Source: Nitrospira sp.
GTDB taxonomy: Bacteria; Nitrospirota; Nitrospiria; Nitrospirales; Nitrospiraceae
Reading direction: 5' to 3'
DNA: 64,000 nt
Assembly: GCA_035968315.1 (NCBI GenBank)
Contig: JAVYIN010000003.1
Span: forward strand, 62,001 to 126,000
The notes under the pieces were generated by a model, which saw nothing but the letters and a program-made list of their open reading frames with translations, searched no databases and was not told the origin of the DNA. This document shows positions 1 to 64,000 of the stretch, piece after piece. Position 1 is the first letter of the stretch, and every line of letters starts with the position of its first letter. The position numbers and the translations under genes are program-made.

Positions 1-1
1 G

Positions 2-664
2 TTCATGCCAGACACGACGGAACTCCTAGTCCGGCAACTCGGCTGCCACCTCGATTTTTCCGCGGCCATCCCGGCTTCTGCCTACCAGTGGGACAACCCC
101 ATGGCCGAGCTTACAATCGCCAAAAGCGCGCCATTGTTCCCGCGTATCGAGATCGCCGCTGACACAAAGACCGCCCCTGTAAAGGACGCAACCAAAGTAC
201 AAAAAGACTCATCGAAAAAAGGAGCCACGCCCGTGAGCGAAACACCCGCAACCCCACAGCCAACGCCTGCCGCAGCCACGCCAACAACCGTACCGGCAGC
301 TCCGGCACCCAGTGCCCCTAGCCCCGCACCTCAAGATCCGCCGCAAATCACCATCGACGAATTCTTCAAGATTCAGCTGAAGACCGCGAAAGTCATCAGC
401 GCGGAGCGCGTGCCCAAGTCAGAAAAACTGCTGAAGCTGCAAGTCTCCCTCGGCACCGAGCAGCGGCAGATCGTCGCAGGCATCGGCAAGAAGTATGAGC
501 CGGAAGCGCTGGTCGGGAAAATGATCGTCATCGTGGCCAATCTGAAACCGGCGAAGCTCATGGGCATCGAATCGCAAGGCATGGTCCTGGCCGCCGGCGA
601 CAGCGAAGTACGCGGTCTCGCGACTGTACTCGAAGACGTGGAACCGGGCACCAAGGTCAAATGA
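2..664 (+). CDS. metG: Methionyl-tRNA synthetase, C-terminal part (5' end outside window)
   Basis: The frame is open to the left edge, so this is the 3' end of a gene starting upstream. The first ~45 residues resemble the end of the MetRS anticodon-binding helical domain (LFPRIE). A low-complexity Ala/Pro/Thr linker of about 65 residues follows, then a Trbp111-type OB-fold tRNA-binding domain (IDEFFKIQLKTAKV near residue 120 to the end, including the IVAGIGKKY and KLMGIESQGM motifs). MetRS charges tRNA-Met in the cytoplasm, and the appended domain raises tRNA affinity and dimerises the enzyme. The catalytic domain is not in view. The stop overlaps the next start by 4 bp (ATGA). Confidence 0.9.
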   Translation, partial: FMPDTTELLVRQLGCHLDFSAAIPASAYQWDNPMAELTIAKSAPLFPRIEIAADTKTAPVKDATKVQKDSSKKGATPVSETPATPQPTPAAATPTTVPAAPAPSAPSPAPQDPPQITIDEFFKIQLKTAKVISAERVPKSEKLLKLQVSLGTEQRQIVAGIGKKYEPEALVGKMIVIVANLKPAKLMGIESQGMVLAAGDSEVRGLATVLEDVEPGTKVK

Positions 665-1530
665 TCCTCGTGCGCACAATCCTTCCTCTCTTGTGCCTTA
701 CGACAATTCTCTCTACGCCGCTCCCCTGCTCCGCTCTCCCCGCTGAAGAGGCACCGCCTCAGGACCTGCACTTGAACGAACCGACACCCACCACCGTGCT
801 GGTGCGTGTCGTCGCCCATGGCTCGATGGTGCTGGGGAAGGAGGTTGGCGGCGCGCGCGTCACGATCACCGACGTGGCCAGCGGCGAGATTCTCGCATCC
901 GGCCTCCAGCAAGGCGACGCGGGCGATCAGAATCAAATCATGCGCACCCCGCGCCTGATGGAAGAGGCGCACTACAGCACACGCCCCTCGGCCGCCTTCA
1001 CCGCCACGCTCGATCTCGTCCGGCCGATCCTCGTGGATATCGCAGCCGAAGGGCCGCTCGCCTTTCCGGCAGCAACCCAGCGCGTCACCACCCGCACCTG
1101 GCTGATTCCCGGCCACGACCTGACCAGCGACGGCATCGTGCTGACACTCTACGGCTACATCGTCCAGATCGAACAGCCCAAAACCGGCGGCGCAGGCCTC
1201 ATCGCCAAAGACGACGTCATGCTCCGGGCCTCCGTGCGAACCCTCTCCGGCGCGCTCGTCCGGCCCCATGGCGATTGGGACTCGCGCAAAGTCCACATCT
1301 ACGGCGAACTGCTCATCGGCCCACAGGTGATCGAGCGCCTGCAACTCTTCTACAGTGGCGACAAGGCCGCCTTCGAAGCACCCTTCTTCGTCCCGCGCCT
1401 CAAAGACGCCCCCGACGGCATCACCCTCCGTGTGATCGCGGCCGATCCGTCGAACGGCAACTTCGGCATCGGCGAAGCCAAATACCCGGTCCTCAGCGAA
1501 CGGTTGCCACCCAAGAGGTCCTCACCATGA
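661..1530 (+). CDS. Secreted protein of unknown function
   Basis: I do not recognise a characterised family. The 289-residue protein begins with a hydrophobic signal segment (residues ~5-25, ending near SALPAEE), so it is probably exported to the periplasm. There is no good lipobox around its Cys residues. The mature part is rich in beta-prone segments (VLVRVVAHGSMVLG, GARVTITDV, DGIVLTLYGYIVQIEQP) and looks like one or two immunoglobulin-like or beta-sandwich domains, possibly binding metal or carbohydrate; that is inference. Its ATG overlaps the metG stop (ATGA), which points to translational coupling. It marks the last conserved gene before the accessory island. Confidence 0.75.
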   Translation: MILVRTILPLLCLTTILSTPLPCSALPAEEAPPQDLHLNEPTPTTVLVRVVAHGSMVLGKEVGGARVTITDVASGEILASGLQQGDAGDQNQIMRTPRLMEEAHYSTRPSAAFTATLDLVRPILVDIAAEGPLAFPAATQRVTTRTWLIPGHDLTSDGIVLTLYGYIVQIEQPKTGGAGLIAKDDVMLRASVRTLSGALVRPHGDWDSRKVHIYGELLIGPQVIERLQLFYSGDKAAFEAPFFVPRLKDAPDGITLRVIAADPSNGNFGIGEAKYPVLSERLPPKRSSP

Positions 1531-1607
1531 AAACGATCGTCCTGCTCCAGGAACACTCTTATACCGATCCGCATAAAAACCCATGGCAGATAATCCCGCA
1601 GTCGCAA

Positions 1608-1719
1608 CTCATTGAAACAGCAACGGGCATGGCGTATGGTCGCGACCAGGAGCGGCGTGTTAGACGGACAGGAACTAGTGGATCCGGCTCTTATGCGGAT
1701 CGGCCTAAACATAGTTAGA
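1608..1719 (+). repeat. 112-bp diverged direct repeat, copy A
   Basis: This copy begins CTCATTGAAACAGCAACGGG and ends at ATAGTTAGAC. It aligns almost end to end with 2596-2708: both contain CTCATTGAAAC, GGCGTATGGT, AGCGGCGTG and CTTATGCG-ATCG blocks in the same order with only 1-base indels. Each copy ends a short distance upstream of the start codon of an unrelated gene. Inside copy A, TTATGCGGATCGG (1691-1703) is an exact inverted match to 1564-1576, so this part could fold with the sequence just upstream. It may be a mobile-cassette boundary or a shared promoter region. Confidence 0.7.
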
Positions 1720-1756
1720 CCGCTTCGGTACGCACAGAAACCACAGGAGTCCAAAC

Positions 1757-2257
1757 ATGACAAAGCCAGTGATCGCTCCCGCGTTCTGCCAAGTTGCCTG
1801 GGTCGTCCGAGACCTTGCAGCCGCCGAGAAATTCTTCCTTGAAACGATGGGAATCAGCCGCTTCATGCACATGGACAACCTTGCAGCAAAGGACACCGAG
1901 GGCACGTATCTCGGGAAACCCGGGAACTGGGTCTGCAACCTTCACATCGCCTACGCAGGAGACACCCAGATCGAACTGATCCAGCCTGTCTCGGGAGCCA
2001 GCATATACCAGGAGTCTCTTGATCGACATGGTGACGCCGTTCAGCACGTGGCGTACTGGCTGGATGATGCGGACTATGATGCCGCGGCTGCTCACCTGGA
2101 GTCCTCGGGCTATCCCCTGATTCAGAGCTTCCGGTTGCCCATCTTACGTGTCGGCTACTACGACACGCGTCGGGTTATTGGCGTCGTAACCGAGATTGTC
2201 GGGTCCACCGAAGCAGGCCATGAACTCCGGCGCAATCTGAAGTCGGGGAACTTTTGA
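1757..2257 (+). CDS. VOC-family (glyoxalase/epimerase fold) protein
   Basis: The 166-residue protein has the paired beta-alpha-beta-beta-beta modules of the vicinal oxygen chelate superfamily. Module 1 starts at QVAWVVRDLAAAEKFF (residues ~12-27) with a strand ending GDTQIELIQP (~68-77). Module 2 starts at VQHVAYWLDD (~95-104) with the closing GVVTEIVGS (~136-144). His and Glu residues at the usual metal positions are present (HVAYW, TEIVG), so it may be a metal-dependent lyase, epimerase or dioxygenase. The substrate cannot be told. AGGAG lies 7 bases before the ATG. Genes of this family are common passengers in mobile gene cassettes, which fits the accessory context. Confidence 0.8.
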   Translation: MTKPVIAPAFCQVAWVVRDLAAAEKFFLETMGISRFMHMDNLAAKDTEGTYLGKPGNWVCNLHIAYAGDTQIELIQPVSGASIYQESLDRHGDAVQHVAYWLDDADYDAAAAHLESSGYPLIQSFRLPILRVGYYDTRRVIGVVTEIVGSTEAGHELRRNLKSGNF

Positions 2258-2328
2258 GGGAGTCGGGGCAACGGTCTCAATCAAAACAACGGTGTCGCTT
2301 TCAACCATGCCTTCCACCTCAGGCCTTG

Positions 2329-2511
2329 TGCATGCGCATCGCCATCATCAACTTTTACCCCGACGAACGATCCAGCGATCTCGGATTCCCGAAACACCAC
2401 CTCGCTGTACGTGACACCATCATTCAGGAAATAGCCGCAGCCGGCTATCAACTCGCTAAGGAGCACAGTTTCCTAGCAAAGCAGTATTTCCTGGAATTCG
2501 TGGCGAAGTAG
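2329..2511 (+). pseudogene. 3' fragment of a SAM-dependent methyltransferase gene
   Basis: The open frame can be read from 2254, but only the part from about 2329 (MRIAIINFYPDER) resembles a protein I know. It looks like the last ~60 residues of a class I SAM methyltransferase of the type that ends with a GYxLxKEHxFLxxQYFLEF segment, seen here as AGYQLAKEHSFLAKQYFLEF. The Rossmann SAM-binding core that should precede it is absent. The frame also has no good ribosome binding site, and its first codons overlap the end of the VOC gene. I read it as a deletion remnant, not as a functional small gene. A short accessory protein is possible but less likely. Confidence 0.6.
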
Positions 2512-2595
2512 GTGAAATGTACGTTCTTTTAAGGAAGGTTCTTATGCCATTCCGCGTGAGGACCAGGGATAGAATAAATAGTCCCATAGGCCCAT

Positions 2596-2708
2596 CTCAT
2601 TGAAACGGCAACAGGCAAGGCGTATGGTTCGCGAACAATAGCGGCGTGCTATACGGACTGACGCTGGTTGGTCCAGATCTTATGCGCATCGATCCAAGCA
2701 TAACTAGC
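2596..2708 (+). repeat. 113-bp diverged direct repeat, copy B
   Basis: This is the second copy of the element at 1608-1719, about 1 kb downstream in the same orientation. It begins CTCATTGAAACGGCAACAGG and ends ATCCAAGCATAACTAGC. It lies just upstream of the gene starting at 2725, as copy A lies upstream of the gene starting at 1757. The exact 13-bp inverted partner of copy A is not conserved here. The module between the two copies therefore carries the VOC gene and the methyltransferase fragment. Confidence 0.7.
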
Positions 2709-2724
2709 TTTAACAGAGGTCTCT

Positions 2725-3264
2725 ATGACTATCTCAGATGCATTGATAATTTTGGCAACTCTGCTAGGCCCTGTTATCGCTGTACAAGTTACGCGGTACG
2801 TTGATGAACGTAAGGAAGAGAAAGGGCGGAAGTTACAGGTATTCAAAACCCTAATGGCTACCCGCGCCTATTCTCTTTCCGCCGCTCATGTTGAAGCGCT
2901 AAACCGAATTGACCTTGAGTTCTCAACTGATCAAGCTACTGAACGAAAGGTTATAGAAGTATGGAAACAATATCTTGACCATCTGGGCGACAAGTCGCTT
3001 ACGCTAGAACGATGGGGGGAAAAGCGAGTCGAGGTTCTTGTAGAACTTCTCTACGTCATGGGTCAGTGCCTCGGCTACAAGTTTGACAAAACACAAATCA
3101 AGAACGGCACATATTCGCCCGTTGCACACGGACGCATTGAAGAAGAGCAAGAAGCTATTCGTGCTCAAACTCTGGAACTCTTGCAAGGCAAGAGGGCCCT
3201 CAATATGTTCGTCACAAATCTACCAAACCCAGCACGGACACAGGATGGATCCAGTGACAGCTAA
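2725..3264 (+). CDS. DUF6680-like hypothetical protein with N-terminal membrane segment
   Basis: The 179-residue protein starts with a hydrophobic stretch (ALIILATLLGPVIAVQV, residues ~6-22) followed by a charged segment (DERKEEKGRK) and a long helical region. This layout resembles the DUF6680 family of short bacterial membrane-anchored proteins, which have no established function. Base composition is clearly AT-richer than the flanking chromosome, with codons such as AAA, ATA and TTA frequent, so recent transfer is likely. AGAGGT lies about 7 bases before the ATG. The family call rests on general pattern only. The protein stays in frame throughout, so the gene appears intact, unlike much of the debris around it. 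Confidence 0.65.
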   Translation: MTISDALIILATLLGPVIAVQVTRYVDERKEEKGRKLQVFKTLMATRAYSLSAAHVEALNRIDLEFSTDQATERKVIEVWKQYLDHLGDKSLTLERWGEKRVEVLVELLYVMGQCLGYKFDKTQIKNGTYSPVAHGRIEEEQEAIRAQTLELLQGKRALNMFVTNLPNPARTQDGSSDS

Positions 3265-3285
3265 CCTATACATCAACACAGGGAG

Positions 3286-3377
3286 CAAAGAGGTCGGAAA
3301 TCTTTTCAGCCCTGCCTTCGGCCTAATGGTTTACTCGCTTCTATCAGGCTCCGAGGAAGGCGTTGATGCGCGTCTGG
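3286..3377 (-). pseudogene. Decayed copy of a brnA 3' end
   Basis: This 92-base stretch aligns (roughly 70 percent by eye) with 3636-3727, which covers the last codons of the BrnA-like gene plus its downstream flank. Read on the minus strand it gives QTRINAFLGA followed by stop codons, against QTRINALLRAYMEAHKS in the intact gene. It is a degraded duplicate of the antitoxin terminus and flank, with no surviving start. Confidence 0.6.
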
Positions 3378-3401
3378 AGCTGAACTCCACGGTCAGCACT
3401 G

Positions 3402-3640
3402 TTACGGGTTGGTCGCGGCTTTCCAGATCTGCGTGATCGGCTCGGCATCGGCGCTTGCGCCGGAATGGGAGAGTCCGTAGAGGTCTTCGATGGTGCGCAG
3501 GACATTGTAGTGGGTGATGCGCTGGTCTGAGCGCCCCGCTTTCACCATGGGGCCGACGAAGAGCGTCACGATTCGATTATTCTCCTTTGCCTTATCACTA
3601 TCCTCATCCCACGTCACAATCAGCAGGGGTCGAAACAAAG
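3402..3640 (-). pseudogene. 3' fragment of a phosphoesterase-family (acid/alkaline phosphatase) gene
   Basis: The minus-strand frame reads LLIVTWDEDSDKAKENNRIV, then VTLFVGPMVKAGR and THYNVLRTIEDLYGL, ending ITQIWKAATNP. This matches my recollection of the C-terminus of bacterial phosphoesterases of the PF04185 type (AcpA or phospholipase C superfamily). These proteins have a metal-binding WDE and a conserved THYN-LRTIEDLYGL tail. Only about 75 residues remain of a family usually 300-500 long. The conserved N-terminal metal and nucleophile motifs are gone, and the reading frame runs directly into the brnA downstream flank at about 3636. A 5'-truncated remnant left by recombination is the simplest reading. 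Confidence 0.65.
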
Positions 3641-3672
3641 GGGTCGGGAGTCTTTTCACCCCGCCTTCTGTT

Positions 3673-3939
3673 TCAGGACTTGTGCGCTTCCATGTAGGCC
3701 CTGAGAAGCGCGTTGATTCGCGTCTGATAGCCTGGGCCTTTTGCCTTAAACCACTTCAAGACCTGTTGATCGAGCCGGATCGTGACCGCCGTCTTGGGCT
3801 CAGGCAGCCTGAGCACCGCATGCTTGAAGAAGGCTTTCCCCTGCTCAAGGATATCGGACGTATCAATAGCCTTATCCTTGAGCGCATCAATTTTTGCCCA
3901 GTTCGTCCGCGACCGCTTCTTGGTAGTGTTTTTCTTCAC
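3673..3939 (-). CDS. brnA: BrnA-family antitoxin, orphan
   Basis: The 88-residue protein has a basic N-terminus, then RSRTNWAKIDALKDKAIDTS, and a ribbon-helix-helix-like C-terminus (TAVTIRLDQQVLKWFKAKG, then GYQTRINALLRAYMEAHKS). This is the typical BrnA layout. BrnA neutralises the RNase toxin BrnT and represses the brnTA promoter. The start is a GTG inside the end of the upstream BrnT-like stub, an overlap normal for brnTA. The toxin gene upstream appears to survive only as a C-terminal piece, so this antitoxin would be an orphan and may act as an anti-addiction remnant or a stand-alone repressor. A second, decayed copy of its 3' end sits at 3286-3377. Confidence 0.8.
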   Translation of the reverse strand: MKKNTTKKRSRTNWAKIDALKDKAIDTSDILEQGKAFFKHAVLRLPEPKTAVTIRLDQQVLKWFKAKGPGYQTRINALLRAYMEAHKS

Positions 3940-4000
3940 GTGTATTCGCCTTTCGCGCTGAGATAATCCGAATCAAAACTAGCTCCGTCCAGCACACCGT
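3887..4000 (-). pseudogene. C-terminal stub of a BrnT-family toxin gene
   Basis: The frame ending at 3887 reads LVLIRIISARKANTREEKHYQEA near its end. The IRIISARKA-T-EE-HY pattern is the conserved C-terminus of BrnT RNase toxins. An open frame continues to 4090, but the residues before about 4000 (SHGHRITASGEVIKSDFLG) do not resemble the BrnT N-terminus (F-WD--K---N--KHGV). The catalytic half therefore looks deleted and replaced by unrelated sequence. The stub overlaps the brnA start by about 53 bp, as in intact brnTA operons. Loss of the toxin with retention of the antitoxin is common in decaying toxin-antitoxin loci. Confidence 0.6.
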
Positions 4001-4020
4001 ACATATATCATGTATGTACG
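3998..4020. promoter_or_regulatory. AT-rich palindrome, possible operator
   Basis: CGTACATA (3998-4005) and TATGTACG (4013-4020) form perfect 8-bp inverted arms around a 7-base spacer. It stands out as AT-rich in GC-rich surroundings. It lies between the BrnT stub and the divergent CDF gene, where a brnTA operator or a promoter of the metal exporter could be. Assignment to either is inference. Confidence 0.35.
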
Positions 4021-4097
4021 TCAACGGCACTCCCAAGAAGTCGCTCTTGATTACTTCACCGCTTGCCGTGATCCGATGACCGTGCGACACTACGCCT

Positions 4098-5042
4098 ATG
4101 ACCGGCCTTGCCTCATTTGAGCATCTGCGTTCCCGGCTCTACCTCTCCCTGGGGCTCAATGCCCTAATCATCACGGCTGAATTCATCGGCGGGTTCATCC
4201 TCGATAGCATCGGACTGATGAGCGACGCCGGGCACAATCTCGTGGATCAGGGCTCGCTCTTTCTGGCGCTCTACGCACACATCCTCACCAAGCAGCCGGC
4301 CAGCGCCGCACGCACGTTCGGCTACCATCGCGCCGGCGTCATTGCCGCGTTCCTCAACTCGTTCATCCTGGTGCTGACGGCGATCGGCATCACCCTCGTG
4401 GGAATCAAACGATTGCTGCATCCGGTCCCCGTCGATGGCGGATGGATCATGGGCATTGCCGCCATGAGCTTTGCCGCCAACCTCAGCATCGCTCTGCTGC
4501 TCCAACATGGTGCGAAAGACGACCTGAATATTCGCAGCGCCTTTTGGCACATGTTGGGCGATGCCTGGGTCTCGCTCGGCGTGGTGCTGAGCGGCGGCGC
4601 GATCATGCTGACGGGCTGGACGGTGCTCGATCCGCTCATCAGTCTGCTCGTGGTCGGCGCCATTCTTCACGGGGCCTGGCCGCTGTTCAGAGAATCGCTG
4701 GATGTCTTGCTGGAATCCACCCCGCCCACGATTAGCGCATCACACGTCGCCACAACCATCGAATCCCTGCCAGGCGTAAAGAACGTCCACGATCTCCACA
4801 TCTGGGCCGTGGAACCCCGCCTGATCATGCTGACCTGTCATGTACTGGTAGATGGCAACGACGAGGGACTGACGAACGCCTTGCTGCACACGATCCGCGA
4901 TCGTGTGTCGTCGGACTTCGGCATTCATCACATGACGATTCAAATGGGCACCCACTGTTGTGAACCCGACACCGTCCACTGCGACCTCACCAAACTTCCG
5001 GCCCACTGCCACCCCCTTGAATCCCACACCCATCACCATTGA
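4098..5042 (+). CDS. Cation diffusion facilitator (Zn/Cd/Co-type) exporter
   Basis: The 314-residue inner-membrane antiporter belongs to the CDF family, which moves divalent metal out of the cytoplasm in exchange for protons. Six membrane helices are visible in residues ~12-200. The paired metal-site motifs are intact: DAGHNLVD (His46, Asp50) in helix 2 and HMLGD (His151, Asp155) in helix 5, an HD-HD arrangement usual for zinc and cadmium transporters. A cytoplasmic ferredoxin-like domain follows (VKNVHDLHIWAVEP, ~255-268). The tail is rich in His and Cys (HCC, HCHPLESHTHHH), probably for metal sensing or binding. A COG0523 GTPase follows 71 bp downstream, which supports a role in metal homeostasis. 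Confidence 0.92.
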   Translation: MTGLASFEHLRSRLYLSLGLNALIITAEFIGGFILDSIGLMSDAGHNLVDQGSLFLALYAHILTKQPASAARTFGYHRAGVIAAFLNSFILVLTAIGITLVGIKRLLHPVPVDGGWIMGIAAMSFAANLSIALLLQHGAKDDLNIRSAFWHMLGDAWVSLGVVLSGGAIMLTGWTVLDPLISLLVVGAILHGAWPLFRESLDVLLESTPPTISASHVATTIESLPGVKNVHDLHIWAVEPRLIMLTCHVLVDGNDEGLTNALLHTIRDRVSSDFGIHHMTIQMGTHCCEPDTVHCDLTKLPAHCHPLESHTHHH

Positions 5043-5113
5043 CCTTTCCACCAGCCCCTCTCACCCGGTAGAATGTGATTCCTGTCAGGCACCTGTTACC
5101 CGTGGGATCATTC

Positions 5114-6070
5114 ATGACATCTGCTCCCGTTCCGTTCTATCTCCTCTGCGGCTCGCTCGGCGCGGGCAAGACTACGCTGCTGATGCGGCTGCTGGAATAT
5201 TGGAAACAGCAGGGACGCCGCGTGGGCGTGCTGATGAATGAGGCGGGCGAGATCAGCATCGACGGGCCGCGCGCCGGCACCATCGCCGAGCAGGTCATGA
5301 ACCTCGCCGGCGGCTGCGTCTGCTGCGATACCAAAGAAGATCTCTCCTGGGGGATCGCCCAACTGGTGCGCGATACGGGCGCGGACCTCTTGATCTTGGA
5401 ATGTTCAGGGCTCGCCGATCCGGCCGAAGTGATCGATGCGGTCACAGACCTCTATACCGCCCGTCTCGCCACATTGGAACGGGTGATCGCCCTCCTGCAT
5501 CCCATTGCCAGCGAGACCAGCCACTCCAGCCAATACGTCACCACGCAAGCGATTCGTTGCGCGGACGAACTCATCCTCAACAAGCAGGATCTCTACGTGC
5601 CCGGCCATTGGGAAGAGTTCAAGCGCGGGATCGTGGCACAAAACCCCTATGCCCGGCTTTGGGAAACCGCCCACGCCCGCATCGACCCCGCCGCTTTGCT
5701 GGCTCCTATCCAAACCAACCGCCCCACGGCCCGGACAAATGTCGCATTTGGCGCACCTCGCCCCTCAGGCTCATCCCAGCGGGCGGACTACCATCCCATC
5801 GCCACGACCGTACGGCTCCCACGCCCCCTGAATCGTGAACGCTTTCAAGCCTGGAGCAACGCCCTGCCCAAGGAACTCGAACGCGCCAAAGGCTTCTTCC
5901 GATTTGAGCACGAACCGGAGTTGCAGGAATTCCAGTACGCCCCGCCGGGACAAGCTACCGTGACCCCTATCATGCTGCTCGACGAACCCAATCCGGCCAT
6001 TGTGCTCATTGGGCGCGGCTTCGATCATGAACAATGCCAGGCTCGCCTGCTGGCCTGTATGACGTCGTGA
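5114..6070 (+). CDS. CobW/COG0523 (G3E) GTP-binding metallochaperone-like protein
   Basis: I chose the ATG at 5114 over one at 5075 because the conserved fold begins immediately after it (VPFYLLCGSLGAGKTTLL). Visible features are the Walker A (GSLGAGKT, residues 13-20), the GGCVCC metal-binding motif (~66-71) and the guanine-specificity motif NKQD (156-159). A CobW C-terminal domain ends the protein (HPIATTVRLPRPLNRERF onward). G3E proteins use GTP hydrolysis to deliver Zn, Co or Ni to client proteins. It has no His-rich linker. The neighbouring CDF exporter suggests the pair handles zinc or a similar metal. The exact metal and client are unknown. Confidence 0.85.
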   Translation: MTSAPVPFYLLCGSLGAGKTTLLMRLLEYWKQQGRRVGVLMNEAGEISIDGPRAGTIAEQVMNLAGGCVCCDTKEDLSWGIAQLVRDTGADLLILECSGLADPAEVIDAVTDLYTARLATLERVIALLHPIASETSHSSQYVTTQAIRCADELILNKQDLYVPGHWEEFKRGIVAQNPYARLWETAHARIDPAALLAPIQTNRPTARTNVAFGAPRPSGSSQRADYHPIATTVRLPRPLNRERFQAWSNALPKELERAKGFFRFEHEPELQEFQYAPPGQATVTPIMLLDEPNPAIVLIGRGFDHEQCQARLLACMTS

Positions 6071-6226
6071 CACATAAGACGTGAACAGCGACCCGTGGGT
6101 TGAGGCAATGCCTCTCTCCAAAACCTGTTCCCCTGCACGAGCCGCCGATTTTGATTTGTCTCCCGCGGAACGCAATGGTAGGATGCTCCTCCGTGAGGGT
6201 CAGGCCGGGCTCATGGAGACTGCGGC

Positions 6227-8653
6227 ATGCACGAGATAAAGGATAGCCCGATGGCAGACCCTCAGGATTCCCCTTCCGACCAACAGGGCGACGACCTCTT
6301 CCGGCTCGTCGTCGATGCCGCACCGAACGGGCTGCTCCTCACCAACCAGGACGGCCGCATCATCCTGGCCAATGCAGAAATCGAACGGATGTTCGGGTAT
6401 CGGGGCGAAGAACTGGCCGGCCAATCCGTTGAACTGTTGATGCCCACCCGGTTTTCTCCTGACCATACGCGCCATCGGCACAGCTTTAACCAAGCCCCAA
6501 CCGCGCGCGCCATGGGCGTCGGCCGCGATTTGTACGGACGGCGCAAGGACGGTGCTGAATTCCCCATCGAGATCGGCCTCAACCCGGTCTCGCTCCCCAG
6601 CGGCATGCACTATTTGGCCTCGATCATCGACATCACGGCACGCAAGCAAAGCGAGCAGGATCTCCGGCAATCCCATGCGGAACTGGAACGCCGCGTGCAG
6701 GAGCGCACCGCCGAGCTCGTCACCATCAATGCGGCCTTGCGCGAGGGGGAAGAGCGCTACCGCCTCCTGGCCGACGCCACCTTCGACGGCATCGCCATCC
6801 ATCACCAGGGCATCATCATCGAAGCCAACCCTGGGCTGGAACGGATGTTCGGCTATGCGCCGGGCGAACTCCTCGGAACTCCCATCCTGAACCTGGTGGA
6901 CGAGGAGGCCCGCGAGAAGGTCGCCGGCGGCGAGCACAACCCCTGCGAATGCATGGGCCGCCGCAAAGACGGCTCCACCTTTGCAGAAGAAGTGATCGTC
7001 AAACCCTACCGATACAAAAGCCAGGACATGCATCTCGTGGCTATCCGCGACATCACCGAACGCAAGCGCGCGGAGAAAGCCCTGCAATCGGCCTATCAAC
7101 AGCTCAGCTTCCATATCGAGAACACGCCGCTGGCCGTCATCGAATGGACGGCGGACTTTCGCCTGCAACGCTGGTCCCCTCAGGCGGAAAAGATATTCGG
7201 ATGGCCGGCCAAGGACGTGGAAGGGAAATATCACCACGAATGGCGGTTCGTCTTCACCGACGACAAGGAGGCCTTGCACAGCGTCATCGAGCGGCTGATG
7301 AAGGGCCGCGAACGCCAGAACATCTATCGGGGGCGCCAATACACCAACGCCGGCGGCGTCGTCCATTGCGTCTGGCACAACTCGGTCTTGACGGACGAGC
7401 GCGGCGCGGTCGTCTCGATCATGTCGCTGATCCAGGATTTATCCGGGCAAGTCCGGCTGGAGCAGCAATTCCATCAAGCCCAGAAGATGGATGCCATCGG
7501 ACGCCTCGCAGGCGGCATCGCGCACGACTTCAACAATTTATTGACGGTCATCAACGGCTACAGCGATCTGGCCCTCACGAACCGCAGCATTCCGCCGCGT
7601 GTCCAAAACGGGCTGCAGCAGATTCTCAATGCCGGCCATCGCGCCGCCGCGCTCACGCATCAACTGCTGGCCTTCAGCCGCCAGCAGGTCATGCAGCCGC
7701 AGGTCCTGAACGTCAACTCCATCGTCGTCAACATGGAGAAGCTGCTGCGCCGCCTGATCGGCGAAAACATCAAGCTGATCTGCCGGCTGGACGAGAAGAT
7801 CGGCCGCATCAAAGCCGATCCCGGCCAAATCGAACAAATCGTGATGAACCTGGCCGTCAACGCTCGCGATGCCATGCCGCACGGCGGGCAGCTGATCATC
7901 GAAACCCAGCATGTGGAACTGGACGACGCCTTTCTCTCCGCGCAGGCACCGGCATTGTCCCCCGGCTCGTATGCCATGCTGGCGATCCAGGATACCGGCA
8001 TCGGCATGGATGAAGCCACGCTCCTGCGCATCTTCGAACCGTTTTTCACGACGAAGGGACCGGGAAAAGGCACGGGGCTCGGCTTGGCGACCGTGCATGG
8101 GATTGTGCAGCAGAGCAACGGGTTGATTACCGTCTCCAGCCAGGTCGGGCAGGGCACCAGATTTCAGATTTACTTCCCGCGCGTCACGGGCACGGTCCAG
8201 CAGCCCTCGAAAACGGCGCTTCCCCAGGCGGCGGTCAGAGGGTCCGAGACCGTCCTCCTGGTGGAGGACGAGCCGATCGTGCGAGCCTTCGCCCGCCAAG
8301 TGCTGACGGACCATGGCTACGCCGTGCTGGAAGCGGCCACCGCCGAAGAAGCCCTCTTTTTGAGCAACGGCTACGACAACACCATTCATCTCTTGCTGTC
8401 CGATGTGGTGCTGCCCTCGGGCGGCGGGCCGCTCCTCGCCAAACACTTGCGCAATCAACGGTCCACGATCAAAGTGCTGTTGATGTCGGGCTACATCGAT
8501 CGCGGCTTCAGCATCGCCGACAACCTGGCCGATACGACGCCATTCATCCAGAAACCCTTCACCCAGGAAGTACTGCTGCAAAAAATCCGTAGCGTGCTCG
8601 ACACACCGGAAACGAACTCGGACTCCGCCCAACAGCTGTCCTGGCTTACCTAA
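6227..8653 (+). CDS. PAS-domain hybrid histidine kinase with C-terminal receiver
   Basis: The 808-residue protein has no obvious membrane segment and is probably cytoplasmic. There are three PAS domains at about residues 20-140, 175-290 and 295-410; the first and second are followed by PAC-like ends (SIIDITARKQ, AIRDITERKR). A coiled-coil linker lies after the first. The HisKA phosphoacceptor is in GGIAHDFNNLLTVI (His ~432). The HATPase has its N box (NLAVNARDAMPHGG), G1 (DTGIGMDEA), F box and G2 (GKGTGLGLATVHGIV). A receiver domain closes the protein (VLLVEDEPIVRAF from ~674, phospho-Asp ~723 in LLLSDVVLP). The signal is unknown and no partner regulator lies nearby. An alternative start is the ATG at 6251. 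Confidence 0.92.
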   Translation: MHEIKDSPMADPQDSPSDQQGDDLFRLVVDAAPNGLLLTNQDGRIILANAEIERMFGYRGEELAGQSVELLMPTRFSPDHTRHRHSFNQAPTARAMGVGRDLYGRRKDGAEFPIEIGLNPVSLPSGMHYLASIIDITARKQSEQDLRQSHAELERRVQERTAELVTINAALREGEERYRLLADATFDGIAIHHQGIIIEANPGLERMFGYAPGELLGTPILNLVDEEAREKVAGGEHNPCECMGRRKDGSTFAEEVIVKPYRYKSQDMHLVAIRDITERKRAEKALQSAYQQLSFHIENTPLAVIEWTADFRLQRWSPQAEKIFGWPAKDVEGKYHHEWRFVFTDDKEALHSVIERLMKGRERQNIYRGRQYTNAGGVVHCVWHNSVLTDERGAVVSIMSLIQDLSGQVRLEQQFHQAQKMDAIGRLAGGIAHDFNNLLTVINGYSDLALTNRSIPPRVQNGLQQILNAGHRAAALTHQLLAFSRQQVMQPQVLNVNSIVVNMEKLLRRLIGENIKLICRLDEKIGRIKADPGQIEQIVMNLAVNARDAMPHGGQLIIETQHVELDDAFLSAQAPALSPGSYAMLAIQDTGIGMDEATLLRIFEPFFTTKGPGKGTGLGLATVHGIVQQSNGLITVSSQVGQGTRFQIYFPRVTGTVQQPSKTALPQAAVRGSETVLLVEDEPIVRAFARQVLTDHGYAVLEAATAEEALFLSNGYDNTIHLLLSDVVLPSGGGPLLAKHLRNQRSTIKVLLMSGYIDRGFSIADNLADTTPFIQKPFTQEVLLQKIRSVLDTPETNSDSAQQLSWLT

Positions 8654-9203
8654 TCCGAGGCTCAGCAGCGGCCCGGAACCGCGGCCACTGGAGCAGCGCC
8701 CAGGCGATACCGCCACCGATCAGGCTGCCGAGCGCCCAACCGCCCAACACGTCGGTTACATAGTGGGCGCCGATATAGACACGGGAGAACCCCACCAGCG
8801 CGACGATCGGCCAGCTGATCCAGCCGGTTTTTGGATAGAGCACCTGGAGGAAGGCCGCTGCGGCAGCCGTGTTCATCGCATGGTTGGAGGGGAAGCTGAA
8901 GAGCCGCCCGCAGGCGCCTCCCCCGACGACAATGGCTTCATGCAGCGCCTGACAGGGCCGCACACGCGCGAAGGCCCACTTCAGCTGCCCGCCCAGAAAA
9001 TCCGACAACCCGATCGCGCCGGCCAAAAACGGACTGCCTAGCAACGCCTCCCACCGACGGCGCAAGATCCAATAGGCCAGCGCGCAGGCCACCGGCAGAT
9101 AGAGGGAGCTGGTGGCGCTGAGACGAAGAAAGAGATGATCGAAGAATTCCGATCGGCCTGCTAACCCATTGATAGAGAGAAAGAGGGATTCGTCAAGGCT
9201 CAT
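8646..9203 (-). CDS. PAP2-family membrane phosphatase
   Basis: The 185-residue integral membrane protein carries the three PAP2 (acid phosphatase/vanadium haloperoxidase) motifs: KWAFARVRP, SFPSNHA and SRVYIGAHYVTDVLGG. About five or six helices are evident. Enzymes of this type remove phosphate from lipid phosphates such as undecaprenyl pyrophosphate or phosphatidic acid, or from lipid A, at the periplasmic face. The SFPSNHAM histidine and the GAHYVTDV histidine are the expected catalytic residues. The gene converges on the histidine kinase gene and their ends overlap by 8 bp. The substrate is not determined. Confidence 0.9.
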   Translation of the reverse strand: MSLDESLFLSINGLAGRSEFFDHLFLRLSATSSLYLPVACALAYWILRRRWEALLGSPFLAGAIGLSDFLGGQLKWAFARVRPCQALHEAIVVGGGACGRLFSFPSNHAMNTAAAAAFLQVLYPKTGWISWPIVALVGFSRVYIGAHYVTDVLGGWALGSLIGGGIAWALLQWPRFRAAAEPRIR

Positions 9204-9281
9204 ACAGAATCACTGGCGTGGGGGATGACCGGCATTACTCGCTTCCCCCTTGCCATGCGCCCCATGCCTCTCGCCTTTCAC

Positions 9282-9716
9282 TTACTTTGTCCGAAAGTGG
9301 ATGCGAACGGTCAACTCCCCGTCGATCACGTCATCGCCCTTCATCTGGGGGTCGAACGTCCATTTCTTCAGCGCGGCAATGCCGGCAGCGGTCAGTTCAC
9401 GATGCTTGGCAGGCTCCAATACCACGACGGTCACCTTGGACTCCTTCGACACCAGCACCCTGGCTTTCATCCAATCGTCGAGTTCCTGTCCATCGAGGGA
9501 TGGCGGCACCGCCGGCCAGGGCGTCGCTTTCGCCACCGGCCCCAGCTGCTGGTCCTTGTTGAGCGACAACCCGTGCACATGCACTTCCGGCAGCTCAAGC
9601 ATATCCTCCTGATGGTCCGACGCATGCGTCGCCTCATCGCCAGCCGCCGCCAATACGGCAGCCGGGAGGCAAAAATAGAATCCGAGCACCACTATCCTGA
9701 AGTAGGATATGTTCAT
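9282..9716 (-). CDS. Secreted protein with TonB C-terminal-like domain
   Basis: I chose the ATG at 9716 because GAGAGGTG lies just upstream; a longer frame from 9767 has no such signal. The 144-residue product has a signal segment (residues ~4-25, VVLGFYFCLPAAVLAAAG), a His/Glu-rich stretch, and a C-terminal fold ending TAAGIAALKKWTFDP...GELTVRIHF. This resembles the TonB C-terminal domain, which contacts the TonB box of outer-membrane receptors. The classical long Pro-rich linker is missing. The gene lies downstream of a TonB-dependent receptor gene on the same strand, so it may serve that receptor, but a periplasmic role outside energy transduction is also possible. Confidence 0.65.
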   Translation of the reverse strand: MNISYFRIVVLGFYFCLPAAVLAAAGDEATHASDHQEDMLELPEVHVHGLSLNKDQQLGPVAKATPWPAVPPSLDGQELDDWMKARVLVSKESKVTVVVLEPAKHRELTAAGIAALKKWTFDPQMKGDDVIDGELTVRIHFRTK

Positions 9717-9774
9717 CGTAACCACACCTCTCATCCCCATCCCTATCTTCCTCAAAAGCTTTCTCATACTATCA

Positions 9775-9896
9775 GATGCCCAACAAGGTCATCCAGCAAG
9801 GCCGCAGGGAGCCCGCCGACTGAGGCGTACCCTTGCGGTACGTCGCAGGGAGACGGGCGACTGAGAACGATGCTGGGGACCTTATTGAGCATCTGA
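9775..9896. repeat. Large palindromic intergenic repeat, copy 1
   Basis: About 122 bp with inverted ends (TCAGATGC ... GCATCTGA) and a shared core with copy 2 at 17901-18026: TCCAGCAAGGCCGCAGG, GAGGCGTACCC, GGTACGT, GAGAACGA-GCTGG. It would fold as one long hairpin. It fills the gap between the TonB-receptor stop codon and the next gene, so it could act as a transcription terminator or mRNA-processing element, or be a MITE-like mobile repeat. Confidence 0.8.
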
Positions 9897-9897
9897 A

Positions 9898-12315
9898 TTA
9901 GAAGAACCATTGGCCGCGAAAGAAGAACGACCGTGGCATCCCCGCGTGCGAGACGCCCAAGCCAATGCTCCCTTCGCCGCGATTGATGTAGTACTTCTGA
10001 TCGAACAGATTGACCACATCGAATCCGAGCACAAACTTCTGCCCGTCCCACGGCAACGGAATCACATGTGTAATCGACGTATTGAAGACGGTATAGGACT
10101 GGCTATGGGTCGAATTTGTCTTCGCATCCTCATCCGCCGCCGTCCGCAGCCCCGAGCCGAACAGCATCTGCCCGCTCACGGTCGTCCGCTCCTGAAAGCG
10201 ATAGCTGACCAGAGCCGAACTCGTGATCATCTGCGTATGGTCACAAAACACTCCGCCGGGCGAATTGACATCCCCAATCTCTTTCGCGTCCAGCAAAAAA
10301 TGCCCCGATTGGAGTCCGTAGCCTTTGCACTGGCCCCAAGCCGTGTTCAGCCGGGCCGTCAGATTGTCCATCACCTGGAGCTTCAACGCGCCGTCGATGC
10401 CCCGCTGCCATCCATAGTTAAAGGCAAAGTAGTTCAATAACGGGGTCGTGCCGAACTGCCCGGCGTCGGACAGATTGCGGGCCAGCTTGTAGTAGCCCGT
10501 CAGCTCAAACGTGGCCCAACTGGACAGCGCATGGTAACTGCCGATTTCGAAGTAATGCGCGCGCTCGGCTTTGGGCGCGATATTCGTCGTATCCTCCGGT
10601 GCCGCTTTCGTGCCGGCGGTATTCAGCTTCGCAAAGGAAATGGCCTCCAAATTCGGCGGCGTGAACATTCGCCCATAGAACACATGGAATACGTTCGATT
10701 GGCTGGCCTTGTACGTCGCGCCGAGCCGCGGGCTCAGCTGCGCCTCGTCCCGTTGATACTGCACGACATCCCCGCGCAATCCCAGATTGAAGGTCCACCG
10801 GTCGTTGGGCGTCCATTGGTCCTGAATCCAGAATTCCTGCCGGTAGCCGATGAGGCGATTGTCGGCATTGCGACCGATGACATTGCCCGTCGGATTTCCC
10901 GCGCCGTCATCCAGGAAGGTTGAGAGCCTGGTCTTGTTGACGGCCTGCGTCCGGTCGACTTGGAAGCCCGTCTTAATCAAATGCTCTTTGCTGTGGACAT
11001 AGGTGTAGTCCAGGCGAAGGCCGCCCGAGTAGGCCGTGCGATCCTGGCTGCCGGCGGAAAAGGGCTCCGTCTCGTCCGGCACGTAGGCAAGCACGTTCAG
11101 CGGATCGGTCTTGAAAGTGGCTCGGGTGTGCCGGAAGTAGCCCGCCAGGCTGAAGAACTGATTCGACGACACGTCATGCCGCCAGACCAGATGCGCATAC
11201 TGGTTCTGCTCCTGCTGATTTTCATCGACCATTTCCGACGGCACGGCCGAGAACCCCGCCGGCAGCAAGCCGGTGATCGCCGCGTTCCTCGTCTGGCCCG
11301 GCATCGTGGGAATCTGGTATTTCGCGACGGAGTTCAAAAACAGCACCGTGAAGTTGTTCGTATTGTCGTGCTGATAGTCGCCGCGAAACATGGTCTGATT
11401 CCGCTCGCTCTGCCCGTGAAAGATCGAATGGCCGAGCGTCGGCGGCTCGATGCCGCGATTGGTCGCGGTGTGACTGTTGAGAATGTAATAGCGGAATTTT
11501 TCTCCGACCGTCCCGCCATACTCGAACGAGGGATTAACCGTGCGGTTGGATCCGCCGAACATCTGCAGCGATCCGAATCCCGGCTTGGTGCCGCTCTTGG
11601 TCGTAATATCGATCAGCGCGGCCGCCTTGTTGCCGACGTTGGCTTCCATGCCGCCGAGCACAATGTCCGCGCGCTCCCACGAGCGGGGTGAAATGACATC
11701 GGAAAATGTGGACGAGACCGTCTCCGGAATCGGGACACCGTCGATGCGCAGCTGCAGATTGGCATGGTCCTGCCGGATATGGACTTGCTTAAGAGAGCCA
11801 TAGACCGCGCCGGGAATCGTCAGCAACACATCGTGCAGTTCGTTATTGTTGCCGCGCGGCAGCGCCTCGATATCCTTGCGGCTCACCGAATAGGTTTCGC
11901 TCGACGCCTTGTATTGAATAGGCGGAAGCGGCGACACCACCTCCAGGGCAATCTCCCTGGTTTTTGACAGCGTCAATATGACCGGCTTCGGCGGCTCCAG
12001 CCCCAGCACCAGAACGATATATTCGCTTCGGTAGGTCTCTTGCACGGCGCTCACCGAGTAGGTCGCATTCGCCGGAACCGAGACCGAGAACTCACCGGCG
12101 TCATTCGACACCGCCGTCGCCACCAGCCCGCCTTCCTGATCCTTCACCTCCACCACCGCTTGCCCGACCCGGCGAAGGTCCTGGTTCTGGACCGTCCCGC
12201 GAATCATGTTGGCCCCTTCCCCCTCTGCTCCATGAGCGACGGATGGACCCGCACATACACCGGTCAGGCTTCCGACAATCAATCCGGCACAGAGATGAAA
12301 CCATGCGCGCCGCAT
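9898..12315 (-). CDS. TonB-dependent outer-membrane receptor with N-terminal carboxypeptidase-regulatory-like domain
   Basis: The start at 12315 is preferred because GGAGG sits six bases upstream. The 805-residue protein has a signal peptide (residues ~4-30). It continues with a CarboxypepD_reg-like beta-sandwich (IRGTVQNQDLRRVGQAVVEV, ~38-120), a plug domain (SRKDIEALPRGNNNELHDVL to GGMEANVGNKAAALIDI) and a 22-strand-type barrel. It ends in an aromatic residue (FRGQWFF), as outer-membrane barrels do. Such receptors import scarce ligands such as siderophores, metal complexes, vitamins or glycans, using TonB energy. The ligand cannot be inferred. The upstream small His-rich protein gene and the downstream TonB-like gene suggest a metal-related operon. 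Confidence 0.9.
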   Translation of the reverse strand: MRRAWFHLCAGLIVGSLTGVCAGPSVAHGAEGEGANMIRGTVQNQDLRRVGQAVVEVKDQEGGLVATAVSNDAGEFSVSVPANATYSVSAVQETYRSEYIVLVLGLEPPKPVILTLSKTREIALEVVSPLPPIQYKASSETYSVSRKDIEALPRGNNNELHDVLLTIPGAVYGSLKQVHIRQDHANLQLRIDGVPIPETVSSTFSDVISPRSWERADIVLGGMEANVGNKAAALIDITTKSGTKPGFGSLQMFGGSNRTVNPSFEYGGTVGEKFRYYILNSHTATNRGIEPPTLGHSIFHGQSERNQTMFRGDYQHDNTNNFTVLFLNSVAKYQIPTMPGQTRNAAITGLLPAGFSAVPSEMVDENQQEQNQYAHLVWRHDVSSNQFFSLAGYFRHTRATFKTDPLNVLAYVPDETEPFSAGSQDRTAYSGGLRLDYTYVHSKEHLIKTGFQVDRTQAVNKTRLSTFLDDGAGNPTGNVIGRNADNRLIGYRQEFWIQDQWTPNDRWTFNLGLRGDVVQYQRDEAQLSPRLGATYKASQSNVFHVFYGRMFTPPNLEAISFAKLNTAGTKAAPEDTTNIAPKAERAHYFEIGSYHALSSWATFELTGYYKLARNLSDAGQFGTTPLLNYFAFNYGWQRGIDGALKLQVMDNLTARLNTAWGQCKGYGLQSGHFLLDAKEIGDVNSPGGVFCDHTQMITSSALVSYRFQERTTVSGQMLFGSGLRTAADEDAKTNSTHSQSYTVFNTSITHVIPLPWDGQKFVLGFDVVNLFDQKYYINRGEGSIGLGVSHAGMPRSFFFRGQWFF

Positions 12316-12405
12316 ACACAGCCTCCACATTCAACATCGAAATAGAATAGAGACCGGCCCCCGGCACAGACTGCGCCGAACCCGGTACAACTCGTTGAAG
12401 GGAAT

Positions 12406-12738
12406 TTAGCGACGCGGGGGAGCGCGGGAAGGACCGACGGAGGCAACATCGAGAGAGAGTAAGACCGACTCAGCCGGAAGCGCTCGATGCCAGACCAGCT
12501 CACAAAAGACCAGCCTGGGAGCATCAATATCCACAGATCCGGCGGTATGGTGCTGGACCCACTGGCAGAGATCGGTGTCGGAATGCTCATGGCCGTCGTG
12601 ATCTGCTGCGGCCAGTTCGTGATGGACATCCTGCGCCACGGCAAACGGCGCCAGCCCAAGGAGGATGACGATCATCCCCAGCGAGAGCACCGTACGGAGG
12701 AGAACCAGCATTCGAGGCAATGACGGCGTCACGAGCAC
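12406..12738 (-). CDS. Small secreted His-rich protein
   Basis: The 110-residue protein has a signal segment (residues ~8-36, ending PFAVAQ) and a short mature part rich in His, Asp and Glu (DVHHELAAADHDGHEHSD) followed by DLCQWVQHH. The composition resembles small DUF2946-like proteins often found beside metal-related TonB receptors, but the match is too loose to assign the family. Metal binding in the periplasm is a reasonable inference. It precedes the TonB receptor by about 90 bp on the same strand and is probably in its operon. An internal ATG at 12711 is an alternative start that gives a more usual signal peptide. Confidence 0.6.
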   Translation of the reverse strand: MLVTPSLPRMLVLLRTVLSLGMIVILLGLAPFAVAQDVHHELAAADHDGHEHSDTDLCQWVQHHTAGSVDIDAPRLVFCELVWHRALPAESVLLSLDVASVGPSRAPPRR

Positions 12739-12924
12739 TCTTGAAAACCCCTCAGACGAAGGACAACAGAACGTTGAATAACCACGAGTAACCTATCGAT
12801 TGCCTCGTCTTCCTGTCAAGCGATATGGACTTTCTCAGGCATTTTCGCATATCTTAAGACATTCCCTATTGAGTCGCCCCTTAGGATCAGATGAAAGGCC
12901 GCGAGCCGCTCGCGGACAGCGATC

Positions 12925-13983
12925 ATGAATAGACCGATCGACAATCAGCATATTCTCGAAATCAACGCGCTCCCCTCGCCGCGCGCCATCAAAACGAAGC
13001 TGCCGATCACCGATGAGGCCGCCGCGCTGGTCGTGGACACGCGCATGGCAATCCGCCGGATTCTCCATGGCCAGGATCGCGATCGGCTTCTCATCATCGT
13101 GGGCCCCTGCTCCATCCATGATCCCGGCGCCGCCTACGAATATGCCGCCAAGCTGAAGCCGGTGGCCGATGCCCTGCGCGACCGTTTGCTGATCGTCATG
13201 CGCACCTATTTCGAGAAACCCAGGACCACCGTCGGCTGGAAGGGTTTGATCAACGACCCCCATCTCGACGGCACCTGCGACATTGCCGCCGGCATGGAAT
13301 TGGCGCGGACCATTCTGCTTAAGATCAATCAATCTGGGCTTCCCTGCGCCACCGAATTACTCGACCCCATCTCGCCGCAATATATCGCGGACCTGATCAG
13401 CTGGAGCGCCATCGGCGCCCGTACGACCGAAAGTCAAACCCATCGTGAGCTGGCCAGCGGCGTGTCCATGCCGGTTGGCTTCAAAAACGGCACCGAAGGC
13501 AGCCTGCAAGTCGCCGTCAATGCGATGACCTCGGCCCGCACGCCCCATCACTTCATGGGCATCAACGCCGAGGGGCAAATCTCGATCATTCGCACCGCGG
13601 GCAACCCCGACCGCCACATCGTCCTCCGGGGCGGCGGCGGCAAAACCAACTACGAAGCGGAACATGTGGCGAAAGCCGAGGCCGCCGTGGCCGGAGAAGG
13701 CATCGCGCGCCCGATCATGATCGACTGCTCGCACGATAACTCCAATAAAGACCACCGCCGCCAAGGCCTCGTCGCCCGTGACGTGCTCCGCCAGTTCCGC
13801 GAGGGACGCAACTCCATCATGGGCTTGATGCTCGAAAGCAATCTCAACCCCGGGAAACAATCCTGGAAGCAAGGCGTCACGCTCGCGCACGGCGTCTCCA
13901 TCACCGACGCCTGCCTGGGCTGGGACGAGACCGAAGCGCTCTTGAACGAGCTGGCCGGATCGATCATCACCCGCCCGGCCTGA
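12925..13983 (+). CDS. aroG: 3-deoxy-7-phosphoheptulonate (DAHP) synthase, AroG/F/H type
   Basis: This enzyme condenses phosphoenolpyruvate and erythrose 4-phosphate in the first step of the shikimate pathway. The 352-residue length is normal for type I-alpha enzymes. Visible hallmarks are LLIIVGPCSIHDPGAAYEYA near residue 55, MRTYFEKPRTTVGWKG near 92, ARTTESQTHRELASG near 163, GFKNGTEGS near 183, the LRGG loop, and the metal-site region (IDCSHDNSNKDH near 267). The gene is monocistronic or co-transcribed with tatD 39 bp downstream. The 186 bp upstream hold no other gene and must contain its promoter. Which aromatic amino acid feeds back on it cannot be told from sequence alone. Confidence 0.95.
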   Translation: MNRPIDNQHILEINALPSPRAIKTKLPITDEAAALVVDTRMAIRRILHGQDRDRLLIIVGPCSIHDPGAAYEYAAKLKPVADALRDRLLIVMRTYFEKPRTTVGWKGLINDPHLDGTCDIAAGMELARTILLKINQSGLPCATELLDPISPQYIADLISWSAIGARTTESQTHRELASGVSMPVGFKNGTEGSLQVAVNAMTSARTPHHFMGINAEGQISIIRTAGNPDRHIVLRGGGGKTNYEAEHVAKAEAAVAGEGIARPIMIDCSHDNSNKDHRRQGLVARDVLRQFREGRNSIMGLMLESNLNPGKQSWKQGVTLAHGVSITDACLGWDETEALLNELAGSIITRPA

Positions 13984-14022
13984 CGCACAGCATCAAGGCC
14001 GCTCGCCGCACGATCCACCGCC

Positions 14023-14802
14023 ATGCTGATCGACACCCACACGCACCTGGACGACGCCCGGTACAACGAGGACCGGGACGCGATGATCGCCCGTGCCCGT
14101 GAAGCCGGCGTGGAGCAATTCATCACCATCGGCTGCGACCTGGCCACGAGCGAATCCGCTGTGGCCCTTGCCGGCCAGCACCCCTTTGTCTATGCCTCCA
14201 TCGGCGTCCACCCGCATGAAGTGAAACACATTCAAGACAACTGGTACGACGAGTTCCGCCGGCTGGCCAAGAATAGAAAGGTCGTGGCCTACGGGGAAAT
14301 CGGACTGGACTACCACTACAACCACTCCTCCCCGAAAGAACAACGCGAGCGGTTCCGCGAGCAAATTCAGCTCGCGCATGAACTCCGGCTCCCCGTGATC
14401 ATTCACACGCGGGAAGCCGACGCGGATACCGTGGCGATATTACGGGAAGAAAAAGCCTCGGAGGTCGGCGGGGTGTTTCACTGTTTCTCCGGCAATGCGG
14501 CACTGGCTCACGATGCGCTGGACCTCGGATTCTACCTATCGTTTTCCGGCATTCTCACGTTCCAAAACGCGACCGCCTTGCGGGATATTGCGAAGACCGT
14601 TCCGCTGGACCGGCTCTTGATCGAGACCGACTGCCCCTACCTCACCCCGGTGCCGCACCGGGGAAAACGGAACGAGCCGGCCTATGTCACACATGTGGCT
14701 GCGCAACTGGCGGCCATTCGCTCCGGCGAAGTCGGGATGGATGCCAATAAAATCGCCCTCGCCACCACTCGCAACGCCAAACGCCTCTTCAAAATCGCTT
14801 GA
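14023..14802 (+). CDS. tatD: TatD-family metal-dependent deoxyribonuclease
   Basis: The 259-residue TIM-barrel hydrolase starts with the metal motif MLIDTHTHLDD. It also contains the GEIGLDYHY segment, HTREADADT, the HCFSG histidine and the C-terminal ETDCPYLTPVPHRGKRNEP motif, all hallmarks of the TatD/YcfH family. These cytoplasmic enzymes act as 3'-5' exonucleases on DNA and possibly RNA, using two divalent metals. The gene follows the DAHP synthase gene by 39 bp on the same strand. It converges with the NYN-domain gene, and the two coding regions overlap by 14 bp at their 3' ends. Confidence 0.93.
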   Translation: MLIDTHTHLDDARYNEDRDAMIARAREAGVEQFITIGCDLATSESAVALAGQHPFVYASIGVHPHEVKHIQDNWYDEFRRLAKNRKVVAYGEIGLDYHYNHSSPKEQRERFREQIQLAHELRLPVIIHTREADADTVAILREEKASEVGGVFHCFSGNAALAHDALDLGFYLSFSGILTFQNATALRDIAKTVPLDRLLIETDCPYLTPVPHRGKRNEPAYVTHVAAQLAAIRSGEVGMDANKIALATTRNAKRLFKIA

Positions 14803-15304
14803 GCTGCCGGTTCCGCTGACGCTGGGCCTTCGGAAGCTTGCGAGGGTTTCCCTTTTTCTCCGGCCCTCGACGGGGCGCCTCATCCTCTCCGGAATCGAGT
14901 TCCTTCCCCCGCACCGTTCCCAACGAGCCGGCACGCCCTGCCAGCTTGCCCATGAACAGCGCCGCCGTCAGCGTCATCGCCCCATGCGCCCTGGCCGTCG
15001 CCATGATCTCATGGTCCGAGCTGACCACGGCGCAATCTGATCCATACTCGCGCACCAGACGCTGGATCACCTGATCGGCTTTCTCCCCCCGCCGGGAATA
15101 GACCACCTGCACCCCGGCCCGATGTTCGCGCTGCTCCACCGGATGGCCCTGCTGCCACCCGTCGAACACCACCGTCAAGGCATGCCCTTTTCGATGGCGG
15201 TACGCCGCTAAGTCTTGCAGGAGGGATTCCCTCGCCATCTCCGATCTGGACGACGCGCTCCCCCCGAGAAGGTTATAGCCATCGATGATGAGGTGGGTCG
15301 CCAT
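14789..15304 (-). CDS. NYN (YacP/Rae1-type) PIN-like RNase domain protein
   Basis: The 171-residue protein starts with HLIIDGYNLLGG, the first acidic motif of NYN/PIN nucleases. Further acidic motifs follow: LTVVFDGWQQG and the CAVVSSDHEIMATARAHGA segment. This pattern fits the PF05991 family, whose Bacillus member Rae1 cleaves mRNA in ribosomes. The C-terminus (residues ~130-171) is strongly basic (KKGNPRKLPKAQRQRNRQLKR), suited to RNA binding. It runs convergent to tatD and its end overlaps that gene by 14 bp. Divergent from it, 121 bp away, is the amidase gene. Confidence 0.85.
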   Translation of the reverse strand: MATHLIIDGYNLLGGSASSRSEMARESLLQDLAAYRHRKGHALTVVFDGWQQGHPVEQREHRAGVQVVYSRRGEKADQVIQRLVREYGSDCAVVSSDHEIMATARAHGAMTLTAALFMGKLAGRAGSLGTVRGKELDSGEDEAPRRGPEKKGNPRKLPKAQRQRNRQLKRF

Positions 15305-15425
15305 GGTTCCTCACGCTACCGGGAAGATTTCCCCCCTGTCAATGCGCGTTGGAACAAGCCCAAGCCCTTGACAAGCCGGGAAACATCTGAGAATAGTTTT
15401 TATCCCTGACAGCCCTGGTAGGAAC

Positions 15426-16712
15426 ATGCGCCCACGGTCCTTCTTCTCGGCCCACACTCTGCTCCTGGCAGGCTTGCTCTGTCTGGGCAGTCTCATACCG
15501 GTTCCGTTCCAGGCTGCTTCGCACAACGCCTTTGCCGCGGCCGACGACGGCCGATCCCACCGCCCGCATAAGACCAAAGCCAAAGGGACTCCGGCCTCAC
15601 TGATGCCCGCCACGGTTCAGAATGTCCGTGTCTTTTCGACCCCGGGGCGCACCAGACTCGTACTCGACCTGGATCGGCACATCAAAGCCGTGGAACACCA
15701 GGATTCAACTTCCAACGACATTCTGATTTCGCTGCCCCACACGACGATGAGCCGCTCTGCGCGCAATCGACTCACCCGCGGCGTGGTACCGGCGCCCTTT
15801 CTGATCACACAAGACGACGCTCGCTCCATCACCGTTGCCCTCGCAACCGGGGCCATCAGCCGCTACAAGCACTTTGCGCTCGAAAACCCTCCGCGGCTCG
15901 TCGTGGATGTCACCCCAGCCGCGCCCGCCTCACCGGCGACTCCGGCTCCAGCCATCGCCACACCGGAGCCCCGCGAGCCAGCGCCGGCCGCCAGTGAGCC
16001 GCCGCAACCAACCGTGCCGCAAACGAAACCGTACAAGACCATCGTGCTGGACGCCGGGCATGGGGGCAAAGATCCCGGGGCGCGCGGCCTTCATGGCACC
16101 GAGGAAAAAGATATCACCCTCAAAGTCGCCTTGCTCCTGCGCGACCTCTTGAGCAAGCAACCGGGCGTACGCGTGCTGATGACCAGGGACCAAGACGTGT
16201 TTGTCGAGCTGGGAGACCGCGCGAAGTTCGCCAACGAGCACGATGCCGATTTGTTCGTCTCGATCCACGTCAACTCCCATCCCTCCCGTGCCGTCAAAGG
16301 CATCGAGATCTACCACTTCGGACGGGCAAAGGATCAACGGGCTCTTGAGGTGGCCGCCCGAGAAAACGGCACCCCCCTCAATAGCACCGGGACCGGCGTG
16401 GAATATCTGCTCGCAGATCTGCTCACCACCAAAAAGATCGAAGAATCGCTGGAGCTGGCCTGGACGACCAAGGAATCCATGGTAGCCCGCATGAACGGCC
16501 ACTATGAGATCAACGACCACGGAGTCAAAACCGCGCCGTTCTACGTCCTGCGCTATACCAGCATGCCCAGCATCCTGGCCGAGATCGCCTACATCTCCAA
16601 TCCCTCGGAAGAAACGCTCCTGCGCAAGCACACGTTTGTCCGCGATGTCGCCGAGTCGCTGTTGCAGGGGGTGAAATCATTCCTGGCCTCCGGCAAACCG
16701 ACGGCCCGATAA
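15426..16712 (+). CDS. amiC: N-acetylmuramoyl-L-alanine amidase (AMIN + Amidase_3)
   Basis: The 428-residue exported enzyme cleaves the amide bond between MurNAc and the peptide stem, as in septum splitting. It has a signal peptide (residues ~8-38), an AMIN domain that targets peptidoglycan or the divisome (VQNVRVFSTPGRTRLVLDLD to NPPRLVVDV, ~62-160), and a Pro/Ala-rich linker (~162-195). An Amidase_3 zinc catalytic domain follows (TIVLDAGHGGKDPGARG from ~203, FVSIHVNSHPS, and the terminal AEIAYISNPSEE with its Glu). Zinc ligands appear intact. The gene is followed 28 bp later by truA on the same strand. AmiA, AmiB and AmiC cannot be separated by sequence at this distance, so the symbol is approximate. 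Confidence 0.92.
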   Translation: MRPRSFFSAHTLLLAGLLCLGSLIPVPFQAASHNAFAAADDGRSHRPHKTKAKGTPASLMPATVQNVRVFSTPGRTRLVLDLDRHIKAVEHQDSTSNDILISLPHTTMSRSARNRLTRGVVPAPFLITQDDARSITVALATGAISRYKHFALENPPRLVVDVTPAAPASPATPAPAIATPEPREPAPAASEPPQPTVPQTKPYKTIVLDAGHGGKDPGARGLHGTEEKDITLKVALLLRDLLSKQPGVRVLMTRDQDVFVELGDRAKFANEHDADLFVSIHVNSHPSRAVKGIEIYHFGRAKDQRALEVAARENGTPLNSTGTGVEYLLADLLTTKKIEESLELAWTTKESMVARMNGHYEINDHGVKTAPFYVLRYTSMPSILAEIAYISNPSEETLLRKHTFVRDVAESLLQGVKSFLASGKPTAR

Positions 16713-16740
16713 CCCGCACCGCGCCCTCTCAGGCCACTCT

Positions 16741-17475
16741 ATGCCGACGATCAAGCTGACACTGGAATACGAGGGCACACAGTACGCCGGCTGGCAGCGC
16801 CAGCTCAACCAGCCCACGATCCAGGAAGCGCTCGAAACGGCGATCAAGAACGTGACGCAACAGACGATCTCGGTCGTCGCGGCCGGACGCACCGATGCCG
16901 GCGTCCATGCGCTCGGGCAGGTCGTCAGCTTCCGGATCGATCGTGAGATGACGCCCTATGAATGGATCAAAGCCCTCAACGCCCATCTTCCGCCGGACAT
17001 CTCGATCCGTGCTGTAGAATTGCCCTCAGCGGATTTTCACGCCCGGCACAAGGCCACAGGGAAACTCTACCGATACCGCATCCTGAATCGCTCCGAGCGG
17101 CCCGCGCTCGAACGGCGTGGCCTATGGCACGTCCACAGGCCGTTGCATGACGACGCCATGAACCAGGCGGCGCGCCACCTGATCGGGGTTCACGATTGTT
17201 CCTCGTTTGAAACGCAGCCCACCGAAAACGAAGATCCGATCTGCCATATCCAGCAGCTCACGATCACCCGCGACGGCCACGAACTCCGCATCGACATCTA
17301 TGCCAACCGGTTTCTTAAGCAAATGGTCCGCAGCATCGTCGGCACGCTGGTGGAGGTCGGGATAGGAAGACGCCCGGCAACCAGTATGCAAGACATCCTC
17401 GCCGCCCGCGATCGCTCAAAAGCCGGCAAGACCGCGCCGCCGCAAGGACTCTATCTCGTTCGGGTGGACTACTAA
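16741..17475 (+). CDS. truA: tRNA pseudouridine(38-40) synthase TruA
   Basis: The 244-residue enzyme isomerises uridines 38-40 in the anticodon arm of several tRNAs. It begins with the family pattern KLTLEYEGTQYAGWQRQ and has the catalytic Asp in AAGRTDAGVHALGQV (Asp52). Later motifs are DFHARHKATGKLYRYRI and RFLKQMVRSIVGTLVEVG. Length and motif order are normal, so it should be functional. It follows the amidase gene at 28 bp and ends shortly before a separate promoter for the PsiF-repeat gene. Confidence 0.96.
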   Translation: MPTIKLTLEYEGTQYAGWQRQLNQPTIQEALETAIKNVTQQTISVVAAGRTDAGVHALGQVVSFRIDREMTPYEWIKALNAHLPPDISIRAVELPSADFHARHKATGKLYRYRILNRSERPALERRGLWHVHRPLHDDAMNQAARHLIGVHDCSSFETQPTENEDPICHIQQLTITRDGHELRIDIYANRFLKQMVRSIVGTLVEVGIGRRPATSMQDILAARDRSKAGKTAPPQGLYLVRVDY

Positions 17476-17503
17476 AGACAGCTTCCGTTCGTTTTGCTAT
17501 AGT
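17475..17503 (+). promoter_or_regulatory. Possible sigma70-type promoter for the PsiF-repeat gene
   Basis: AAGACA (17475-17480) and TATAGT (17498-17503) are spaced by 17 bp. A strong ribosome binding site (AAGGAG, 17532-17537) and the ATG at 17545 follow. The -35 box is weak. Confidence 0.35.
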
Positions 17504-17544
17504 TAAACTTATCCCCCCCTCTCATTCATGAAAGGAGATCGATA

Positions 17545-17856
17545 ATGAAGATTGCCAGCATGATCGTGCTCTCGCTGTTTCTGGCCGTAATGGGTCTGGC
17601 GCCGATGGTCAGCGAGGCCGCTGAGCAACAGAACAAGATGAAAGCCTGCAATGAACAGGCGAATGCGAAGGGATTCGGCGAAGGAAAAGGCGAAGAGCGG
17701 AAGGCGTTTATGAAGGAGTGTCTCTCTGCGAAGCCGGTCAAAGACGGGAAGACGGCTCAGCAGGAGAAAATGAAGGCGTGCAACAAAGAGGCGGGGGAGA
17801 AACAACTGAAGGGTGACGAGCGGAAGAAATTCATGAGCACCTGCCTGTCAAACTAG
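17545..17856 (+). CDS. PsiF-repeat secreted protein
   Basis: The 103-residue protein has a signal peptide (residues 1-25, ending SEA) and two copies of the PsiF repeat. Each copy runs MKACN-EA-----KG-ERK-FM--CL: residues ~32-61 and ~73-102. Each repeat has two Cys, likely to form a disulphide in the periplasm. The first E. coli member is phosphate-starvation inducible, but the function is unknown. AAGGAG lies 7 bases before the ATG and a promoter-like pair sits just upstream, so it is probably transcribed on its own. A large palindromic repeat follows and probably ends transcription from both sides. Confidence 0.85.
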   Translation: MKIASMIVLSLFLAVMGLAPMVSEAAEQQNKMKACNEQANAKGFGEGKGEERKAFMKECLSAKPVKDGKTAQQEKMKACNKEAGEKQLKGDERKKFMSTCLSN

Positions 17857-17900
17857 AAACCGTACCGGCGCGGCTCCCGCCGCGACGGATTCCATTACAG

Positions 17901-18026
17901 CAGGATACTCAAAAAGGCTGTCCAGCAAGGCCGCAGGCGAATAGAAACCGGAGGCGTACCCTCAGAGGTACGTTGAGGATTTCTATGAGCCGAGAACGAA
18001 GCTGGCGGCCTTTTTCAGTATCCTGC
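17901..18026. repeat. Large palindromic intergenic repeat, copy 2
   Basis: About 126 bp. The outer arms match nearly perfectly: AGGATACTCAAAAAGGC at the left and GGCCTTTTTCAGTATCCT at the right. The inner part shares the GAGGCGTACCC/GGTACGTTGAGG core with copy 1 at 9775-9896. It separates the convergent PsiF-repeat and cysE genes; the cysE stop codon touches its right end. The hairpin followed by a T-run on each strand suits a bidirectional terminator. Confidence 0.85.
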
Positions 18027-18676
18027 TAGAACGGCAGTTGGGAGTCGCGACTCTCCAGCTTCTTGCGGAGTTCGATCAACTCCTGCTCAAGCGCGGCGAA
18101 GCGATCGTTGATGGGATCAGGGAGGTTCGTTTGATCCATGGTCACATCGGGCAATCGCTCGCCCTGCGTCTTGATGACGCGGGCCGGCACTCCGATGACC
18201 GTGGAGTTGGGCGGGACGTTTTTGATGACGACGGAATTCGCGCCGATTTTGACGTTGTCGCCGATTTTGATACCGCCGAGGATCTTGGCGCCTGCGCCGA
18301 CGACCACGTGATTGCCCAGCGTCGGATGCCGTTTCCCGCGTTCCTTGCCGGTGCCGCCAAGCGTGACGCCTTGAAAGAGCGTGACGTAATCACCGATTTC
18401 TGCCGTCTCGCCGATCACGACGCCCATGCCGTGATCAATGAAGAACCCCGTCCCGATCTTGGCGGAAGGATGGATTTCAATGCCGGTGAGCCAACGGGCC
18501 AGTTGAGACAAGGCTCGCGGAAAGAACGGCACCCCATGGATCTTCAGCCAATGGGCAATGCGATAGATCAGCAAGGCGTGAAAACCGGCATAGGTCAGAA
18601 TGACCTCCAGACGGCTCGTGGCCGCCGGGTCCCGATCGAACACGGCTTTCAGATCTTGTCGAATGGCATTTAACAT
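18026..18676 (-). CDS. cysE: Serine O-acetyltransferase
   Basis: The enzyme transfers acetyl from acetyl-CoA to L-serine in the first step of cysteine synthesis. At 216 residues it is the short (EpsC-like) form, lacking much of the N-terminal helical domain of the 273-residue E. coli enzyme. The N-terminal helices ([18 protein letters not shown]) lead to the conserved HR-AHWLK-type region. The left-handed beta-helix of hexapeptide repeats follows ([24 protein letters not shown] and the [21 protein letters not shown] block). His and Asp of IDHGMG are the expected catalytic pair. A charged tail ([19 protein letters not shown]) may be a coiled coil. It is the last gene of the long minus-strand run. 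Confidence 0.93.
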
Positions 18677-18688
18677 GGCGCGTCTATC

Positions 18689-19183
18689 CTACGACGGGTA
18701 CACCGCCTCAATCAAACAGACGGCATGGGCCTGCATGCCTTCCTCGCGCCCCACCGCGTCCAAGCCTTCTCCGCTTTTCACCTTTACATTCACGAGATCG
18801 GCATCGATCCCCATCACCTGCGCCATCTGCGTCTGCATGGCGGAGAGAAAGGTGCTCAACCGCGGCGCCTGGGCCACAATGATCGTATCGACATTGACGA
18901 CGCGATAGCCCTTCTTCGCAAGCTTGCCCATCACATCTTCGAGCAGCTTCAAGCTGGAAATGCCCTTGTACTTCTGATCGGAGCTGGGATAGTGACGGCC
19001 CAAGTCGCCCTCCCCCATGGCGCCGAGCAGCGCATCGCACACGGCATGCACCAGCACATCCGAATCCGAATGGCCCAACAGCCCCTTGGAATGCGGCACT
19101 TCGACTCCACCGAGAATCAATTTGCGCCCGCTGCCGAGGGGATGCACGTCATACCCGCATCCCACCCGAATTTTCGTTGTCAT
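18689..19183 (-). CDS. ispF: 2-C-methyl-D-erythritol 2,4-cyclodiphosphate synthase
   Basis: The enzyme cyclises CDP-ME 2-phosphate in the non-mevalonate (MEP) isoprenoid pathway, releasing CMP. The start at 19183 gives the expected N-terminus (TTKIRVGCGYDVHPLG); upstream in-frame codons do not resemble the family. Zinc ligands Asp12, His14 and His46 are present in DVHPLG and GHSDSDVLVHA. Length (164 residues) is normal. Its ATG overlaps the ispD stop (TGATG), so the two consecutive-pathway genes are coupled, as in many bacteria. The isoprenoid product also supplies undecaprenyl phosphate, which the polysaccharide locus further upstream needs. Confidence 0.96.
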   Translation of the reverse strand: MTTKIRVGCGYDVHPLGSGRKLILGGVEVPHSKGLLGHSDSDVLVHAVCDALLGAMGEGDLGRHYPSSDQKYKGISSLKLLEDVMGKLAKKGYRVVNVDTIIVAQAPRLSTFLSAMQTQMAQVMGIDADLVNVKVKSGEGLDAVGREEGMQAHAVCLIEAVYPS

Positions 19184-19923
19184 CACCGACCTCCAGACTG
19201 CCCGCCCTTGCGGGCTCCTAAAATCGCTTCCCCGATGATCATATCCTCGGGTCTCGTCACCTTGATGTTCTCCCCGCTCCCCTCGACCACGACCACGGGA
19301 TGGCCGGCCCATTCAAAGAGAAACGCATCGTCCGTCGCATGCACATGTTCGGCATGGGCCTTCCTGTGCGCCTCTTGCAGCCATCCCCTCCGAAAGGCCT
19401 GGGGCGTCTGCGCCAGCCACAAGGGCTGCCGATCGACCGTCCGCGTGATGCGATGCCCAGCGCCGACTTCCTTCACGGTATCCCGCATCGGCAAGGCCAC
19501 GATCGCGCCGCCCACTTCCCGCGCCGCCGCCACCACCCCGTCCAGCATGCTCACCGTCAGAAAAGGCCGCACCGCATCGTGCACGACCACGATCTCCGTG
19601 TCATCCGACACATGATCCAGTGCGTGGCGGACGGAGTCCTGCCGTTCCTTCCCGCCCGGCACCACTTTGGTGATTTTGGACAATCCGTAACGGACCGCGA
19701 GGTCGTTCAGGCAATAGTCGAGATCGGCTTGAGGAACGGCGAGAATGATTTCATGAATACAGGCGGCAGACTGAAGGGCGCGAAGCGAATGGACGACGAT
19801 CGGTTCTCCGCCCAACGCCAGAAACTGCTTGGGAACGGCGCCACCCATCCGCAGCCCCTTGCCGGCTGCAGGCACGACGGCGACCACACGAGGAGTCTGG
19901 CGCGGGAGAACACTCCTAGCCAC
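19183..19923 (-). CDS. ispD: 2-C-methyl-D-erythritol 4-phosphate cytidylyltransferase
   Basis: The 246-residue nucleotidyltransferase joins CTP and MEP in the MEP pathway. It has the N-terminal CTP-binding motif [10 protein letters not shown] (residues 19-28) with PKQFLALGG (31-39), the VHDAVRPFL segment and the C-terminal [20 protein letters not shown] region. It overlaps ispF by one base downstream and overlaps the PIN-TRAM gene upstream by 8 bp. The order PIN-TRAM protein, IspD, IspF recalls the yacL-ispD-ispF neighbourhood of many Firmicutes and other bacteria. Confidence 0.96.
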
Positions 19924-20959
19924 GAGCGACTTGCAACTCCTCTCGCTCGGTCTCTTCCTTCAACCGGGTAAAAATCATCCGGCCGGCCGTGGTCTGCAGC
20001 ACACTAGTGACGACCACATCGACATTCCGGCCGATGCACCGGCGCGCATTGTCCACCACGATCATCGTGCCGTCATCGAGGTAGGCGACGCCCTGCCCGG
20101 CTTCCTTGCCTTCCTTCAACACAAACACACGGATCGTCTCCCCCGGCAGCACGACCGGACGCAGGGCATTGCAGAGCTCATTGATATTGAGCACGCGCAC
20201 CCCTTGCAACTCCGCCACTTTATTCAAATTCAAGTCGTTGGTCATGATGCTGCCGCCCACTTTCTTCGCCAGCACCACCAGCTTGGCATCCACTTCCTTC
20301 ACGTTCGGAAAATCCTCGTCCACAATCCGCACATCCACGCCGGCCATCTTCTGAATCTTATTGAGCACATCAAGACCGCGGCGGCCGCGCGCTCGCTTGA
20401 GCGAATCGGAGGAATCCGCGATGTGCTGCAGTTCGTTCAGAATGAACTGGGGCACCAGAAACGTGCCTTCGAGAAACCCGGTTTCGCAGAGATCCGCGAC
20501 GCGGCCATCGATAATCACGCTCGTGTCCAGCACTTTGAGGCTGGTCGAACTTCCAGACAGGTCCGCCGGCCGCTGCTTGGGGCCGGGGAATCGCTCTTGC
20601 CCGAACCGCGCCCCCATCACCAGCCCCAGATAGGGAAACCCCAGCAGAAACACCAACCCGCCGATATGAAACAGAAACGTCTCGACGTCGAAGATTTCCC
20701 CGCCGACCCACTCGACCAGTCCCGTCATCAGCAGCCCGGCTGCCAACCCGGCCGTCCCACCGACGATGATGCCGAAAGAAAACGTCCGCAAGGCGTACTC
20801 ACCGGCTACGATGAGCCCGCCCGTCACCGCGCCGATTCCAAACCCGTAGAGCCAGAACGCTCCGCTGGCATTCTCGGCCCTTAGAAACAGGGCCATTCCC
20901 GCCAGCGCACTGAGAAGGATGAATATGGCTCGCGATACCATACCGGGCCCTCCTCTCAT
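19916..20959 (-). CDS. YacL-type membrane protein with PIN and TRAM domains
   Basis: The 347-residue protein has four predicted membrane helices in residues ~8-118. A PIN nuclease domain follows ([17 protein letters not shown], Asp145 and Asp151, through [27 protein letters not shown]). A C-terminal TRAM domain completes it ([27 protein letters not shown], ~285-315), which binds RNA or nucleic acid. The family is widespread and is usually linked to ispD, as here. Its physiological target is unknown. The PIN acidic residues are intact, so nuclease activity is plausible. Its stop overlaps ispD by 8 bp, which suggests shared translation. Confidence 0.9.
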
Positions 20960-20993
20960 TTCGGCATCCGGTCACGGACGCCGTCTTATGGCG

Positions 20994-22544
20994 TCATGGT
21001 CGAAGCGTCAGATAAATCGTCCGTCCCTGCCGCTTCAACAAGAGCAGCACCGCCTGATCGCTCGGGAGCTTGGCGGCGATCCGTTCGTAGGCTTTCATCG
21101 ACGTCACCGCCTGGCGGTTGATCTCGACGATCATATCGCCTTCTCGCACCCCGGTTTCTTCGGCCGTGCTCCCGGACTTGACCCGTACCACGACCACTCC
21201 TCGTTCACCGGACTTGATGCCATAGCGGCCGGCAAGATCGTCCGTCAGTTCACGCACATCCACGTCGGCCAACACACCGGTCGGCGCGGCCGACTCCGCC
21301 GCCTCTTCCTCACCGGCCTGGGCAATGGACTTGGGCTGCTCGACGATGGTGACGTCCAACGTCTTCGGTTTCTTCTCACGAATCAGCTTCACCGCGACTT
21401 TTTTCCCGACCGGGGTTTGCGCCACCGCGTTCCGCAGATGCGTGGGCGAATCCATCGGTTTCCCGTCATACTCCAGAATCACGTCAGCCCGCTCGAAGCC
21501 AGCCTTCTTGGCAGGGCTCTCATCCATCACATCGCTGACCAGCACACCCTTGGTATCGCTCACACCGAACTGCGCCGCCAATTCGGGCGTCAGTTCCTGA
21601 ATCGACACGCCCAGCCAGCCACGGACCACTTTCCCGGTCTTCACCAATTGATCCATGATCGAGCGCGCCATGTTGCTGGGCACGGCAAAGCCGATCCCCA
21701 TGTTGCCGCCGCTTTGACTGAAGATGGCCGTATTGATGCCCGCCAGCTCACCACGCACATTCACCAGCGCGCCGCCGGAATTGCCCGGATTGATCGCGGC
21801 ATCGGTCTGGATGAAGTCTTCATATTCGGCAATCCCCGCCGCCCGGCCCAAGGCGCTCACAATGCCCAGCGTGACGGTTTGCGTCAGTCCGAAGGGATTC
21901 CCCACAGCCAGCACGAATTCCCCGACTTCCAAGAGATCGGAGTCCGCCCAGGCCACCGTCGGCAACCCGGTTGCGTCGATTTTCACCACGGCAATGTCCG
22001 TCTTCGGATCGGTTCCGATGAGCTTGGCTTTGAACTCCCGCTTATCCGACAAGGTGACGCGAATCTCATCGGCCTTGCCGACCACATGGTTGTTCGTGAT
22101 GATGAGGCCGTTCGACTCGACGATGACGCCCGATCCCAGCCCGCGCTCCTTGCGTTCTTTCTGCTGTGGCGGTTGCTGCTGCTCGAAGCGGCGGAAGAAT
22201 TCATCCCCGAAAAATTTGCGAAAGAAGGGATCGTCGAATGGCGTGGCATGAGGGCCTTCACCCTTGCCGGCTGTCTTGGTCGCATAAATATTGACGACCG
22301 CCGGCTTCACCGCCTTGGCGATCTCCACAAAGCTTTGGGTCCCCATCCCCGGCAAAATCGGCTGCGGCGCCGTGGACACCGGTCTCACCTGAGGAGGAGC
22401 GCTATCGGGCACGGCATGGCCGGTCGGCAGCCAGCCTAAATCTGAGGCAACCACGAATCCGATTATCATCCCGGCGGTCAGGAGCACCGCGGGCACGATC
22501 CAGCGACGACCTGGTTTGGGTGACTGATAGTGACGATCCATCAT
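20994..22544 (-). CDS. degP: Do/HtrA-like periplasmic serine protease with two PDZ domains
   Basis: The 516-residue protease/chaperone degrades misfolded envelope proteins. A single N-terminal hydrophobic segment (residues ~15-34) is a signal anchor or signal peptide. The trypsin-like domain has the complete triad: His153 (NNHVVGKA), Asp183 (KTDIAVVKI) and Ser256 (PGNSGGAL). Two PDZ domains follow (GWLGVSIQELTPELAAQFG, ~300-390; and SGERGVVVVRVKSGS, ~440-510). An acidic/Ala linker lies between them. A Gln-rich insert (EQQQPPQQKERKER) sits in the LA-loop region. Whether it corresponds to DegP, DegQ or MucD is not resolvable, so the symbol is approximate. The gene sits 36 bp from the aldolase gene upstream. 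Confidence 0.92.
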   Translation of the reverse strand: MMDRHYQSPKPGRRWIVPAVLLTAGMIIGFVVASDLGWLPTGHAVPDSAPPQVRPVSTAPQPILPGMGTQSFVEIAKAVKPAVVNIYATKTAGKGEGPHATPFDDPFFRKFFGDEFFRRFEQQQPPQQKERKERGLGSGVIVESNGLIITNNHVVGKADEIRVTLSDKREFKAKLIGTDPKTDIAVVKIDATGLPTVAWADSDLLEVGEFVLAVGNPFGLTQTVTLGIVSALGRAAGIAEYEDFIQTDAAINPGNSGGALVNVRGELAGINTAIFSQSGGNMGIGFAVPSNMARSIMDQLVKTGKVVRGWLGVSIQELTPELAAQFGVSDTKGVLVSDVMDESPAKKAGFERADVILEYDGKPMDSPTHLRNAVAQTPVGKKVAVKLIREKKPKTLDVTIVEQPKSIAQAGEEEAAESAAPTGVLADVDVRELTDDLAGRYGIKSGERGVVVVRVKSGSTAEETGVREGDMIVEINRQAVTSMKAYERIAAKLPSDQAVLLLLKRQGRTIYLTLRP

Positions 22545-22580
22545 AACGCTGCCTCTCGATTGCCCGGGAAACCGGTGACG

Positions 22581-23504
22581 CTATTGAATCTCCCCGGCAT
22601 AAATCCCCATGATCGTATGAAGGAACTTGACGGCCTCGGCCTTGGGGCGCTGGAAGGAATTGCGCCCGATGATGCTGCCGAATCCCCCCCCATCCCTGAT
22701 AGCCCGCGCTTCGTCGAAGACGTTTTTGTCTTCGCTCTTCGCGCCGCCCGAGAAAATGACGATCCGGCGGCCGTCGAAGGAACTCTGCACCACATGCTTG
22801 ACCCGCTCCGCCAAGGTCTTGATAGGAATCTGGGTGGACTCATAGACTTTCTTGGCGGCGGCTTGCTCCAGATGCGCGGTCGGCAACTTCACCTTGATGA
22901 TATGCGCGCCCAATTGCGCCGCAATCTGCGCCGCGTAGGCCCCGACATCGATCGCCGTTTCCCCTTCTTTGCTGAGCGAGGAGCCACGGGGGTAGGACCA
23001 GACCACGACCGCCAGACCGGAAGCCTTGGCTTCTTCCGTGATGGCGCGCAATTGTTCATACATGGTCTGGCAATGGGCCGACCCCGGGTAGATCGTAAAT
23101 CCCACCGCGACGCAGCCTAACCGCAGCGCATCCCGGACACTGCTCGTCACAGACGGCAGCGGATCCTTCTCGTCATGCAACACATCATGATTGTTCAATT
23201 TCAAAATCAGCGGGATCTGCCCGGCAAAGTGGCTGGCACCCGCTTCGAGGAACCCCAACGGCGCCGCATAGGCATTGCACCCGGCGTCGATGCCCAGCTG
23301 AAAATGATAGTGCGGATGATAGCCGGCCGGATTCGGCGCAAAGCTGCGGGCCGGACCATGTTCAAAGCCCTGATCGACGGGCAATATGACGAGCTTGCCC
23401 GTCCCGGCCAATTTGCCGTGCCGCAGCATGCGTGCCAGATTCGCCTTGGTGCCCGCATTGTCACTTTCATACCAGCTCAGAATCTCCTGCACCCGATCTG
23501 CCAT
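22581..23504 (-). CDS. fbaB: Class I fructose-bisphosphate aldolase (DhnA/FbaB type)
   Basis: The ATG at 23504 is preferred because GGAGGAG lies just upstream. The ~307-residue enzyme catalyses the reversible aldol reaction of fructose 1,6-bisphosphate through a lysine Schiff base, probably the Lys in HIIKVKLPT. Other family segments are LVILPVDQGFEHGPARSF, LKLNNHDVLHDEKDPLP, VVVWSYPRG and IVIFSGGAKSEDKNVF, plus the phosphate-binding GSIIGRNSFQRP. Its neighbour 38 bp upstream in the transcript is fructose-1,6-bisphosphatase, which suggests gluconeogenic use, as expected for an autotroph making sugars from triose phosphates. The motif set agrees with the archaeal-type class I enzyme found in many bacteria. 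Confidence 0.93.
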   Translation of the reverse strand: MADRVQEILSWYESDNAGTKANLARMLRHGKLAGTGKLVILPVDQGFEHGPARSFAPNPAGYHPHYHFQLGIDAGCNAYAAPLGFLEAGASHFAGQIPLILKLNNHDVLHDEKDPLPSVTSSVRDALRLGCVAVGFTIYPGSAHCQTMYEQLRAITEEAKASGLAVVVWSYPRGSSLSKEGETAIDVGAYAAQIAAQLGAHIIKVKLPTAHLEQAAAKKVYESTQIPIKTLAERVKHVVQSSFDGRRIVIFSGGAKSEDKNVFDEARAIRDGGGFGSIIGRNSFQRPKAEAVKFLHTIMGIYAGEIQ

Positions 23505-23542
23505 GTCACTCCTCCAAAACAACGTATCGTGAATGATGCCGG

Positions 23543-24547
23543 CTAAGACCGGCCCTGAATAAACGCTTCGACCGTCTCCACATCCTGCCTGCTGCCGATA
23601 ATCAAGGGCACCCGCTGGTGCAATTTTTGGGGCTCCACCTCAAGAATACGCATGGTGCCGGTCGTGGCCCGTCCGCCGGCCTGCTCCACCACCATTGCCA
23701 GCGGATTGCCTTCATACATGAGCCGGAGTTTGCCTTCCGGCTTATCCGTTTCACCGGGATAGAAGTACACCCCGCCGCCAAGCAAGACACGGTGCACATC
23801 GGCGACCAGACAGCCGGAGTAGCGCCCGCTATAGGGCCGTCCCGTGGCCTTGTCGGAGATCTTGAGAGAGTCCACGTACCGTTGCATGCCCGGGGTCCAT
23901 TTGTGGTAGTTCCCCTCGTTGGTCGCATAGACTTTCCCGCGATCGGGAATCCGGATCTGTTCATGCGACAGCAGATACTCACCGATGCTCGGTTCAAGGG
24001 TAAACCCATGGACCCCATGACCGGCCGTATAGACCAGCATGGTGCTGGAGCCAAACAACAGATAGCCTGCCGCCACCTGTTCGAGCCCCTTTTTCAGCAG
24101 ATCGCTCTCAACCGGCGGCCGGTCGTTGCTCTCATACCGCAGCACGGAGAAAATGGCTCCCAGCGGCATATTACAATCGGTATTGGACGACCCGTCGAGC
24201 GGATCGAAGAGCAGCATGTACTTCCCCTGCGGCCAGTTCTCCGGCAGCGAGACCATCTGCTCCATTTCCTCTGAGGCCAAGGCACAGACCAATCCGTTTT
24301 GCTGGAAGGCGCGCAAGAAAGTGTCGTTCGCAATGTCGTCCAGCTTTTTGACCGTCTCGCCCTGCACATTCGTTTCACCGGTCGTGCCAAGGATGTTGAT
24401 GAGACCCGCACGGCGAAGATCGTGCGCAATGACTTTCCCCACCAGACCAATCTGGCTGAGCAGGCTGGAGAACTCTCCGGTCGCACCAGGATGCTGCGCC
24501 TGACTGCGAATGATAAAGCGGCCTAATGTAAGGGGAAATTGTCCCAT
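23543..24547 (-). CDS. fbp: Fructose-1,6-bisphosphatase class I
   Basis: The 334-residue enzyme hydrolyses fructose 1,6-bisphosphate to fructose 6-phosphate in gluconeogenesis or the Calvin-type cycle. Conserved blocks are the metal-binding ASEEMEQM (residues ~91-98), FDPLDGSSNTDCNMPLG (~114-130), SSTMLVYTAGHGVHGFTL and YSGCLVADVHRVLLGGGVYFYPG. The tail has EGNPLAMVVEQAGG. Length and motifs are typical. It is transcribed just ahead of the class I aldolase gene (38 bp to the aldolase start), forming a gluconeogenic pair. Confidence 0.96.
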   Translation of the reverse strand: MGQFPLTLGRFIIRSQAQHPGATGEFSSLLSQIGLVGKVIAHDLRRAGLINILGTTGETNVQGETVKKLDDIANDTFLRAFQQNGLVCALASEEMEQMVSLPENWPQGKYMLLFDPLDGSSNTDCNMPLGAIFSVLRYESNDRPPVESDLLKKGLEQVAAGYLLFGSSTMLVYTAGHGVHGFTLEPSIGEYLLSHEQIRIPDRGKVYATNEGNYHKWTPGMQRYVDSLKISDKATGRPYSGRYSGCLVADVHRVLLGGGVYFYPGETDKPEGKLRLMYEGNPLAMVVEQAGGRATTGTMRILEVEPQKLHQRVPLIIGSRQDVETVEAFIQGRS

Positions 24548-24600
24548 CGTGGAGCAAGTATAGCGGGTTTAGATCCGCCCGGCAATGACAGGTCCTGTCC

Positions 24601-25368
24601 TCATTTTCGTTGAGCCACTTCCGGAATTCCTTCAATGAGATCCGCCACAATCGAGCCGACGATCACCTTGGCCTTCATGCGCACCGGAATACGCCGGGCA
24701 TCCGTCGTAAACCAGACCCGAATATTGCCCTGATTCAGAAAAATTCCCTGAAACGGCATGATCACAAGCACTTGAGCCGTTTCCAGCTTGCCCCACGGCC
24801 CTTCGGCCATCTCTATGTTTTCGACGCGGACATCGATCTGGCGGACCTTCTTATCGTGGTACACATTCAACGCCATTGAGGCCCCTTGCTTGAACGGTAA
24901 CTGGCTGCGCACGTAATAGAGGCAAGAAATCAGGTCCTGGGTCCCGGCTGGAATCGGCACCGTTTCAGTAGTGCCCCCTCGCACGGCAGTCACGGTATGG
25001 TCCTGCTGATGAAACGTATATTCGATATCTTCCTTCTTTTTCCCTTCCCGCCTGCGAAAGGTCATATGTTCCGGAAGAAAGGCGGTCAGATCGGTTACCG
25101 ACTCGACGCGGTTATCGACAGGGAAGAACCGGGTGACCGTGGGACTCGAGACCGCTGTGGTGACAAACTTCCCGACCATCCGATCGTTCCCCTCGTCTCC
25201 CATCTGTACGGCCATTACCGCCGTTCCCGCGCTGATATTCAGGAAGGAAATGTCATAGGTCAGCCGCTCGCCGATCTGAAAAGGCCGTGTGGCATCCTCA
25301 GCCGCAAGGCTCCACGCCGGAGCCCCCAGGATGAACAGGCACAGCGAAACGGATAATACGGGTGTCAT
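24601..25368 (-). CDS. DUF3108 periplasmic protein
   Basis: I chose the ATG at 25368, where a normal signal peptide begins (PVLSVSLCLFILGAPAWSLA, residues 3-22); a longer frame to 25551 reads into non-homologous sequence. The mature 230-residue part carries the DUF3108 pattern: FQIGERLTYDISFLNISAGT near the start, VESVTDLTAFLPEHM in the middle, a segment on polymer-like basic residues (RRREGKKKEDIEY), and RVWFTTDARRIPVRMKAKVIVGS near the end. The fold is predicted to be beta-rich and exported. No biochemical function is established. Its position next to phosphomannomutase hints at a cell-envelope link only. Confidence 0.85.
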   Translation of the reverse strand: MTPVLSVSLCLFILGAPAWSLAAEDATRPFQIGERLTYDISFLNISAGTAVMAVQMGDEGNDRMVGKFVTTAVSSPTVTRFFPVDNRVESVTDLTAFLPEHMTFRRREGKKKEDIEYTFHQQDHTVTAVRGGTTETVPIPAGTQDLISCLYYVRSQLPFKQGASMALNVYHDKKVRQIDVRVENIEMAEGPWGKLETAQVLVIMPFQGIFLNQGNIRVWFTTDARRIPVRMKAKVIVGSIVADLIEGIPEVAQRK

Positions 25369-25412
25369 AGGGAAACGGCCCAACGGCCGGTTAAGGAAAG
25401 GACGTATCGGCA

Positions 25413-26819
25413 CTAGCGTTCGACAAACTGTCGCGCGGCAGCCAGCTCCGCTTCCACGATAGCACGAATGGCTGTGAGCTTCGCGGGCGAGAGGGCCTCG
25501 AATCGCAAGACCAACGCCGGTTGAGTATTGGAGGCCCGGATCAGGCCCCATCCGTCGTCGAAGATCGCCCGCACTCCATCAATCGTTACCAACTCCCTCA
25601 CCCGGCGCTGTTCCGGCCCCAGTCCCTGCTGGGACTTCACATGCTCCTCAAACCGGCTGCGGACCCGCTTGACGACATCGAACTTGATTGCATCCGGGAG
25701 ATCGACACGAATTTCAGGGGTGACCGTCGTCTCAGGCAAATCCGCCACCAGCGCGGACAGCGGCATTCTGCGCTTCGCCAGAATTTCCACGAGACGGCAG
25801 GATGCATAGACCGCATCGTCGTAACCGAAATAGCGGTCGGCAAAAAACATATGACCGGACATTTCCCCCGCCAACACGGCCTGTTCTTCCTTCATCTTGG
25901 CTTTGATCAAGGAATGACCGGTTTTCCACATCACCGGACGGCCACCCTGCTTGGCAATGTCGTCGTACAAGCTCTGCGAGGCCTTCACTTCGGAAATGAT
26001 CGTGCTGCCAGGCCGTGCTGCCAGAATATCACGCGAGTAGATCACCATCAGCCGGTCGCCCCAGAGCACATTCCCCTGCTCATCGACTGTGCCGATGCGA
26101 TCGGCATCACCGTCATAGCCGATGCCCACATCCGCCTTGTGATCCTTGACAGCCTGCGTGAGGTCGGCCAAATTTTCCAACACCGTGGGGTCGGGATGGT
26201 GATTGGGAAACCGGCCATCCAAGTCACAATACAGGCCCGTCACCTTGCAACCCAGCAACTCCAGTGCCTGCTTCGCCACCAAGGCGGCAACGCCATTGCC
26301 ACAATCGATCACGACATGGAGATGGCTGGCTTGCACCCCGGCAAAACTCTTCTTGAGATAGGCCAGGTAATCGGGAATGATCGGGTGCTCCGACCGTGTC
26401 CCATTGCCGGACACGAACTCCCCCTTCTCCATCACCCGGCGAAGCGCCTGGATTTCCTCGCCATGAATCGCCTCTTTCCCCACGCAAATCTTGAACCCGT
26501 TGTACTCGGCTGCGTTATGGCTGCCGGTAATCATGATGCCGCCGTCCACCGGCAAGTGAAACAGCGAGAAATAGACCAGCGGTGAAGGGCAGATGCCGAT
26601 ATCAATGACGTTCAACCCTCCGGCCAATAACCCCTTGACCAGCGCCTGATGCAATTGGGGGGAACTCAGACGGCCATCGCGCCCCATACTCACCGTCTTC
26701 ACCCCGCGCCCCTGGACATGCGTGCAGTAGGCCCGCCCAACCAGTTCGGCGATGTCCTCGGTCAGTTCCTGCCCGACAATCCCTCTGAGATCATATTCGC
26801 GAAATAAACCCATCCTCAC
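25413..26819 (-). CDS. manB: Phosphomannomutase/phosphoglucomutase
   Basis: The 468-residue alpha-D-phosphohexomutase interconverts mannose 6-phosphate and mannose 1-phosphate (often also glucose phosphates). It provides the substrate for the ManC enzyme encoded just upstream. The four domains show the phosphoserine loop (IMITGSHNAAEYNGFK, Ser100), the metal loop (GIGYDGDADRIGTVD), the sugar-binding loop (LAGEMSGHMFF) and the C-terminal phosphate-binding loop (GWGLIRASNTQPALVLRFE). The serine loop reads SHNA where most relatives have SHNP. The start is either 26819 or the ATG two codons later. It is separated from manC by about 80 bp containing a small GC-rich inverted repeat. Confidence 0.93.
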   Translation of the reverse strand: MRMGLFREYDLRGIVGQELTEDIAELVGRAYCTHVQGRGVKTVSMGRDGRLSSPQLHQALVKGLLAGGLNVIDIGICPSPLVYFSLFHLPVDGGIMITGSHNAAEYNGFKICVGKEAIHGEEIQALRRVMEKGEFVSGNGTRSEHPIIPDYLAYLKKSFAGVQASHLHVVIDCGNGVAALVAKQALELLGCKVTGLYCDLDGRFPNHHPDPTVLENLADLTQAVKDHKADVGIGYDGDADRIGTVDEQGNVLWGDRLMVIYSRDILAARPGSTIISEVKASQSLYDDIAKQGGRPVMWKTGHSLIKAKMKEEQAVLAGEMSGHMFFADRYFGYDDAVYASCRLVEILAKRRMPLSALVADLPETTVTPEIRVDLPDAIKFDVVKRVRSRFEEHVKSQQGLGPEQRRVRELVTIDGVRAIFDDGWGLIRASNTQPALVLRFEALSPAKLTAIRAIVEAELAAARQFVER

Positions 26820-26900
26820 TCCTTCTAGGCGAGAGGCTCTGGACGAGAAGCGAGGGGGTCAGCCCCTTGCCTCATGCCTCACACCTCGTGCCAGTCGAAT

Positions 26901-28346
26901 CTAACCCCGCCCATAATCGTCTTTAAACCGGACAATATCGTCTTCGCCCAGATAGGGACCATTCTGCACTTCAATAATGTGCAGCATATCCTGGCCGGGA
27001 TTTTCCAATCGATGCCGGGTTTCGACCGGGATAGCGGTGCTCATCCCCACCTGGAGATCGAACACCTCCTCACCCCTCGTCACCCGTGCCGTTCCGGCAA
27101 TGACCACCCAATGCTCGCTCCGCTGATGATGGAGCTGCAACGACAGCCGCCCACCAGGGTTGACCGTCACCCGTTTGACCTTGAAGCCGGGGCCTTCTTC
27201 TAAAATCGTGTACGATCCCCATGGACGAAAGACCGTCAGATGTTCCAAATGCTCCGGCGCCTGTTGCCGCTTCAGCACTTCCACAATCTTCTTCACATCC
27301 TGCGCGCGAGACTTGGGACAGACCAGCGTGGCATCGGGCGTATCCACGACTACCATGTCCTGCAGCCCGATGGTGGCCACCACCCGCCGATCCGCATAGA
27401 CAATCGACCGTGTACTTTCGAAATCGACCACGCGCCCGGTCATGATATTCCCGGATTGATCCTGCTTGGCGACTTCGTCCAGGCTCCCCCAACTCCCCAC
27501 ATCGGACCAGCGGAACACCACAGGCACGACCGCCGCGTTCGACGACAATTCCATGACCCCGTTATCGATCGAGACCGACAGGGCCTGGCGATAGACTTCA
27601 TCCATCGCCGCCTGGGATGCCCCGGCTGCCTTCAGCGCTCCGAGACGATCCACGACTGCGCCCAACGCAGGCTGATGCCGGCGAATTTCTTCCAGAATCG
27701 CCGCAGCGCGCCAGATGAACATGCCGCTGTTCCAATAATAATTGCCTGCCTTGAGATAGCGAGCCGCTTTCGCGGCATCGGGCTTCTCGACAAACTGCTG
27801 CACGCGGTATCCCGTCAGCTTCCCCTGCTTGCCAAGGATCGCCCGCCCATTGGGCTTAATATAGCCGTAGCCTGTCTCTGGCCTGACCGGTGGAATCCCG
27901 AACGTCACCAGATAGCCCTGCGCCGCAAGTTGCACCGCCAACGACACGGCGGTCTGAAAGTCCCGCTGCCCGGTCACCACATGATCCGCCGGCACGACCA
28001 ACATCACCCCATCAGGATCGCGCCGCAGCACTTCCAGCGCCGCCAGCGCAATGGCCGGTGCCGTATTGCGCCCTTCCGGTTCAAGCACAAACCCCTGCGC
28101 GAGATCGTCCTTCCACTCGACCAGCTGAGTCCGAATCAACTCCGCCTGTGCGCGATTGGTCGAAATCAGCACATGGGAAGCCGGCGCACAGCCGCAGACC
28201 CGCTGCATCGTTTGCTGAATCAGCGTCTGGTCCCCGCCGATCTTGAGCAGCTGCTTGGGGAACAAATGCCGGCTCAATGGCCAAAAGCGGGTCCCGCTCC
28301 CTCCGGCCATGATCACGGGATACAGCCTGTGCTTACTGGCTTTCAT
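26901..28346 (-). CDS. manC: Bifunctional mannose-1-phosphate guanylyltransferase/mannose-6-phosphate isomerase
   Basis: The 481-residue protein makes GDP-mannose from GTP and mannose 1-phosphate. Its C-terminal cupin isomerises fructose 6-phosphate to mannose 6-phosphate. The N-terminal pyrophosphorylase has MAGGSGTRFWPLSR, PKQLLKIGG and the FVEKPDAAKAARYL motif, with EGRNTAPAIALAAL. The type II PMI cupin occupies about residues 360-475 (FRPWGSYTILEEGPGFKVKR, GGRLSLQLHHQRSEHW, IPVETRHRLENPG, IIEVQNGPYLGEDDI). GDP-mannose made here feeds gmd/fcl farther upstream. The start overlaps the stop of the KdsC-like gene (ATGA). Confidence 0.95.
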   Translation of the reverse strand: MKASKHRLYPVIMAGGSGTRFWPLSRHLFPKQLLKIGGDQTLIQQTMQRVCGCAPASHVLISTNRAQAELIRTQLVEWKDDLAQGFVLEPEGRNTAPAIALAALEVLRRDPDGVMLVVPADHVVTGQRDFQTAVSLAVQLAAQGYLVTFGIPPVRPETGYGYIKPNGRAILGKQGKLTGYRVQQFVEKPDAAKAARYLKAGNYYWNSGMFIWRAAAILEEIRRHQPALGAVVDRLGALKAAGASQAAMDEVYRQALSVSIDNGVMELSSNAAVVPVVFRWSDVGSWGSLDEVAKQDQSGNIMTGRVVDFESTRSIVYADRRVVATIGLQDMVVVDTPDATLVCPKSRAQDVKKIVEVLKRQQAPEHLEHLTVFRPWGSYTILEEGPGFKVKRVTVNPGGRLSLQLHHQRSEHWVVIAGTARVTRGEEVFDLQVGMSTAIPVETRHRLENPGQDMLHIIEVQNGPYLGEDDIVRFKDDYGRG

Positions 28347-28912
28347 CGCGCACCCTTCCGCTTCGATTTGGGAATAGGTTCAGAAGAGGTCCGTGCTTGC
28401 AGCAGCAGCTCTGCGATTTCCCGGACGGCCCCCTCTCCACCTTTTTTTTGGCAGATGTAATCGACGGCGTCGCACACCACCGGCATGCCATCGGCCGGCG
28501 TGGCGGAAAACCCGACAGCGCGCAACGACTCCAAGTCGTTGACGTCATCACCGATGTAGGCCACTTGGTTGAGTGACAGGCCATGCCGGCCAGCCATCTC
28601 ACGAATGAGCGTCAGCTTATCCATCACCCCTTGATGCAACTCAGGAATCGCCAGCTTCTCGGCTCGCCGCGCCACGATCTTCGTCCGCTCCTGGGTGACA
28701 ATTGCCGTGATAATACCGGCCTTTTGCAAAAGCTTGATCCCCATCCCGTCGCGCGTATTGAACTTCTTCCACTCATCGCCCGACTCGGCATAGTACATCC
28801 CGGCATCGGTGAGGACCCCATCGACATCCGTGGCAAAAAGCCTGATCGCCCGTAACCGGTCTTGCACCGACTTGCTGCGAACCGACAGTTTTCTTGCTGT
28901 ACGCTTCACCAT
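28343..28912 (-). CDS. KdsC-like HAD phosphatase
   Basis: The 189-residue HAD-superfamily hydrolase resembles 3-deoxy-D-manno-octulosonate 8-phosphate phosphatase. Visible motifs are the nucleophile DVDGVLTDAGMYY (FATDVDGVLTD), the KxF-TRDGMGIKLL segment, TAIVTQERT, and the acidic GDDVNDLESLR. KdsC enzymes release Kdo from Kdo 8-phosphate for LPS; close homologues act on other sugar or neuraminate phosphates. No kdsA, kdsB or kdsD is in the window, so substrate assignment is uncertain. It overlaps manC by 4 bp. An A8 tract lies in the codons for QKKGG (28442-28449 on the plus strand as T8), a possible slippage spot. Confidence 0.82.
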   Translation of the reverse strand: MVKRTARKLSVRSKSVQDRLRAIRLFATDVDGVLTDAGMYYAESGDEWKKFNTRDGMGIKLLQKAGIITAIVTQERTKIVARRAEKLAIPELHQGVMDKLTLIREMAGRHGLSLNQVAYIGDDVNDLESLRAVGFSATPADGMPVVCDAVDYICQKKGGEGAVREIAELLLQARTSSEPIPKSKRKGAR

Positions 28913-29088
28913 CTCGGCCTCATCATAAACACACCGCTAAGGAAGAACCCCTACCTTGATAGTATCTTACCCATCAGTGGAGACTTTACAAAGACAAATA
29001 ACACCAGGCGCAAAGATCCGCCGATCGCCACCCCCAATAGACCCTATGGGCTGAAGAGGGACCGGAAAGGCAGGAGTAGCAGCAATGA

Positions 29089-30981
29089 TCAGGGCACCCG
29101 CTGAGGGAGGGTGGGGGTATAACTCGGGATGCGCACTCGAAGCTGTTGCACCACAGCCTCTTCACTCCACTGGGACAGGTTGATGTCCAACTGCTCGATC
29201 CATTGATCGAGATCGTCCGGCCGTGGGGGGCCCATGGCCCGGTTGATTTTGGCGTGAGCGGTCGGGGCCACCTGCTCCTGTTCGTCGAATAACTCTTCGT
29301 AGAGCTTTTCACCGGGCCGCAAGCCCGTGAACACAATCTCAATATCTTTGCCGGGCACCAACCCGGACAACACGATCATATTTCTGGCCAAATCGACGAT
29401 TCTGATCTGCTCCCCCATATCGAGCACAAACACCTCGCCTCCCTGCCCGAGCACACTGGCTTGCAAGACCAACTGGACCGCTTCGGGAATCGTCATAAAG
29501 AATCGCTTGATCTCCGGATCCGTCACCGTGATCGGGCCGCCTTTGCGAATCTGCTCGGCAAAGAGAGGAACAACACTCCCATTGCTGCCCAAGACATTCC
29601 CAAACCGCACCACCGTGAACTTGGTCTGCCCCACATGATTGAACCCTTGAATCACCTGTTCCGCGATCCGCTTGCTCACGCCCATCACACTGGTGGGATT
29701 CACCGCTTTATCGGTCGAGATCAACACGAACCGATCGACCCCGGCCGCCAGCGCGGCCTCGGCCACCGTGCGCGTGCCCAGCACATTGTTCCGCACCGCT
29801 TCCTTGGGATTCAGCTCCATCAGCGGCACATGCTTATGCGCCGCCGCATGGAACACCAAGTCAGGCCCAGTCTGCTGAAAGACCTCCGTGACCCGTTCGG
29901 CGCTGGTCACATCCCCGATGATGGGCAACACGCCGACATCGGGAAAGGCTGCGCGCAATTCCAGCAACAACGCGTGCAGCGCGTTCTCATAGCGTTCGAA
30001 CAAGACGAGTGAGTCCGGTTTATAGCGGGCAATCTGCCGGCACAACTCCGATCCGATCGACCCTCCCGCCCCGGTGACCAAGACCGTTTTCCCTTCGATG
30101 AGGGGGTGCAACTCCTGCCGGTCCGTTTGAACTGGCTCCCGCTGCAACAGGTCTTCCAGACTCATGGGGCGCACTTGCTGGAGGGACACGGGATCGCCCA
30201 ACAACTGCTTCACATTGGGGAGTATTTTTATCGGCGCAGTGCAGCCTTCGGATGCCGCCAGAATTTTCTGTTTCGTCGCGGTCGACGCAGACGGCAAGGC
30301 CACAATAATCTCATGGGCCCCCAGGCGATCCGCAACCTGTTTGATCTCACCGATCGTGCCGGCCACGGGAATCCCGTGAATCTTCATCTTCCGCTTCACC
30401 GGATCATCATCGATGAATCCGACCGGCCGGCTGTGATAACTGGGATCGGACAACATATCTCTCACGAGCAACTCTCCGGCACGGCCCGCGCCGACAATCA
30501 GGACTCGCCGGGCCGTTGGCGCGATAATTTGCAGCCATTCCCGAAACCAGCGGACAGCCATCCGGATGCCCGCAATGTAGAAACCGCTCAGAAGCCCCGT
30601 CAGGATAATGATCGAACGCGGATACTCGGCGAGTCCGAGAGCCAGGTGAACCACCCCGAAAAACACGGCTGAACTGGCAAGGGACGCCCAAAAAATACGG
30701 CCTAAGTCATGAAGCCCGACATACCGCCACAAGCCGCGTTGAATCCCAAATACCCACAGCCCTGCCCAATAAATCACCAAGACAGCCGGCAGATAGCGCC
30801 ACATCATCCGGTCGAATGGCGCATGAATATCGCCCTCGAACCGCAGTATGAATGCCGTCAGATGCGCCGCCACGATCAACGCCAAATGGGTGGCAACGAC
30901 CAACAGCGATCGGAAGCGCAAGATCAATTGGCCGTACTTTCCCGCCACTCTGTGGAAGAGATGACTGACAATACTTTTCAC
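29089..30981 (-). CDS. Membrane nucleotide-sugar 4,6-dehydratase (PglF/WbpM/FlaA1 type)
   Basis: The 630-residue inner-membrane protein starts with four membrane helices (residues ~20-135), then a CoA-binding-like Rossmann domain (RVLIVGAGRAGELLVRDM, ~160), then an SDR catalytic domain (GKTVLVTGAGGSIGSELCRQ, ~293). The catalytic block reads STDKAVNPTSVMGVSKR, with Met in place of the usual Tyr of YxxxK, a feature of this family. Relatives convert UDP-GlcNAc to 4-keto-6-deoxy sugars for bacillosamine, QuiNAc or FucNAc. The start is GTG and overlaps the stop of the GT4 gene at 30978 (GTGA). It is the terminal gene of the polysaccharide block before the KdsC-like gene. Confidence 0.92.
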   Translation of the reverse strand: MKSIVSHLFHRVAGKYGQLILRFRSLLVVATHLALIVAAHLTAFILRFEGDIHAPFDRMMWRYLPAVLVIYWAGLWVFGIQRGLWRYVGLHDLGRIFWASLASSAVFFGVVHLALGLAEYPRSIIILTGLLSGFYIAGIRMAVRWFREWLQIIAPTARRVLIVGAGRAGELLVRDMLSDPSYHSRPVGFIDDDPVKRKMKIHGIPVAGTIGEIKQVADRLGAHEIIVALPSASTATKQKILAASEGCTAPIKILPNVKQLLGDPVSLQQVRPMSLEDLLQREPVQTDRQELHPLIEGKTVLVTGAGGSIGSELCRQIARYKPDSLVLFERYENALHALLLELRAAFPDVGVLPIIGDVTSAERVTEVFQQTGPDLVFHAAAHKHVPLMELNPKEAVRNNVLGTRTVAEAALAAGVDRFVLISTDKAVNPTSVMGVSKRIAEQVIQGFNHVGQTKFTVVRFGNVLGSNGSVVPLFAEQIRKGGPITVTDPEIKRFFMTIPEAVQLVLQASVLGQGGEVFVLDMGEQIRIVDLARNMIVLSGLVPGKDIEIVFTGLRPGEKLYEELFDEQEQVAPTAHAKINRAMGPPRPDDLDQWIEQLDINLSQWSEEAVVQQLRVRIPSYTPTLPQRVP

Positions 30982-32192
30982 GACACTCCTTGCATCTCTA
31001 AACAGGGCTGCCCCCTCACCCCCTTGCGCCGCAACACGGACCGATAGGCCGACAACGTTTCTTCAGCCGTCTTGTCCCAGGTGAATTGCCGCACCAACGC
31101 GCGCCCCTTTTCAGCCAGCTCCTGCCGTGCCCGGCTGTCCGTCAATGACATCACGGCTTGGGCGATTTCTTTCGGATCACGAGGGTTCGAGAGAAGGAGC
31201 GCTTCTCCGTTTTGTATCAACTCCGCGCTCCCGTTGAAATCCGGCGCACTCATAATGGTCGCAACCCCAGCCGCCATGGCTTCTAAAGGAGCCAGCGGGC
31301 AGGGATCGGCCAATGTCGGCAACACGTACAGGTCTGCGATCGGATACATCCGTTCAATATCCTGAACCAACCCGAGAAACCGAACATCAGACTCCAGATG
31401 GATCTTGGCCGCGAGCTGTTTGTAATAGTCAAGCTTTCCGCCGCCGCCCCCCGCAATCAGCAGCTTACACATCCCGCGCGGGAGCAGTGCCAGCCCTCCC
31501 AACAATGCATCCAGCCCCTTCCGTTTGAACTCGGTCCCCACGAACAACAGCACCAGATCATCGGCGGAGAGGCCCAGCTGGGCACGAATGTCGTGCAACT
31601 CCTGTGGTGAATAGACCCGCTCGATCTTCGGCACATCCACCCCGGTATAGGCCAGTTGAAAATGATCGTCGGAAAGCCCGTAACAGGCTTGCACATTCCG
31701 CTTCACCTTCTCAGCCACGGCAATAATCACTCGTGCGCCCTCATCGGCGAACTGTCTGGCCTCCAGCCACCGCCAGGCGAGCTTGCGAGGACTCAGCGCC
31801 GTGCGCACCCAGTCCAACCGCTGCTGCCAGCGCCCTAATCCTTTGAGTTCCGGAGATTTGAAACAGGGCGACTGAACCGTCATCACATCGAACGTCGGGA
31901 CTTTTTCAAAGGAATGCACCACATCGAATCCGTCATCCACCGCCCGGCGGCAGAAATAAGAAAAAAACAACTGATTCACCCAGGCCGGTTTATGACAAAC
32001 CCTGGGAATTTTGTGAAACGTGATGGGTTCGGAACCGTCAAATATCCACTCATGGGCGAAGACGTGCACATCATGGGCCACCGCCAAACGCCGCACCACT
32101 TCCATCGCGTATTTTTCCGCGCCACCGGTGCGGAGAAAGCGCTTGATCAGGACGGCGATCTTAAGCCTAGGAAGATGGTCCACCTTCGACAT
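30978..32192 (-). CDS. Glycosyltransferase family 4 (WaaG-like)
   Basis: The 404-residue GT-B enzyme has the N-terminal acceptor domain (KIAVLIKRFLRTGGAEKYAMEV) and a C-terminal nucleotide-sugar domain (LLFVGTEFKRKGLDALL, KLLIAGGGGG, and DLYVLPTLADPCPLAPLEAMAAG with the EX7E-type glutamates). This combination with the GGAEK start resembles LPS core glucosyltransferase WaaG (RfaG). It acts at the cytoplasmic face of the inner membrane on lipid-linked or core acceptors. The sugar donor is unknown. It overlaps the following dehydratase gene by 4 bp (GTGA) and starts 3 bp after the upstream methyltransferase gene ends. Confidence 0.9.
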   Translation of the reverse strand: MSKVDHLPRLKIAVLIKRFLRTGGAEKYAMEVVRRLAVAHDVHVFAHEWIFDGSEPITFHKIPRVCHKPAWVNQLFFSYFCRRAVDDGFDVVHSFEKVPTFDVMTVQSPCFKSPELKGLGRWQQRLDWVRTALSPRKLAWRWLEARQFADEGARVIIAVAEKVKRNVQACYGLSDDHFQLAYTGVDVPKIERVYSPQELHDIRAQLGLSADDLVLLFVGTEFKRKGLDALLGGLALLPRGMCKLLIAGGGGGKLDYYKQLAAKIHLESDVRFLGLVQDIERMYPIADLYVLPTLADPCPLAPLEAMAAGVATIMSAPDFNGSAELIQNGEALLLSNPRDPKEIAQAVMSLTDSRARQELAEKGRALVRQFTWDKTAEETLSAYRSVLRRKGVRGQPCLEMQGVS

Positions 32193-32195
32193 TGT

Positions 32196-33077
32196 TTACG
32201 CGGGAACCTTTCTCAATAACACCAGCATGTCATGCCCTTGGCCCAATATCCTCGCCGGAATCGTCAGTATTTCCGCCATAACTTTGAGCACTCGATACGT
32301 GATCCGACCGACTTCGTATGGTTCCGCTAATGAGACCCGACGGGTTGTGCTTTGCTCCACTTGGAATCCACAACGGTCTGCCAATAATCCAACCGATGTG
32401 GGATTATAAAAGCTGATGTGCCCGCCATGCCCCGCCACCTGAAAATATCCCCAACGGGCCCCTACCAAACGGACCGTCCAACTCGCGCCATTGCCCGTTC
32501 CCACCACGAGCACACCATTCGGTCTGAGGATCCGCCACACCTCTTTCAACAACGCGTGCGGATCCGGAAGATGTTCAATGACCTCCATCAAGGTCACCGC
32601 ATCGAAACTCGAATCCGGATAGCGCGCCTCTTGAAGGTACCCCTGAAAGACTTTGAGCCCTGAACCCTGGGCAAACCCAGCAGCTTGTGCCGCCGGCTCA
32701 ACTCCTTCGGCGTCGAACCCATGGTGCAAGGCACTCCTCAGCAGAGCTCCACTGGAACATCCAACATCAAGAAGCCTGAGGGCTCGTCCCGGCTTGGAAC
32801 CAACGAGGGCCGCCACAGTCCCAAACAACTTCGCCGCCCGAGCATCATGCCTGCGCTGCGTGTGCTCAGTCGGGAGCGTTCCTCTCGGCTGATCAAACTC
32901 CTTCATCGAACTGGCAAATGCCAGTGCCGTAATCTGACTGACCAACTGTCCGCACACAAGACACCGGCGCAACGCGCCTTCAGGCAACACAATCGCCGTT
33001 TCCACCAAGTCGCCTTCGCATCCAACCGGGCAACGTTCGATCAACTGCGCACCGACCATACCACCAGCAGTTGTCAT
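32196..33077 (-). CDS. Zinc-ribbon-plus-Rossmann SAM methyltransferase
   Basis: The 293-residue protein has a small N-terminal zinc-ribbon-like region (CPVGCEGDL, then CLVCGQLV, residues ~16-45). A class I methyltransferase fold follows (LRLLDVGCSSGALLRSAL, motif I, ~100; DAVTLMEVIEHLPDPHALL, motif III region; GHISFYNPTSV). This architecture is frequent in polysaccharide loci and is thought to methylate sugars or glycan ends. The acceptor is unknown. Its start overlaps the stop of the GT2 gene upstream (ATGA), so it is co-translated with the glycosyltransferases. Confidence 0.85.
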   Translation of the reverse strand: MTTAGGMVGAQLIERCPVGCEGDLVETAIVLPEGALRRCLVCGQLVSQITALAFASSMKEFDQPRGTLPTEHTQRRHDARAAKLFGTVAALVGSKPGRALRLLDVGCSSGALLRSALHHGFDAEGVEPAAQAAGFAQGSGLKVFQGYLQEARYPDSSFDAVTLMEVIEHLPDPHALLKEVWRILRPNGVLVVGTGNGASWTVRLVGARWGYFQVAGHGGHISFYNPTSVGLLADRCGFQVEQSTTRRVSLAEPYEVGRITYRVLKVMAEILTIPARILGQGHDMLVLLRKVPA

Positions 33078-33898
33078 ATCTCAGCCCCCATCAGATAGCG
33101 GGTAAGCCCCTTGCCCGCCTGTGTGTCCTGCGATCGCAACACGTGCTCCAACCGCGCCCGGTTTTCCTCCAACCCGCTTCGAGCCTGCTCACGGTGCCAT
33201 AAATGAAACACCGGCGCGGCATAACGGGCCGTCTTATGTTTGACGCCGCTTCGCAGCAACCGCACAACCAGATCGGTGTCCTCCAGCCCCCATCCTTCAT
33301 AAGACTCATCGAGTCCGTTGACACGGACCAGATCGCTCCGCCACAGCGAGAGGTTGCAGGTCTTGATGCCCTTCCACCGTTCAGGTTCCCATTTGCGAAA
33401 ACAGCCATCCGGCAAAATGAGCAGCGGCAGAAGCCGATTCACCTCGCGCCTGGCCCACGCCAAACTCCACTGCACCCAGCCCCACTCGTGAATAGGCAGC
33501 CGCCCATCCAGAACCCGCTGCGTCCCTCGCTCGGAGAGCAGCACGCGATTGGCCCCGAGAAAATACCCCGGCTCCGCTAACCGCTTGTGAGCCTGAACAA
33601 ACTGCCGGGATGGCACGCAGTCGCCATCCGTAAAGATAATATAGTCCGCCGTGGTAGCCGCGGCCGCCCGATTGCGAATCGCGGCGGCTCGAAAGCCCCG
33701 ATCCTCCTGCCACACATGCCGGACCGGTCCCTGACTCCGGCGCTGATAATCTTGGATCACCGCCGCGGTCTCGGACGTCGATCCGTCATCGGCGACGACC
33801 AGTTCAAAATCCCGATCGGTTTGCGCCTCATAGCCCGACAGCACTACGGCCAGCGCATCGGGTCGATTGTACGTAGTGACAATCACCGCGGTCTTCAT
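33074..33898 (-). CDS. Glycosyltransferase family 2 (galactosyltransferase-like C-terminus)
   Basis: The ATG at 33898 is chosen because it overlaps the stop of the upstream gene (ATGA); an in-frame extension to 33952 reads back through the end of the neighbouring gene. The 274-residue GT-A enzyme starts KTAVIVTTYNRPDALAVVL. It has the VVADDGSTSETAAVI nucleotide motif, the DXD-like FTDGDCVPSR and a Glyco_transf_7C-like block (DESYEGWGLEDTDLVVRLLR) near residue 195. Relatives add hexoses or hexosamines in LPS and chondroitin-like glycans. Acceptor and donor are unknown. Confidence 0.88.
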   Translation of the reverse strand: MKTAVIVTTYNRPDALAVVLSGYEAQTDRDFELVVADDGSTSETAAVIQDYQRRSQGPVRHVWQEDRGFRAAAIRNRAAAATTADYIIFTDGDCVPSRQFVQAHKRLAEPGYFLGANRVLLSERGTQRVLDGRLPIHEWGWVQWSLAWARREVNRLLPLLILPDGCFRKWEPERWKGIKTCNLSLWRSDLVRVNGLDESYEGWGLEDTDLVVRLLRSGVKHKTARYAAPVFHLWHREQARSGLEENRARLEHVLRSQDTQAGKGLTRYLMGAEI

Positions 33899-34698
33899 GC
33901 CGCGGAATTCCCTCCGGGCCGGCGCAGAGGCGGCTGCGTCGGAAGCGGCCACTGCTCTTGCTCTTCATACCGCTTCGCATACCGGTAAAACGTGCCCTCG
34001 AAGTTTCCGAACGCAATCACAAATCCAGGCCAGCCGTCCAAAATTCCTTTTTTGAAAATATAATGCTTCATAAAGGACCAGATCCCATGCAGCAGCGCCT
34101 GCCCCATCGATACCCGCCGATTCGCGAGCTTGAGCACGCCAAGCGTGGAATACCGGTTCGCCTTCTTGACCACTTCCTCAAAGTTCCGGAAGGGCACCTG
34201 CCAGATCGCTTGCTTCAAACGTCCCACCGGTTTGGGCGTCAGCAGTTCGTAGCCCTCATGAACAGGGGATTCCACATACTTCATCGCGCCCTTGCGAAAA
34301 AATTGCGGCTGCCTGAAGTTCGGATACCAGCCGGAGTGCGTCACCCATTGCCCCATGAAGTAATTCCGCCTGGGCACCAGATAGGCGTCATGCGCGGGAG
34401 TGCCGGCCAGCAGCGCCAGAATTTCATCCCGGACTTCCGGCGTACACTGTTCATCCGTATCAATGCTCAGAATCCATTCATGCGAACAGGCGGCAATCGC
34501 GCGGTTGCGCAGATGACCGAATCCCTCGAACGGGATCTGCACGACCCGCGCTCCCATCTCAGCCGCAATCCGATCGGTTCCATCCGTACTGGCTGAATCC
34601 GCCAAGACAATCTCATCCGCCCACAACACGCTATTGATCGTGGTAGCGATTTTCGCAGCTTCGTTAAACGCGATAATGTAGACGGAAACCTTCTGCAT
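33895..34698 (-). CDS. WaaE/KdtX-like LPS core glycosyltransferase family 2
   Basis: The 267-residue GT-A protein begins VSVYIIAFNEAAKIATTINSV, then has VLADSASTDGTDRIA and the DXD-like SIDTDEQ. A C-terminal region of the WaaE type includes LVPRRNYFMGQWVTHSGWYP, QFFRKGAMKYVESPVHE and a helical segment near IWSFMKHYIFKKG. WaaE enzymes add beta-glucose to the first heptose of the LPS inner core. The length and motif order agree, so a core transferase is likely, though the exact linkage is not given by sequence. It overlaps the next gene by 4 bp. The two GT9 genes at the right edge would supply the heptoses such an enzyme uses. Confidence 0.85.
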   Translation of the reverse strand: MQKVSVYIIAFNEAAKIATTINSVLWADEIVLADSASTDGTDRIAAEMGARVVQIPFEGFGHLRNRAIAACSHEWILSIDTDEQCTPEVRDEILALLAGTPAHDAYLVPRRNYFMGQWVTHSGWYPNFRQPQFFRKGAMKYVESPVHEGYELLTPKPVGRLKQAIWQVPFRNFEEVVKKANRYSTLGVLKLANRRVSMGQALLHGIWSFMKHYIFKKGILDGWPGFVIAFGNFEGTFYRYAKRYEEQEQWPLPTQPPLRRPGGNSAA

Positions 34699-34707
34699 AT
34701 CCTCGTC

Positions 34708-35943
34708 CTATGCGTCCCGTGACGGGCCCCCACCAGGCGGCGTGACGGCTGATGGTGATTCAACGGCGAGCAGCACACCCAGGAACGTCGCCAGCATGTG
34801 CCCCTCGGCAAATGTTCTGAAATGCGAACTAAACAGACTCGTCACGCACCAGCCGGCGAGAATCGCCACTGCCAGCCGATGATAATCATGGCGTGCTTCG
34901 CGCTCACGTGCGATGGCGACGATCCACACGAGAAACACAGCCAGGCCTCCGACCCCCTGCTGAATCGCCACGGACAAGTATTGGTTGTGGGGATCCGTCG
35001 TATGCAGCGACCGCCAATCCGACGCCTCGTACTTCTTCGACACATGATCACCGTAGGCCGGCGCGAACCCCCCGGTGCCAACGCCCAGAAGCCAATGTTC
35101 TTGCAATACTTCCACACTGTTTCTGTAAAACACCCGGCGGCTGCCGAAGTTTGTGAGCCCCTCGGACTCCGACTCATTGCTCCACTGCACCACCGCCGCT
35201 GTCACCTTTCCCTGCAACCGCGGAGACACCCAAAATGCCAGCCAACCTACGACAACTAAACCTACCAGAATCAACACTCGATACTTCCACGAAGCGTTCC
35301 AGCACAATAGAGCGATCAGCCCCAATCCAAGGACGGCATAGCCGCTCCGCCCATCGGTAATAAACACAATATTAACAACATGCAGCAATCCCAGCGAAGG
35401 CCAGATCAGAGGGGTAGGCCCAAGCGTCTTCTTTTCCAAGGTCATCCACGCGCATATTAACGAGGCGCAAGCAAATGCCATCCCCTGCGTACCAGAATTC
35501 CGCAGCAACTCGTGCGGCCCACGCCGGAAGGTGACCCACCCGGCGGCAGAAAGAAAAGACCCCACAACTGCAACCGCGGTCCCGGCAAGAAACATAACCA
35601 GCAACCGTTCTTTCCAGCACTCCTCGTCAAAGATGGCCAGCGCCACAACAAACCAGAGGATTGTGCGCCATTTGTAAAAATCCGTCCATCGGTCCTGCCA
35701 GGGCACAGACGCGTACAACATCCCCAGCAAGACCACCCCGAGAAACGCCACCCCCCAATAGGCCAGCGGCCTCGCCAGTACACCCTTGAACCGAACAACA
35801 GCTTGACCACTCGCAAGAAAGGCCGCATAGGTCACAACCAGACCGATCGTGCCCACCGAGGGAGAATACAAGAGCCCCACGCAGGCAATGATGGCCGTAA
35901 TCCGGGCAAGATCGATCAGTCGTTGGGATGAGATCAATGCCAT
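34708..35943 (-). CDS. O-antigen ligase/polymerase family membrane protein
   Basis: The 411-residue integral membrane protein has about ten to twelve helices and a long periplasmic loop. The loop runs roughly from TAAVVQWSNESESEG to LHTTDPHNQYLSVAIQQG and contains GVGTGGFAPAYGDH. The DPHNQYL motif is the Wzy_C/O-antigen ligase (WaaL) signature with the catalytic His. Such proteins attach undecaprenyl-linked polysaccharide to lipid A-core (WaaL) or polymerise it (Wzy). The PHNxYL motif favours ligase. It is one of two candidates for these roles in the locus; the other is the membrane protein at 43241-44659. Confidence 0.88.
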   Translation of the reverse strand: MALISSQRLIDLARITAIIACVGLLYSPSVGTIGLVVTYAAFLASGQAVVRFKGVLARPLAYWGVAFLGVVLLGMLYASVPWQDRWTDFYKWRTILWFVVALAIFDEECWKERLLVMFLAGTAVAVVGSFLSAAGWVTFRRGPHELLRNSGTQGMAFACASLICAWMTLEKKTLGPTPLIWPSLGLLHVVNIVFITDGRSGYAVLGLGLIALLCWNASWKYRVLILVGLVVVGWLAFWVSPRLQGKVTAAVVQWSNESESEGLTNFGSRRVFYRNSVEVLQEHWLLGVGTGGFAPAYGDHVSKKYEASDWRSLHTTDPHNQYLSVAIQQGVGGLAVFLVWIVAIAREREARHDYHRLAVAILAGWCVTSLFSSHFRTFAEGHMLATFLGVLLAVESPSAVTPPGGGPSRDA

Positions 35944-35958
35944 ACTTTTAGCTAGAGC

Positions 35959-36747
35959 TCAGTAGAGATACTTTCTCCGAAGCTTCTGTAACACAGACGT
36001 CACCCGCCGGACACAATTGGGAGGAGCCGGCTCCAGCACTGATCGGAAGTGCCCAGTCTTGCTGCCCTGCTCCACAATAGGAGGTTCAAGCCAATACATC
36101 GCAATCCCACGTTCCCGATCAATCTGTTCGAAGAGATTGTCGATGGGCAACAGAATCCCGTGCTGTTCGATCCACTCAACCCGTAAACGGGCCGCCTGAC
36201 TACCCAGCACATAGGCCTCTCCCAACCGTCCTCTCTCGGACTTGTAGAGCCGTTGTCCGGGCACTCGCAATCGACGAGGCGTATACTGATTCCCTCCGCT
36301 CCCAATGAACAGAACGTGCGGAGATTCACATCGGGCAGATTCACGGATCGCCGCGTCAAGCTCCGGAATAAACCGAGAAACAAGCAGCGCATCGTCTTCC
36401 AAAACCAGCGCCCGCTGCCAGTTGCGATCGACAATCAGTCGTAGCGCCTGAAGATGCTTCAGCGCGCAGGACTGTTGCCCTGGGCTGAGGAAGGCGTTCG
36501 CAAAGTATTTAGTCGCAATGGTTGAGTCCAGGTCTCCGGCATCATAGGAGTGGATAAATTCATAGGGGATGCCGATTGGCTGAAGCTGCCGTTCAATACT
36601 CTGTCGCCGCTCAATGAAACTCCTGGGATTAATAACCAGAATGCCGTCAAGCAACCGGACATCCGCAGGATGATGCTGAACACTCGTCATAACGACACGC
36701 CAAGTACGGCCATCTGAGATCACACCGCTGAAACTTGAGCCTATCAC
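35959..36747 (-). CDS. Glycosyltransferase family 25
   Basis: The protein has the GT25 pattern: ILVINPRSFIERRQSIERQL near residue 36, FIHSYDAGDLD, GQQSCALKHLQALRLI and LVLEDDALLVSRF (the DXD-like metal site). GT25 enzymes include LPS beta-1,4-galactosyl- and glucosyltransferases. I report the GTG at 36747 because it overlaps the upstream stop (GTGA). An ATG at 36690 (MTSVQHHP) is an alternative that still keeps the whole domain. The length (262 or 243 residues) is usual. Donor and acceptor are unknown. Confidence 0.85.
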   Translation of the reverse strand: MIGSSFSGVISDGRTWRVVMTSVQHHPADVRLLDGILVINPRSFIERRQSIERQLQPIGIPYEFIHSYDAGDLDSTIATKYFANAFLSPGQQSCALKHLQALRLIVDRNWQRALVLEDDALLVSRFIPELDAAIRESARCESPHVLFIGSGGNQYTPRRLRVPGQRLYKSERGRLGEAYVLGSQAARLRVEWIEQHGILLPIDNLFEQIDRERGIAMYWLEPPIVEQGSKTGHFRSVLEPAPPNCVRRVTSVLQKLRRKYLY

Positions 36748-37829
36748 AGACCTGCATGACCGGCATCGCGGCGGGCAGGCAAAACCCGTTGCTCAGCCTG
36801 ATGGACTCCGAGCATAGCCAGCCCCACCACCACCCCCCAAAAACCAAGCACGACCCATCGCGTCCAGACATCAGCCATGTGATACCCCCATGCCAGCAAC
36901 CCGCAGAGGACCATAAGGCCATACTCGGCTAATACGGTTTTCCGATGTCCCCACCCTAATAACACGAGCCGCTGGTAGTAGTGGCTGCGGTGCGCCTGCC
37001 AAATACGTTCCCCTTGAAGACTCCGCCGAATGAGCGTCACCGTGGCATCGACGATGAAGGGGGAAAACAGCATGATGGGAACCCAGAAATCGAATACACG
37101 GTCATGAACTCCGAGGAGCATCAGCGATCCAAAAAGAAATCCCAGCGACACACTGCCGACATCGCCCATGAAGATTCTGGCGGGTGGAAAATTGTGAAGA
37201 AGAAATCCGATCGCCGCAGCCACGGCACAGACCGCCGTCACAAAAAGGAATCCAAGCCCAGCGCTCCACCCAAACCAGGCGAGAAAGCCTCCGCCCACCA
37301 CCGTCATGCCGCCGGCAAATCCGTCCATCCCATCCATAAAATTATAGAGGTTGGTCATCCACACAAGAAACCCTATCGAAAGGGGCACCGCCAGCCAGCC
37401 GAAATCTACCGCGCCTACCACAGGAAGAGAGAGGGCAGGAATCCGCAACCCCGCCCCCACAACTAGCATCGTAGCGGCCAGCAGATGGATCCCGAATCGG
37501 ACAGACACAGGGACTCCGCCGCGATCATCGACAAACGACACCAACCCGATTCCATACGTCAGTAGCACAATCCACACCGGGGCAGGCCACCCCAATAAGC
37601 CCAGATCGGATATACCCTTCCATGGAGTCCCACCCCAGCTCATCCATGCCAGTCCGAAGAGCAGACCGGCTAAGATCGCCACCCCTCCGGTGCGAGGCGT
37701 GGGCCGGTTATGAAGCGACCGCTCGTTGGGATGATCGAGCACGGACAAGGCAAACCGCGCGCCCGCCAGCTGACCGGTCAGCCACCAGGCCACAAAACCG
37801 CTGATCACAACCCCTCCCCACAGCATCAT
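36744..37829 (-). CDS. WecA/MraY-family polyprenyl-phosphate sugar-1-phosphate transferase
   Basis: The 361-residue polytopic membrane enzyme (about ten helices) loads the first sugar-1-phosphate onto undecaprenyl phosphate, starting repeat-unit or linker synthesis. Family motifs visible are the Asp-rich VSFVDDRGGVP near residue 117, TNLYNFMDGMDGFAGG near 160, FPPARIFMGDVGSVSLGFLFGS, and the cytoplasmic HRSHYYQRLVLLG near 285. It most resembles WecA/WbpL-type enzymes that use UDP-GlcNAc or UDP-FucNAc/QuiNAc. With the PglF-type dehydratase at 29089, a 6-deoxy-HexNAc first sugar is plausible but is inference. It overlaps the GT25 gene by 4 bp (GTGA). Confidence 0.92.
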   Translation of the reverse strand: MMLWGGVVISGFVAWWLTGQLAGARFALSVLDHPNERSLHNRPTPRTGGVAILAGLLFGLAWMSWGGTPWKGISDLGLLGWPAPVWIVLLTYGIGLVSFVDDRGGVPVSVRFGIHLLAATMLVVGAGLRIPALSLPVVGAVDFGWLAVPLSIGFLVWMTNLYNFMDGMDGFAGGMTVVGGGFLAWFGWSAGLGFLFVTAVCAVAAAIGFLLHNFPPARIFMGDVGSVSLGFLFGSLMLLGVHDRVFDFWVPIMLFSPFIVDATVTLIRRSLQGERIWQAHRSHYYQRLVLLGWGHRKTVLAEYGLMVLCGLLAWGYHMADVWTRWVVLGFWGVVVGLAMLGVHQAEQRVLPARRDAGHAGL

Positions 37830-37844
37830 GGATGATCAATTCGT

Positions 37845-39011
37845 TTATGCCGGTGAATCCGACGCGATTGTCTGGGAAAGGGCCGTCTGCCCCAGCAATT
37901 CACGATACAACGCAAGAAACTCGGCGCTGATTTTTTCCGACGAGTGTTCACGCACCACAAACTGCCGCGCATTCGCCCCCAAAACCGCCCGCCGTTCCGC
38001 ATTCCCGAGAAGCTCCGCCATCGCCTCAGCCAAAGCGGCCGCATCTCGCACCGGAACCAGCAGCCCGGTGTGTTGGTGTTGAACGACTGACCGGCATCCG
38101 GGCACATCCGTCGCAATGACGGCTTTCCCACAGGCCGCTGCTTCCAACAAGACCTTTGGGAGTCCTTCACGATACGATGGCAACACGACCACGCTTGCCT
38201 GCCCCATGACTGTTGGAAGGTCCTCCCGATGTCCCCACCATTCAATTCCGTGTTCTCGCCTCCACTGCTCTAGTTGAGGCTCTCCGATTGCAGTGGGATT
38301 TCCCTGATCGCATCGTCCCACCAGGACAAAGCGCGCGCGCACCCCTCGTTGTGTCAAACGCACCACGGCGTCGACGAACTCTCCGACGCCCTTGTCCCAC
38401 AACATCCGCCCCACCAACATCACGATGGGATCTCCGGACGGAGGCTCGACCGGCACAAATCGATGAATGTCGACACCAGACCCCGCAATGAGTCGAACCC
38501 GGTCCGATTGAGTGACATGTGCTCGGATCAAGACCTCCCGGTCGTCAGGATTTTGCACGACCACAAGAGCGCGACTCAAAGTAATCGCCTTCCGTAGCCC
38601 CCACTGCAACAACGCACGAAGGAGGGACGGGCCTTGTGGCCGGTCGGTAAACGCATAGCCCAGTCCGCCGAACACATTGATGACGGCAGGCACGCCAGCC
38701 GCCCAAGCGGCGAATGAGCCGTAGAGCACTGGCTTCATGGCCACATGCTGAACAATTTGTGGGCGGACCCGGCGATAGATCCGCACCAGCTCCAGAAAGG
38801 TCATCAATTCCCTCAACGGGTTTCGACTCTCCCGCAGCATCATGATCGGGATGAGGTCAAAGCCTTCCTGCTGGATACGCTCGGCATGGGCCGTCACGCG
38901 CGTGGCGATCGTCACCTCATAGCCCGCATCCCGTGCCAGACGGGCAAGATCGCGCCGAATCTCCCAAAAGGTCCAGTCTTCCGTGATGAGATACAGAAGC
39001 CGTGGCCGCAT
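37845..39011 (-). CDS. Glycosyltransferase family 4 (PglA/WbpX-like)
   Basis: The ATG at 39011 (RPRLLYLITEDWTFWEIRR) gives a clean GT-B N-terminus; the longer frame overlaps the asparagine synthase gene in another frame. The 388-residue protein has an acceptor-binding domain (VTIATRVTAHAERIQQEGF, IVQHVAMKPVLYGSFAA) and a donor domain (IVMLVGRMLWDKGVGEFVDA, VVVLPSYREGLPKVLLEAAA with the conserved glutamates, then CGKAVIATDVPG). The FGGLGYAFTD segment resembles transferases that act on lipid-linked HexNAc sugars such as PglA. Its gene ends 15 bp before the WecA-like gene. Confidence 0.9.
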   Translation of the reverse strand: MRPRLLYLITEDWTFWEIRRDLARLARDAGYEVTIATRVTAHAERIQQEGFDLIPIMMLRESRNPLRELMTFLELVRIYRRVRPQIVQHVAMKPVLYGSFAAWAAGVPAVINVFGGLGYAFTDRPQGPSLLRALLQWGLRKAITLSRALVVVQNPDDREVLIRAHVTQSDRVRLIAGSGVDIHRFVPVEPPSGDPIVMLVGRMLWDKGVGEFVDAVVRLTQRGVRARFVLVGRCDQGNPTAIGEPQLEQWRREHGIEWWGHREDLPTVMGQASVVVLPSYREGLPKVLLEAAACGKAVIATDVPGCRSVVQHQHTGLLVPVRDAAALAEAMAELLGNAERRAVLGANARQFVVREHSSEKISAEFLALYRELLGQTALSQTIASDSPA

Positions 39012-39015
39012 TGCG

Positions 39016-40986
39016 CTAGCGCTCATTCCAGGCCTGAAACATGAGCACATTCCACAGCGCGTATTGCCAATTCCGCTTGCCGGAAAGATGTTCCGCCCAC
39101 CGTTGGCGGATGGGACCGGGATGAAAATACCCTTCCCGCTCAAGACGGCCGGCATCCAACAACGACTCAGCCCACTCCCGCAGCGGACCGCGGAGCCAGG
39201 AGTCCAGAGGAACACCAAACCCCATCTTGGGGCGCTCGATCAGTGCTCGAGGCACATAGCGATCAAGCACCTGCCGCAACAACCATTTTCCCTCTCCCTC
39301 TGTCTTGATTTTCATCGACAGCGGCACCGTCCAGGCAAACTCCACCAGCCGATGGTCCAAGAGAGGCACCCGCGCTTCAAGACTGACCGCCATGCTCGCC
39401 CGATCCACCTTCGTCAGAATATCGTCCGGCAAATAGGTCACCAAATCGAGGTACATCATGCGCATCGTAAACTCGGGAAGCCTAGCCCATGAGGACCGGT
39501 CATTCAACGTGGTCCGAGGCTCCGCTGGACCGACAACCGCTTCCGCCGGCTGCTGCCAGAGAGACACCATGCCTTGGTACATGGCGTCCGGATCTTTCGC
39601 CCCAAGCAGACCGGCCAGCTTGTGCATCTGATCACCTGGACGTTGCACTGCCGGCAGAGCAAAGGAAAGCCCATTATAGAGGCGGCCCCATCGATCGGGA
39701 GAGACGGCCTGAATCAGCGAACCGAGACCGGCCCGCACAGGCCGGGGAATGGGAGCAAGCCGGCCCCAGAGCCGGCGGCTCCAGAAATACCGATTGTAGC
39801 CACCAAACAGCTCGTCCCCGCCATCGCCGGAGAGAGCCACCGTCACATGTTTTCTGGCAAGCTGAGACACCAGGAATGTAGGAATCTGAGAAGAATCGCC
39901 GAAGGGCTCATCATACATCGCCGGCAGCTTCGGGATGACCGCACGCGCCTCCTCCGGCGCCACATAGAGCTCCGTATGGTCTGTCCCGAGATGCGCTGCC
40001 ACAGCCTTAGCGTGCCCCGCCTCATTGTATTCGGCCTCCTGAAAACCGATCGAGAAAGTCTTCACCGGTACTGCACTCTGGGCTTGCATCAATGCCACAA
40101 CAATGGACGAATCAATCCCCCCGGATAAAAATGCGCCCAGCGGCACATCCGCAATCATTCGCAGCCGAATCGCCTGACGAAGCAGCATATCGAGACGCTC
40201 GATCGCCTCAGTCTCCGTCCCTTGAAACGGGAACGCCACGCCCCGTTCAGCCACCTCACGCGCAGACCAATAGCGAGCCGGCTTCCATCTCGCCTGACCG
40301 TCGTCAGGATTAGGTGAAAACCCTTCCATCGAGCGCGCCGAATCTGGCGTCACCGTGAGGATACAGCCGGGCATCAACTTGTACGCATGCTGGAATATCG
40401 AGAGGGGGGCAGGCACATAAGCAAGACGCAGGAACAGCGCCAGCGCCCCTCGATTCAGCTGAGGGTCAAATTCCTTGACGCATCGAATCCCCTTTAACTC
40501 CGAGGCAAAGACAAACGCCCGCCCAGCCCAGCCGAAATAGAGCGGCTTGATCCCGAGACGATCGCGCACCAAACTGAGCTGCTTGGTCTCACGATCCCAT
40601 AATCCAAACGCGAACATGCCGGCGAATCGAGACACCGCGTCCTGAAGCCCCCATCGCTCAATCCCCGCCAGCATGACTTCCGTATCGGAATGCCCTCGGA
40701 ATCGATCCCCCTGTTCCTCTAACAGGCCTCGAAGCTCCGAGAAGTTATATACCTCCCCGTTGAACGTCATGACGTAGCGCCCGCTGGCCGATACCATCGG
40801 CTGATGTCCATCGGGAGACAGATCGAGAATCGACAGGCGCGCATGACCGAGCCCCAACCCAGCGGAGGCATCAGCCCAACTTCCTGCGTCATCAGGCCCC
40901 CGATACCGCATCGCCCCGATCATCTCGGAGGCGGTCCGGGCCGGATCAGCGAATCGATAATTCAATACACCGGCGATTCCACACAT
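39016..40986 (-). CDS. asnB: Asparagine synthase, glutamine-hydrolysing
   Basis: The 656-residue enzyme has an N-terminal Ntn glutaminase domain (nucleophile Cys2 in MCGIAG, then YRGPDDAGSW, LGLGHARLSILDLSPDGHQP and TFNGEVYNF). The C-terminal ATP-pyrophosphatase domain has the PP-loop GAFLSGGIDSSIVVALM (~285-301), with LSGDGGDELFGGYNRY. It makes asparagine or, in surface-polysaccharide loci, amidates uronic or other carboxylated sugars. The location among glycosyltransferases favours the second role, but a general asparagine role cannot be excluded. Only 4 bases separate its stop from the start of the downstream GT4 gene. Confidence 0.93.
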   Translation of the reverse strand: MCGIAGVLNYRFADPARTASEMIGAMRYRGPDDAGSWADASAGLGLGHARLSILDLSPDGHQPMVSASGRYVMTFNGEVYNFSELRGLLEEQGDRFRGHSDTEVMLAGIERWGLQDAVSRFAGMFAFGLWDRETKQLSLVRDRLGIKPLYFGWAGRAFVFASELKGIRCVKEFDPQLNRGALALFLRLAYVPAPLSIFQHAYKLMPGCILTVTPDSARSMEGFSPNPDDGQARWKPARYWSAREVAERGVAFPFQGTETEAIERLDMLLRQAIRLRMIADVPLGAFLSGGIDSSIVVALMQAQSAVPVKTFSIGFQEAEYNEAGHAKAVAAHLGTDHTELYVAPEEARAVIPKLPAMYDEPFGDSSQIPTFLVSQLARKHVTVALSGDGGDELFGGYNRYFWSRRLWGRLAPIPRPVRAGLGSLIQAVSPDRWGRLYNGLSFALPAVQRPGDQMHKLAGLLGAKDPDAMYQGMVSLWQQPAEAVVGPAEPRTTLNDRSSWARLPEFTMRMMYLDLVTYLPDDILTKVDRASMAVSLEARVPLLDHRLVEFAWTVPLSMKIKTEGEGKWLLRQVLDRYVPRALIERPKMGFGVPLDSWLRGPLREWAESLLDAGRLEREGYFHPGPIRQRWAEHLSGKRNWQYALWNVLMFQAWNER

Positions 40987-41031
40987 GTTTAGAAAATCTG
41001 CATCCCCTCTATCTGCATGGGAAAAGACACC

Positions 41032-41910
41032 CTACCGAAGAGCACGCTCTTCAGATGTGACACGACGCCATACCTCCCGCCATTCATCCTGCTCGCAATC
41101 GTTCGCCACCTGAAATGATTGTCGAGACCGATGACTCAAAGACCCTGTCGCCTCCAACAGCACATCACGCCCCAACGCAAGACCATGAATCAGCATTCCT
41201 CGCGCCGCCGTGATGGCCGACGAAGCATCCTGGACCTGCCTTACCAGTTGACGGCAATAGTTCAGGCGCCCGACCAATGATTTTTTTACGGAAATCCCTT
41301 CCAGTCGATAGCCCAGCAACAAGTCAGGGAGCGAAGCAAACCGACTGGTTCGATAGCTTCTGAGCAGCAGATCCTGATCCTGCCCCTTGGCTAACCCTTC
41401 CTCGTACCGATGCCGCGCAAACCATGAATGCTTGCCCATCCACGTCGGATGCGCCAGCGGAAATCCCCACCAGGGGCGGCCGCAAATCTCTTCATGGATA
41501 CGAGCAGAAGGATAGACGCCAAGGGCCTGCCCCTCACCGGTAAACAGAATGGCCCCATGGCCCAAGAGATCGATGTCGGGATGCGCCGTGAGGTACTGCA
41601 CCTGCCGCTCAAACCGCTCGGGGTATGCGATGTCGTCGGCATCCATTCTGGCAATGTATTTCCCACGGGCCAGTGTGACACAGTGATTAAGCCTGACCGC
41701 CAGGCCTTTCTGCTGAGGTTCATCCAGCACCTGAATTCGGGGATCCCGGAACAGCCGGAGGACGCGCGCGGTCCCATCTGTAGAGGCATCATTCACCAGA
41801 AGCAATTCCCAATCGGTGCAGGTTTGCCATAAAATAGACCGGACCGCGGCTTGCACGGTCTTTTCACCGTTATGAACCGACATGGCAACCGTAATAAGCG
41901 GAGTCGGCAC
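41032..41910 (-). CDS. Glycosyltransferase family 2
   Basis: The 292-residue GT-A enzyme begins PLITVAMSVHNGEKTVQAAV and carries the nucleotide motif LLVNDASTDGTARVLR and the DXD-type ARMDADDIAYP near residue 92. Later, HPTWMGKHSWFARHRYEE and a QDQDLLLRSY region complete a typical WcaA-like fold. It adds one sugar to the growing lipid-linked unit at the cytoplasmic membrane. Donor and linkage cannot be read from the sequence. Its start is 3 bp after the end of the CgeB-like gene. Confidence 0.9.
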   Translation of the reverse strand: MPTPLITVAMSVHNGEKTVQAAVRSILWQTCTDWELLLVNDASTDGTARVLRLFRDPRIQVLDEPQQKGLAVRLNHCVTLARGKYIARMDADDIAYPERFERQVQYLTAHPDIDLLGHGAILFTGEGQALGVYPSARIHEEICGRPWWGFPLAHPTWMGKHSWFARHRYEEGLAKGQDQDLLLRSYRTSRFASLPDLLLGYRLEGISVKKSLVGRLNYCRQLVRQVQDASSAITAARGMLIHGLALGRDVLLEATGSLSHRSRQSFQVANDCEQDEWREVWRRVTSEERALR

Positions 41911-41913
41911 GAA

Positions 41914-43119
41914 TCAGCTTTCTTTGTAAAACATGCGGCCAGGCCATCCCGCAGCAGAGTAGGTCCGCTTCCCGCAAAGACGCCAAGACAGTTCAAACGC
42001 GATTCGACGCGCAGCGCGAGGCCCTCGTTGCTCCCCCCACACCAGCCGAGCGCCCAAAACCGCGAGCGCTTTGAGTCCGCATAACAGCAGCCCCCTTGAA
42101 TGCCTGCGAGCCGCAACCTCAAATGCCAGCCATTCAATAGACCGCCGAGGCCGTTGCTCGCACCGCCGCATCAATTCCCCAACTACATCCGCAAAACGCC
42201 GATCATAGGTGTGCTCCTTACTCACCCGGTCGAATCCTCCACGAGCAATGGCATCCCGCCGGTCAGGACCAGCCAACAATGATTTGACCGCATGCACGAG
42301 CTCATCGCTTCCTTCAAAGGTGAGAATCTCCTTCCCTTTGATAAAATACCGCTCAAGATGCGGGGCCTCCTCCGTGAGCAAACATCCTCCATACCCAGGC
42401 ACCTCAAACACCCGAGCCTTGATTTGCCGGTCGGCCGCACCGGCCACCCCCGGTTGAGAACCCTCGCTGAAGTTGAGGCTGATTTGCGAGGTTCGAACGA
42501 TCTCTGCGATCCGTTTCGCTTCAACTGGTCCCGCTGGCCAGCCATGGCCAAAGCAGACCACATCGATCCCCTGTTTGCGCAACGCATCGACCATCATTTG
42601 ACGATGTCCATACGAAGCGCCGACGAAGCTGACTGGGTACCGGCAATCCTTTGCAGGGATTGGCGAATCGAGAGTTTCGGCATTCGCCGCCCATTGCGAG
42701 AGATACACGCTTTCAATGCCATCTTCCTGATATCGGGCGACCATCTGCGGATAGGTGGTCACAAAGAGATCGAACTCCGATCCTATCAACCTGGAGAACA
42801 TCGGATATTTCCAGGAATCGTCCGTCGACCAGTTGACCAGAAGCGCGCCGCTGTTGCGAATCAGGCGCAAAGTCTCGGTCCAGACCTCGTACTGCATCAA
42901 CACACAAAAGACGATGTCCGGAGCGGTCTCTTCGACCCGGCGCAAGAGCGCCCGATTGAGCGCGGCAAAATCGGCATACGGTTCACGGGCAAACGACTCG
43001 AAGAAGCTGACCTGATGCCCCAATCTCCGCCACGACGGCAGGAAATTCACATACTCATAGCCGTCACCCCTCGCAGGATCACCATAGGCATGCCGGCCGA
43101 AGACACAGAGAATATTCAT
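41914..43119 (-). CDS. CgeB-like GT-B glycosyltransferase
   Basis: The ATG at 43119 (NILCVFGRHAYGDPARGDG) is preferred; the frame upstream to 43314 shows no similarity. The 401-residue protein has an N-terminal half with PDIVFCVLMQYEVWTETLR and VNWSTDDSWKYP. Its C-terminal half is of the PF13524 (Glyco_trans_1_2) type: ISLNFSEGSQPG, KARVFEVPGYGGCLLTEEAP, then a tail (ARGGFDRVSKEHTYDRRF). The spore protein CgeB and several cell-envelope transferases share this plan. Donor and acceptor are unknown. It is followed after 3 bp by a GT2 gene. Confidence 0.85.
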   Translation of the reverse strand: MNILCVFGRHAYGDPARGDGYEYVNFLPSWRRLGHQVSFFESFAREPYADFAALNRALLRRVEETAPDIVFCVLMQYEVWTETLRLIRNSGALLVNWSTDDSWKYPMFSRLIGSEFDLFVTTYPQMVARYQEDGIESVYLSQWAANAETLDSPIPAKDCRYPVSFVGASYGHRQMMVDALRKQGIDVVCFGHGWPAGPVEAKRIAEIVRTSQISLNFSEGSQPGVAGAADRQIKARVFEVPGYGGCLLTEEAPHLERYFIKGKEILTFEGSDELVHAVKSLLAGPDRRDAIARGGFDRVSKEHTYDRRFADVVGELMRRCEQRPRRSIEWLAFEVAARRHSRGLLLCGLKALAVLGARLVWGEQRGPRAARRIAFELSWRLCGKRTYSAAGWPGRMFYKES

Positions 43120-43240
43120 CGCTGGAGCCGAGGAAAGAATGGACAGGAACACCACGCCCTTAATTGATGGCCACGTGGCGATATCCCTGGAGGGACAGGT
43201 AAATACACAAGAAACGGACTCATGACCGGCAAGCGAGTCT

Positions 43241-44659
43241 TCACACAAGAGTTCGAGCGGCACAAGACCTGGCACCAGCCCGGGATTTCCGTCTCTGCCA
43301 ACACCGCACTCCACACGCTCCCCCCAGCGTCGTCAACAGGCACAGCCACGGGTACCGATATCGATCTAGATTCCCAAGGTGCGGAACGGCAAAGGCATAA
43401 AAGACCATGAACAAGACGGCAAACCCTATGGCCACCATGAGGGTCGGCCGTTCTGGTAAACGAAAGACTCCCCAGATCAGCAACGCATAAGCCCCATACG
43501 CACTCAGCATCTGCCAAGCAGACACATTCCAGAATACCGACCGGCTCGGAAACCCGAAGAACGACCATTGGTTGGGAAAGGGTGCGAAGAACCCGATTTG
43601 AGCAGCACGTGGGAGATAGGCCACCACATCGGCCAAACTTTCAAAACCATGGTTCATATCGATCAGAGCGTCTCGAGATGCCTGATTCCGATCCGTAAGA
43701 AAGTCACGAAAACTCCCTCTATGAGCCACTACGATGGCGGCAACTTTATTTTCGACGGCTTGGGGAATCCACCCCATCGGCCGCCACAACTCGGTCGTTG
43801 AGGAATGATTGACGAATTCCATTCGCCTTTCCTGCGCCTTCTCCTCAAAATCCGACCATGACAGAGGGATGCTGGCCAGCAGGATGAATGCAATACCGGC
43901 AAGCTTCATTCCCCGCTCCACTCGACGCGCCCCCTCTTCCGATCGATACCATCCTATTGAGCGAACCGCGAGCCAACAGAAGCAGGCCATTCCCATAACT
44001 AGCGCAATAGAAACCATATACGGCCTGACGATTCCCATCAGCACAGTCCCGGCAAGCACCGAGCAGAGCGCATAGAACCATGACTTGGTCATCCCCACGG
44101 GAGGACTGAAAAAGAGGTCGGTAATGCGCACCCATCCGTAGACGAGCAACAACGCGCCAGCCCCAGAAAAACTATCTTTATTTGGCTGCGCATACAAAGC
44201 CATGTGGTAGGGGGAGATCCAGTACGGCACGCATAACAGCACCGCGGGCTTCCAAGACACGAAGTGCGTGACCACGCCATAGAGCGCAAGCGTGCCAATC
44301 ACGTGCAGGATCGCATTAATTGGGATAACGCCTCTTGAATCGGGGCCGGTAAAATAGTACAGGACGGCCAAGATTCCCGCAGGGGCCTGCCCAGCGGGGC
44401 GTAAAGTCCACGCACTCCACCCCTGCACCTTCATGTCGGCCACCAGATCCACGGCAAGGCGTTGAAAGTAGATCGGATCCCCCGCAAATAGTCCCGAAGA
44501 AATCTCGGGTAAAAACATCGGGAGAAGGACTTCTCGATAAAGCATCATGAGCGCTACGGTAGCGAAAAGGAGTGCTCCTGGAATCAAGATCCATTGCGCT
44601 GCTCTTCCCGCTCCTCGACCATCTGGCGAATACACTTCTACTCTACCGGTCCTATCCAT
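43241..44659 (-). CDS. Polytopic membrane protein, candidate polysaccharide polymerase or GT-C enzyme
   Basis: I do not recognise a precise family. The ~472-residue protein (start ATG at 44659; a longer frame reaches 44698) has about ten to twelve hydrophobic segments, beginning WILIPGALLFATVALMML. The largest hydrophilic region (EEKAQERRMEFVNHSSTTEL through the DRNQASRDALIDMNHGFESL region, ~255-320) is probably a periplasmic loop. The layout resembles Wzy-type polymerases or GT-C membrane transferases. The locus otherwise shows only one ligase/polymerase (34708-35943), so this is the best candidate for the second role. It ends about 121 bp before the CgeB-like gene. Confidence 0.6.
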   Translation of the reverse strand: MDRTGRVEVYSPDGRGAGRAAQWILIPGALLFATVALMMLYREVLLPMFLPEISSGLFAGDPIYFQRLAVDLVADMKVQGWSAWTLRPAGQAPAGILAVLYYFTGPDSRGVIPINAILHVIGTLALYGVVTHFVSWKPAVLLCVPYWISPYHMALYAQPNKDSFSGAGALLLVYGWVRITDLFFSPPVGMTKSWFYALCSVLAGTVLMGIVRPYMVSIALVMGMACFCWLAVRSIGWYRSEEGARRVERGMKLAGIAFILLASIPLSWSDFEEKAQERRMEFVNHSSTTELWRPMGWIPQAVENKVAAIVVAHRGSFRDFLTDRNQASRDALIDMNHGFESLADVVAYLPRAAQIGFFAPFPNQWSFFGFPSRSVFWNVSAWQMLSAYGAYALLIWGVFRLPERPTLMVAIGFAVLFMVFYAFAVPHLGNLDRYRYPWLCLLTTLGGACGVRCWQRRKSRAGARSCAARTLV

Positions 44660-44767
44660 GGAGATGCTACTCACGCCCTTCAGCCTCACACCTGTCAAAT
44701 AACCCCACGATCAGCAAGGGCTCCATCAACCGATAATAATAACTCCCAGTACCAGCTGACACTTCCA

Positions 44768-45520
44768 TCATCGGCAAGCCTTCCCGGAATTTCGAGCTGC
44801 CACATGGAATCCAATCGTAAATCGTTTCTCCCCATCAAATCGGTCAAGGTATTTACACAGGAGTGGAATAAGGCCCCCTAATGGCAGGGCCAATGCGATC
44901 CAGAGAGGAGTCCAGATAAGTTGTGCAACAAGCGGAAGCTGTATTCGAAACGGCAGCGTTGTCTGAAGAAACCGCAAGGTCTCCTGGGAATAAAATCGGA
45001 AGGACCCTTCATTGGGCTCAATAGTGATTGCCTCAAATCCGGCTTCCCCCAGAAACCGTTCGTACCACCAGGGCGTGTACCCGCCATAATAATGGTAGGG
45101 CTCTTGATGGATGCCAGAACCCAAAGGCGCCGTGAGAATAAGGCTACCGCCAGGCTGAAGAATCCGGGCAAACTCATGGACCACCCGGATCGGTTCCGGA
45201 TGATGTTCAAGCACTTCCGTGCAGAGTATCGCTCCGAAGCTCCCGTCAGGAACCGGAATTGCCGCGAGATCGGAGACATAATCGAGCTGCCCATATCCGC
45301 CGTGCCGCAGCTGATCTCCGCGCAACGGCGCCAGATCCTGCGCGCGATACTCGCAGTGCGCAAACAAATGGCGATAGGGACAGGATCCGGCACCGACATC
45401 CAAGACTTTCGTTCCCGGCGGCAACTGCGCAGCCTGCGCGGCAATCCATCGGTCTCGCCGGACAACATTGAACGAAAACAGTTCACTCTGAGCCAAACGG
45501 CGCCGCAGCCAGTTACGCAT
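44768..45520 (-). CDS. SAM-dependent methyltransferase
   Basis: The 250-residue protein has the class I fold: motif I in GTKVLDVGAGSCPYRHLFA (~33-51), a motif II/III region AILCTEVLEHHPEPIRVVHE, motif IV ILQPGGSLILTAPLGSG, and a family-specific EPYHYYGGYTPWWYERFL segment. Enzymes with this EPYHYYG region are common in polysaccharide loci, where they may modify a sugar or chain end. The C-terminal half has a hydrophobic stretch (LIWTPLWIALALPLGGLIPLL) that may tether it to the membrane. It overlaps the start region of the preceding gene by 8 bp, so the two methyltransferase genes are translated together. Confidence 0.85.
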   Translation of the reverse strand: MRNWLRRRLAQSELFSFNVVRRDRWIAAQAAQLPPGTKVLDVGAGSCPYRHLFAHCEYRAQDLAPLRGDQLRHGGYGQLDYVSDLAAIPVPDGSFGAILCTEVLEHHPEPIRVVHEFARILQPGGSLILTAPLGSGIHQEPYHYYGGYTPWWYERFLGEAGFEAITIEPNEGSFRFYSQETLRFLQTTLPFRIQLPLVAQLIWTPLWIALALPLGGLIPLLCKYLDRFDGEKRFTIGFHVAARNSGKACR

Positions 45521-46340
45521 CAGGCTTTACGAATTCGAATAACCCGCACCCGTATTCAAGACGGGCCGCAGCCTCAGGAGAAACGCGCTCCCGGAACTCT
45601 CCCTCATCATCGACGAGCGAAAAGGCTTCCAACCGGAGGGCGGGGAAATACGATTGAATGGTATTCGGAGCGTGAACCCGATGCGCATTGAAACACACCC
45701 GTTCACGCCCGACTGGGGTGGAAAGAAAGAGCCGGCCGCCCGGCCGCACAATACGTTGCAATTCCGCAGCTGCCAGTCGGCTCCCCTCCGGATCGAGAGG
45801 ATCGCCATATCGACCGAGCCCCACATGCTCAATCACATGCAGGCACGACAACGAGGCAATGCTGGCATCCCGAAAAGGCAGCCTGACGATGTCTCCGGCA
45901 AGAGAGCTCAGGTTAGAGAGGCGGGCTCGGAGCGGGCGATAATCGACAAATACTGTCTTCACACTGGCGCTCAACACATTAATCATCATCGCGCTGGACC
46001 CAATATCGACGTGCAACGACGGCCTGACTACCTGCAACCGGCGCGCAAGCCAGGCTGCCTGAAAAAAATAATGCGGATCGAACGGGGTCGCCTTTACGCG
46101 ATCGCTCAAGCAGGGGTAGGAATCGTTCCATGAGAGCCGCTGCCCCGGCGCGGCCTTCCGGTAGGCCAACCAATCAGCCACATAGCGAGGCAGTTGCCGC
46201 AAACTCGTAGCGATATGGGGACCGAAGAACGCTGCCCCCCAGCGAACGGTTGCACTGTTACGAGAAAGTCGTCTCACGAGGAACAATAGAGCATAAATGA
46301 GCCAAGGGAGAAAACATCTCGACGCTGCAAGCCCTGACAC
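45513..46340 (-). CDS. SAM-dependent methyltransferase, DUF268-like
   Basis: The 275-residue protein has a hydrophobic N-terminus (WLIYALLFLVRRLSR, ~13-27) then a Rossmann methyltransferase domain. The glycine-rich motif reads LHVDIGSSAMMINVLSA (~108). Later segments are ASLSCLHVIEHVGLGRYGDP, ELQRIVRPGGRLFLSTPVG and RVHAPNTIQSYFPALRLEAF, the last two typical of DUF268 proteins. Methyl donors and acceptors are unknown; glycan modification is likely from context. It is the upstream partner of the methyltransferase gene at 44768-45520, with 8 bp overlap. An alternative start inside the hydrophobic part cannot be excluded. Confidence 0.75.
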   Translation of the reverse strand: MSGLAASRCFLPWLIYALLFLVRRLSRNSATVRWGAAFFGPHIATSLRQLPRYVADWLAYRKAAPGQRLSWNDSYPCLSDRVKATPFDPHYFFQAAWLARRLQVVRPSLHVDIGSSAMMINVLSASVKTVFVDYRPLRARLSNLSSLAGDIVRLPFRDASIASLSCLHVIEHVGLGRYGDPLDPEGSRLAAAELQRIVRPGGRLFLSTPVGRERVCFNAHRVHAPNTIQSYFPALRLEAFSLVDDEGEFRERVSPEAAARLEYGCGLFEFVKPDA

Positions 46341-46461
46341 TGCGGATCACGCATGTCTTATCATCATGCGGAAGCGCGGCCCGCTGAAAGACAGCTGAAC
46401 ATCACCATCGGGCAGGAACCAGCCCCGACAAACTGAACCAGCAAAGTTAAGATACAGCCGG

Positions 46462-47406
46462 CTACACATTCCCGTAGCGCGTGTTCTTGATCATGGTGTA
46501 GCCCTTGATCAAGTCTCCGATTCCCGCATCGAGCGAATACATGGGCTTGAAACCCGTGGCTTCGATCTTGGCATTAGAGACAATATAGTTCCGCTGATCC
46601 GGGTCCTTGCCGACCGGCGCATCGAGAAATACAAAATCGGGAACCTGCTTCTGAATATGTTCGCACAGCTCTCGCTTCGACACGTTCGCGTCGGAAAGGC
46701 CGACGTTGTAGATCTGGCCTTTCATCTTGTCGAAATTCGCGATGGCATGCTGAAACACGCGCGAGACATCGCGCACATGCACATAGTTGCGCTTGAAGGA
46801 GCTTTCGAACAGGACGACGAAGCGGTCATGGACCGCCCGATAGGTAAAGTCATTCACCAGCAGGTCGATGCGCATGCGCGGCGACATCCCGAACACGGTC
46901 GCCAGACGGAAGCTGATCGCGTTCTCCCGCTGCATGAGCTCTTTTTCGATCCCAACTTTCTCCTTCGCATAGAGCGAAATCGGATTGAGCGGAGACTCTT
47001 CGGTACAAAAATTATTCTTATCCCCGGTTCCATACGCACTGTTAGTGGTCGGCATCAATACAAGCTGCTGCTTCGACAGCAGCTTCAACATGAGAGTAAT
47101 CGCGTCATGATTGACCGTCGTCGCACCCACCGGATCCAGGCTACACATCGGCGCGCCCACCAACGCAGCCAGGGGAATCACGATATCGGCCTTCTTGATC
47201 AGCGGCGCCATGACGCTTTCGATACGGATGTCGCCTTTGACAACTGAAAAGTTGGGATGATGGCACACATGGTTGAGGCTGGCCTGCTTGTACATAAAAC
47301 TGTCCAGCACCGTGATCTTGTGGCCTAACTGAAGCAGATCCGGAACCATAGTGGAACCAAGATAGCCCGCACCGCCGGTAACAAGGATGTTGTAACTCAT
47401 AGACAT
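46462..47406 (-). CDS. NAD-dependent nucleotide-sugar epimerase/dehydratase (SDR)
   Basis: The 314-residue extended SDR has the NAD motif NILVTGGAGYLGSTMV (residues 6-21), acid residue binding at VLDSFM, DIRIESVMAPLIKKADIVI for the adenine pocket, and catalytic residues in TTNSAYGTG and YAKEK (YxxxK). It may epimerise or dehydrate a nucleotide sugar. It is the last gene of the unusual sugar block (46462-54323), close to the HddC-like nucleotidyltransferase gene (36 bp), so it probably acts on the activated sugar. The substrate is unknown. Codon use is somewhat AT-richer than its neighbours. Confidence 0.88.
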   Translation of the reverse strand: MSMSYNILVTGGAGYLGSTMVPDLLQLGHKITVLDSFMYKQASLNHVCHHPNFSVVKGDIRIESVMAPLIKKADIVIPLAALVGAPMCSLDPVGATTVNHDAITLMLKLLSKQQLVLMPTTNSAYGTGDKNNFCTEESPLNPISLYAKEKVGIEKELMQRENAISFRLATVFGMSPRMRIDLLVNDFTYRAVHDRFVVLFESSFKRNYVHVRDVSRVFQHAIANFDKMKGQIYNVGLSDANVSKRELCEHIQKQVPDFVFLDAPVGKDPDQRNYIVSNAKIEATGFKPMYSLDAGIGDLIKGYTMIKNTRYGNV

Positions 47407-47441
47407 GTCCTTTTGGGTGATTGAAACATGATCCCGTGGAG

Positions 47442-48146
47442 CTAGCCTCTTAATACGCTCGCGGCCCGATGATAGTCATCGGGCACCCCGATGTCGATGA
47501 ACGTCCCGGTGCACTCAATCCCATACATGCGCTGACCGGAAGCGAGCGCGGCGGGGAACAGGTCATCCTCAAGGGACACCTTTTCACCCGATGCGAATCG
47601 GACGCCGCGCAACGCCCGGGGGTGCACCCAATAGACGCCGCCATTCGCAAGGCGAGATTTCTGTGTGCTGCCCAATTTCAGGGAGATGATCCGCCCTTGA
47701 GGCGAGAGTTCAAGCCCCATGTAACGCCCCTTCTCCTCGGTCCTGAACAACGAGAAGCACCAGTCTGCGTCATGAGCCTTGGCATAGGCGCTCAACTCCC
47801 GCCAGTCCACTGCAAAATAGGTATCCCCGTTCAGCAACAAGAAGGGCTCGCTTTGGACGACCTTCTCTGCGGCAATCAAGAGTCCTCCGCCGGTGCCCAG
47901 TGGCTTCTCCTCAACCGCGTATTCGAGCTCAGCACTTTTGTATCGAGCCCCAAAGTGATCCATGATGGTTTCACGCCGGTACCCGACGGACAGGACGAAC
48001 CGCCCGATCCCCTGGGCAATCCAATAATCAAGTTGATATTCGAGAAACGGCCGGCCGCCGATCGGAGCCATCGGCTTCGGCAAATCAGGCACCGCACTGC
48101 GCAGCCTGGTCCCGAGCCCGCCTGCAAGAATCACGGCGGAGGTCAT
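47442..48146 (-). CDS. Sugar-1-phosphate nucleotidyltransferase, HddC-like
   Basis: The 234-residue enzyme carries the nucleotide-binding loop LAGGLGTRLRSAVPDLPKP (residues 7-25), LLLNGDTYFAVDWREL (metal Asp), VEEKPLGTGGGLL, and the ECTGTFIDIGVPDDY end. This is close to D-glycero-D-manno-heptose-1-phosphate guanylyltransferase (HddC) and to short hexose nucleotidyltransferases. Together with the HddA-like kinase at 51717 it could activate a heptose or a similar sugar phosphate. No gmhA or gmhB is in this window, so heptose identity is not proven. NTP preference is unknown. Confidence 0.85.
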   Translation of the reverse strand: MTSAVILAGGLGTRLRSAVPDLPKPMAPIGGRPFLEYQLDYWIAQGIGRFVLSVGYRRETIMDHFGARYKSAELEYAVEEKPLGTGGGLLIAAEKVVQSEPFLLLNGDTYFAVDWRELSAYAKAHDADWCFSLFRTEEKGRYMGLELSPQGRIISLKLGSTQKSRLANGGVYWVHPRALRGVRFASGEKVSLEDDLFPAALASGQRMYGIECTGTFIDIGVPDDYHRAASVLRG

Positions 48147-48153
48147 ACCCGCC

Positions 48154-49323
48154 TCATACTGAATTCAGAATCCTACACAACTCATCGATCTCGCCTTCCC
48201 GCAGATCAGGAAAGTTGCCGATGTAGAAGCCGTAGAAGTGGACATGTTCGGTTTCAGGGAACGCCCGGTGGTGATCCTTAGGAACGATCCCTTGCAAATA
48301 CGGCTGGCGAATCTGATTCCCGCCGCCTGCGCTTCCACGCCGGAACTCAATACCTGACTCACGCATGACCTTCATCAAACGCTCGACCAGCTCGTCGTCC
48401 GGACGTCTGAGAATCAGATTGAACGCGTAATTGCTTGATCCCTCAAGCTTGAAATCGGTTCGGTACTTTGTAGAGTCAATCTGCCTGAGAAAACGCAGTA
48501 AATTTTCAGTCCGTCGCCTCACGTTGAAATCCAGGCGCTTCAGCTGGCTGCGGCCCATGATGCCACCAATCTCAGTGTTTCGCATGTTGTAGGCAGGAAA
48601 GGCGAAAATGAAGTCCGGGTTCAATTCCGGATTCGCCGACCGGTAGGCCGCCTGGACGGCCGGATCGCTGGCCTCCCGGACCATGCCATGCGAGCGCAGC
48701 ATGCGAATCTGTTGGTAGACCTCCTGGTCATTCGTGCATACCATTCCTCCTTCGATTGTGCTCATGTGATGAGCGTAGTAGAAAGAGAAATTCGAGATCC
48801 ATCCGAAGCTCCCCAGCTTCTTCCCGCTATGTGTGGCGCCATGCGACTCGCACACATCCTCGATCAACGGAATATGCCGCTGCTGCAACTCGCTCACTAA
48901 TCGATCCGTGAGCCCGTCAAATCCCTGGACATGCGTGAGAAACACCGCCCGTGTTCGCTCCGTGATTGCCGCAAGAATTTTATTAGCATCCATGGCCAGC
49001 GTTCGGGGATCGATATCTACGAAAACCGGCGTGAATCCGTTTTGCAGCACCGAGGCGATATCGGATACCCAGGCCAATGGCGGGACGATGACCTCTCCTC
49101 CATCCGGATGGCGGATCTTGAGGATGGCCATGGTCAGGAGATTGGCCGATGCACCGGAATTGACAAAAACACTGTGCCTGACGCCTAACCACACAGACCA
49201 TTCGGTTTCGAAGGCCCGCACCTGGGCGCCATGCGTTAGGATGGGATCGTCCTGCTTGAGATGCTCAATCACTGCATCCAGATCCTCACGAAGAATATTG
49301 TTGCGCATCAACGGATATTTCAT
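48154..49323 (-). CDS. DegT/DnrJ/EryC1-fold PLP enzyme with His at the lysine position (3-dehydratase-like)
   Basis: The 389-residue protein has the fold-type I layout: VFVNSGASANLLTMAIL (PLP phosphate loop, ~52-68), VIVPPLAWVSDIASVLQ, and the pyridine-contacting Asp in LIEDVCESHGA (Asp156). The segment that normally carries the PLP lysine reads FYYAHHMSTIEGGM: His185 aligns with the usual lysine, as in ColD (GDP-4-keto-6-deoxymannose 3-dehydratase) and CDP-hexose 3-dehydrase E1. Those enzymes remove a 3-hydroxyl and do not act as typical aminotransferases. A related deoxygenation is the likely job here. The gene sits between the split thiamine enzyme and the HddC-like gene. Confidence 0.85.
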   Translation of the reverse strand: MKYPLMRNNILREDLDAVIEHLKQDDPILTHGAQVRAFETEWSVWLGVRHSVFVNSGASANLLTMAILKIRHPDGGEVIVPPLAWVSDIASVLQNGFTPVFVDIDPRTLAMDANKILAAITERTRAVFLTHVQGFDGLTDRLVSELQQRHIPLIEDVCESHGATHSGKKLGSFGWISNFSFYYAHHMSTIEGGMVCTNDQEVYQQIRMLRSHGMVREASDPAVQAAYRSANPELNPDFIFAFPAYNMRNTEIGGIMGRSQLKRLDFNVRRRTENLLRFLRQIDSTKYRTDFKLEGSSNYAFNLILRRPDDELVERLMKVMRESGIEFRRGSAGGGNQIRQPYLQGIVPKDHHRAFPETEHVHFYGFYIGNFPDLREGEIDELCRILNSV

Positions 49324-49429
49324 ACATCCCTACCCAATGAATGGCTGATCGATTTCATGACACTCGCACTCCGGAATACGGCTAAAGCAATCCTTCTCGC
49401 TGACCGCCCCTTGCCTGGGTGAGTGCCGC

Positions 49430-49966
49430 CTACTTCTCTCCATAGTAATCGCCATACTCGACCAGGATGGTGCTGCGCCCGTCCTCGCGAAGCAGGGCAC
49501 GCTCGTAGGCCGGGAAAACATCCGCTGGCTCATCAAGCCGAATCACTTCGATCGTGCTACACATGGCGCGGAGCGCCTCGGTGAAATCCCCCACATGCTG
49601 ATGCTGGGGGTGCAACGGCCGCTGCGACCCGATCCCCGTGCGAATAATGGCCTTGGCCTTGTAGCCGCCGTTCGACATGACCTGAATCTTGTCCAAATGA
49701 TTCACCAGCTGATTGATGGCACAGAGAAGAAAGTTCCAGCGCGGGAAAATGCTGACAGGGACAAGTCCCGTCAGAGCCATACCCGTCGTCATCCCCATCT
49801 GCATTTCTTCGGCAACGGGCAGTTCGATGAGACGGTCGCGGGGCACATCTTTCAGCGTATTGGTCATAGCCGTCCCTGGAACGGCCACTGCCTGCCCAAT
49901 GAAAATCGTACGGGGATCTTGGGCCAAAAATTCCATCGATCGCTTCAACTCGTCAAAGTACTTCAT
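49430..49966 (-). CDS. Thiamine-diphosphate enzyme, PYR-domain subunit (E1-beta-like, short)
   Basis: The ATG at 49966 is preferred: AAGGTG lies six bases upstream, and the preceding codons overlap the partner gene. The 178-residue product matches the pyrimidine-binding (Transket_pyr) domain of E1-beta: IFIGQAVAVPGTA, then ELPVAEEMQMGMTTGMALTG with the cofactor-activating Glu at 53 or 54, then GIGSQRPLHPQHQHVGDF (~111-128). The C-terminal transketolase domain of usual E1-beta proteins (~325 residues) is missing. It forms a heteromer with the 199-residue partner encoded just upstream in the transcript; there are 10 bases between the genes. Likely a dedicated sugar ketolase, decarboxylase or acyl-transferring enzyme. 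Confidence 0.85.
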   Translation of the reverse strand: MKYFDELKRSMEFLAQDPRTIFIGQAVAVPGTAMTNTLKDVPRDRLIELPVAEEMQMGMTTGMALTGLVPVSIFPRWNFLLCAINQLVNHLDKIQVMSNGGYKAKAIIRTGIGSQRPLHPQHQHVGDFTEALRAMCSTIEVIRLDEPADVFPAYERALLREDGRSTILVEYGDYYGEK

Positions 49967-49976
49967 ACCCATCACC

Positions 49977-50576
49977 TTAAAACTGAACCCGCACGCCGGC
50001 ACCAGCATGGGGATATTTGGTTTCGTAGCGGTAGTAACTGATGTACTCATCGGCCGCGCCCTCGAAGCTCAGACGGGGCTGATTCCAGGCCTCCCTGGTA
50101 TCGGTGCAGACCGATTTCGCATTGTCTTCGACAATAAAGTGGATCGGCAGGCGGTGATTTCGGCTGTACTTGATCGCCTCATGGGCGATCCCAGTCTCAG
50201 CCGTCATGTCTCCGACAAAACAGTACACCCTGGCGTCCTCGCCTCGCCGCTGAATCGACATGGCTGTCCCGACAGCAATCGGCAACACCCCGCCGACGAT
50301 GGCCGAGGAATAAATACGATGCTCGGGGAAACATAGGGAGATCGAACGCCCAGCCAAGATCTCCTCACGAACCAATTCCGTGGGCACTCCCTTCAAAAGA
50401 CATTGGTAATGTGACCGCCACGAACAAAACACCCAATCCTGGGAACGAATGTTCCGAAATACTCCGATCATTGCCTCTTCGTTGCCGAAATACAGGTGTA
50501 CAGGCGCGCGAATTTTCCCCGCGTTGAACAGGGCGGCAATTTCTTCCTCGAATGCGATCAGCTGTTCTTTCGTCAT
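49977..50576 (-). CDS. Thiamine-diphosphate enzyme, PP-domain subunit (E1-alpha-like, short)
   Basis: The 199-residue protein resembles the diphosphate-binding part of E1-alpha. It has YFGNEEAMIGVFRNIRSQDW near residue 29, CSWRSHYQCLLKGVP, the GGVLPIAVGTAMSIQRR helix, and the ThDP motif GDM-X27-N (122-152; FVGDMTAETG to FIVEDNAKS). It stops shortly after this motif and is far shorter than E1-alpha (~320-400). The GDG motif reads GDM. Together with the PYR subunit it makes a minimal split ThDP enzyme with no C-terminal domain. It is separated by about 160 bp from the SDR gene upstream, so a local promoter is possible. Confidence 0.85.
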   Translation of the reverse strand: MTKEQLIAFEEEIAALFNAGKIRAPVHLYFGNEEAMIGVFRNIRSQDWVFCSWRSHYQCLLKGVPTELVREEILAGRSISLCFPEHRIYSSAIVGGVLPIAVGTAMSIQRRGEDARVYCFVGDMTAETGIAHEAIKYSRNHRLPIHFIVEDNAKSVCTDTREAWNQPRLSFEGAADEYISYYRYETKYPHAGAGVRVQF

Positions 50577-50736
50577 CTCTCCATCCTTCGCAGGCTGCGC
50601 ACTCGGGCGCAGACGATTATCCCCTCAGATTCGCTCATATCGGCTCCTGCGGAAATCCAAAATACTATATCGATTCCGCAACTACCACCTCACCTTCATT
50701 GTGACGGGCTCACATCCTGCAAGCCTGCACAGGACG

Positions 50737-51717
50737 CTATCCTCTGGTCTCACGCATGGGCGCAGTCTCGCGATCGGCATGATCGACATACCACCCATAG
50801 GTTGCAGCCAGCCCCTCGGCGAGTCTGACCTTCGGTGCCCAGCCTAACGACTGAATCCGCGCGCTGTCGAGCAGCTTCCGCGGTGCCCCGTCAGGCTTTG
50901 TGAGATCCCACTCCAGCCGCCCCTTGTAGCCCACCACCCCGGCGATCAATTCGGCCAACTCCTTGATCGAAACATCGACACCGACCCCGATGTTAAGAGG
51001 AAGATCGACCGCGATATCGTCCTGCGCCAAGAGATGCAGGCAGGCATCGGCAATATCGTCTGCATGAATAAACTCTCGCCGCGGCGAACCGCTTCCCCAC
51101 AGCGTGACGGATTTGGCCCCGCTCACCTTGGCCTGATGAAATCGCGCCATGAGCGCAGACAGAACATGACCGGATTTTGGATCGAAGTTGTCATGCGGAC
51201 CATAAGCACTATTGGGGATAACAGGAATATACCGGGTGGCACGATCTTGCTTATTGTAGGCCAGACACATGTATGTTCCTGCAAGCTTGGAAATGGCGTA
51301 CGGTAGACTCGTCGGTTCCGGCTTCCCTGATAAGAGGGCGTCTTCAGTCATGGGCTGGGGACATTCTCTGGGGTACATGCAGGAAGAGCCGAAGAGGATC
51401 AGTTTGCGCACACCGGTCCTGCGCGCAGCCTTCAAGACATTGAGCTGAATGGCAATATTTTCATCCATAAAGTCAGCCGGGAATGTCTGATTTTCGACGA
51501 TCCCGCCGACTCGACCGGCAGCCAGCACCACACATTCAGGGCGGGCGTCCGCGAAGAATTCGTCGACCTGTCCGGCATTCTGCAAATCCATTTGACTTCG
51601 GCGTCTCGTGATTGGAGCCTGATAGCCCTCACGCTCCAACCGTCTGACGATTGCCGACCCAATCAGACCGGCATGACCCGCAACATACACGACCGTATTT
51701 TTCTTCATCCTCGCCAT
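50737..51717 (-). CDS. GDP-fucose-synthase-like SDR (second paralogue)
   Basis: The 326-residue extended SDR has an N-terminal VYVAGHAGLIGSAIVRRL (NADP loop), an AAGRVGGIVENQTFPADFMDEN block, SSCMYPRECPQP, and the YAISK catalytic motif (YxxxK). The family members GDP-L-fucose synthase (Fcl/WcaG) and GDP-colitose synthase (ColC) use GDP-4-keto-6-deoxymannose or its 3-deoxy derivative. A more Fcl-like gene exists at 58554, so this copy may act on the product of the ColD-like enzyme or on a branched sugar. Its start and the stop of the HddA-like gene share a base (TGATG). Confidence 0.85.
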   Translation of the reverse strand: MARMKKNTVVYVAGHAGLIGSAIVRRLEREGYQAPITRRRSQMDLQNAGQVDEFFADARPECVVLAAGRVGGIVENQTFPADFMDENIAIQLNVLKAARRTGVRKLILFGSSCMYPRECPQPMTEDALLSGKPEPTSLPYAISKLAGTYMCLAYNKQDRATRYIPVIPNSAYGPHDNFDPKSGHVLSALMARFHQAKVSGAKSVTLWGSGSPRREFIHADDIADACLHLLAQDDIAVDLPLNIGVGVDVSIKELAELIAGVVGYKGRLEWDLTKPDGAPRKLLDSARIQSLGWAPKVRLAEGLAATYGWYVDHADRETAPMRETRG

Positions 51718-52718
51718 CAGAAAAGCCCATTCGGCTGATATAGCACAACTCGGCTGCCGGAATTCTCAAACCGGAACGGCACATGGATCAGATGCTTGAG
51801 CCGCTCTCGGACTTTGGACTGCAGGTCAGGCTTCACAAATAACAACAAGAACCCTCCGCCGCCGGCCCCTAGGATCTTGCCGCCAGTCGCTCCCACACGC
51901 AGAGCCTCCTCATACAGATGGTCAATCTCGGGAGTTGACACCTTGTCCGACAAACTTCGCTTGTACAACCAGCTCTGATGCAGTAACCCTCCCACCTCCT
52001 CGATCGGCGTCTTCATGTCTTGGAGGATGTGGATGGCTTCATCGACCATCTCTTTCATACGATTGAGCTCGTTCTCGCGGCTCTTGAAATTGTCGATCTT
52101 GGACTTGGCGATCTCCGAAGCAATCCTTGAAAACCCGGTAAAACACAGCATCAAATGCGACTGAAACTCATGCAACCGGTCCTTCGTCAAAATGATGGGC
52201 GAAACCTGGAATGTGTCATTCGTCTTGAAATCGATTCGATTGAATCCGCCAAATGCCGCAGAAACCTGGTCCTGCGATCCGACATTTTCCTTGATGATCT
52301 GCTGCTCCATGTGGATGGCTTGCGCGGCCAGATCGTCTTTCGAAACATATTTTCCACGCAACGCGGCAAGAGCATGGATCAACCCAACCGTGAAGGATGA
52401 ACTGGACCCAAGTCCTGATCGTGCAGGCAAATCGCCATCGTGATGAATTTCGAGTCCATGATCGTCGCAGCCTGCCCAATCAAGAATGGCACGAACGGCT
52501 GGGTGCTTGATCTCTTCAACCCGCTGCACGTTCTCGATCACAGAATACACAATACGATGTCGATGTTCGAAGAACGGCGGAAGGTAGCGGCAACTAATAT
52601 GGCAATACTTGTCGATCGAGGTGGCCAGCACAACCCCGCCATGCTGTTGATACCACGCGGGATAGTCGGTGCCGCCGCCAAAAAATGAAATGCGGAAAGG
52701 AGTCCTTGTGATAATCAT
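51717..52718 (-). CDS. GHMP-family sugar kinase, HddA-like
   Basis: The 333-residue kinase matches D-glycero-D-manno-heptose 7-phosphate kinase in plan: ITRTPFRISFFGGGTDYPAWY at the N-terminus, the ATP loop DLPARSGLGSSSSFTVG (~96-112), KENVGSQDQVSAAFGGFN, and the C-terminal GATGGKILGAGGGGFLLLF. GHMP enzymes phosphorylate sugars at C1 or other hydroxyls. Its position with an HddC-like nucleotidyltransferase suggests activation of a heptose or another sugar phosphate. No isomerase or phosphatase of the heptose pathway lies in the window. It overlaps the SDR at 50737 by one base. Confidence 0.87.
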   Translation of the reverse strand: MIITRTPFRISFFGGGTDYPAWYQQHGGVVLATSIDKYCHISCRYLPPFFEHRHRIVYSVIENVQRVEEIKHPAVRAILDWAGCDDHGLEIHHDGDLPARSGLGSSSSFTVGLIHALAALRGKYVSKDDLAAQAIHMEQQIIKENVGSQDQVSAAFGGFNRIDFKTNDTFQVSPIILTKDRLHEFQSHLMLCFTGFSRIASEIAKSKIDNFKSRENELNRMKEMVDEAIHILQDMKTPIEEVGGLLHQSWLYKRSLSDKVSTPEIDHLYEEALRVGATGGKILGAGGGGFLLLFVKPDLQSKVRERLKHLIHVPFRFENSGSRVVLYQPNGLF

Positions 52719-52763
52719 GTTCGCAACCGCATCCTTTCCTGGCTGGCCAGTCGAGAGGGAGAG

Positions 52764-54323
52764 CTAATCACCGAGCAACTTGCGCCGCAGCCGCACTTTG
52801 GCCATAGCTTCGACGTTCGCCCGCTCCTTTTCCCCGAACTTGGTTTCAACTAATTTCAAGTAGGCCGGATTGGAGAAATACTTTTGCCACGCCTCATCGC
52901 GAAACCTCAGCACTTCCGCCGCCGCCACGTGTTTCGTCGGAAGTGGCTGGCTATCGTAGGAGAGAAACGCATACCCGCTGTAGGTTTCCGGGAGCGCCCA
53001 TCCATACTGTCTGGCCATGTGATACATCGGACTGCCGGGCAACGCCTGGCATGGATACATGTTGGCCATCTCCGTGTTCAACTCGAGCGCCAAATCCAGC
53101 GTTTCCCCCATCGTCTGCAGCGTATCGTCCGGGAAGCCGAAGATGTAGTTACTGATAACATTCATGCCGCCGGCTCTTACCTTCTCGCACACTCCTCGAA
53201 TGTTAACTTCTTGGAAGGAACCTTTCGAGACCTCTTGCCGCACGGTTTGATTGCCGGCTTCAATACCGAGTGCTAGCCAATTGATGCCAGCCTTTCTGAA
53301 CAGTTCGATATACTCATGACGCACAGTATCGACTCGCGCATAGGCCCACATCCGCAACTTAAGATTCCGCTCGATGATGTCATGCAGGAGAGGCTCGTAG
53401 TACTTGCGATTCAAGAAGAACATTTCGTCGCTGATGCGAACGGTCTCGACTCCCATGCGGGCCAGCTTTTCGAGTTCTCCGGCGATGAGCTTCGCACTCC
53501 AGAAGCGCATGCCGCGCGATTGCGCCGCGTCGACCGTGCTCCCGTTATCGACACGATTGATGATGTTGATCATGCAGAAGTCGCAGCCGAACGTGCAGCC
53601 GAGCGAGGTATAGATGGCCGCGAACGGTGTCCGCTTTTCGTGATCGAACTCGGCATGCCAAAAATGCGCCCGATACAAATCGAGCGGACGCGATCGGTAA
53701 GGAAGAAGATCCCATGCGTAACCGGGCATATCAATATCCATACAGTCCTGCGGAACCACGGATTGCGGCTCGTTCAAGATGGATCGGATTGTCCCTGAAG
53801 AATCAGCCGCCTTGTATCCGATCCCCTTTACAGCCTTCACCCCGGAGCTGAGATCGGTCCGCAGAAGATTGTGCAGTGCGTAGACACCTTCATTCAGTAG
53901 AACAAAATCGACAAACGGGAACTGCAAAACCTCCAGTGGCAACGCACTGGTGTGAGACCCCACGAAGCAGATAGAGAATTCCGGATGTTGCTGCCTCAGT
54001 TCATTGGCAAGCGCGCTGGCGCCGATCATTCCAGTCGTCCCGGAATTGGGGTTTTGTCCATACACCACAAAAACGACCAGCCGCGGGTTCGCACTCTGAA
54101 TCCGGCTCACGGCATCGGCCAGCGATAACTTCTCCGCATCACAATCCAGGATGGCGACGCCGAAATCCTTGGCACGACATGACTGTGCCAGTAATAATGC
54201 CCATGTAGGAGGCTCGATCGCTGAATACGTCTTCGCTAATCCCTGATACGCCTGCAATGATGAATCGGCGTTGACGAAGAGCACATCCAATTGCCTTGAG
54301 GGCATGCGCGATGCGGCCATCAA
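52764..54323 (-). CDS. Cobalamin-binding-type radical SAM enzyme
   Basis: The 519-residue protein has a B12-binding-like Rossmann domain (residues ~12-160; VVFVVYGQNPNSGTTGMIGA and the GSHTSALP and VLLNEGVYAL segments), then a radical SAM domain with the [4Fe-4S] motif CTFGCDFC (Cys243, Cys247, Cys250). Downstream pieces ISDEMFFLNRKYYEP, WLALGIEAGNQ and YIFGFPDDT are typical. The Rossmann part lacks a clear DxHxxG ligand, as in many of these enzymes. Relatives methylate unactivated carbon or do other radical chemistry. As the first gene of the unusual sugar block, it may add a methyl or other branch to a sugar. The reaction is unknown. Confidence 0.86.
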   Translation of the reverse strand: MMAASRMPSRQLDVLFVNADSSLQAYQGLAKTYSAIEPPTWALLLAQSCRAKDFGVAILDCDAEKLSLADAVSRIQSANPRLVVFVVYGQNPNSGTTGMIGASALANELRQQHPEFSICFVGSHTSALPLEVLQFPFVDFVLLNEGVYALHNLLRTDLSSGVKAVKGIGYKAADSSGTIRSILNEPQSVVPQDCMDIDMPGYAWDLLPYRSRPLDLYRAHFWHAEFDHEKRTPFAAIYTSLGCTFGCDFCMINIINRVDNGSTVDAAQSRGMRFWSAKLIAGELEKLARMGVETVRISDEMFFLNRKYYEPLLHDIIERNLKLRMWAYARVDTVRHEYIELFRKAGINWLALGIEAGNQTVRQEVSKGSFQEVNIRGVCEKVRAGGMNVISNYIFGFPDDTLQTMGETLDLALELNTEMANMYPCQALPGSPMYHMARQYGWALPETYSGYAFLSYDSQPLPTKHVAAAEVLRFRDEAWQKYFSNPAYLKLVETKFGEKERANVEAMAKVRLRRKLLGD

Positions 54324-54450
54324 TATCCCTGCCTCTCCTCTGATGTTCTCAGAATTCCTTTTAGGCGAGTGTTCGGCAAAACGTCCCCCTCCCGATGATT
54401 CTACGGCAACGGCGGAGGAACACTCTCGCCGGGGAGCACCCCAACCGGTT

Positions 54451-55401
54451 TCAGCTGAATAGCCGCTCCTTAAGTTTCAATGCGAGAGTATATGGATCGA
54501 CTCGAAGCAGACGGGAGCGCAGCAACCGATGTCGCCAGATACGCCGCCTCAACGAGGAGAGCTGATGTGGCTGAATCTCCCCGATCACCTGCGAACGACC
54601 GTTGCGGAAGCGATGCACGGTCGTTCCACTGAGAACTCGTCGCCCGTACTCCTTGACGGCGTTTGCGTACGCAACCTGTCCGGGCTTTTCCACATTGCTC
54701 AAACGTTGACTGCGCTGATCATGGTGCGTACGGCCGAAATTCGCAACCGCCGGAATGAAATACGGACTATAGCCCTCAGTAATAAATCTGAACATAAACC
54801 CAAGATGGGGACAGACTCTGAACCAATCCCGCGCGTGTGAATCCGGGAACCACTTCTTAATCACCTCGCTTCTCACACAATAATTCCCCTCGGGCAAGGG
54901 AAAACCGCTCTCAAGCCAGAATGCAAGAAAGTTCTGTTTCTGCGGAGGAGGATCCGCAAAAAAATCCTGAAAAGAGACATTCAGCAGATTGCCCTCCTCG
55001 GACATGGCTTGGGCAAATCCCCATACCAGCGACACCTCGTCGTCCGACTCAAGCACATCGACACACTTTCGAAACCAGTGGAGATCGAGAAATCCGTCTG
55101 AGACGCAACACTGAATGATGTACTGCCCTCGCGCCATGGCAAACGCTTTTTGATAGGCCTCCAGAACGTGATCGTCCGGTTCAGACACCCATCGGAGGTG
55201 CGGAAATTCTTTAAGGATCTCCACGGTTCCATCTGTCGATCCTCCGTCAACGACAATGTGTTCGACGTTTTTGAACGATTGCGCCGCGACACTCTCAATC
55301 GTCTGCCGAAGAAAGCGGCCATGATTAAGTGACGGCGTCACGACCGAGATCAAAGGCTGCGTGACAATACCCAGATTCTCACTACCCTTGTGCATCATCA
55401 C
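54451..55401 (-). CDS. Glycosyltransferase family 2 (WcaA-like)
   Basis: The 316-residue GT-A enzyme begins after a short lead with PLISVVTPSLNHGRFLRQTI, with VEHIVVDGGSTDGTVEIL (~46-63) and a WVSEPDDHVLEAYQKAF segment. The DGGSTDGT and following acidic residues bind the nucleotide sugar. It then has a CVRSEVIKKWFPDSHARDW region and a basic, helical C-terminus (RRRIWRHRLLRSRLLRVD) that may contact the membrane. It is one of the repeat-unit transferases; sugar and linkage are unknown. Confidence 0.9.
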   Translation of the reverse strand: MMMHKGSENLGIVTQPLISVVTPSLNHGRFLRQTIESVAAQSFKNVEHIVVDGGSTDGTVEILKEFPHLRWVSEPDDHVLEAYQKAFAMARGQYIIQCCVSDGFLDLHWFRKCVDVLESDDEVSLVWGFAQAMSEEGNLLNVSFQDFFADPPPQKQNFLAFWLESGFPLPEGNYCVRSEVIKKWFPDSHARDWFRVCPHLGFMFRFITEGYSPYFIPAVANFGRTHHDQRSQRLSNVEKPGQVAYANAVKEYGRRVLSGTTVHRFRNGRSQVIGEIQPHQLSSLRRRIWRHRLLRSRLLRVDPYTLALKLKERLFS

Positions 55402-55478
55402 GTGGGAATACGGGGAATAATCGTAACTGCAGGCCTTAGCTCAACCACTCCGAGCCTCAACTCGTGCCGACAGCAAAA

Positions 55479-56510
55479 CTACTGTTCGTGCCTTGAAAGA
55501 TCTTTACCGGAAACATTACTTCCGACCGGATCATATCCTGCCGCACGAAGAGCCGTGGATCGTTTTTCAAAATGAATGTCCTTCTTTACCGGCGGCCCCT
55601 CTCTCAACCGAAGCAGTACCAGGAGCCGGCCGACCAATGCACGCACGCGAAGAACGGTGATGGCGATCAGGAACGTGTAGTACGTCCGTACCCGCAAGGC
55701 GTATTTCACGGTCCCATTCAATCGAGACTCATTCACCACCCGGACAATCTTGTGGACGAAACGCCATTGATGCTGAGTAAAGAACCACCATGCGAGGAAC
55801 ACAGATTGTCCTTTGGGGCTCCCGCTCGCCAGAGAAGGGTCATACCCTCGATACTTGTTGCGATAGAAGAATAGAATCTCGTCGATCGTGTGCACCTTGC
55901 TCTGCACCATGAGCTTAATGAGGAACAAGTTATCCACATCGGCGATCGTTTCGTCAAAGGTATCGAACGGCAGAGCCGCCAAGTACGCTTCGCTCCGATA
56001 AACACCGAAGATCGTCGGAACCACTCGGCGTTGCCCGAGATAGCGCCACACATTCAGAAACGGAGAATCATCTTTCGTATAAAGGTGTCGCCTTGCCAGC
56101 AGCCGCTGCGCACCTCGGTTCCCCTCCACATCCACATAGCAGGCATTGGGAAACACCAACCCAACATCGGGATGCCGCTGAAGATACGTCACAAGAACAC
56201 TGAGAAAATTCGGTGCCCAGAGATCGTCATCACATGCGATCATGCAGAATTCACCCGTCATGAACGTCGCAAGATGGTTGGCGGCATCGTGAGAAATACG
56301 ATTGACCGTATCCAGCACATACTTCACCCGCGCATCGCGGCGTTCGTACTCGCGACAAATTTCCGCCGTTCGATCGGTCGATTGGTTGTCGAGAATCACG
56401 ATTTCGAACTTCGGATAGTCTTGGGCCAGCAATGAGTCCAGTGCCAAGGGCAGAAAAAGTTCCCCGTTAAGCACCGGCACCATAATTGTGACAAGACCTG
56501 GCACCCTCAT
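55479..56510 (-). CDS. Glycosyltransferase family 2
   Basis: The 343-residue protein starts GLVTIMVPVLNGELFLPLAL and contains IVILDNQSTDRTAEIC and the DXD-type IACDDDLWAPNF near residue 92. The rest has NACYVDVEGNRGAQRLLARR and VPTIFGVYRSEAYLAALPF regions and a helical membrane-proximal tail (RTYYTFLIAITVLRVRALVG, ~275-295). It is a repeat-unit transferase of the WcaA type. Donor and acceptor are unknown. The start codon shares one base with the flippase stop (TAATG), so it is translated with it. Confidence 0.9.
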   Translation of the reverse strand: MRVPGLVTIMVPVLNGELFLPLALDSLLAQDYPKFEIVILDNQSTDRTAEICREYERRDARVKYVLDTVNRISHDAANHLATFMTGEFCMIACDDDLWAPNFLSVLVTYLQRHPDVGLVFPNACYVDVEGNRGAQRLLARRHLYTKDDSPFLNVWRYLGQRRVVPTIFGVYRSEAYLAALPFDTFDETIADVDNLFLIKLMVQSKVHTIDEILFFYRNKYRGYDPSLASGSPKGQSVFLAWWFFTQHQWRFVHKIVRVVNESRLNGTVKYALRVRTYYTFLIAITVLRVRALVGRLLVLLRLREGPPVKKDIHFEKRSTALRAAGYDPVGSNVSGKDLSRHEQ

Positions 56511-57973
56511 TAGACTCTCCTTACCACTGGGAGCACCTCGCGGAGCCAGGATTTGGCCATGACATACTGCAGGCCCACCATCAACAAACCTGAGATCGTG
56601 AGGGCAATCACTGCTCCGCTATCATTTAATTCACCCAGGACCACCCGCATCATCCATCCCATCAAATACAACGGAGTACCTAGCACTGCCGCATATAGGA
56701 TCCTCCGGATAGGCCACACAACCGGCAAGGCACGGCAACTGAGGGGAATCACCACGATAAGAACCGCCACTCCGGCCGCCAGAAGGGCTAACGCCGTTCC
56801 CAACAGTGGCTCATAGGGTGCCAGAAGGTAGACCAATGTAGGGGCGATGAGCGCACCAACGACAACGGGCAGAACGTTGACGCTCATATCGAGTTTCACC
56901 AACCCAAGTTGGTAGAGTACGGATGAGATGGCGCGAAACGTTTCCGTCAATGCTGGCCAAAGAAGAATCGACGTTACCGTCTGAAATTGTTCACCTAAGA
57001 GCAGCTTCACCATAAATGCGGCATTCCCTGCTAGAAATGCGCCGAATAACATGACCGCAGGAATGTACGCTGCAGCATAGGCATTCCAAGCCTGTGTCAT
57101 GCCTTCTGCATCATGCCCTTTGAGCGCGCGAAACAGGGTCGGGCTATAAAACTCATTGAACAATGTTTCAAAGGTCTGCATCGGCACGGAGCAAATCATA
57201 TACCCAGCCGCAAACAGCCCCACAGTCGCAATGTCGGCAACCGAGGTAAGCACAAACCGATAACTCTGCGACTGGATCCAATAGAGTATGTAAATGATTG
57301 CTTGCGGCCACACAAACGTGAATACCGTCCACCAATCAAATGGGAGCCTCCTCACTTGGTCTGAAATGTGCACAGGAGCATTCGCTTTGGCATACCGATC
57401 AAAAAGTACATAGGACAGAGAAGAAAGAAGAAACCCACAAAAGATTCCCACCAGCCACATCTCCGCACTTGCTTCACTCCTCGAATACCACAGCGCAAAG
57501 AGCAGCCCCCCCCAAGCCGCAATATTCCCAAATGCCACATACAGAAACCGATGACCGATCAAATTGAGTCCCATCGTCCCCATCGTGTGGAGTGAAAATC
57601 CAGCTGTATAGAACGCTACCAATGCGCCAACCCAGACAGCCCCAATACCTGCAACCAATACCAACCAACTCTGAATTGCCCAGGCCCCCGCGCCAAGAAC
57701 CAGCGTGCCAATCAGGACAATCAGAAAATATGCCCTTAATTTTTGACTCAATGTTCCAGCATCCATCCACTCGAGACATCCTCGCCCGATATACGCCGCC
57801 ACAGGCATCAGCAAGGCCGACGTCCCCAAGGTCGCGAGACTCATCAGTTGGTTCATGCTCCCGACATCGCCTGGAGACAATAGAGTCGTCGCGGTCTTAA
57901 TGGTGACAAGGCCGGCGAGCACTTGAAGGCCTCGTCCAAGCCCAAGCAACAGGAGGTCCTTGAATGGTGTCAC
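56510..57973 (-). CDS. wzx: Wzx-type polysaccharide flippase
   Basis: The 487-residue integral membrane protein has about twelve to fourteen helices and the layout of the polysaccharide biosynthesis (MATE/MOP) export family, beginning LLLLGLGRGLQVLAGLVTIK. Flippases of this type move undecaprenyl-linked oligosaccharide units across the inner membrane, working with a Wzy polymerase and ligase. The stretch TFETLFNEFYSPTLFRAL and the terminal hydrophobic blocks fit. GC content is a little lower than that of its neighbours, as often seen for flippases in surface-glycan loci. It is the only flippase candidate here and no ABC exporter is visible. Confidence 0.88.
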   Translation of the reverse strand: MTPFKDLLLLGLGRGLQVLAGLVTIKTATTLLSPGDVGSMNQLMSLATLGTSALLMPVAAYIGRGCLEWMDAGTLSQKLRAYFLIVLIGTLVLGAGAWAIQSWLVLVAGIGAVWVGALVAFYTAGFSLHTMGTMGLNLIGHRFLYVAFGNIAAWGGLLFALWYSRSEASAEMWLVGIFCGFLLSSLSYVLFDRYAKANAPVHISDQVRRLPFDWWTVFTFVWPQAIIYILYWIQSQSYRFVLTSVADIATVGLFAAGYMICSVPMQTFETLFNEFYSPTLFRALKGHDAEGMTQAWNAYAAAYIPAVMLFGAFLAGNAAFMVKLLLGEQFQTVTSILLWPALTETFRAISSVLYQLGLVKLDMSVNVLPVVVGALIAPTLVYLLAPYEPLLGTALALLAAGVAVLIVVIPLSCRALPVVWPIRRILYAAVLGTPLYLMGWMMRVVLGELNDSGAVIALTISGLLMVGLQYVMAKSWLREVLPVVRRV

Positions 57974-57985
57974 TACGAATCCATC

Positions 57986-58462
57986 CTAGCGCAGGACCCC
58001 ACGCAGGCCTTCGAATGCATCGATTATCGGTTGCCGCGCCGGAGGCACAATTTCTTCAGGCAACTGACCAGACGTAAAATAAGCTAACTCTTCGCTTTCA
58101 TCGCTACAGGCCAGACAACCAGCGAGCACTCGTGCTGCAACGATCACATCGATCAATTGCACTACATCTCCGTTATCGGGATAGGTCACAATCCGGCCGT
58201 TCGGGTTCGAATACACACCGATCAGATGGGTAATCTCCACGGTCAATCCGGTTTCCTCAGCGACCTCTCTGACCGCGGCAGCCAGCAGCGATTCCCCCGG
58301 TTCCACCCTTCCTCCCGGCAGCCCCCACCAGCCACAATCACGGCGTTTCTCCATGAGGATCGACTGTTCAGGCCCCCAAATTACCACCCCGACTCCTGCT
58401 CGCACTCGCATCCCGGCGACAACGGCATTTCCATACATTGAGACAGCCCGATCACCGGTCAT
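57986..58462 (-). CDS. NUDIX hydrolase, possibly GDP-mannose mannosyl hydrolase-like
   Basis: The 158-residue protein has a full Nudix box near residues 50-72 ([19 protein letters not shown] then VAEETGL), the catalytic Glu-rich helix that binds Mg2+ and cleaves nucleoside diphosphate-X. Before it lies [23 protein letters not shown] and CGWWGLPGG. Its place next to gmd/fcl fits a GDP-mannose or other sugar nucleotide hydrolase, as Gmm in colanic acid loci, but other Nudix substrates are possible. The start may be one of two later codons (58438 or 58411); none has a clear ribosome binding site. Confidence 0.8.
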
Positions 58463-58553
58463 ACCGCTTCATTAAACCGATGGCGGATTGCACACATGCA
58501 GCTGGCGTCACACCGGTACCACACCCCGGACGTCGCTCTCGGCCGCCGCCGCG

Positions 58554-59504
58554 TCATCCCTCACTCCCCTCCCGACGATACCACTCAACAGTTTGGCGAA
58601 TTCCCTCGCAAAGCGGTGTCTGCGCTTTGAAGCCAAACGCATGCTGCGCCCGTGACGTATCGAGGCATCGCCGTGGCTGGCCGTTGGGGCGCGAAGCATC
58701 CCAGACAATCTTGCCAGCAAAGCCGGTTAGCTCGGCGACCATTTCGGTCAACGTCTTGATGGAGACTTCTTCCCCCGTTCCCACATTGACTGGCTCGTTC
58801 CCATTGTACCGTTCCGTCGCAAGGACAATCGCTTCAGCGCAATCTTTGACGAATAAAAACTCTCTCGTCGGCGTTCCATCTCCCCAGCATACGATTCGAT
58901 CATCCCCTCGACGAACAGCCTCGACGCACTTTCTAATCAACGCGGGAATGACATGGGACGTGTGCAAATCAAAGTTGTCTCCAGGACCATACAAATTGAC
59001 CGGCAACAAATAGATGGAATTGAACCCATACTGCTGTCGATAGGCCTGCCCCTGAACGAGCAACATTTTTTTGGCCAATCCATACGGAGCATTGGTTTCT
59101 TCCGGATACCCGTCCCATAAGGCTTCCTCCCTAAAGGGTACAGGAGTAAACTTGGGGTAAGCGCAAATCGTGCCGAGAGACACAAATTTCTCAATGCCCA
59201 ACTTCCGCCCCATCTCGATGAGCTGCACCCCCATCATCAAGTTGTCATAAAAGAATTTCCCGGGATTGTCGAGGTTCGCACCAATCCCGCCAACCCTCGC
59301 CGCGAGATGAATGACAAGGTCGGGCTTCGCATCACGATAGACGCGTTCGACCCCCTCTATGCTGACAAGGTCATACACTTGGCTTCTCGGCACGAAAACC
59401 TCCGTGGCTCCCCGTGCCCGAATTAACTCGACCACATACCGGCCAAGAAACCCTGCCCCTCCCGTCACCAACACACGCTTGCTTACCCAGAATCCCACCG
59501 TCAC
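58554..59504 (-). CDS. fcl: GDP-L-fucose synthase
   Basis: The 316-residue extended SDR epimerises and reduces GDP-4-keto-6-deoxymannose (from Gmd) to GDP-L-fucose. It has [20 protein letters not shown] (NADP loop), the [20 protein letters not shown] block, catalytic Ser in [10 protein letters not shown] and YGLAK, and [15 protein letters not shown]. The [20 protein letters not shown] region and [16 protein letters not shown] follow. It starts at a GTG that overlaps the gmd stop (GTGA). A second, less canonical paralogue is at 50737. Confidence 0.93.
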
Positions 59505-60511
59505 TTGCCTCCCTGTGTTCCCTCCAACAATCGCCGCTCGTGCTGCAAATCGGCATGTACCATTGTCTCCACCAGTTCAAGAAAAGACATTTTCGGCTGC
59601 CACCCCAATTTCCTTCTGGCCTTGGAGGCCTCGCCTATAAGCAGATCTACCTCCGTGGGGCGATAATATTTCGGATCGATCTTCACATATTGCTTCCAGT
59701 CCAGACTAAGATGGCCAAAAGCCACATCCAGAAACTCTCTGACCGTATGGGTTTCTCCGGTCGCGATAACGTAATCATCCGGCTCTTCTTGCTGCAGCAT
59801 CAACCACATCGCTTCGACATAATCTCCCGCATACCCCCAGTCTCGCTTTGCATCCAGATTCCCGAGGTACAGATCCTGTTGCAGTCCGAGCTTGATCCGA
59901 GCAGCTGCTTTCGTAATCTTTCTCGTAACAAACGTCTCTCCACGTCGCGGAGATTCGTGATTAAACAAAATGCCGCTGCAGGCAAAGAGGCTGTATGCCT
60001 CACGATAATTGACGGTAATCCAGTGCGCATACAGCTTGGCCGCCCCATAGGGGCTTCTCGGATAGAACGGAGTGGTCTCCCGTTGTGGAATCTCCTGAAC
60101 CTTGCCGAACATTTCACTTGAGGAGGCCTGATAGAACTTTGGCCTGAGCCCGGACTCACGAATGGCTTCCAAGAGGCGAACGGTGCCCACGCCGGTCACC
60201 TCCGCTGTGTACTCAGGCACATCGAAGCTCACTCGCACGTGGCTCTGCGCGCCTAAATTGTAAATTTCATCGGGCTGTGTGGTTCGGAGAATCTTATTGA
60301 GGGAACTGGCATCGTTGAGATCTCCATAGACAAGGCGCAACCGTACATCGGGAATGTGGGGATCCTGATAGATCGGATCGATCCGTCCGGTATTGAACGA
60401 ACTGGATCGTCGAATAATGCCGTAGACCTCGTACCCTTTACTCAAAAGCAATTCGGCAAGATACGATCCATCCTGACCGGTAATACCTGTGATCAACGCT
60501 TTCTTAGCCAT
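59501..60511 (-). CDS. gmd: GDP-mannose 4,6-dehydratase
   Basis: The 336-residue SDR makes GDP-4-keto-6-deoxy-D-mannose from GDP-mannose, which the ManC/ManB genes near 26-28 kb can supply. Characteristic features are [20 protein letters not shown] at the N-terminus, [13 protein letters not shown], catalytic Thr/Ser region [14 protein letters not shown], and [15 protein letters not shown] (YxxxK). [18 protein letters not shown] and the substrate-binding [14 protein letters not shown] are also present. It is translated with fcl through a 4-bp GTGA overlap, giving the GDP-fucose branch. Confidence 0.96.
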
Positions 60512-60538
60512 GACAAATCCTGTGATTTAACTGCAATA

Positions 60539-61045
60539 CTATGCCTGCACCACATCCCGCACATCGATTTCCACCGCGGCCGCTTGCTGAATCAGCCGAA
60601 CACCGATGACCAGCCGGTGGCGTTTTTCTTTACGGAGAAGGATCCCCTGCAGGCCCTGAAGCGGCCCCCGCACAACTTCCACCGTCATCCCTTCATGGAG
60701 GTAGGGGTGCGGATCATAGGGCAGCACGCTCGCCATGAGGGTCTTGATGGCGTCAATCTCTTCATCCGGGATCGGTTCAGGACGGCTCCCGCTCCCCACC
60801 ACTTCCACCACGCCCGAAACCTTCTGCACTGCAAGCTTGTCTTGCTGCAAGAACCGAACGAAGCAATAGCCGGAGAAGAGCGGGACTTCGACCTCTTTCC
60901 GCCGATCTTTCCACTGACTAAGCCGCTTCACCGTCGGCAGCAAGGGCTCGATCCCCTGTTTCTCCAATTGATCGCGCACCAACTTTTCATGGCGAGATCG
61001 AGTCCGTACAGCGTACCAGTGGGGAGATTGGTCTGTCTGGTTCAT
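60539..61045 (-). CDS. NusG-family (UpxY/RfaH-like) antitermination factor
   Basis: The 168-residue protein has an NGN domain (HWYAVRTRSRHEKLVRDQL, ~9-27, through EVPLFSGYCFVRFLQQDKLA) and a C-terminal KOW domain (HEGMTVEVVRGPLQGLQGIL near ~117-136). Specialised NusG paralogues such as RfaH, LoaP and UpxY bind RNA polymerase at the start of long polysaccharide operons and stop premature termination. Placement at the head of the gmd-to-polysaccharide block fits that role. Its first codons (MNQTDQS) are encoded by the end of a GTCTG-repeat array, so the N-terminus may have been reshaped by it. I see no clear ops or JUMPstart element. Confidence 0.88.
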   Translation of the reverse strand: MNQTDQSPHWYAVRTRSRHEKLVRDQLEKQGIEPLLPTVKRLSQWKDRRKEVEVPLFSGYCFVRFLQQDKLAVQKVSGVVEVVGSGSRPEPIPDEEIDAIKTLMASVLPYDPHPYLHEGMTVEVVRGPLQGLQGILLRKEKRHRLVIGVRLIQQAAAVEIDVRDVVQA

Positions 61046-61086
61046 TTAGTCTGTCTGGTCTATCTGGTCGGTCTCGTCTGTCTGGT
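61030..61086. repeat. Degenerate GTCTGTCTGGT tandem array, left side
   Basis: About 57 bases of imperfect units GTCTGTCTGGT, CTGTCTGGTCTATCTGGTC and CGTCTGTCTGGTT. The array covers the first codons of the NusG-like gene and the last codons of the four-helix-bundle gene (TRQTRPTR). A related array lies at 61451-61548 on the other side of that gene. Confidence 0.75.
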
Positions 61087-61449
61087 TGCAGTCCGGAGGT
61101 ATTTAATCAGGCCAGAGATCATCTTGCCTGTCTTCTCCGCTTGCGCGTAAATCTCGTCAAAGCTCTCTTGGGAAAGATATTTTTGGTCGACGGCCACATA
61201 GAGGTGGCTTTGAGTTTCTGCCGCTGAAGACATCGCTATGAATAAGAACTGTCCAAATTCTTTGTCCGAATGCCGGACAAATCCCTCAGCGATGTTAGAC
61301 ATTACTGACACAGACGCCGCTTGGATTTGTCCGCACAAACGAATATCTCTCTTCCAGGAGGAATTGCGGTCAATCGCTTCATACACGTGCCTCACGAGCT
61401 TTCGAGCCTCCTGCCAACAATCAAGATCTTCAAAACGCGTGATCTTCAT
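61060..61449 (-). CDS. Four-helix-bundle (23S rRNA intervening-sequence, IVP-type) protein
   Basis: The 129-residue all-helical protein belongs to the S23/IVP family often encoded inside 23S rRNA intervening sequences and also scattered through genomes. Visible are FEDLDCWQEARKLVRHVYEA (~6-25), RDIRLCGQIQAASVSVMSNI with AEGFVRHSDKEFGQFL, and AAETQSHLYVA. No enzymatic function is established. Repeat arrays of GTCTGTCTGGT type flank it closely: its C-terminal residues are encoded by one array and its promoter region lies in another. This suggests a mobile or repeat-inserted gene between the regulator and the NusG-like gene. It may not belong functionally to the polysaccharide operon. Confidence 0.88.
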   Translation of the reverse strand: MKITRFEDLDCWQEARKLVRHVYEAIDRNSSWKRDIRLCGQIQAASVSVMSNIAEGFVRHSDKEFGQFLFIAMSSAAETQSHLYVAVDQKYLSQESFDEIYAQAEKTGKMISGLIKYLRTATRQTRPTR

Positions 61450-61450
61450 T

Positions 61451-61548
61451 GCGCTAGACCATTTGGTCTGTTTGGTCTTTCTCGTCTATCTGGTCAACTG
61501 ACCGAACAGACCAGATAGACCGAATAGACATCTTTGACCAGACAGACC
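61451..61548. repeat. Degenerate GTCTG array with hairpin, right side
   Basis: Units such as TTGGTCTGTTTGGTCTTTC and the inverted forms CCGAACAGACCAGATAGAC make a composite array. It contains a perfect 11-bp inverted repeat: TCTATCTGGTC (61485-61495) and GACCAGATAGA (61509-61519). It brackets the IVP gene together with 61030-61086, and could be a terminator for the gene at 61615 or a recombination site. Confidence 0.7.
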
Positions 61549-61614
61549 GTCTTCGGATACAGCTTCGCCCTCTCACTTACAGTGAACAGAAAAACGCTCC
61601 TACAATCGCGCGTC

Positions 61615-62202
61615 TTAGACCGACGGTCCCAAGGCTAAGACTTTTCCATTCGGCACGAGCTGTTGCAGCAACAGCTCGCGATGCTCTCGCGACCGATCAA
61701 GATCCGCCAGCAACACCGCGTCAAACTCCCACCACGCCACCCTATCGGGCTTCGAAACCGGGTAGGACAAAAAGGTCTCCGCCTCGCCGTCGTCAATAAA
61801 CCCCACAAGCACCAAATCCATTTCCCGCAATGAGAGATAGGCCAATTCCGCCAATTCGTTCGTCCCGAAAATCACGACCCGCGTGCCACCATCCGCCATC
61901 ATTCGCGACAAGACCTCGCGTAACCGGGCACGCATCTCCCGGTAATGGGCCAACGAATATTGCATGTAGAGATACGTAAGACGGGATTTCTCGGCAAATC
62001 CCTGGGGCGTGAGCAAGTAGCGAATACGGTGAGAAGGAATGGTCGTGGCCTTGACGTACCCTTTTCGCGCCAGCCGTTTCAGATACAAATTGGTCAGGCC
62101 AAGCGCGACGCCCAATTTATTCGCAAGGGTACGCTGCGTGACCGCGCCGTCCCGTTCTAACTCCGTCAGAAGGATCAGATCCCGCTGCCCTTGAACATTC
62201 AT
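61615..62202 (-). CDS. MarR/winged-helix transcriptional regulator linked to exopolysaccharide
   Basis: The 195-residue protein has an N-terminal winged-helix domain (LILLTELERDGAVTQRTLAN, ~9-28, with KLGVALGLTNLYLKRLARKG as recognition helix and GYVKA wing). It continues with a linker (RLTYLYMQYSLAHYREMRAR) and a C-terminal Rossmann-like ligand domain (RVVIFGTNELAELAYLSLRE, ~108-127; VLVGFIDDGEAETF). The overall plan matches MarR-type regulators found next to EPS loci, whose C-terminal part may sense a metabolite. TGAACA half-sites lie at its start and upstream (62192-62246), consistent with autoregulation. The next genes upstream encode heptosyltransferases. Confidence 0.8.
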   Translation of the reverse strand: MNVQGQRDLILLTELERDGAVTQRTLANKLGVALGLTNLYLKRLARKGYVKATTIPSHRIRYLLTPQGFAEKSRLTYLYMQYSLAHYREMRARLREVLSRMMADGGTRVVIFGTNELAELAYLSLREMDLVLVGFIDDGEAETFLSYPVSKPDRVAWWEFDAVLLADLDRSREHRELLLQQLVPNGKVLALGPSV

Positions 62203-62246
62203 TCGTTAGAAATGAACACTAATGGACAATGTTCAGCATATGAACA
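62192..62246. promoter_or_regulatory. Cluster of TGAACA/TGTTCA half-sites, probable operator
   Basis: TGAACA occurs at 62192-62197 (inside the regulator's start region), 62213-62218 and 62241-62246, and the inverted TGTTCA at 62230-62235. The first two are 21 bp apart, two helical turns. The 62213 and 62230 pair form a perfect inverted repeat. Such a group overlapping a regulator start suits autoregulation by the MarR-like protein. Confidence 0.5.
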
Positions 62247-62308
62247 CAATTAGCAGAATGAGTCAAGGCGCAAATCTACAAGGGGTGGTACGCGGCGAGG
62301 CGGGCGTG

Positions 62309-62350
62309 ACTGGCGAGAAATGCGGGACTGGCTGAACTGGCGAGCAATGC
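62309..62350 (+). repeat. 15-bp direct repeat
   Basis: ACTGGCGAGAAATGC (62309-62323) and ACTGGCGAGCAATGC (62336-62350) differ at one base and lie 27 bp apart (start to start) in the gap between the regulator gene and the GT9 gene. No function is evident. It may be part of a dispersed repeat. Confidence 0.45.
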
Positions 62351-62380
62351 ACGTCTCGCTCATCGCGCCTGCCTCGCACC

Positions 62381-63400
62381 CTATATATGGTGAATGGCAA
62401 GAGGGGTCCTGGATTGGATCACCTGCTCCACATGCGTCGACAAGCCAGAGACAGTTAGACGATCCATGCAATCCCAATAGGAACAGGCTTCACCGATGCA
62501 TTTTTCACAGGTCGGCACATCCGGACGAAGCAGCACGCCAAGACCCAAGGGCTTCCACCTGGTCGGCAAATTGTTCCGTCGCGGGTCGAATAAGCTCACA
62601 TTCGGCACATTGAGAGCCGCCGCCAGATGCGCCGGCCCGGTTGCGCCTGACACCACTGCTTGCGAGACCGCAATCAATCCCATGAGGTCGCGCACCGACA
62701 ACTGCCCCATAAGATTTCTGATTCTCCCATCGAGCGGCACCGCTTGTAAGGCTTCTTCCTGAAATTGCGCTCGTTCCGTCTCGCTGCCGGTCAGAATCAC
62801 CGAACACCCTTGCTCCACAAGCAGATTGGCCAGGTCGCGATAGTGCTGCGGCCGCCAGCGGCGAGCCGACACCCCGCCGGGATGAATGATCACCCGCCTT
62901 CTTGCGTCACCACCCCATCGCTGCTCCCCCGCTGCGCGCTCGCGCTCGGTCACAACCAGCTGAGGACGGCGAACCTCTCCCGGAGTGAGTCCCAGCCCCT
63001 TCAACATCCCGACATTGTATTCGGACTCGTGTTTGGCAAATGTACTCCGGTGTTCATGGGTCCAACGATTCGCCAGCACACTCTGCCAGCGAAAGCCGAT
63101 GGCGACTCGAATGGGAACCCGAGCCAGCCACGCCGCCCACATCAGCCGGCGAAATGGTTTAAGGAAAATGGCCGCATCGATCCCTCCCGCAAACGCTTCT
63201 CGCATCGTCTGCGTCGGCGCATGCACCGTACAGGTCCGCACATAGTCGATGTCGGGATGATGCTCCAAGATGGGGGCGGCAACCGGATTCGCGAGCATCC
63301 CGATACGGACGCCGGGAATCAGTTGGCGCAGCTGCGTGGCGACAGGAAGCGCCAGCACCAGATCGCCCATCCCATCCGGCCGCACAATCAGCACATTCAT
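62381..63400 (-). CDS. Glycosyltransferase family 9 (heptosyltransferase-like)
   Basis: The ATG at 63400 is preferred; it overlaps the stop of the next GT9 gene (ATGA). The 339-residue GT-B enzyme starts VLIVRPDGMGDLVLALPVAT, with RVAIGFRWQSVLANRWTHEH and the donor-domain motifs VIIHPGGVSARRWRPQHYRD, VILTGSETERAQFQEEAL and SGATGPAHLAAALNVP. GT9 enzymes (WaaC, WaaF, WaaQ) transfer ADP-heptose to the LPS inner core. A short Cys-rich tail (PTCEKCIGEACSYWDCMDRL) may bind metal and occurs in many members. Heptosyl transfer is likely, though the acceptor position is unknown. Confidence 0.9.
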   Translation of the reverse strand: MNVLIVRPDGMGDLVLALPVATQLRQLIPGVRIGMLANPVAAPILEHHPDIDYVRTCTVHAPTQTMREAFAGGIDAAIFLKPFRRLMWAAWLARVPIRVAIGFRWQSVLANRWTHEHRSTFAKHESEYNVGMLKGLGLTPGEVRRPQLVVTERERAAGEQRWGGDARRRVIIHPGGVSARRWRPQHYRDLANLLVEQGCSVILTGSETERAQFQEEALQAVPLDGRIRNLMGQLSVRDLMGLIAVSQAVVSGATGPAHLAAALNVPNVSLFDPRRNNLPTRWKPLGLGVLLRPDVPTCEKCIGEACSYWDCMDRLTVSGLSTHVEQVIQSRTPLAIHHI

Positions 63401-64000
63401 CGCGGCACCATGCGAAGGGCCCAGCGATCCCGCACCGCCGCAACCACTTGAGCAGGAATAATGCGCTGAAGACATTCCATCTGGACCGCATTCCGGCACA
63501 CCCGGCTGAAGCAAGGGCGGCAAGGGATCTCGTGGGTCAAGACGGCATGTCCTTCTCCATAAGGGCCGGTGCGCACAGCGCTGGTCGGACCAAACACCGA
63601 GACAACGGGAGTCCCTACCGCGGCCGCCACATGCATGGGACCGGAATCGTTCGTGATCAACAACGAAGCCTTGGACAACAAGGCCGGCAAAATTCCGAGC
63701 GTCGTCTCACCGATGAGGTCGATCACGGGACAATCCGCCAGCCGCTTCATTTGCTCGCCTTCCCGGCGCTCATCCGGCCCCCCGATTACGACAATCGGCC
63801 CCACCCCTTCGCGCGACAATTGTGCCGCCACTGCGGCAAACGATTCGACCGGCCAGCGCTTCGTCGGCCAGCGGGCGGAGATATTCATCGCTACCCACGG
63901 CGCATCGACATTCACGCCCTTTCTTCGCAACACCTCCCCGACAGCCGAATAATCCTGACTCGGCAATCGGAATCGAAACTGCGGCCGGCCCTGCACCGCT
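63397..64000 (-). CDS. Glycosyltransferase family 9 (heptosyltransferase-like), 5' end outside window
   Basis: The frame is open to the right edge, so only the last ~200 residues are seen. They carry the donor domain: VAMNISARWPTKRWPVESFA, IVVIGGPDERREGEQ, LITNDSGPMHVAAAVGTPVV and VFGPTSAVRTGPYG, followed by a Cys-rich tail (CRPCFSRVCRNAVQMECL). This is the C-terminal half of an ADP-heptose:LPS heptosyltransferase-like enzyme. The reported 3' end overlaps the next gene's ATG by 4 bp. The N-terminal acceptor domain is not visible, so specificity cannot be discussed. The whole LPS locus may continue to the right. Confidence 0.88.
   Translation of the reverse strand, partial: AVQGRPQFRFRLPSQDYSAVGEVLRRKGVNVDAPWVAMNISARWPTKRWPVESFAAVAAQLSREGVGPIVVIGGPDERREGEQMKRLADCPVIDLIGETTLGILPALLSKASLLITNDSGPMHVAAAVGTPVVSVFGPTSAVRTGPYGEGHAVLTHEIPCRPCFSRVCRNAVQMECLQRIIPAQVVAAVRDRWALRMVPR

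Follow-up and report, generated by a model that had tools for sequence, protein, structure and literature searches.

In REP-RAYT systems, a single-copy RAYT gene serves many REP hairpins. Bacterial genomes also carry dispersed intergenic arrays of 7-bp units, the STRR or heptamer repeats such as GGGNATC and TAACTGA, and we know of no accepted cause for these bacterial heptamer arrays. The heptamer papers (e.g. PMC4692102, PMC4679880), in the portions available, draw no link between the repeats and IVP, and for the TAACTGA repeats horizontal transfer was proposed by a mechanism described as not evident (PMC4679880). The IVS of 23S rRNA carries an S23p/IVP ORF within inverted repeats, and in Coxiella the tandem heptamers GACAGAT precede this ORF in 2-3 copies depending on the strain (PMC4990558, in its accessible part); independently of our data, this hints that the array anatomy described here may extend to the rRNA copies. 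The PF05635 family, to which IVP belongs, has been likened to the Avd protein of DGRs in the available part of PMC10053308, and its type of domain is still called functionally uncharacterised in the portion of PMC11270868 that is accessible. The IVP family and the rRNA IVS were already known; within one open-access library, where no paper linking IVP to flanking repeats was found (subscription journals lay mostly outside the search), the general tie of IVP genes to inverted tandem arrays and to dispersed gene-less copies of them appears new.

The window, a 64-kb stretch of the genome of a Nitrospira species (the source genome, G000), contains at 61030-61548 a complete IVP/repeat element with inverted arrays at its termini, a unit of ~520 bp in which a PF05635 gene is flanked by 52-nt inverted arms of 9-bp repeats. 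The same limits also fit the comparison of filled and empty alleles as read by eye. The arms (61030-61081 and 61497-61548) are 73% complementary over their 52 nt, with a spacing of 415 nt. The downstream (3') arm in gene orientation is a tandem array of the 9-bp unit TGGTCTGTC (61029-61086, + strand, 6.4 copies by TRF), and the upstream (5') outer arm carries the TGGTCTGTC-type repeat inverted (61497-61549, - strand), with a 9-bp array of 3.3 copies detected by TRF at 61500-61529 (score 32). These coordinates agree with the claim of a sequence-only reading of this DNA that repeat arrays lie on either side of the gene. That reading had also placed an 11-bp hairpin in one array; the hairpin exists, formed upstream of IVP with an inner arm of the TGGTCTGTC-type repeat 5' of the gene (61464-61494, + strand), and contains a 21-nt arm pair at 81%, and by direct reading its perfect stem is 12 bp (61484-61495 / 61509-61520). 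With at most one mismatch allowed, GTCTGTCTGGT matches the window 10 times against 0.73 expected, a count that none of 100 shuffles reached, and eight of the 10 matches fall inside 61031-61547. When all 64 kb were scanned by a simple method, the array of the element was the sole one of period 5-12 over the threshold, and for inverted 10-mer matches sharing one axis within 600 bp the element ranked highest with 7, the runner-up having 4.

The genes around the element code for proteins. The host gene of the site is a UpxY/NusG-like antiterminator (60539-61045, - strand), followed by the downstream neighbor gmd, a GDP-mannose 4,6-dehydratase (59501-60511, - strand). On the other side, 40 nt of host DNA that is kept at empty sites (CTGTTCACTGTAAGTGAGAGGGCGAAGCTG.. 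on the - strand, 61550-61589) borders the element, and the upstream neighbor is a MarR-like EPS-associated regulator (61615-62202, - strand; 63.6 bits, under the TIGR04176 cut-off of 88). As the sequence-only reading had proposed, one array writes the ends of two proteins: the downstream array encodes the C-terminus of IVP (..TRQTRPTR, stop codon at 61060-61062) and the N-terminus of UpxY (MNQTDQ.., start codon at 61045). The element resembles the 23S rRNA IVS in its protein family and in an ORF enclosed by inverted repeats, whereas it is not inserted inside 23S rRNA, the window copy lying between protein genes, and gene-less copies of its repeat are dispersed in the genome.

The IVP gene (61060-61449, - strand) encodes 129 aa and is assigned by profile match and predicted structure to the four helix bundle proteins [PF05635, E 1.3e-31, 109.4 bits against a curated cut-off of 33.8; TIGR02436, 104.4 bits against a cut-off of 24]. 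A Pfam scan of the ORF returned PF05635 alone and no Y1/HUH, DDE, serine or tyrosine recombinase domain. The predicted structure (pLDDT 94) has as its top matches 2gsc (Xcc0516, Z 19.1) and 2rld (BT_0352, Z 16.7); the Xanthomonas protein is a ring of five according to the available part of PMC4990558. The predicted fold also appears similar to Avd of the DGR complex (Z 13.7-13.9, rmsd 1.8-2.1, where helical bundles unrelated to IVP reach 13.2), with a sequence identity of 6-7%, and Foldseek of the model gave E 0.07 for 4dwl. The net charge of the IVP core is only ~+1, which we count against the mobile-element reading proposed below. The nearest named relative among the matches listed is from a Nitrospira (L155, 76%). 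Across the genus, IVP is found in 59 of 79 genomes, with up to 10 copies in each and 201 matches in total.

To describe how often such arrays accompany IVP genes, the 250 bp before each gene were matched, inverted, to the 250 bp after it, with a threshold score of 12. The genus sample comprised 92 of the 201 matches, mostly the best-scoring ones, with four near contig ends left out; L122 was dropped (contig end, wrong frame), and 89 of the 91 loci had sufficient flanks. The diverse sample took the best 80 of at least 546 confirmed matches, which skews it toward the query because best-scoring matches were taken (L155 in it is a Nitrospira), and 77 of the 80 had sufficient flanks. Inverted 7-9-bp arrays widely bracket IVP genes in both. 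In the genus, 45/89 IVP loci reached the threshold, against 8/600 mismatched partners and 0/86 distal flanks. In the many phyla of the diverse sample (best 80 of at least 546), 55/77 loci did so, against 12/800 mismatched pairs and 1/72 distal flanks, and control ORFs of 80-200 aa from the diverse loci had inverted arrays in 8 of 189 cases. Thirty loci from 20 of the diverse-sample genomes, some of them loci already counted in that sample and all among the matches listed, gave 22/30 against 5/600. At a score of 15 or more, 47 inverted arrangements were found between the two sides of the gene against nine direct ones among the 77 diverse loci (best 80 of at least 546). The loci below the threshold, 44/89 in the genus and 22/77 in the diverse sample (best 80 of at least 546), count against generality; the possibility that weak-array loci are rRNA copies was rejected, as 20 array-poor loci had no rRNA match. 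The unit is mostly 7 bp long, both in the 55 diverse loci scoring at least 12 among the matches listed (7 bp in 42, 8 bp in nine, 9 bp in four) and in the 45 such loci of the genus (36, four and five). The upstream arm is G-rich, with sense-strand G exceeding C in 87 of the 94 loci scoring at least 13 among the matches listed.

On plasmids, IVP genes of Cyanobacteria are bracketed by heptamer-type arrays, which may be classic STRR words. Of 14 plasmid records, 10 were cyanobacterial and four were from Riemerella; scores were taken for the cyanobacterial records, and all 10 reached at least 14 (the null was not run on these). A Riemerella plasmid hit was set aside, because its record carries lepA and may be chromosomal. 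The IVP arrays resemble the STRR and heptamer repeats as dispersed intergenic arrays of 7-bp units, and the TAACTGA repeats may be of the same kind. In the Nostoc ATCC 53789 plasmid pNsp_b (L422, 277-955), IVP is annotated in two pieces with one inverted array pair around both, as if it were a decaying copy.

The repeat word follows the lineage of the IVP that it surrounds. For loci at different sites, the two correlate with r 0.204, a value that none of 1000 permutations reached. Pairs of IVP under 60% identity share ~2.8-3.1 8-mers, and in rising identity bins from 60% the mean number of shared 8-mers is 8.2, 17.6 and 23.5 (94, 16 and 4 pairs). The nearest relatives of the window IVP in this test, at L113 and L120 (67-69%), share its repeat. 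The source genome itself has a second IVP gene, 34% identical over the aligned part, with its own, different repeat of the GCTGATA type, likewise inverted (direct reading; array score 14). Similarly, at a site shared by G000 and G019 (L002 and L040), before one common gene that is presumably ybgC-like, the two IVPs are 33% identical and each has its own repeat; the loci share 35 8-mers, though the arrays differ by eye, and we attribute this sharing to flanks that include common host genes. From this covariation of repeat word and IVP lineage, IVP would most likely recognize its own repeat.

Comparison of the UpxY site among genomes revealed filled, empty and replaced alleles. UpxY matches at E <= 1e-30 were found in 66/79 genomes of the genus, and the UpxY tree left out six of these 66, which had partial or weaker copies. 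Filled alleles consist of array, IVP and array, and in many of them the ATG of UpxY is supplied by the array. In six empty alleles the array is absent and the conserved GTAAGTGAGAGGGCGAAGCTGTG runs directly into UpxY; a few further empty sites retain short array-like bits, and in G056 (L153) the otherwise empty site has an array-like footprint, ATGAACCGAACAAACGAGGCAGACC, that is the start of UpxY. By eye, some sites have worn arrays and no IVP gene, and the "empty" and "array-only" (seven) states were separated in the same way. There are 30 informative empty rows, not 31, because the site of G010 is N-masked. Genomes with filled and empty sites are adjacent on the UpxY tree, as in G052/G054 and G050/G049. 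The by-eye comparison of these alleles showed no target-site duplication and no fixed end, which we count against mobility.

We called an IVP type A when it reached 68% or more over its match. This type occurs in 14 genomes, once in each, and directly upstream of UpxY in 12 of them. In G019 it lies farther upstream with another IVP between, so that on contig C17 (L268 / L133) tandem IVP genes of different lineages precede UpxY, the type-A copy having internal stops; in G024 a type-A fragment is on a different contig, and IVP-coding sequence is also found upstream of UpxY. On the UpxY tree the 13 type-A rows require 13 changes, and the four site states taken jointly show mild clustering (22 changes against a shuffled mean of 26.4, with values equally low in 2/200 shuffles). 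On average IVP is less conserved than UpxY (78 vs 85%), and in 20 of 78 genome pairs it is the more similar of the two, by at least five points in seven pairs (IVP vs UpxY, 95 vs 85% in G029/G074 and 88 vs 79% in G050/G034). Co-inheritance of type-A IVP with UpxY is weak (r 0.27, reached by 78/2000 permutations). The type-B array at UpxY is clear by eye in some genomes, and several type-B loci score under 12 (L093, L096, L100, L105, L108 and L117), so the claim that one site may hold other arrays leans mainly on L002/L040 and on the solo site described below. The N-terminus of UpxY and the length of the array vary among species, G050 having a long NQT run.

The repeat of the window also occurs without an IVP gene, in at least 14 other places of the source genome, and these arrays look like gene-less copies of the IVP/repeat unit. 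We scored arm orientation at 34 array sites of G000 and G003. Paired arms pointed inward at 21 sites (7/14 in G000, 14/20 in G003) and outward at none; the remaining sites had a single forward arm (10), a single reverse arm (two) or a double forward one (one). Compensatory pairing inside the hairpins was rejected, as the arms pair with each other no better than with arms of other copies (1535/5000 permutations), the chance level within the repeat family. For one solo site the orthologous intergenic region was found in 29/30 loci, and by eye it contains the same repeat, an inverted different 7-bp family, other sequence or near nothing, being 9 bp long in L411 and L412. A solo array in G000 (L025 1568-1648; contig C5, ~11173-11253) seems by reading to encode the N-terminus of another protein downstream of it, MNQTDQMDQTD.., in the manner of the array at UpxY. 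In L006 (~1690-1720 and 1880-1915), type-A arrays have two other short-repeat families near them, one of the GCTGATA and one of the GAGTGAC type, and an ORF from 2750 reads by sequence as a Y1 (RAYT-like) transposase, the genome having one PF01797 match.

The number of gene-less copies is related to the IVP genes. Genomes with a type-A IVP (14) have a median of 23.5 type-A arrays against two in the others (p 3e-7, kinship ignored). Counted against this, 11 of the 65 genomes without a type-A IVP have seven or more type-A array hits, with 63 in G041, 37 in G042 and 29 in G058. Across the 79 genomes, array counts correlate with IVP number (rho 0.57 for CGTGAAG and 0.47 for the window repeat, phylogeny ignored). 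The backward control, valid for CGTGAAG, gave zero everywhere; for the window repeat it is unusable because the unit is nearly identical when read backwards. In these respects the IVP element resembles REP-RAYT, with a single-copy gene, cognate inverted repeats flanking it and many dispersed gene-less repeats, some of them hairpins. The two differ in that IVP has no Y1/HUH match, that array counts are independent of Y1 transposases and that the arrays are tandem 7-9-bp units, whereas the REP-RAYT repeats are palindromes.

These comparisons bear on what the sequence-only reading had suggested, namely insertion by, or co-evolution with, the repeat. The arrays across phyla, the covariation of word and lineage and the unit-free empty sites all agree with it. 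Array-flanked IVP genes, which it had advised seeking in other genomes, are present in the genus and in many phyla, and the element is missing at empty sites of the regulator. A strict view of one array for one gene is refuted, because the repeat is found gene-less at many unrelated places in the genome, one of the two outcomes that the sequence-only reading had named as refuting. The proposed slippage altering both proteins is supported only in part: species vary in the length of the array and in the N-terminus of UpxY, but a 9-bp unit preserves the frame.

Several processes could produce such patterns. The patchiness at UpxY is possibly due to recombination of the exopolysaccharide locus, and one could hold that presence and absence at the window site reflect homologous exchange of this variable locus between species and nothing else, with no transposition. 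The EPS-type genes around the site fit this account, and so does the UpxY tree, on which the type-A rows are so scattered that all 13 need a change of their own, 13 in total; yet it leaves unexplained the dispersed arrays, the arrays at IVP loci of other phyla, and the differing IVP/array pairs at one site and differing solo arrays at another, and as a full explanation we find it doubtful. We regard it as very improbable that the arrays came first, through polymerase slippage, and served as landing pads where IVP genes gather. Gene-less arrays are indeed common, and heptamers are over-represented in many bacteria, with slippage proposed as the cause in the accessible part of PMC4692102. This explanation was already weakened by our data, since the word of a slippage microsatellite should be independent of the lineage of the neighboring gene, and here it was not (0/1000 permutations); nor does slippage predict a word that follows lineage across sites, inverted arms on both sides of the gene, array-free empty sites or array counts that follow IVP number.

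The element could alternatively act as RNA, similar to the 23S IVS, with the arms forming a stem in the transcript that is cut by RNase III and with spread through a reverse transcriptase in trans. ORFs of one family inside inverted repeats, the tandem GACAGAT heptamers upstream of the Coxiella S23p ORF (in the available text of PMC4990558) and the apparent resemblance of IVP to Avd of the DGR reverse-transcriptase complex would all suit such a process. However, RVT_1 searches gave no match in the source genome (99.97% complete), which also sets the element apart from DGRs, nor in the IVP-rich genomes G003, G019, G024, G064 and G072; 35 of the 59 IVP-bearing genomes are without RVT_1, and IVP and RT counts are uncorrelated (rho 0.05). 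We therefore rejected RT in trans, and the RNA element as a whole seems distinctly unlikely. A Y1 transposase as the mover was likewise rejected, as G003 has 302 array hits and no Y1 match and the counts are uncorrelated; over the 79 genomes, array counts show an absolute rho below 0.09 with RT or Y1 (PF01797). It is also unlikely, if less so than the RNA element, that IVP binds the repeats as a regulator or as an RNA chaperone and has no part in mobility; the arrays would then be its operators or RNA targets, both in autoregulation of the IVP gene and at genes scattered over the genome. The lineage-specific match of repeat and protein, the dispersal of arrays and hairpins in the genome and an apparently Avd-like fold, Avd working within an RNA-protein complex, are what a regulator would lead us to expect; autoregulation, on the other hand, needs no inverted array beyond the far side of the gene, and the filled and empty sister sites and the swaps of repeat family at the solo site resemble insertion or replacement.

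The reading that joins the unit, its generality, its coupling to IVP lineage, the solo copies and the empty, filled and replaced sites is that the window probably carries a member of a widely distributed class of small mobile-type elements, with the IVP gene in the loop between inverted short-repeat arrays. By its model IVP is a four-helix bundle of Avd-like appearance, and a solved relative forms a ring of five; most likely it recognizes the repeat word of its own lineage. Such recognition would help the unit to settle into intergenic DNA, gene-less hairpins of the matching repeat would settle as dependents of IVP, and an array landing at the start of a gene could replace the start codon and the N-terminus of that gene with its own. 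Based on the comparisons of filled and empty sites, we infer that the unit would move and not merely be exchanged by recombination. This movement would rely on host functions, because no catalytic domain was recognized and RT and Y1 do not track the arrays. More tentatively, and at somewhat less than even confidence, an Avd-like five-fold ring protein with no known catalytic domain and the lineage-specific 7-9-bp repeats that it would recognize may together form a mobile class that spans phyla, with the 23S IVS as copies that landed in rRNA and much of the bacterial heptamer excess, STRR included, as gene-less remains.

IVP appears in the legend of a CRISPR figure in the accessible part of PMC10910872. 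In plasmids of Picosynechococcus PCC 7003 (L418) and Pseudanabaena galeata (L420) we observed array-flanked IVP genes between CRISPR genes, the neighbors being cas10 / cmr3 and cas6 / cas4; given the flanking arrays and this position, they resemble insertions into operons. If the proposed element class is real, IVP genes in CRISPR or other operons would be insertions and not parts of those systems, and IVP elements would be able to rewrite the ends of neighboring proteins. Since the lineage of an IVP predicts the repeat next to it, both the function of IVP and the origin of the heptamers would become testable through a binding assay.
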